Assembly (NCBI GenBank): GCA_025464925.1
Contig: JAODMS010000006.1
Coordinates: 1-13,049, forward strand
DNA length: 13,049 nt
From: Arthrobacter sp.
GTDB lineage: Bacteria > Actinomycetota > Actinomycetes > Actinomycetales > Micrococcaceae
Reading direction: 5' to 3'
In this document: positions 1 to 13,049 of the stretch, one piece after another
Numbering within the stretch: the stretch's first letter is position 1
Layout: each line of letters opens with the position of its first letter
Program-made: the position numbers and the translations under genes
Notes under the pieces: generated by a model
Database searches by the model: none
Seen by the model: the letters and a program-made list of their open reading frames with translations, nothing else
Told to the model about the DNA's origin: nothing

Positions 1-229
1 GAACAGAGGTGAGGGCTCCATGTAACCAGTAGTCCTATGGTCCCGAATGTGCACGATGAGTAGCTATCCTGCAACCGGATTCTCATACGGGCACGCATCA
101 TCGAGAAAGGACACGCACAACGACTACTAAGAATAGCCGAAGGCGGGTGTCTGGGTCAAAATGGGGTGTCCGGCGGCGGGTGCGTAGAAACGCTCGCCGG
201 TGCCGGTCCGTTCAAGCTTAGGGGTTTTT
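1..229. other. upstream non-coding region of the prepilin peptidase gene
   Basis: All three plus-strand frames meet stop codons within the first 30 bases, so no gene from the left flank runs more than a few codons into the window on this strand. The stretch presumably carries the promoter of the prepilin peptidase gene. The only -10-like hexamer I can point to is TATCCT at 65-70 (fits TAnnnT), and I see no convincing -35 at the right distance. An SD-like GAAAGGA near 104-111 has no start codon at a useful distance after it. An ATG at 160 opens only an eight-codon frame. Confidence 0.35.
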
Positions 230-895
230 GTGTCGTCAGCAGGTATCGCCGGTAGCGCCGGGCCGCTTTTTGTCCTCGCCGTGGGGCTGCTCGGCGCGCT
301 CGTGGGCGTGCTGGCAGAACTGCTGATCGCCCGCCTGCTCCCCCGCCTCGGCGGGCTGCCCTCTGTGCGGACCAGAATTACGACGGCGGCCCTCACCGGT
401 GTTCTCTGCGCCGCCTTGGCGCTGCGGTTCGGCATGGAGTGGGTGCTGCCGGGGTTCCTGGTGCTGGGGGTACTCGCGGTCCAGCTGGCCCGCATTGACC
501 TGGCCCACCATTTGCTGCCCAATCCCCTGGTGTTAACCTTGCTCGTTGCCGGCCTGATGCTCTTCGCCATCAGCAGCACAGTCACTGCAGGCTGGGCCGA
601 GCTGTTCCGTGGAGCCGCCGGTGCAGCCATCCTTTTCGTGGTCTTCCTGGTTCTGGCCGTGATCTCGCCGAACGGCATCGGAATGGGGGACGTGAAGCTC
701 GCCGCACCCGTGGGCCTGTACCTGGGGTATCTGGGCTGGAGCCAGCTGTTTTACGGCGGAGCCCTCGGCTTTGTGCTGGGCGGCATAGTTTCCGCCGTGC
801 TGATGCGGCTGAAGCGCGCAGAAAAGACCTCCGCGGTCGCCTTTGGGCCTTCCATGCTGGCGGCCGCGTTGGGGACAACGCTGCTTACGGTTTGA
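230..895 (+). CDS. prepilin peptidase, A24 family (TadV/CpaA type)
   Basis: This is a polytopic membrane aspartic protease that would cleave the short leader of Flp-type prepilins on the cytoplasmic side of the membrane. From the GTG at 230 it is 221 residues. The two family catalytic aspartates are visible: D90 in RIDLAHHLLPN and D154 in the GMGD motif of GIGMGDVKLAAP (GxGD protease signature). Several hydrophobic helices surround them, and an AFGPSML stretch near the C-terminus matches the usual FGP motif. There is no N-terminal zinc-binding methyltransferase domain, so it is the short TadV/CpaA form rather than the bifunctional PilD form. The GTG at 230 is preceded by AGGGG at 220-224 with a 5-nt spacer; a GTG at 200 would add ten residues but lacks a comparable ribosome site. 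It lies about 180 bases upstream of its expected substrate gene, flp. Confidence 0.9.
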   Translation: MSSAGIAGSAGPLFVLAVGLLGALVGVLAELLIARLLPRLGGLPSVRTRITTAALTGVLCAALALRFGMEWVLPGFLVLGVLAVQLARIDLAHHLLPNPLVLTLLVAGLMLFAISSTVTAGWAELFRGAAGAAILFVVFLVLAVISPNGIGMGDVKLAAPVGLYLGYLGWSQLFYGGALGFVLGGIVSAVLMRLKRAEKTSAVAFGPSMLAAALGTTLLTV

Positions 896-905
896 AAGTA
901 CCCTC

Positions 906-923
906 GCGGGCCTGTGGACCCGC
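906..923 (+). other. short GC hairpin after the prepilin peptidase gene
   Basis: GCGGG at 906-910 pairs with CCCGC at 919-923 around an 8-nt loop, 10 bases after the stop codon. No T-run follows, so this is at best a weak 3'-end structure and not a recognisable intrinsic terminator. Confidence 0.25.
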
Positions 924-1031
924 AGCCAAGACGCAGGAAATGCGCAGTAACCACCTAGCCTGCAAGGCTTAGCACAGGATGCGGCAAGATCCGGATAGCA
1001 GGGCGAAAGAGCTTGCTAGCTTGACTTCAGA

Positions 1032-1048
1032 GCTGGCATGGGGCCAGC
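1032..1048 (+). promoter_or_regulatory. leader stem-loop upstream of the flp ribosome site
   Basis: GCTGGC (1032-1037) and GCCAGC (1043-1048) form a perfect 6-bp stem with a 5-nt loop, ending 18 nt before the flp Shine-Dalgarno. A TAnnnT-type hexamer, TAGCTT at 1017-1022, lies just upstream and could be a -10 element, but no matching -35 is visible. If it is used, the transcript would start inside or just before the stem. The role (leader stability or none) is inference. Confidence 0.25.
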
Positions 1049-1077
1049 CACCACCTCGCACTCTCCAGGAGCATTTC

Positions 1078-1284
1078 ATGGTCTCTATCATCGCCACCCT
1101 CCACGTCTTCGGACTCAACCTCAAGCAGCGGCTGACTCGCGAAGAAACTGGCGCCACCGCTGTTGAATACGCACTTCTAGTCGGGCTGATCGCCGTCGTC
1201 CTGATCGCAGGAGTCTCTGCCTTTGGTGGCGATCTCGGCACTTTCTTTGACGGCCTCAAAGCAAAGATCACGACCCCGGCCTAA
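1078..1284 (+). CDS. flp: Flp/Fap-type major pilin precursor
   Basis: This is the structural subunit of the Tad pilus. From the ATG at 1078 it is 68 residues: a 25-residue basic leader ending in REETG, cleavage expected after G25, then a 43-residue mature peptide starting ATAVEYALLVGLIAVV. The mature Glu5-Tyr6 pair is the Flp subfamily signature (E5 for methylation and assembly, Y6 adjacent), followed by a roughly 20-residue hydrophobic helix. This start is preferred over the longer frame from 979 because AGGAG at 1067-1071 lies 6 nt upstream, and because the extra 33 residues would be an unusual leader. The pilin should be processed by the A24 peptidase encoded just upstream and polymerised by the TadA/TadB/TadC motor encoded downstream. 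It is separated from tadE by a strong hairpin, which may let it be expressed at a different level. Confidence 0.93.
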   Translation: MVSIIATLHVFGLNLKQRLTREETGATAVEYALLVGLIAVVLIAGVSAFGGDLGTFFDGLKAKITTPA

Positions 1285-1358
1285 GCACGACGTCGTCTAG
1301 CTCAAGCCCTTATTGCCTCAGAGGCCCCATCAGGACTCGGAGGAACCAAGCAGTATTC

Positions 1359-1391
1359 GTGAGGCAGCGGCCCAAGGGGTCGCTGCCTCAC
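1359..1391 (+). promoter_or_regulatory. strong hairpin between flp and tadE
   Basis: GTGAGGCAGCG (1359-1369) is perfectly complementary to CGCTGCCTCAC (1381-1391). The inner bases continue the stem: 1370 pairs with 1380 as G.U, and CCC 1371-1373 with GGG 1377-1379, leaving an AAG triloop. That is 15 bp with one wobble. The next bases are A-rich (ACCGCAAAAG), so there is no U-tract and a classical intrinsic terminator is unlikely. The position, 75 nt after the flp stop and just before the tadE ribosome site, suggests a 3' stabiliser of a processed flp mRNA or a partial attenuator. That role is inferred; the structure is seen directly. Confidence 0.75.
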
Positions 1392-1412
1392 ACCGCAAAA
1401 GAAGAAAGAGCA

Positions 1413-1793
1413 ATGAAACAACCGAGGAATGAAACAGGCGCCGCCGCGGTGGAATTCGCCCTTATTGTTCCTCTCCTGCTGCTCCTCTTGCTGGGCATAG
1501 TGGAATTCGGCCGGGTGTTCAACGCCCAGATGCAGGTTACTGCGGCCGCCCGGGAGGCGGTGCGAGTGATGGCAATTCAGAAACAGGCCGATCTGTCGAT
1601 AACGACGGCCATCGTCGGCGCTCCTGGCCTGAACCCGGCACTGACTGCGGACCAGGTCAGCGTTGCATCGGGTTCCTGCACCACGAGCACTGACGCCACT
1701 GTCACCGTGACCTATTCGCTGAAACTGGTGGCCGGTCTCTTCGGCCAATCCATCCCGCTCACCGGACGGGCGGTCATGCGATGCGGCGGGTAG
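1413..1793 (+). CDS. tadE: TadE-like pseudopilin
   Basis: This 126-residue protein has a short N-terminus (NETG), a prepilin-type cleavage point after G9, and then AAAVEFALIVPLLLLLLLGIVEFG, giving a mature Glu at position 5 within a hydrophobic helix. This is the TadE family signature. TadE proteins are minor pilin-like components needed for Tad pilus biogenesis and are processed by the same prepilin peptidase as Flp. The remainder is an exported globular region with two cysteines (C89 and C124) that could form a disulfide. The ATG at 1413 is chosen because the alternative in-frame GTG at 1359 lies inside the 15-bp hairpin. The ribosome site is a weak purine run (GAAAGAG). The 3' end overlaps the next gene by 13 bases, implying translational coupling. 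Confidence 0.85.
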   Translation: MKQPRNETGAAAVEFALIVPLLLLLLLGIVEFGRVFNAQMQVTAAAREAVRVMAIQKQADLSITTAIVGAPGLNPALTADQVSVASGSCTTSTDATVTVTYSLKLVAGLFGQSIPLTGRAVMRCGG

Positions 1794-2692
1794 CGGATCG
1801 TGAGACCGGAGCCGTGGCCGTTCTGACAGCTCTGCTCATGGTTGTCCTGCTGGGTATGACGGCCATAGTTGTTGATATCGGCATGCTCTATGCGGAACGC
1901 GCGCAGCTGCAAAACGGAGCTGATGCGGCCGCCCTGGCCATCGCACAGGACTGCGCCGCCAGCCGGTGTGGAGACTACGAGGCCACCGCCAGCAGGCTTG
2001 CGAACGCCAACGCGAACGATAGCCACTCCGGCGCCACACCCACCATTGCCGGCAACACAGTCACCGTCCAGACCAGCACGGCAACTTCGGACGGTGGCAC
2101 AGCCGTCCGGCACTGGTTTGCTCCGATCCTCGGAATTGATTCCACTCGCGTTGACGCCGTGGCAGCGGCATCCTGGGGCAGTCCCTCCAAGGCCACTGTT
2201 TTTCCCTTCAGCGCACCGAAGTGCCTGTTTGACCAGACTCCGACCAACACTGAAATCTGGATCACCAGCGAATCCAACTGTGTGGGAGCTTCGGGCAAAA
2301 GTCTCCCCGGAGCATTTGGCTGGCTGGACGAAGACGGGCACAACAACTGCCGGGCCAGCGTGGACGTGGATCAGGACATCATCGGCGGGGCACCAGGCAA
2401 GAGCGGACCGAAAAACTGCCAGATTGACGGCGTAACCATTTTGCTCCCCGTCTACGATCAAAAGGCGGGTAATGGCAACAACGTTAGCTACGTCATTCGC
2501 GGTTTCGCCGCCTTCAAAGTAACGGCCCATAGCTGGCCGAATCAAAAACTCAAGGAACCCGGCTGCGACCATTGCACCGGTGTCAAAGGAAAGTTCATCA
2601 CCCTGGTCTCGCTTCAAGACCTACAGTCATTCGGCGTTGAAGAGCTGAACGGCCCGGCCCTTAATGCCTTTTTCGTCACCCTCAGCCGCTAG
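1781..2692 (+). CDS. TadG-like pilus assembly protein with N-terminal TadE/G-like domain
   Basis: This 303-residue protein begins with RETGAVAVLTALLMVVLLGMTAIVVDIG, then LYAERAQLQNGADAAALA. That is the typical N-terminal domain of the TadG family (putative Flp pilus-assembly TadE/G-like): a membrane helix followed by a conserved Gln/Asn-Ala-Asp-Ala-Ala-Ala-Leu-Ala helix. Unlike TadE, the residue at +5 after the G10 position is Leu, not Glu, so prepilin-type processing is doubtful and it may stay membrane-anchored. The rest would be extracytoplasmic and has eight cysteines (58, 63, 148, 167, 190, 213, 262, 265), an even number compatible with disulfides. No von Willebrand domain, seen in some long TadG proteins, is evident. 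The start ATG overlaps the tadE end by 13 bases, and the stop region TAGGAG supplies the ribosome site of the next gene. Confidence 0.78.
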   Translation: MRRVADRETGAVAVLTALLMVVLLGMTAIVVDIGMLYAERAQLQNGADAAALAIAQDCAASRCGDYEATASRLANANANDSHSGATPTIAGNTVTVQTSTATSDGGTAVRHWFAPILGIDSTRVDAVAAASWGSPSKATVFPFSAPKCLFDQTPTNTEIWITSESNCVGASGKSLPGAFGWLDEDGHNNCRASVDVDQDIIGGAPGKSGPKNCQIDGVTILLPVYDQKAGNGNNVSYVIRGFAAFKVTAHSWPNQKLKEPGCDHCTGVKGKFITLVSLQDLQSFGVEELNGPALNAFFVTLSR

Positions 2693-2704
2693 GAGCCACT
2701 TACC

Positions 2705-3442
2705 GTGAACAGCCGAATCCTCGCGGGCCTTATCTCCATCCTTCTGGCGGCCGTCGGTACGGTCCTTCTCGTCTCCTACGTCACCGGCGCCGATAAAAGA
2801 GCCTTGGCAGGTGTTGACACTCTCGACGTGCTCGTGGTGACCAAGGCCGTGCCGGCGGGAACCGCCACCAGCGCCCTGGCCGAGTCTGTGAGCCTGCAGT
2901 CCGTGCCCGCAAAGGTCATTGCCACTGATGCCGTAGCCTCGCTCGCGGACCTCGGCGGGCAGGTCACAACCGTGGAATTGGTGCCCGGCGAACAGCTCAT
3001 CAAGGCACGCTTCGTCGATCCGGCAAGCCTCAAAGCCAAAGGAGCCATCGCCGTTCCGGACGGCATGCAGGAAATTTCCATCCAGCTGGAACCGCAACGC
3101 ATTGTCGGCGGCCAGTTCCAGCCCGGCGACACCGTGGGAATCTTCGTTTCGTCCGAAACGGGTGACGCCGGCGTGGCCGTCACCCACCTGATCTTTCACA
3201 AGGTTCTGGTCACCGCAGTCCAAGGCTTGGCTCCGGCTCCCGCGGCCGCAGAGTCGGATAGTTCCCCGACCGCGGCCCCCGTCCCTCCGGGCAGCGTTAT
3301 CGTCACCCTTGCCCGTACCGCTGCCGACGCCGAGAAAATCATTTTTGCCCAGGAATTCGCATCGATTTGGCTTTCAAAGGAGCCTGTTACCGCCTCTGAA
3401 ACCGGAACCCGGCAGATGACCGCAAAGGATCTGTTCAAGTGA
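2705..3442 (+). CDS. cpaB: CpaB/RcpC-like SAF-domain pilus assembly protein
   Basis: This 245-residue protein has one N-terminal membrane helix (about residues 5-26). A SAF-type region follows (about 41-104), with the characteristic VTKAVPAGTATSAL and VELVPGEQLIKARF segments. An RcpC/CpaB domain comes next (about 115-225; VPDGMQEISIQLEPQR, QPGDTVGIFVS, VTLARTAADAEKIIFAQEF). A Pro/Ala/Ser-rich linker sits near 175-197. CpaB/RcpC proteins are extracytoplasmic Tad components. In diderms they work with the secretin RcpA, but none is encoded here, so the role in this cell envelope is less certain and may involve the peptidoglycan-spanning part of the machine. GTG at 2705 is preceded by AGGAG at 2691-2695 with a 9-nt spacer, inside and after the tadG stop. 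Its TGA overlaps the next GTG by four bases. Confidence 0.85.
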   Translation: MNSRILAGLISILLAAVGTVLLVSYVTGADKRALAGVDTLDVLVVTKAVPAGTATSALAESVSLQSVPAKVIATDAVASLADLGGQVTTVELVPGEQLIKARFVDPASLKAKGAIAVPDGMQEISIQLEPQRIVGGQFQPGDTVGIFVSSETGDAGVAVTHLIFHKVLVTAVQGLAPAPAAAESDSSPTAAPVPPGSVIVTLARTAADAEKIIFAQEFASIWLSKEPVTASETGTRQMTAKDLFK

Positions 3443-4647
3443 GCCGCTACGCGGTGGTCACCGCCGTTGCCGACTACCATGAGCACGTGCGTGCAGCAGC
3501 CACCGGCGTGCTGGCAGGCGAAGTGCACTCCTGGAACGGAGAGGCTTTTCCCGGTGAGCCGGTGGAACTGTTGAACCAGCTACCGGACCAGCAGCTCCTC
3601 GATGTCGTGGTGCTCGGGCCAGGAGTCCCCTTGGACGCCGCCCTTCGCCTCGCCGGCGACTTTGAAATCCAGCGGCCGGAAGTCTCCGTACTGCTGGTGG
3701 CCGTACCGACCCCGGAGCTTGTGCTCTCTGCCATGCGTGCCGGTATTCGCGATGTTGTCGAGCCCGATGCGGATGTCAACAGCGTCAGCGCCCTGCTTCA
3801 CCGCGCCACCCGCAGCGCCTCCATCCGGCGGCGCGCGGCAGGAATCCCCGCTGATGATGCCGCCGGCAATACCAGAGGACGCGTCATCGCCGTCATGTCG
3901 CCGAAGGGCGGGGCCGGCAAGACCACGGTCGCCAGCAATCTCGCCATCGGCCTGGCTGGAGCCGCCCCCCATGCCACGGTGCTCCTTGATCTCGACCTCC
4001 AGTTCGGTGACGTCGCCAGTGCGTTGTCGATCTCGCCGGAACACTCCGTTAGCGACGCTGTCCATGGCCCCGCGGGGCGCGACACGATGGTGCTTAAGTC
4101 GTTTCTGAGCGCACATCCGAGCGGACTGTACGCCTTATGCGCCCCGGAGTCGCCGGGCATGGCGGACCAGGTGACGGGCGAACAGGTTGCCCATCTGGTA
4201 GACCAGCTAGCGGGTTTGTACCGGTTCATCGTCATCGACACCTCCCCCGGGCTTTCTGAACACACCCTCGCCGCCCTGGACCAGGCCACGGACTTGGTCC
4301 TGGTGAGCAGCATGGACGTTCCCGGCGTGCGCGGGATGCGCAAAGAACTCAATGTCCTGCGGGAACTCGGCATGGGGGCAACCCCGCGCCACCTGGTGCT
4401 CAACGCGGCGGATCCGCGCGACGGACTGTCCCAGCGGGACGTGGAAGCCACACTCGGAGTCGGGGTCGACGTCGTCGTCCCGGCCTCCCGCGCAGTGCGG
4501 CTCTCCACCAATCAGGGCGTGCCCTTGCTCTCACGCAACGGACGTGACCCCGCCAGCAAGGCCCTGCGCAAACTGGTGGGCCGCTTTGCCCCCACACCAT
4601 CGCCTGCCCGTAAACGCGGCGCCCGACACCGGATAGGAACACCGTGA
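3439..4647 (+). CDS. cpaE: TadZ/CpaE-like ATPase (degenerate receiver plus ParA/MinD domain)
   Basis: This 402-residue protein is a TadZ/CpaE-type localisation factor for the Tad machine. Residues 1-125 form a receiver-like domain with hydrophobic strands (LLDVVVLGPG, VSVLLVAVP, IRDVVEPDADV). The usual phosphoacceptor Asp after strand 3 appears to be Gly60, as expected for an atypical receiver. Residues 147-380 are a ParA/MinD-type domain: deviant Walker A KGGAGKTT (156-163), Walker A' region LLDLDLQFGD (182-191) and Walker B FIVIDTSPG (263-271). The C-terminus is basic. In studied systems this family places the pilus apparatus at a cell site, often a pole. The start is a GTG overlapping the cpaB stop as GTGA; the end overlaps tadA in the same way. 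Both overlaps suggest translational coupling. Confidence 0.88.
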   Translation: MSRYAVVTAVADYHEHVRAAATGVLAGEVHSWNGEAFPGEPVELLNQLPDQQLLDVVVLGPGVPLDAALRLAGDFEIQRPEVSVLLVAVPTPELVLSAMRAGIRDVVEPDADVNSVSALLHRATRSASIRRRAAGIPADDAAGNTRGRVIAVMSPKGGAGKTTVASNLAIGLAGAAPHATVLLDLDLQFGDVASALSISPEHSVSDAVHGPAGRDTMVLKSFLSAHPSGLYALCAPESPGMADQVTGEQVAHLVDQLAGLYRFIVIDTSPGLSEHTLAALDQATDLVLVSSMDVPGVRGMRKELNVLRELGMGATPRHLVLNAADPRDGLSQRDVEATLGVGVDVVVPASRAVRLSTNQGVPLLSRNGRDPASKALRKLVGRFAPTPSPARKRGARHRIGTP

Positions 4648-6140
4648 ACCTCGCCCAGCGCCTCGAAGCTGCCCGCGGACAGTCGCTTCCAGCGCAGGCC
4701 CCCGCACGTCAACACGCCGGGGCCCTCCCCGCAGCCGGCCCTTCCGGCCAGGACATCCGCAGCTCTCCCGCTGCGGATGCCTCCGTGCCGGCGGCCCGCA
4801 CGGATGCGAAGCCTTCCCGGCAGGTCAAGGCCCCCGCCTCAACTCCGCCGGCACGTGACGCGCTCGCAAAGTTGAAGGACCGGGCGGGGTCCATCCTGTT
4901 TGAACGGCTGGGAACCCGGCTCCTCGATGCCTCCCTGACCGAAGAGCAGCTCCATGCCTTGGTTCAGGAGGAGTTGGTCCAGGTGGTGGAAGAGGAAGAA
5001 GTTCCGCTCACCAAGGAGGAACGGCAGCGGTTGATCCGCGGTGTCAGCGATGACGTACTGGGCTACGGCCCGCTCCAGCGCCTGCTGGACGACGAGGATA
5101 TTACCGAAATCATGGTCAACGGGCCAGACATGATTTATGTGGAACACCGGGGCAAGCTGACCCGCAGCGGCGTTCGGTTCGCCTCCGAGGAGCACCTGCG
5201 CAAGGTCATCGAACGCATCGTGGCCCGCGTCGGCCGGCGCATCGACGAATCGTCCCCGCTTGTGGACGCCCGCCTCGCAGACGGATCAAGAGTCAACGCG
5301 ATCATCCCGCCGCTGGCAGTAAACGGGTCATCGTTGACCATCCGGAAATTCGCCACCGATCCTTTCCAGGTCCGGGACCTCATCGGGTTCGGCACGCTGT
5401 CTCCCGAAATGGCCGAACTGCTCGACGCCTGCGTGAAGGCCCGGCTGAACATCATTGTGTCTGGAGGAACCGGCACCGGAAAGACCACCCTGCTCAATGT
5501 CCTGTCCTCGTTTATCCCCGAAGGCGAGCGAATCGTCACCATCGAAGACGCGGTGGAGCTGCAGCTGCAGCAGGATCACGTGGTGCGCCTGGAAAGCCGG
5601 CCGTCCAACATTGAGGGTAAAGGCGAAATCACCATCCGGGACCTGGTCCGGAATTCGCTACGGATGAGGCCGGACCGGATTGTGGTGGGTGAGGTCCGCG
5701 GCGGCGAGACTCTGGACATGCTTCAGGCCATGAACACCGGTCACGACGGGTCCTTGTCCACAGTGCACTCCAACTCTCCACGGGATGCGATCTCCCGGCT
5801 GGAAACGCTGGTGTTGATGGCGGGCATGGACTTGCCGTTGCGTGCCGTGCGTGAGCAGATAGCATCCGCCGTCGACGTGATCGTCCAGCTGACCCGGCTG
5901 CGGGACGGCACCCGGCGCGTTACCCACGTCACCGAAGTCCAAGGCATGGAAGGGGAAGTCGTCACGCTGCAGGATGCTTTCGTTTTTGACTACTCCGCAG
6001 GCCTGGATGCCAACGGCCGTTTTCTGGGCAAGCCGGTGCCCACAGGCGTCCGCCCGAAGTTCACCGACCGGTTCACTGAACTGGGGATCCAACTTTCTCC
6101 CAGCGTTTTTGCTGCCTCACCCGCCCGGAAGACCGCCTGA
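4644..6140 (+). CDS. tadA: TadA/CpaF-type secretion motor ATPase
   Basis: This 498-residue protein is a type II/IV secretion family hexameric ATPase that powers Tad pilus assembly (in some species also retraction). Residues 20-72 are a Pro/Ala-rich, probably disordered region. The CpaF N-terminal region follows (about 75-230; [25 protein letters not shown] is characteristic across 137-160). The ATPase core has Walker A GGTGTGKT (274-281), an Asp box around [10 protein letters not shown] (298-307), Walker [12 protein letters not shown] (345-355) with E350, and a His box [15 protein letters not shown] (363-377). All catalytic motifs look intact. GTG at 4644 is preceded by AGGA at 4635-4638 with a 5-nt spacer and overlaps the previous stop by four bases. 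Its stop overlaps tadB by one base (TGATG). Confidence 0.95.
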
Positions 6141-7093
6141 TGGTTCCCGAGCCATCGCCCGTCATCTTCATCCTGGGCTTCCTGCTGTGCTACGCCGGGC
6201 TGGCCACTGCAGGGTTCTTCGTCATCGCTCCTCGACCGCCCAAGAACTCCATCAACCGGGATCCGGCATCCAGCTCCTCCTCCTCGGCCCGGCTCAGCCA
6301 GCTAACCGTCCGGGTTACGGAGTTTGTCGAGGGGCAGCTCAAACGCCGCAACCGGACGGCAGGAGTCGCCGGAGCGCTTGAGGCTGCCGGCCTGAAGTTT
6401 CAGCCGGCGGAATTCATCGTCCTGGTTACCGTGGGAGGCATACTCCTAGCCTGCATTGGCCTCGTCCTCGGCGGTGCATTCCTCGCATCTGTCCTGGCCA
6501 TAGCCTCACCCTTCTTCGCAAGCTTTGGGCTGCGCGTACTGGCTTCGCGGCGGCGCAAGCAGTTTACCGACCAGTTGGACGATACCCTGCAGCTCTTGGC
6601 CGGCGGCCTCCGTGCCGGCCACAGCCTCCTTCGAGCAATCGATGCCGTGTCAGGCGAGTCGGAAGCTCCCACGTCAGAGGAGTTCACCCGCATCATCAAT
6701 GAGACGAGGCTGGGCCGTGATCTGGGCGAGGCCCTCGATGATGCGGCGGCGCGGATGCGGTCCGAGGACTTCTCCTGGGTTTCGCAGGCGGTGGCTATCC
6801 ACCGTGAGGTCGGCGGGAACCTGGCGGACGTTTTAGACCAGGTAGGCCAGACCATCCGTGAACGCAACCAAATCCGCGGGCAGGTCAAGTCCTTGAGTGC
6901 AGAAGGAAAAATTTCCGCCATCGTCCTGATGGTCCTCCCGTTCGGTTTGAGCGGAATTCTCCTGGTCATCAGCCCGGGCTACATGAACCCAATGTTTGAA
7001 ACCCCCATCGGTCTGGTGCTTCTGGGGGTCTCGGCGGTGCTGTTGACGCTTGGAGCCTTGTGGCTCCGCAAAGTCGTCAGCTTCAAGTTCTAA
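6140..7093 (+). CDS. tadB: TadB-like inner platform protein (T2SS-F family)
   Basis: This 317-residue polytopic membrane protein is one of the paired platform subunits (GspF/PilC-like fold) that couple the TadA motor to pilin polymerisation. There is an N-terminal membrane helix (about 8-29), a Ser-rich stretch (44-49), two hydrophobic segments (about 92-134), a cytoplasmic T2SSF helical domain (about 147-257; LDDTLQLLAGGLRAGHSLLRAI, then FSWVSQAVAIHREVGGNLADVLDQV), and two C-terminal helices (about 258-278 and 290-308). The HREVGGNLADVLDQ motif is typical of TadB. The ATG at 6140 shares its A with the tadA stop. The next gene begins 30 bases later with its own ribosome site. Confidence 0.9.
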   Translation: MVPEPSPVIFILGFLLCYAGLATAGFFVIAPRPPKNSINRDPASSSSSSARLSQLTVRVTEFVEGQLKRRNRTAGVAGALEAAGLKFQPAEFIVLVTVGGILLACIGLVLGGAFLASVLAIASPFFASFGLRVLASRRRKQFTDQLDDTLQLLAGGLRAGHSLLRAIDAVSGESEAPTSEEFTRIINETRLGRDLGEALDDAAARMRSEDFSWVSQAVAIHREVGGNLADVLDQVGQTIRERNQIRGQVKSLSAEGKISAIVLMVLPFGLSGILLVISPGYMNPMFETPIGLVLLGVSAVLLTLGALWLRKVVSFKF

Positions 7094-7123
7094 CGCGCAT
7101 CGAAGAAACACGAAAGGACCGGA

Positions 7124-8005
7124 ATGTCGCCAATGGCACTGGGCGGGATCTTTGCCGTCGCGCTAGCGATTCTGCTGTTGGGCTGGTCTGTTCAAGGGCA
7201 CACTCCCGTGGGACGACGCGTCATCCAGGAAAACCTCTCGCGCGGCCTCGCCGCCGGGCAGAAGCAACAGAAGCCAAAAGGGCAACGCTTTGAAGCTCTT
7301 GCCAGCCGCTTCACGCCAGCTCGGCTCATTTCCGGACTCGACCGGAGGCTTGCCCTGGCGGGCCGGCCCGCTGCCTGGCCGCTGAAACGCCTGGTCAGCG
7401 CAAAAATCATCCTGGCAGTTTCAGCGGGCCTCCTGGGGATTCTCTACGTCAACGGTGCCCCCGGCGGAAAATCTGCGCTGCTGGCCTTGTTCGTGACGGG
7501 AGTCGCCTACTTCGTACCGGACCTGCTGATCCACAGCAAGGGAACCGAGCGGCAAAATGCCCTCATGCTCGAACTTCCGGACACCCTGGACCAGATGACC
7601 ATCGCCGTGGAGGCAGGCCTCGGATTCGACGCGGCCATGGCGCGCACCGGCCAGAACGGCCGCGGACCGTTGGCTGCGGAATTCGTCCGCACGCTTCAGG
7701 ATATGCAGCTGGGAATGTCCCGCCGGGAGGCGTACGGTGCGATGCTCGAACGCACCAGCGCTCCGGATCTTAGGCGGTTCGTCAATGCGATCGTTCAGGC
7801 CGACCGGTATGGAATCTCCATCTCCGGCGTGCTGCGAACACAGGCCAGTGAAATGCGCCTCAAGCGCAGGCAAAGGGCCGAAGAAAAAGCGATGCAGATC
7901 CCCGTCAAAGTGCTCTTTCCATTGATGGTGTGCATCATGCCGGTGCTGTTCATTGCCCTTCTAGGGCCCGCCGCCATCAACGTGATGGAGACCCTTGGAA
8001 AATAG
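7124..8005 (+). CDS. tadC: TadC-like inner platform protein (T2SS-F family)
   Basis: This 293-residue polytopic membrane protein is the second platform subunit and probable partner of TadB. It has an N-terminal helix (about 5-22), a basic linker, hydrophobic segments at about 94-133, and the family-typical LPDTLDQMTIAVEAGLGFDAA (151-171) opening the T2SSF domain. QADRYGISISGVLRTQASEMR (225-245) and a final membrane segment (about 259-281) follow. The ATG at 7124 has AAGGA at 7114-7118 with a 5-nt spacer; an ATG nine bases downstream is possible but less well placed. It is the last recognisable gene of the pilus operon. No U-tract terminator follows; the nearest structured sequence is the inverted repeat at 8137-8157. 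Confidence 0.9.
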   Translation: MSPMALGGIFAVALAILLLGWSVQGHTPVGRRVIQENLSRGLAAGQKQQKPKGQRFEALASRFTPARLISGLDRRLALAGRPAAWPLKRLVSAKIILAVSAGLLGILYVNGAPGGKSALLALFVTGVAYFVPDLLIHSKGTERQNALMLELPDTLDQMTIAVEAGLGFDAAMARTGQNGRGPLAAEFVRTLQDMQLGMSRREAYGAMLERTSAPDLRRFVNAIVQADRYGISISGVLRTQASEMRLKRRQRAEEKAMQIPVKVLFPLMVCIMPVLFIALLGPAAINVMETLGK

Positions 8006-8249
8006 CACCCCGGCCCTTCAGCTGGCGCACAGCGGGCCTCCGGTCATGCCGCCCGACGTCCCGGCGGAACAACGGTCCCGCCAGCTCCAGCCAGCCTCAA
8101 GGTTGCCGCAGGATCTGCCGGACATCAAGGTTTTCCCAAGGTTAGAAACTAGCCTTGATACATGGCATCCTCAGGGTCCGGCAAAGCCGGCGGAATCGCA
8201 GGTCCGCCCTGCCCGTCTGCCCCTAGTGCCACGGATGCCGATGTGCTAG
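7995..8249 (+). CDS. possible small ORF coupled to tadC, doubtful
   Basis: A frame opening at a TTG inside the last codons of tadC runs 84 codons into the Hpt-like gene. GGAG at 7987-7990 sits 4 nt upstream. Over the first 45 or so codons most third positions are G or C (about four in five by eye), better than the other two frames in this otherwise empty gap. The bias fades after about 8135. The predicted peptide is Pro/Gln-rich with no recognised domain or membrane segment. It would overlap the Hpt-like gene if that starts at 8162, but not if it starts at the ATG at 8267. I do not recognise it and consider a non-coding gap about as likely. Confidence 0.2.
   Translation: MENSTPALQLAHSGPPVMPPDVPAEQRSRQLQPASRLPQDLPDIKVFPRLETSLDTWHPQGPAKPAESQVRPARLPLVPRMPMC
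8137..8157 (+). promoter_or_regulatory. 9-bp inverted repeat upstream of the Hpt-like gene
   Basis: CAAGGTTAG (8137-8145) and CTAGCCTTG (8149-8157) are inverted copies around an AAA centre, with a single T.G position. The right arm contains TAGCCT (8150-8155), which fits TAnnnT and lies exactly 12 to 7 bases before the ATG at 8162. This is the spacing expected of a -10 element for a leaderless transcript. No Shine-Dalgarno is visible for that ATG. The element could be an operator overlapping a -10 box, or a hairpin at the end of the tadC transcript (no U-run follows). Structure seen; roles inferred. Confidence 0.5.
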
Positions 8250-8623
8250 CGCCTGCGCAGGGCGGGATGCCGCCGGTCCTGGACCTGACGGTGCTGGCCG
8301 ATCTTGAAAGCGAAGTGAACGGCCCCGCCGTCGCCCACAGCTTCGCCAGGGACTACATCACCCTGTGGAACCGGCGTTTAGAGAAGCTCACATCCGCCCT
8401 GGACAACAACGACGGTGAAACCGCCTTGGATGCGAGCCTCAGCCTGAAAAACTCATCCGCCATGGTCGGCGCAACACGGCTGTCTGCCCTGGCTAAGATC
8501 CTGCGGCAGTTCATCGGGAGCGGGAACCTGTCAGGAGCCCGGAGCTTGCTCCCCCAGGTTGCCGAGCAGGGGCATGAAACCATCAAAGAGCTGCGCCAGA
8601 ACTACCTCCGGTCAGACGGCTAG
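8162..8623 (+). CDS. Hpt-like domain protein lacking the phospho-histidine
   Basis: This 153-residue soluble protein has a low-complexity Gly/Pro/Ala head (1-38) and then a helical region resembling a histidine phosphotransfer domain. In that family the active motif reads H-x-L-K-G-S-S, then a GA-x-x-L segment. Here residues 93-99 read LSLKNSS, followed by MVGATRLSALA. The fold-defining LK-x-SS and GA-x-x-L residues are kept, but Leu93 (codon CTC at 8438-8440) replaces the His and Asn97 replaces the Gly. As read, it cannot carry phosphate at the normal site. It may bind a kinase or a receiver as a decoy or scaffold. The start is uncertain: the ATG at 8162 has no ribosome site but a suitable leaderless -10, while the ATG at 8267 would give only the conserved part. 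It converges with the response regulator gene at a 4-nt gap. Confidence 0.7.
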   Translation: MASSGSGKAGGIAGPPCPSAPSATDADVLAPAQGGMPPVLDLTVLADLESEVNGPAVAHSFARDYITLWNRRLEKLTSALDNNDGETALDASLSLKNSSAMVGATRLSALAKILRQFIGSGNLSGARSLLPQVAEQGHETIKELRQNYLRSDG

Positions 8624-8627
8624 CTCC

Positions 8628-9428
8628 TTACTCCGACCGTTGCGGCGCCAGCCGGTAGCCGACCCCTCGCACCGTGATCAGCCATCGCGGATCCGCCGGG
8701 TCCTCACCCAGCTTGCGGCGAAGATTTCCGATATGGACCTCCACGGCTCGTTCATCGGACTGGCCGATGTACGTATCCTCGCTGTAGTAGTCGCCACGCA
8801 CCACCCGGACCAGGTCCGCACGCGTGCGCACGGCACCGGTTCCCTCCAACAGCTCCTGAAGCAGGTCGAACTCGCTCCTCGTGAGCCCCAGCGGAGTCCC
8901 GCGAAGGGCGGCGGTCCGGGTTTCACTGTCCAGCGCGAGGCCGTTGTGGCGCAGCACCTTTCCGTCCAAGGCCTCCGATGGAACGGCGGCAGCAGGCGCC
9001 GTCGCCTGAGCGGCGCTCCCCCGGAAAGGCTGCCCTCCGGAAAGCGCCCGGGGCCGGCGCATTATGGCTGAGATCCTTGCCCGCAGCTCGCGCGGCCGGA
9101 AGGGTTTGAGAAGATAATCGTCGGCGCCGCCCTGCAGCGCCATGATCGTATCCAGCTCGTCGTCCCGGCCTGTCAGCATGACCACGTAGGCATCGCTGAA
9201 CTGCCGGATCCGGCGCAGCACCTCAAACCCATCGATGTCCGGGAGACCTACGTCCAGGGTGATGACGTTCGCGTGGTGCTGCCTGGCCATCTCCACCCCC
9301 TCCCGGCCCGTGGGCGCCGAATGCACCTCGAAGCCGGCCTGCTGAAGTACCGCTACCACGAGGTTGCGGACGTCGTCGTCGTCCTCAATTACAACCGCCA
9401 CACCTGAATCGCTCACAGTTGTCCCCAT
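8628..9428 (-). CDS. OmpR-family two-component response regulator
   Basis: This 266-residue DNA-binding response regulator has an N-terminal receiver domain (about 10-125) with the acidic pocket EDDDD (15-19), phosphoacceptor Asp59 in VITLDVGLPDIDG, Thr86 in MLTGRDD, and Lys108 in LLKPFRPREL; all key residues are present. An Ala-rich linker (about 128-155) leads to an OmpR/PhoB winged-helix domain (about 158-262) with LTRSEFDLLQELLE and the typical ending VEVHIGNLRRKLGEDP ... VRGVGYRL. It is divergent from the histidine kinase gene and presumably receives phosphate from it. The ATG at 9428 has little ribosome site. A GTG four codons in (9416) has GGGGA 5 nt upstream and may be the true start. 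The 3' end lies 4 nt from the end of the Hpt-like gene. Confidence 0.93.
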   Translation of the reverse strand: MGTTVSDSGVAVVIEDDDDVRNLVVAVLQQAGFEVHSAPTGREGVEMARQHHANVITLDVGLPDIDGFEVLRRIRQFSDAYVVMLTGRDDELDTIMALQGGADDYLLKPFRPRELRARISAIMRRPRALSGGQPFRGSAAQATAPAAAVPSEALDGKVLRHNGLALDSETRTAALRGTPLGLTRSEFDLLQELLEGTGAVRTRADLVRVVRGDYYSEDTYIGQSDERAVEVHIGNLRRKLGEDPADPRWLITVRGVGYRLAPQRSE

Positions 9429-9637
9429 ATCCAGCTAAACCACCACATAGCCCAGCGCCAAATGCGGAAGCACTACCAGATTACCTGCGCTCCAAGGTGG
9501 AGCGGGCCTGACACCCTGAGTACGCGGATTCTCTTGACCAGACACTAGACAGCAGCGGCCTCCTCGCCGATCGCGAAAGAATTGCCGTGCATAATGGGCA
9601 TCATGTCTTGGTTAATGCTGGTGGGGGCCGGAATTTG
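9429..9637. promoter_or_regulatory. divergent regulator/kinase promoter region
   Basis: This gap of about 200 bases separates the divergent regulator and kinase starts and should hold both promoters. On the minus strand a TAATCT hexamer (plus positions 9478-9483) fits TAnnnT and would give a leader of about 45 nt for the regulator. On the plus strand CATAAT at 9590-9595 is a near match to TATAAT and would start a transcript near 9602, downstream of the GTG at 9587 but upstream of the ATG at 9638. Neither has a clear -35. A perfect 6-bp inverted repeat, CGCTCC-N5-GGAGCG (9488-9504), lies next to the minus-strand hexamer and could be an operator. All assignments are by eye. Confidence 0.35.
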
Positions 9638-11344
9638 ATGGTGCAGTACCGCGCAGAAAGCTCTTCTGTGGGTGAGCAGCTGCTGGTCCGTAACACAGAC
9701 CGGTTTTATCGGCGGCTCAAACCCCGCCTCCAGGTGGCTCTTTGCCAGCTTCCGGTAACGGTCCTGCTAGCAGCCCTCGCCATTGCCGCACCCGCGGTTT
9801 GGCCGACATTGATCGAGAATGGCGCATTTATCGCGTCCATTCTCCTGATGGGCACCCTGTTCCTAGCGTGCTTCCTGGTCCCTTGGGAACGGCTGCCCGC
9901 CAATGCATACCTCGTCGTTCCGGTTCTGGACCTGGTGATCATCGGCCTCGCCCGCAACGGGGCCGTTCCGGCGGTGGCCGGCCTCGGGGTCCTGGCCATC
10001 TTCCCCGTCATCTGGCTATCCGCCTCCGGATCCTTTGCCGGCACCACCCTTTTCCTGAGCTTTTTCGGCCCGTTGTTGATCACGTTGCCGTCGGTGCTGC
10101 CCAAGTTCCCCGCTATTTCGCCCGCTGAGGTCACCGCCGTTCTTCTGCTGCCCTTGATGATGGTTGCGGTCTCCCTGGCTATCCGGTTCGCCAGCGTCAA
10201 CGTCCGGCTTCAGCGCCGGCGGCTGGAGAAAAAAGACCAAGAGCTGCGCAAGCTGCTCATTGAAAGCAGGAACCGCGAGCGGCTCCTCCAAACCGTCCTG
10301 GACACGATCGACGTCGGTATTGTCACCGTCGATGCCGACGGCCAGGATGTGCTGGTCAACGGCCAACAGAAAGCCTTCCAGCAGGCAGCTTCGCCGGCGG
10401 GCTCCGAAACGGTGCCCCAGGAATCCGGGCAGCTGATGTTTTGCCAGGACAGGGTGACCCCGCTCCCTGAGGACAAACGGCCCATCCACAGGGCGGCAGC
10501 GGGTGAAACATTCGCGGATTATCTGGTGTGGATCGGCGAAGGGCCGACGCAGTGCGCCGTCTCGACGGCGGCGCGGATCATTAAGAATGAAGACGGCGGG
10601 TTCAGCGGAGCGGTGATCGTCTACAGCGATGTCACAGGCCTCGTGGAGGCTCTTTCCGTCAAGGAAGAGCTGATCTCCAATGTCTCCCACGAGTTCCGGG
10701 GCCCGCTGATGTCGGTCCTGGGCAACCTCGACCTGGTCCTCGACGAAGTGGATGCGTTGCCCTCCGCCGGGGTGCGGCGGCTCGAAGTGGTGCGGCGCAA
10801 CGCCGAGCGGCTGCTTTCCCTCGTGTCGGACCTGCTGGTGTCGGCCTCAACGGTGCTGGCGGTCCACCCCCGGCGGACCGACCTGGCCGGGCTGATCGAG
10901 ACCAGCATCGGGTCCGCCCAGGCCCAGGCCGACGCCACCAACGTTTCCCTCAGCACCGACGTCCCGGTGCCGCTGTGGGCGCACGCGGACCCGCTCCGCA
11001 TAGGCCAGGCCCTCGACAACCTGGTGTCCAACGCCATCAAATATTCGCCCGACGGCGGTTCCGTGACTGTCAGCGCCCAAAGCAACGACGCCTGGGTCCA
11101 GCTGAAGGTCCAGGACACCGGCATGGGCATCAGCGAAGAGGAAACGGCCAGGATTTTCACCCGGTTCTTCCGCACCGAGGCCGCCCGGCGGGCCGCGATC
11201 CCGGGGGTAGGCCTCGGCCTTTCCATCACCAAGACCATCGCAGAGCGGCACGGCGGAGATCTCTCCTGCATCAGCACACCCGGTGCCGGCACCACGTTCA
11301 CCATGACTTTGCCGGCGGAAGGCGCCCCCCCGGCCAAGGCCTGA
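9638..11344 (+). CDS. membrane PAS/HisKA sensor histidine kinase
   Basis: From the ATG at 9638 this is 568 residues. The N-terminus has about six hydrophobic segments (roughly 34-55, 63-82, 89-105, 109-131, 133-153, 164-186) with only short loops, so it may sense membrane or envelope state. A charged helix (about 190-219) leads to a PAS-like region (about 220-333). The HisKA domain has the phospho-acceptor His351 in SHEFRGPL, where the usual Thr/Asn of H-E-x-x-T/N is Gly355. The ATPase domain has N461 and N465 in DNLVSNAIKYS, D493 in QDTGMGI, and GVGLGL at 523-528; all ATP-binding boxes look intact. A GTG at 9587 would add 17 residues, but those codons have many A/T third positions and overlap a -10-like CATAAT, so the ATG is preferred. 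It is divergent from its likely partner regulator and converges with truA at a 21-nt gap. Confidence 0.92.
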   Translation: MVQYRAESSSVGEQLLVRNTDRFYRRLKPRLQVALCQLPVTVLLAALAIAAPAVWPTLIENGAFIASILLMGTLFLACFLVPWERLPANAYLVVPVLDLVIIGLARNGAVPAVAGLGVLAIFPVIWLSASGSFAGTTLFLSFFGPLLITLPSVLPKFPAISPAEVTAVLLLPLMMVAVSLAIRFASVNVRLQRRRLEKKDQELRKLLIESRNRERLLQTVLDTIDVGIVTVDADGQDVLVNGQQKAFQQAASPAGSETVPQESGQLMFCQDRVTPLPEDKRPIHRAAAGETFADYLVWIGEGPTQCAVSTAARIIKNEDGGFSGAVIVYSDVTGLVEALSVKEELISNVSHEFRGPLMSVLGNLDLVLDEVDALPSAGVRRLEVVRRNAERLLSLVSDLLVSASTVLAVHPRRTDLAGLIETSIGSAQAQADATNVSLSTDVPVPLWAHADPLRIGQALDNLVSNAIKYSPDGGSVTVSAQSNDAWVQLKVQDTGMGISEEETARIFTRFFRTEAARRAAIPGVGLGLSITKTIAERHGGDLSCISTPGAGTTFTMTLPAEGAPPAKA

Positions 11345-11365
11345 CGCGGCGGCGAGGAGCCGGCC

Positions 11366-12268
11366 CTACTGGCGGACCTGCTGGCGCCGGGCCCGTGTCA
11401 GCTCGGCCCTGGCCAGCAGGCCGCTGTCGGACGGGTAGGCGACTTCCTCGAGCACCAGCGGATGCGGGGCGGCCAGTACCGACCGAGCGTCCCGCTGGCG
11501 GGCCAGCAGCCGCTCCAGCAGCCAGCCGGGAGACTCGACGCCCGCGCCCACGAACAGCGCCGAACCCACCAGGGAGCGCACCATGTTGTGGCAGAACGCA
11601 TCGGCCTGCACGGTGGCGACAATGACCCCGTCAGAACCGCGGGCGAACTCAAAGCGCTGCAGTTCCCGGATGGTGGTGGCGCCTTCCCGGGGCTTGCAGT
11701 AGGACCTGAAATCCTGCAAGCCGAGCAGTTGCGAGGCGCCCTCGTTGAGCAGTCCGACGTCGAGCTCGTTTTGGTGCCAGAGCGTCCAGGTGCGGCCGAG
11801 CGGATCCCAGAGGGCAGGGCCGTCCGCAATCCGGTAGCTGTAGCGGCGCCAGAGGGCCGAGAACCGGGCGTCGAAGCCTTCCGGGGCCACCGACACCCGG
11901 TGCACCTCGATCGCTCCCGTAAGGTCGCCCAGCCCTCGGCTCAGGGCGCCGCGGAGGCGGCGGACCAGCGCGACGGCGGGGTCGAGTTCGGCTCCGCGGT
12001 TCAGGCCCAGCCACTCGGCCATGCTGAGGTCCAGGTGGACCACTTGGTCGCGGGCGTGCACACCGGCGTCGGTCCGGCCGGCGACGGTGACCCGAACGGG
12101 GCGGCGGATCAGCAGTTCCAGGGCCTCTTCCAGCGTGCCCTGGACGGTGCGCAGCCCGGGCTGGACGCCCCATCCGTTGAAGGGGCCGCCGTCATACCCA
12201 AGATCAAGACGGATACGCAAAAACCCGCCGCCCCCCGGAACGGGGGCAGCGGGTTTCTGTTCGTTCAT
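11366..12268 (-). CDS. truA: tRNA pseudouridine synthase A (positions 38-40)
   Basis: TruA converts uridine to pseudouridine in the anticodon stem-loop (positions 38, 39, 40) of tRNAs. From the ATG at 12268 it is 300 residues. The catalytic motif GRTDAGVHA places the nucleophile at Asp67. Other family segments are LDLGYDGGPFNGWG (21-34), VQGTLEEAL (42-50), RRYSYRI in the middle, and DAFCHNMVRSLVGSALFVGAG in the C-terminal half. The first 16 residues are a variable Pro/Gly tail whose DNA forms a terminator-like hairpin. A TTG 57 bases upstream would overlap rplQ and is unlikely. There is no Shine-Dalgarno; the ATG is the end of an 18-nt palindrome. It follows rplQ by 31 nt, the usual actinobacterial order. 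Confidence 0.95.
   Translation of the reverse strand: MNEQKPAAPVPGGGGFLRIRLDLGYDGGPFNGWGVQPGLRTVQGTLEEALELLIRRPVRVTVAGRTDAGVHARDQVVHLDLSMAEWLGLNRGAELDPAVALVRRLRGALSRGLGDLTGAIEVHRVSVAPEGFDARFSALWRRYSYRIADGPALWDPLGRTWTLWHQNELDVGLLNEGASQLLGLQDFRSYCKPREGATTIRELQRFEFARGSDGVIVATVQADAFCHNMVRSLVGSALFVGAGVESPGWLLERLLARQRDARSVLAAPHPLVLEEVAYPSDSGLLARAELTRARRQQVRQ
12219..12256 (-). terminator. intrinsic-terminator-like hairpin inside the 5' coding part of truA
   Basis: On the minus strand AAACCCGC-T-GCCCCC (12256 to 12242) pairs with GGGGGC-G-GCGGGTTT (12235 to 12221) around a 6-nt loop. That is 15 bp, with one G.U that pairs only in the minus-strand RNA (it is a C.A mismatch in the plus-strand RNA). 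A T5 run spans 12223-12219. This is a textbook intrinsic terminator layout, 44 nt after the rplQ stop, where an alpha-operon terminator could be expected. It lies within truA codons 5-17, so it may act as an attenuator of truA that translating ribosomes would melt. Confidence 0.7.
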
Positions 12269-12283
12269 AGACTTAAGTCTATG
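12266..12283 (-). promoter_or_regulatory. 18-nt perfect palindrome containing the truA start codon
   Basis: CATAGACTTAAGTCTATG reads the same on both strands, and its last three bases on the minus strand are the truA ATG. It sits in the 31-nt rplQ-truA gap where a Shine-Dalgarno would be expected. In RNA the arms would pair the AUG. As DNA it could be an operator, and its left part, TAGACT, fits TAnnnT at about -13 to -8 from the ATG, as in a leaderless promoter. Structure seen; function inferred. Confidence 0.6.
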
Positions 12284-12299
12284 CGAAGGATTCAGCGAA

Positions 12300-12878
12300 T
12301 TACTTCGCGTCCTTCTCGGACTCAACGGCTGCGTCCTCAGCGGCCGGAGCCTCTTCGGTCACAACAGCGTCAGCCTGGGGAGCGTCAGCAGCCTCGGTAA
12401 CTTCAGCTTCAGCAGCTTCGGCCTCGACGGGAGCGGCGACGGCCTTGTCGGCGTCGCGCTTGTCGGCGTCGCGCTGGGCGGCGGAGGTAGCCTCGGCTAC
12501 CACTGCCTGCTTCGCGGAAACCGGCTCAAGAACCAGTTCGATGACAGCCATGGGAGCGTTGTCGCCCTTGCGGTTGCCGATCTTGGTGATGCGGGTGTAG
12601 CCACCTTCGCGGTTCTCCACTGCCTGTGCGATGTCGGTGAACAGCTCGTGGACGATGCCCTTGTTGCTGATCAGGCCGAGTACGCGGCGGCGGGAAGACA
12701 GGTCGCCACGCTTGGCGAAAGTCACCAGGCGCTCGGCGTACGGCTTCAGTCGCTTGGCCTTGGTCACCGTGGTGGTGATCCGCTTGTGCTCGAACAGGGC
12801 GGCGGACAGGTTCGCGAGCATAAGACGCTCGTGAGCCGCTCCGCCTCCGAGGCGCGGACCCTTAGCGGGTGTAGGCAT
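12300..12878 (-). CDS. rplQ: 50S ribosomal protein L17
   Basis: This large-subunit ribosomal protein has 192 residues. The first 120 or so match the L17 family: [30 protein letters not shown] at the start, [26 protein letters not shown], then [23 protein letters not shown]. The family core is about 120-130 residues. The last 70 or so residues are an Ala/Glu/Asp-rich, probably disordered acidic extension, a type common in actinobacterial L17, and contain an exact [10 protein letters not shown] duplication from a 15-bp tandem repeat. The start ATG at 12878 has AGGAG at plus positions 12887-12891 with an 8-nt spacer. It lies between rpoA and truA in the alpha-operon order. Confidence 0.97.
12444..12473. 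repeat. 15-bp tandem duplication within rplQ
   Basis: The unit CTTGTCGGCGTCGCG occurs twice back to back (12444-12458 and 12459-12473). Because it is a multiple of three it keeps the frame and encodes a doubled Arg-Asp-Ala-Asp-Lys block in the L17 tail. It was probably created by replication slippage. Confidence 0.85.
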
Positions 12879-12951
12879 AATAGTTTCTCCTCATATGGAA
12901 GCCGGTGGACTGCGCACTCCAAGGTGCGGCCCGCCAGCCAAGATCTGTTTG

Positions 12952-13049
12952 TTAGAGCTCGTCGTCGCTGAAAGCGGCGTCGTCCTCTTCAATTGCTGCG
13001 GCGCGTGCTGCGAGGTCAAATCCGGGAGGCGAGTCCTTGAGGGACAGGC
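12952..13049 (-). CDS. rpoA: RNA polymerase alpha subunit, C-terminal end (partial)
   Basis: Only the last 31 complete codons are in the window; the gene continues beyond the right edge. The reading [18 protein letters not shown] and an acidic end [12 protein letters not shown] followed by TAA match the end of actinobacterial alpha subunits, where an LSLKDSP-type segment follows the alpha C-terminal domain helix. Its position 73 nt upstream of rplQ on the same strand supports the call. The alpha C-terminal DNA-binding domain itself is outside the window. Confidence 0.88.

Follow-up and report, generated by a model that had tools for sequence, protein, structure and literature searches.

An intrinsic-terminator-like hairpin within the first codons of truA, behind a predicted leaderless start, in Arthrobacter sp.

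Terminators are ordinarily regarded as punctuation between genes. At the rplQ–truA junction of an Arthrobacter sp. (contig JAODMS010000006.1) a terminator-like hairpin is found within the first codons of truA. This raises the question of how truA can be read at all. The window, i.e., the whole stretch of 13,049 nucleotides that was analysed, carries on its minus strand rplQ (12878-12300), a 31-nt gap and truA (12268-11366). The features of the junction are as follows.

12300..12878, minus strand: rplQ (ribosomal protein L17), an open reading frame with its stop codon at 12302-12300, taken as the final gene of the alpha operon
11366..12268, minus strand: truA, tRNA pseudouridine(38-40) synthase of 300 amino acids; its N-terminal extension, residues 1-17, is encoded across the hairpin
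12218..12259, minus strand: intrinsic-terminator-like hairpin of 18 bp (left arm 12259-12242, loop 12241-12236, right arm 12235-12218) in truA codons 4-17
12219..12223, minus strand: U5 run on the hairpin's 3' side, within Phe TTT and Leu TTG (codons 16-17)
12276..12281, minus strand: TAGACT, a -10-type hexamer (TANNNT) 7 nt 5' of the truA start, accounting for the greater part of the palindrome's left arm
12268, minus strand: A of the ATG, where a leaderless truA mRNA is predicted to begin, as deduced from the spacing of the hexamer
12266..12283, no strand assigned: perfect 18-nt palindrome CATAGACTTAAGTCTATG, comprising the -10 hexamer, the spacer and the start codon

The product of rplQ scored 120 bits against the NCBIfam L17 model TIGR00059 (cut-off 70). 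TruA matched TIGR00071 (hisT_truA) from residue 19 onward with an E value of 1e-39; the score of 136 bits is slightly under the cut-off of 143. The L17 protein of the window (12300-12878) has a long variable acidic/alanine-rich tail and reached 255 bits against the NCBIfam "L17 sunset domain variant", below the cut-off of 280.

The junction was compared in 80 named loci, in 110 genomes of the genus group to which the window belongs (G001, the window's group) and in four further genera (G086, G006, G059 and G007, the named members among them being L015 and L021, L012, L005 and L008). For the window's group 150 genomes were searched; 147 had rplQ and 110, mostly better-scoring ones, were taken. 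For G007, an A. agilis-type genus, 38 genomes were searched, 36 matched, 30 were taken and 28 used (L225 has masked bases, L238 was not parsed). The motif parser accepted 41 of the 80 named loci, its failure not meaning that truA is absent. The closest junction among those compared was L099 with 90% identity to the window. Members of one genus are not independent, so that all counts within a group overstate the evidence. For the TAGACT count and the in-frame constraint in the window's group the start was located regardless of frame. For the cross-genus counts of TANNNT, hairpin location, start pairing, arm swaps and coding it was taken in frame with the truA core, TANNNT being preferred. L088 was excluded from the hairpin calls, and the pair counts also exclude three frame-broken loci.

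The hairpin in codons 4-17 of truA

A 15-bp hairpin with a U5 run had originally been predicted in codons 5-17. Its position inside truA and the U5 run were confirmed, whereas the extent given was too short: the stem has 18 bp and occupies codons 4-17. Counted from the A of the ATG, the left arm starts at +10. The 41 nt from 12258 to 12218 fold with -35.6 kcal/mol (z -6.7). Across 93 unique sequences the two codons of the U5 run are TTT in 92 and TTG in 88. A generic terminator scan, which truncates the truA hairpin, returned 10 sites in the window as compared to 9.7 in shuffles; since it performed no better than shuffles it was left out of the evidence. The hairpin caller used for the comparison was wrong or weak in 11 loci (5 of 41 named, 3 of 29 in G086, 2 of 28 in G007 and 1 of 23 in G059).

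Compensatory changes were looked for across relatives in both stems of the junction. They were found in the hairpin and not in the palindrome, for which the window's group contains no compensatory double change. In the 55 unique hairpin sequences of the group 96% of the cells are paired, while slid controls gave 0.49-0.65, and 10 double-change cells are distributed over 5 pairs. When arms were exchanged with those of relatives, the native arms folded better in all four genera tested, and this advantage holds even in genera with a different stem sequence. A wobble pair that forms only in the minus-strand RNA had been offered as evidence for the strand. The U.G pair 12248/12229 is real, being U.G in 27 of the 55 unique sequences, but it carries little weight: it involves the third base of an Ala codon, and 23 of the sequences have a nonstandard pair at this position (G.G in 21). 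Better indications of the hairpin's direction are the U run and the upstream position of rplQ.

The hairpin lies inside truA in 107 of 110 genomes of G001, 26 of 29 of G086, 5 of 5 of G006 and 26 of 28 of G007; the locus L156 was scored as upstream solely through its broken frame. In 18 of the 23 genomes of G059 it lies 5' of the truA start, which argues that the terminator goes with rplQ and would be expected if truA has extended across an rplQ terminator in the other genera. From the rplQ stop codon to the left arm there are about 40 nt in the window, 38-43 nt in its group and as few as 27 nt in G007. Synonymous differences are threefold fewer in the hairpin codons of the window's group than in the truA core (pS 0.18 and 0.51, respectively); in other genera the shortfall is smaller (0.34 vs 0.55, 0.31 vs 0.59 and 0.36 vs 0.59). 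The compensatory changes, the different stems in sister genera and the reduced synonymous differences in the window's group suggest that the alpha operon probably ends at this hairpin, its intrinsic terminator having been incorporated into truA. A terminator of the alpha operon overlapping truA had been named as the simpler reading in the original prediction, and it is the part of it that is best supported, the structure being conserved with compensatory changes.

A different overlap of a terminator with truA was seen in two Demequina loci (L035 and L064), where the ATG of truA falls within the rplQ terminator-like hairpin itself.

The -10-type hexamer and a predicted leaderless start

As originally stated, no Shine-Dalgarno sequence precedes truA; direct reading of the 30 nt 5' of the ATG revealed no such run. 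Instead TAGACT is present in 111 of 111 junctions of the group (the window and its 110 relatives), and the spacer to the start codon is 7 nt in 110 of them. The more general TANNNT was found 6-7 nt before the truA start in 29 of 29 genomes of G086 (TAATAT in 28), 4 of 5 of G006, 22 of 23 of G059 and 28 of 39 named loci, these cross-genus counts being somewhat inflated because start selection favoured TANNNT. As background, 48 of 15810 ATG or GTG codons (0.3%) have TANNNT at this distance. The pattern TAGACT-N7-ATG occurs 165 times in 14 genomes (truA included), as compared to 50 occurrences each for the reversed pattern and for a 12-nt spacer. Outside truA 72 such places were listed for six genomes; 60 of these were examined as controls, and all 60 open at least 21 stop-free codons. 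Among 126 loci with TAGACT the start codon of truA is ATG in 109 and GTG in 17. A standard sigma-70 promoter was not called.

In Corynebacterium glutamicum (PMC3890552), TAnnnT precedes about 97% of the mapped starts and 33% of the mRNAs are leaderless. The invariant TAGACT 7 nt before the ATG, together with TANNNT as the rule in three related genera, suggests that the truA mRNA probably starts leaderless at the A of the ATG. G007 (L225-L254) has TANNNT 6-7 nt before the truA start in 0 of 28 genomes; with an internal terminator and no TANNNT, truA would have to be read some other way there. In 28 of the 29 genomes of G086 (L191-L219, the genus of L015 and L021) TAGACT is replaced by TAATAT, which lies within a different hairpin.

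With a probability of roughly 0.6, the arrangement is best explained by a shared alpha-operon terminator within codons 1-17 of truA, a leaderless truA promoter and passive attenuation. Polymerases leaving rplQ would reach the hairpin 40 nt beyond the stop codon, out of reach of the last ribosome, and would terminate there. Those from the putative truA promoter, with TAGACT at -13 to -8 and transcription beginning at the A of the ATG, would reach the hairpin 10-51 nt after initiation, and a fraction would pass. The terminator would thus double as a built-in, probably constitutive, attenuator that holds TruA low. What the sequences themselves show is the anatomy of the junction, its conservation, its dual coding and a spacing like that of a promoter; from these we infer a working promoter, a working terminator and partial passive passage into truA.

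The expected outcome at the hairpin follows from work in E. coli (PMC4824070). In that work a ribosome halted at a stop codon no longer represses a terminator located more than 27-30 nt beyond it. With the left arm 38-43 nt past the rplQ stop codon, alpha-operon transcripts should end at the hairpin, and truA transcripts often too. The same source argues from terminators in the first 100 bp of coding sequence against translation melting them. By these data, a terminator at such an early position in a gene should work efficiently, and passive attenuation is therefore our first choice. They also leave it puzzling why a hairpin of such strength should be tolerated. Leaderless 70S initiation may shift the balance between termination and passage.

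Alternative readings of the start and of the palindrome

We considered four alternatives. First, the two kinds of transcript could differ in their fate: read-through RNA would bury the truA start and the terminator would act, whereas leaderless RNA, with its AUG exposed at the 5' terminus, would load a 70S ribosome over the left arm of the terminator and truA would be read. The original prediction had the AUG hidden by the palindrome. As a switch within one truA mRNA this is not supported, since the -10-type left arm would be absent from a leaderless RNA, and the fold could hide the start on read-through RNA only. On the longer RNA, however, the start is indeed buried to a greater extent than the starts of 60 further genes of leaderless type; the difference is clear in the window's group and less so in the sister genus G086. 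From -26 to +6 the mean pairing of the start codon is 0.90 over 107 genomes of the group as compared to 0.29 and 0.28 in two sets of 40 and 20 TAGACT-N7-ATG genes other than truA, and on longer stretches it is 0.75-0.88 as compared to 0.30-0.45. In L129 both sides have changed and the start is still paired (0.97). For G086, which was assigned to the class with the terminator inside truA by hand, pairing is 0.87 over 16 unique sequences that are unrelated to the arms of the window, and exchanging the halves between sequences weakens the fold (-11.8 native vs -10.6 swapped, p 0.0018, uncorrected for relatedness).

Counted by genome, however, the mean in G086 falls to 0.66 (17 of 29 above 0.5), as one sequence, common to 12 of the 29, keeps the start largely unpaired; longer stretches give 0.55-0.66, nearer to the controls. 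The swap test detected no covariation of the start fold in the window's group (p 0.22). Pairing is low or inconsistent in G006 (5 genomes) and G007 (28 genomes), and in the 19 genomes of G059 with the terminator upstream it is still 0.41-0.62. Moreover, an E. coli terminator 30 bp past the AUG lost only about 10% of its efficiency by translation (PMC4824070). We therefore regard different fates for the two transcripts as possible but doubtful. A gate in the strict sense, in which one terminator discriminates two near-identical RNAs and the palindrome acts both as -10 element and as anti-start arm, is more doubtful still. If it existed, the expression of truA, whose product modifies tRNA and belongs to the translation apparatus, would scale with the capacity for leaderless (70S) initiation.

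Second, truA could start at the TTG at the end of the hairpin (12220), so that the hairpin would be an ordinary intergenic terminator and the upstream frame incidental. This TTG is present in 101 of 107 sequences of the group, and the conserved TruA domain begins beside it, the family match starting at residue 19. In addition, four genomes (L001, L128, L155 and L156) have G5 in place of the G6 run of the hairpin, which puts the upstream ATG and the truA core in different frames. Real frameshifts would undercut the use of the ATG; the alternative is homopolymer sequencing errors, and all four genomes are on contigs of 3.8-4.8 Mb, which would fit long-read errors of this kind without proving them. 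In G007 the in-frame constraint over the hairpin is weak, with a pN/pS of 0.76, the out-of-frame values for the whole stretch being 0.83 and 1.59. An apparent frame break was also noticed in L088, farther downstream within truA.

Against a start at TTG, the window's group has CTG instead in 5 of 107 sequences, and in G086 the position is TTT, TTC or CTT in 29 of 29. Without a start-like codon after the hairpin the upstream ATG is likely the start in that genus. Between the ATG and the TruA core the reading frame is unbroken in 108 of 111 junctions of the window's group, and pN/pS over this stretch is 0.45 in frame, as compared to 0.87 and 2.59 out of frame. Furthermore, TANNNT holds its distance to the ATG. 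A start at TTG is thus improbable, and moving the truA start past the hairpin by start-codon trimming would drop a conserved coding stretch.

Third, as the original prediction proposed, the palindrome could open and close on some signal within a single RNA and thereby decide on termination. That the ATG (12268-12266, minus strand) forms the final three bases of the palindrome 12266-12283 is correct. No other perfect 18-nt palindrome occurs in the window, where 0.10 would be expected from composition and 0.15 from 40 mononucleotide shuffles. As RNA it folds well (-7.9 kcal/mol, z -5.5), and on longer RNA the start is sequestered more than in other genes. However, the invariant part of the palindrome is the -10 hexamer, and the outer pairs decay uncompensated. 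In other genera the sequence of the palindrome is gone and the TANNNT hexamer is retained, G007 excepted. The palindrome hairpin and the terminator have no base in common, and the minimum-energy fold contains both; being compatible, they do not offer the either/or pairing of classical attenuators. In the window no Rfam family reached its gathering score, and the L17 downstream element was not among the 21 matches up to E 10. An attenuator working on one RNA is, in our judgement, very unlikely.

Fourth, the perfect dyad symmetry across a -10 element could mark an operator at which a regulator shuts off the truA promoter, but this is hardly credible, as the inner 16 nt, searched with one mismatch in 7 genomes, have a single place each in 5 of them (on both strands in 3, by symmetry), and as both 7-nt arms are perfect in 50 of 110 loci of the group (the window among them), the symmetry being lost in the other 60. 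With one place per genome, an operator of a regulon was rejected as well.

A bidirectional promoter was also considered, TAGACT being present on the plus strand too. This requires AGTCTA on the truA strand, which is missing in the 41 of 126 loci with the spacers TAGGTCT, TGGGTCT, TATGTCT or TGTGTCT, in which the sense hexamer is kept; the candidate was rejected.

Comparison with known systems

In the open-access literature we found nothing that joins truA, rplQ and a terminator, and no title on a leaderless truA. The preferred reading, a shared terminator behind a leaderless promoter with passive attenuation, can be set beside four known systems.

Leaderless transcripts of Actinobacteria (M. 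tuberculosis, PMC3898074; C. glutamicum, PMC3890552) likewise have TANNNT shortly before ATG or GTG and lack a Shine-Dalgarno sequence. In truA, unlike in these, an intrinsic terminator begins at +10, and the start is predicted rather than mapped. The tR2 early-coding constructs of PMC4824070 resemble truA in carrying a hairpin in the first 100 bp of coding sequence and more than 27-30 nt past a stop codon. The truA hairpin, in contrast, is natural, dual-coded and conserved over several genera, and it stands behind a leaderless-type start rather than a ribosome binding site. As in the pyrBI and amino-acid leader-peptide attenuators (as described in PMC4824070), what becomes of the terminator could hinge on a ribosome that follows the polymerase closely. 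Unlike in those translation-coupled systems, neither a separate leader peptide nor a competing antiterminator was seen at truA, and the terminator is in the structural gene. RNA 3' ends inside open reading frames are known from E. coli (PMC7815308); these were mapped experimentally, whereas the end in truA is predicted and would serve the upstream operon.

The truA hairpin seems to be a terminator spelled out in codons, conserved across several genera in both its protein-coding and its terminator role. It would make a natural system in which to ask if a 70S ribosome that has loaded on a leaderless mRNA can outpace an intrinsic terminator or block it, the comparison being E. coli, in which, with a normal ribosome binding site, an early terminator works almost fully. 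The parts are known from these systems; their arrangement, a terminator in the codons right behind a leaderless-type start, is unusual and conserved.
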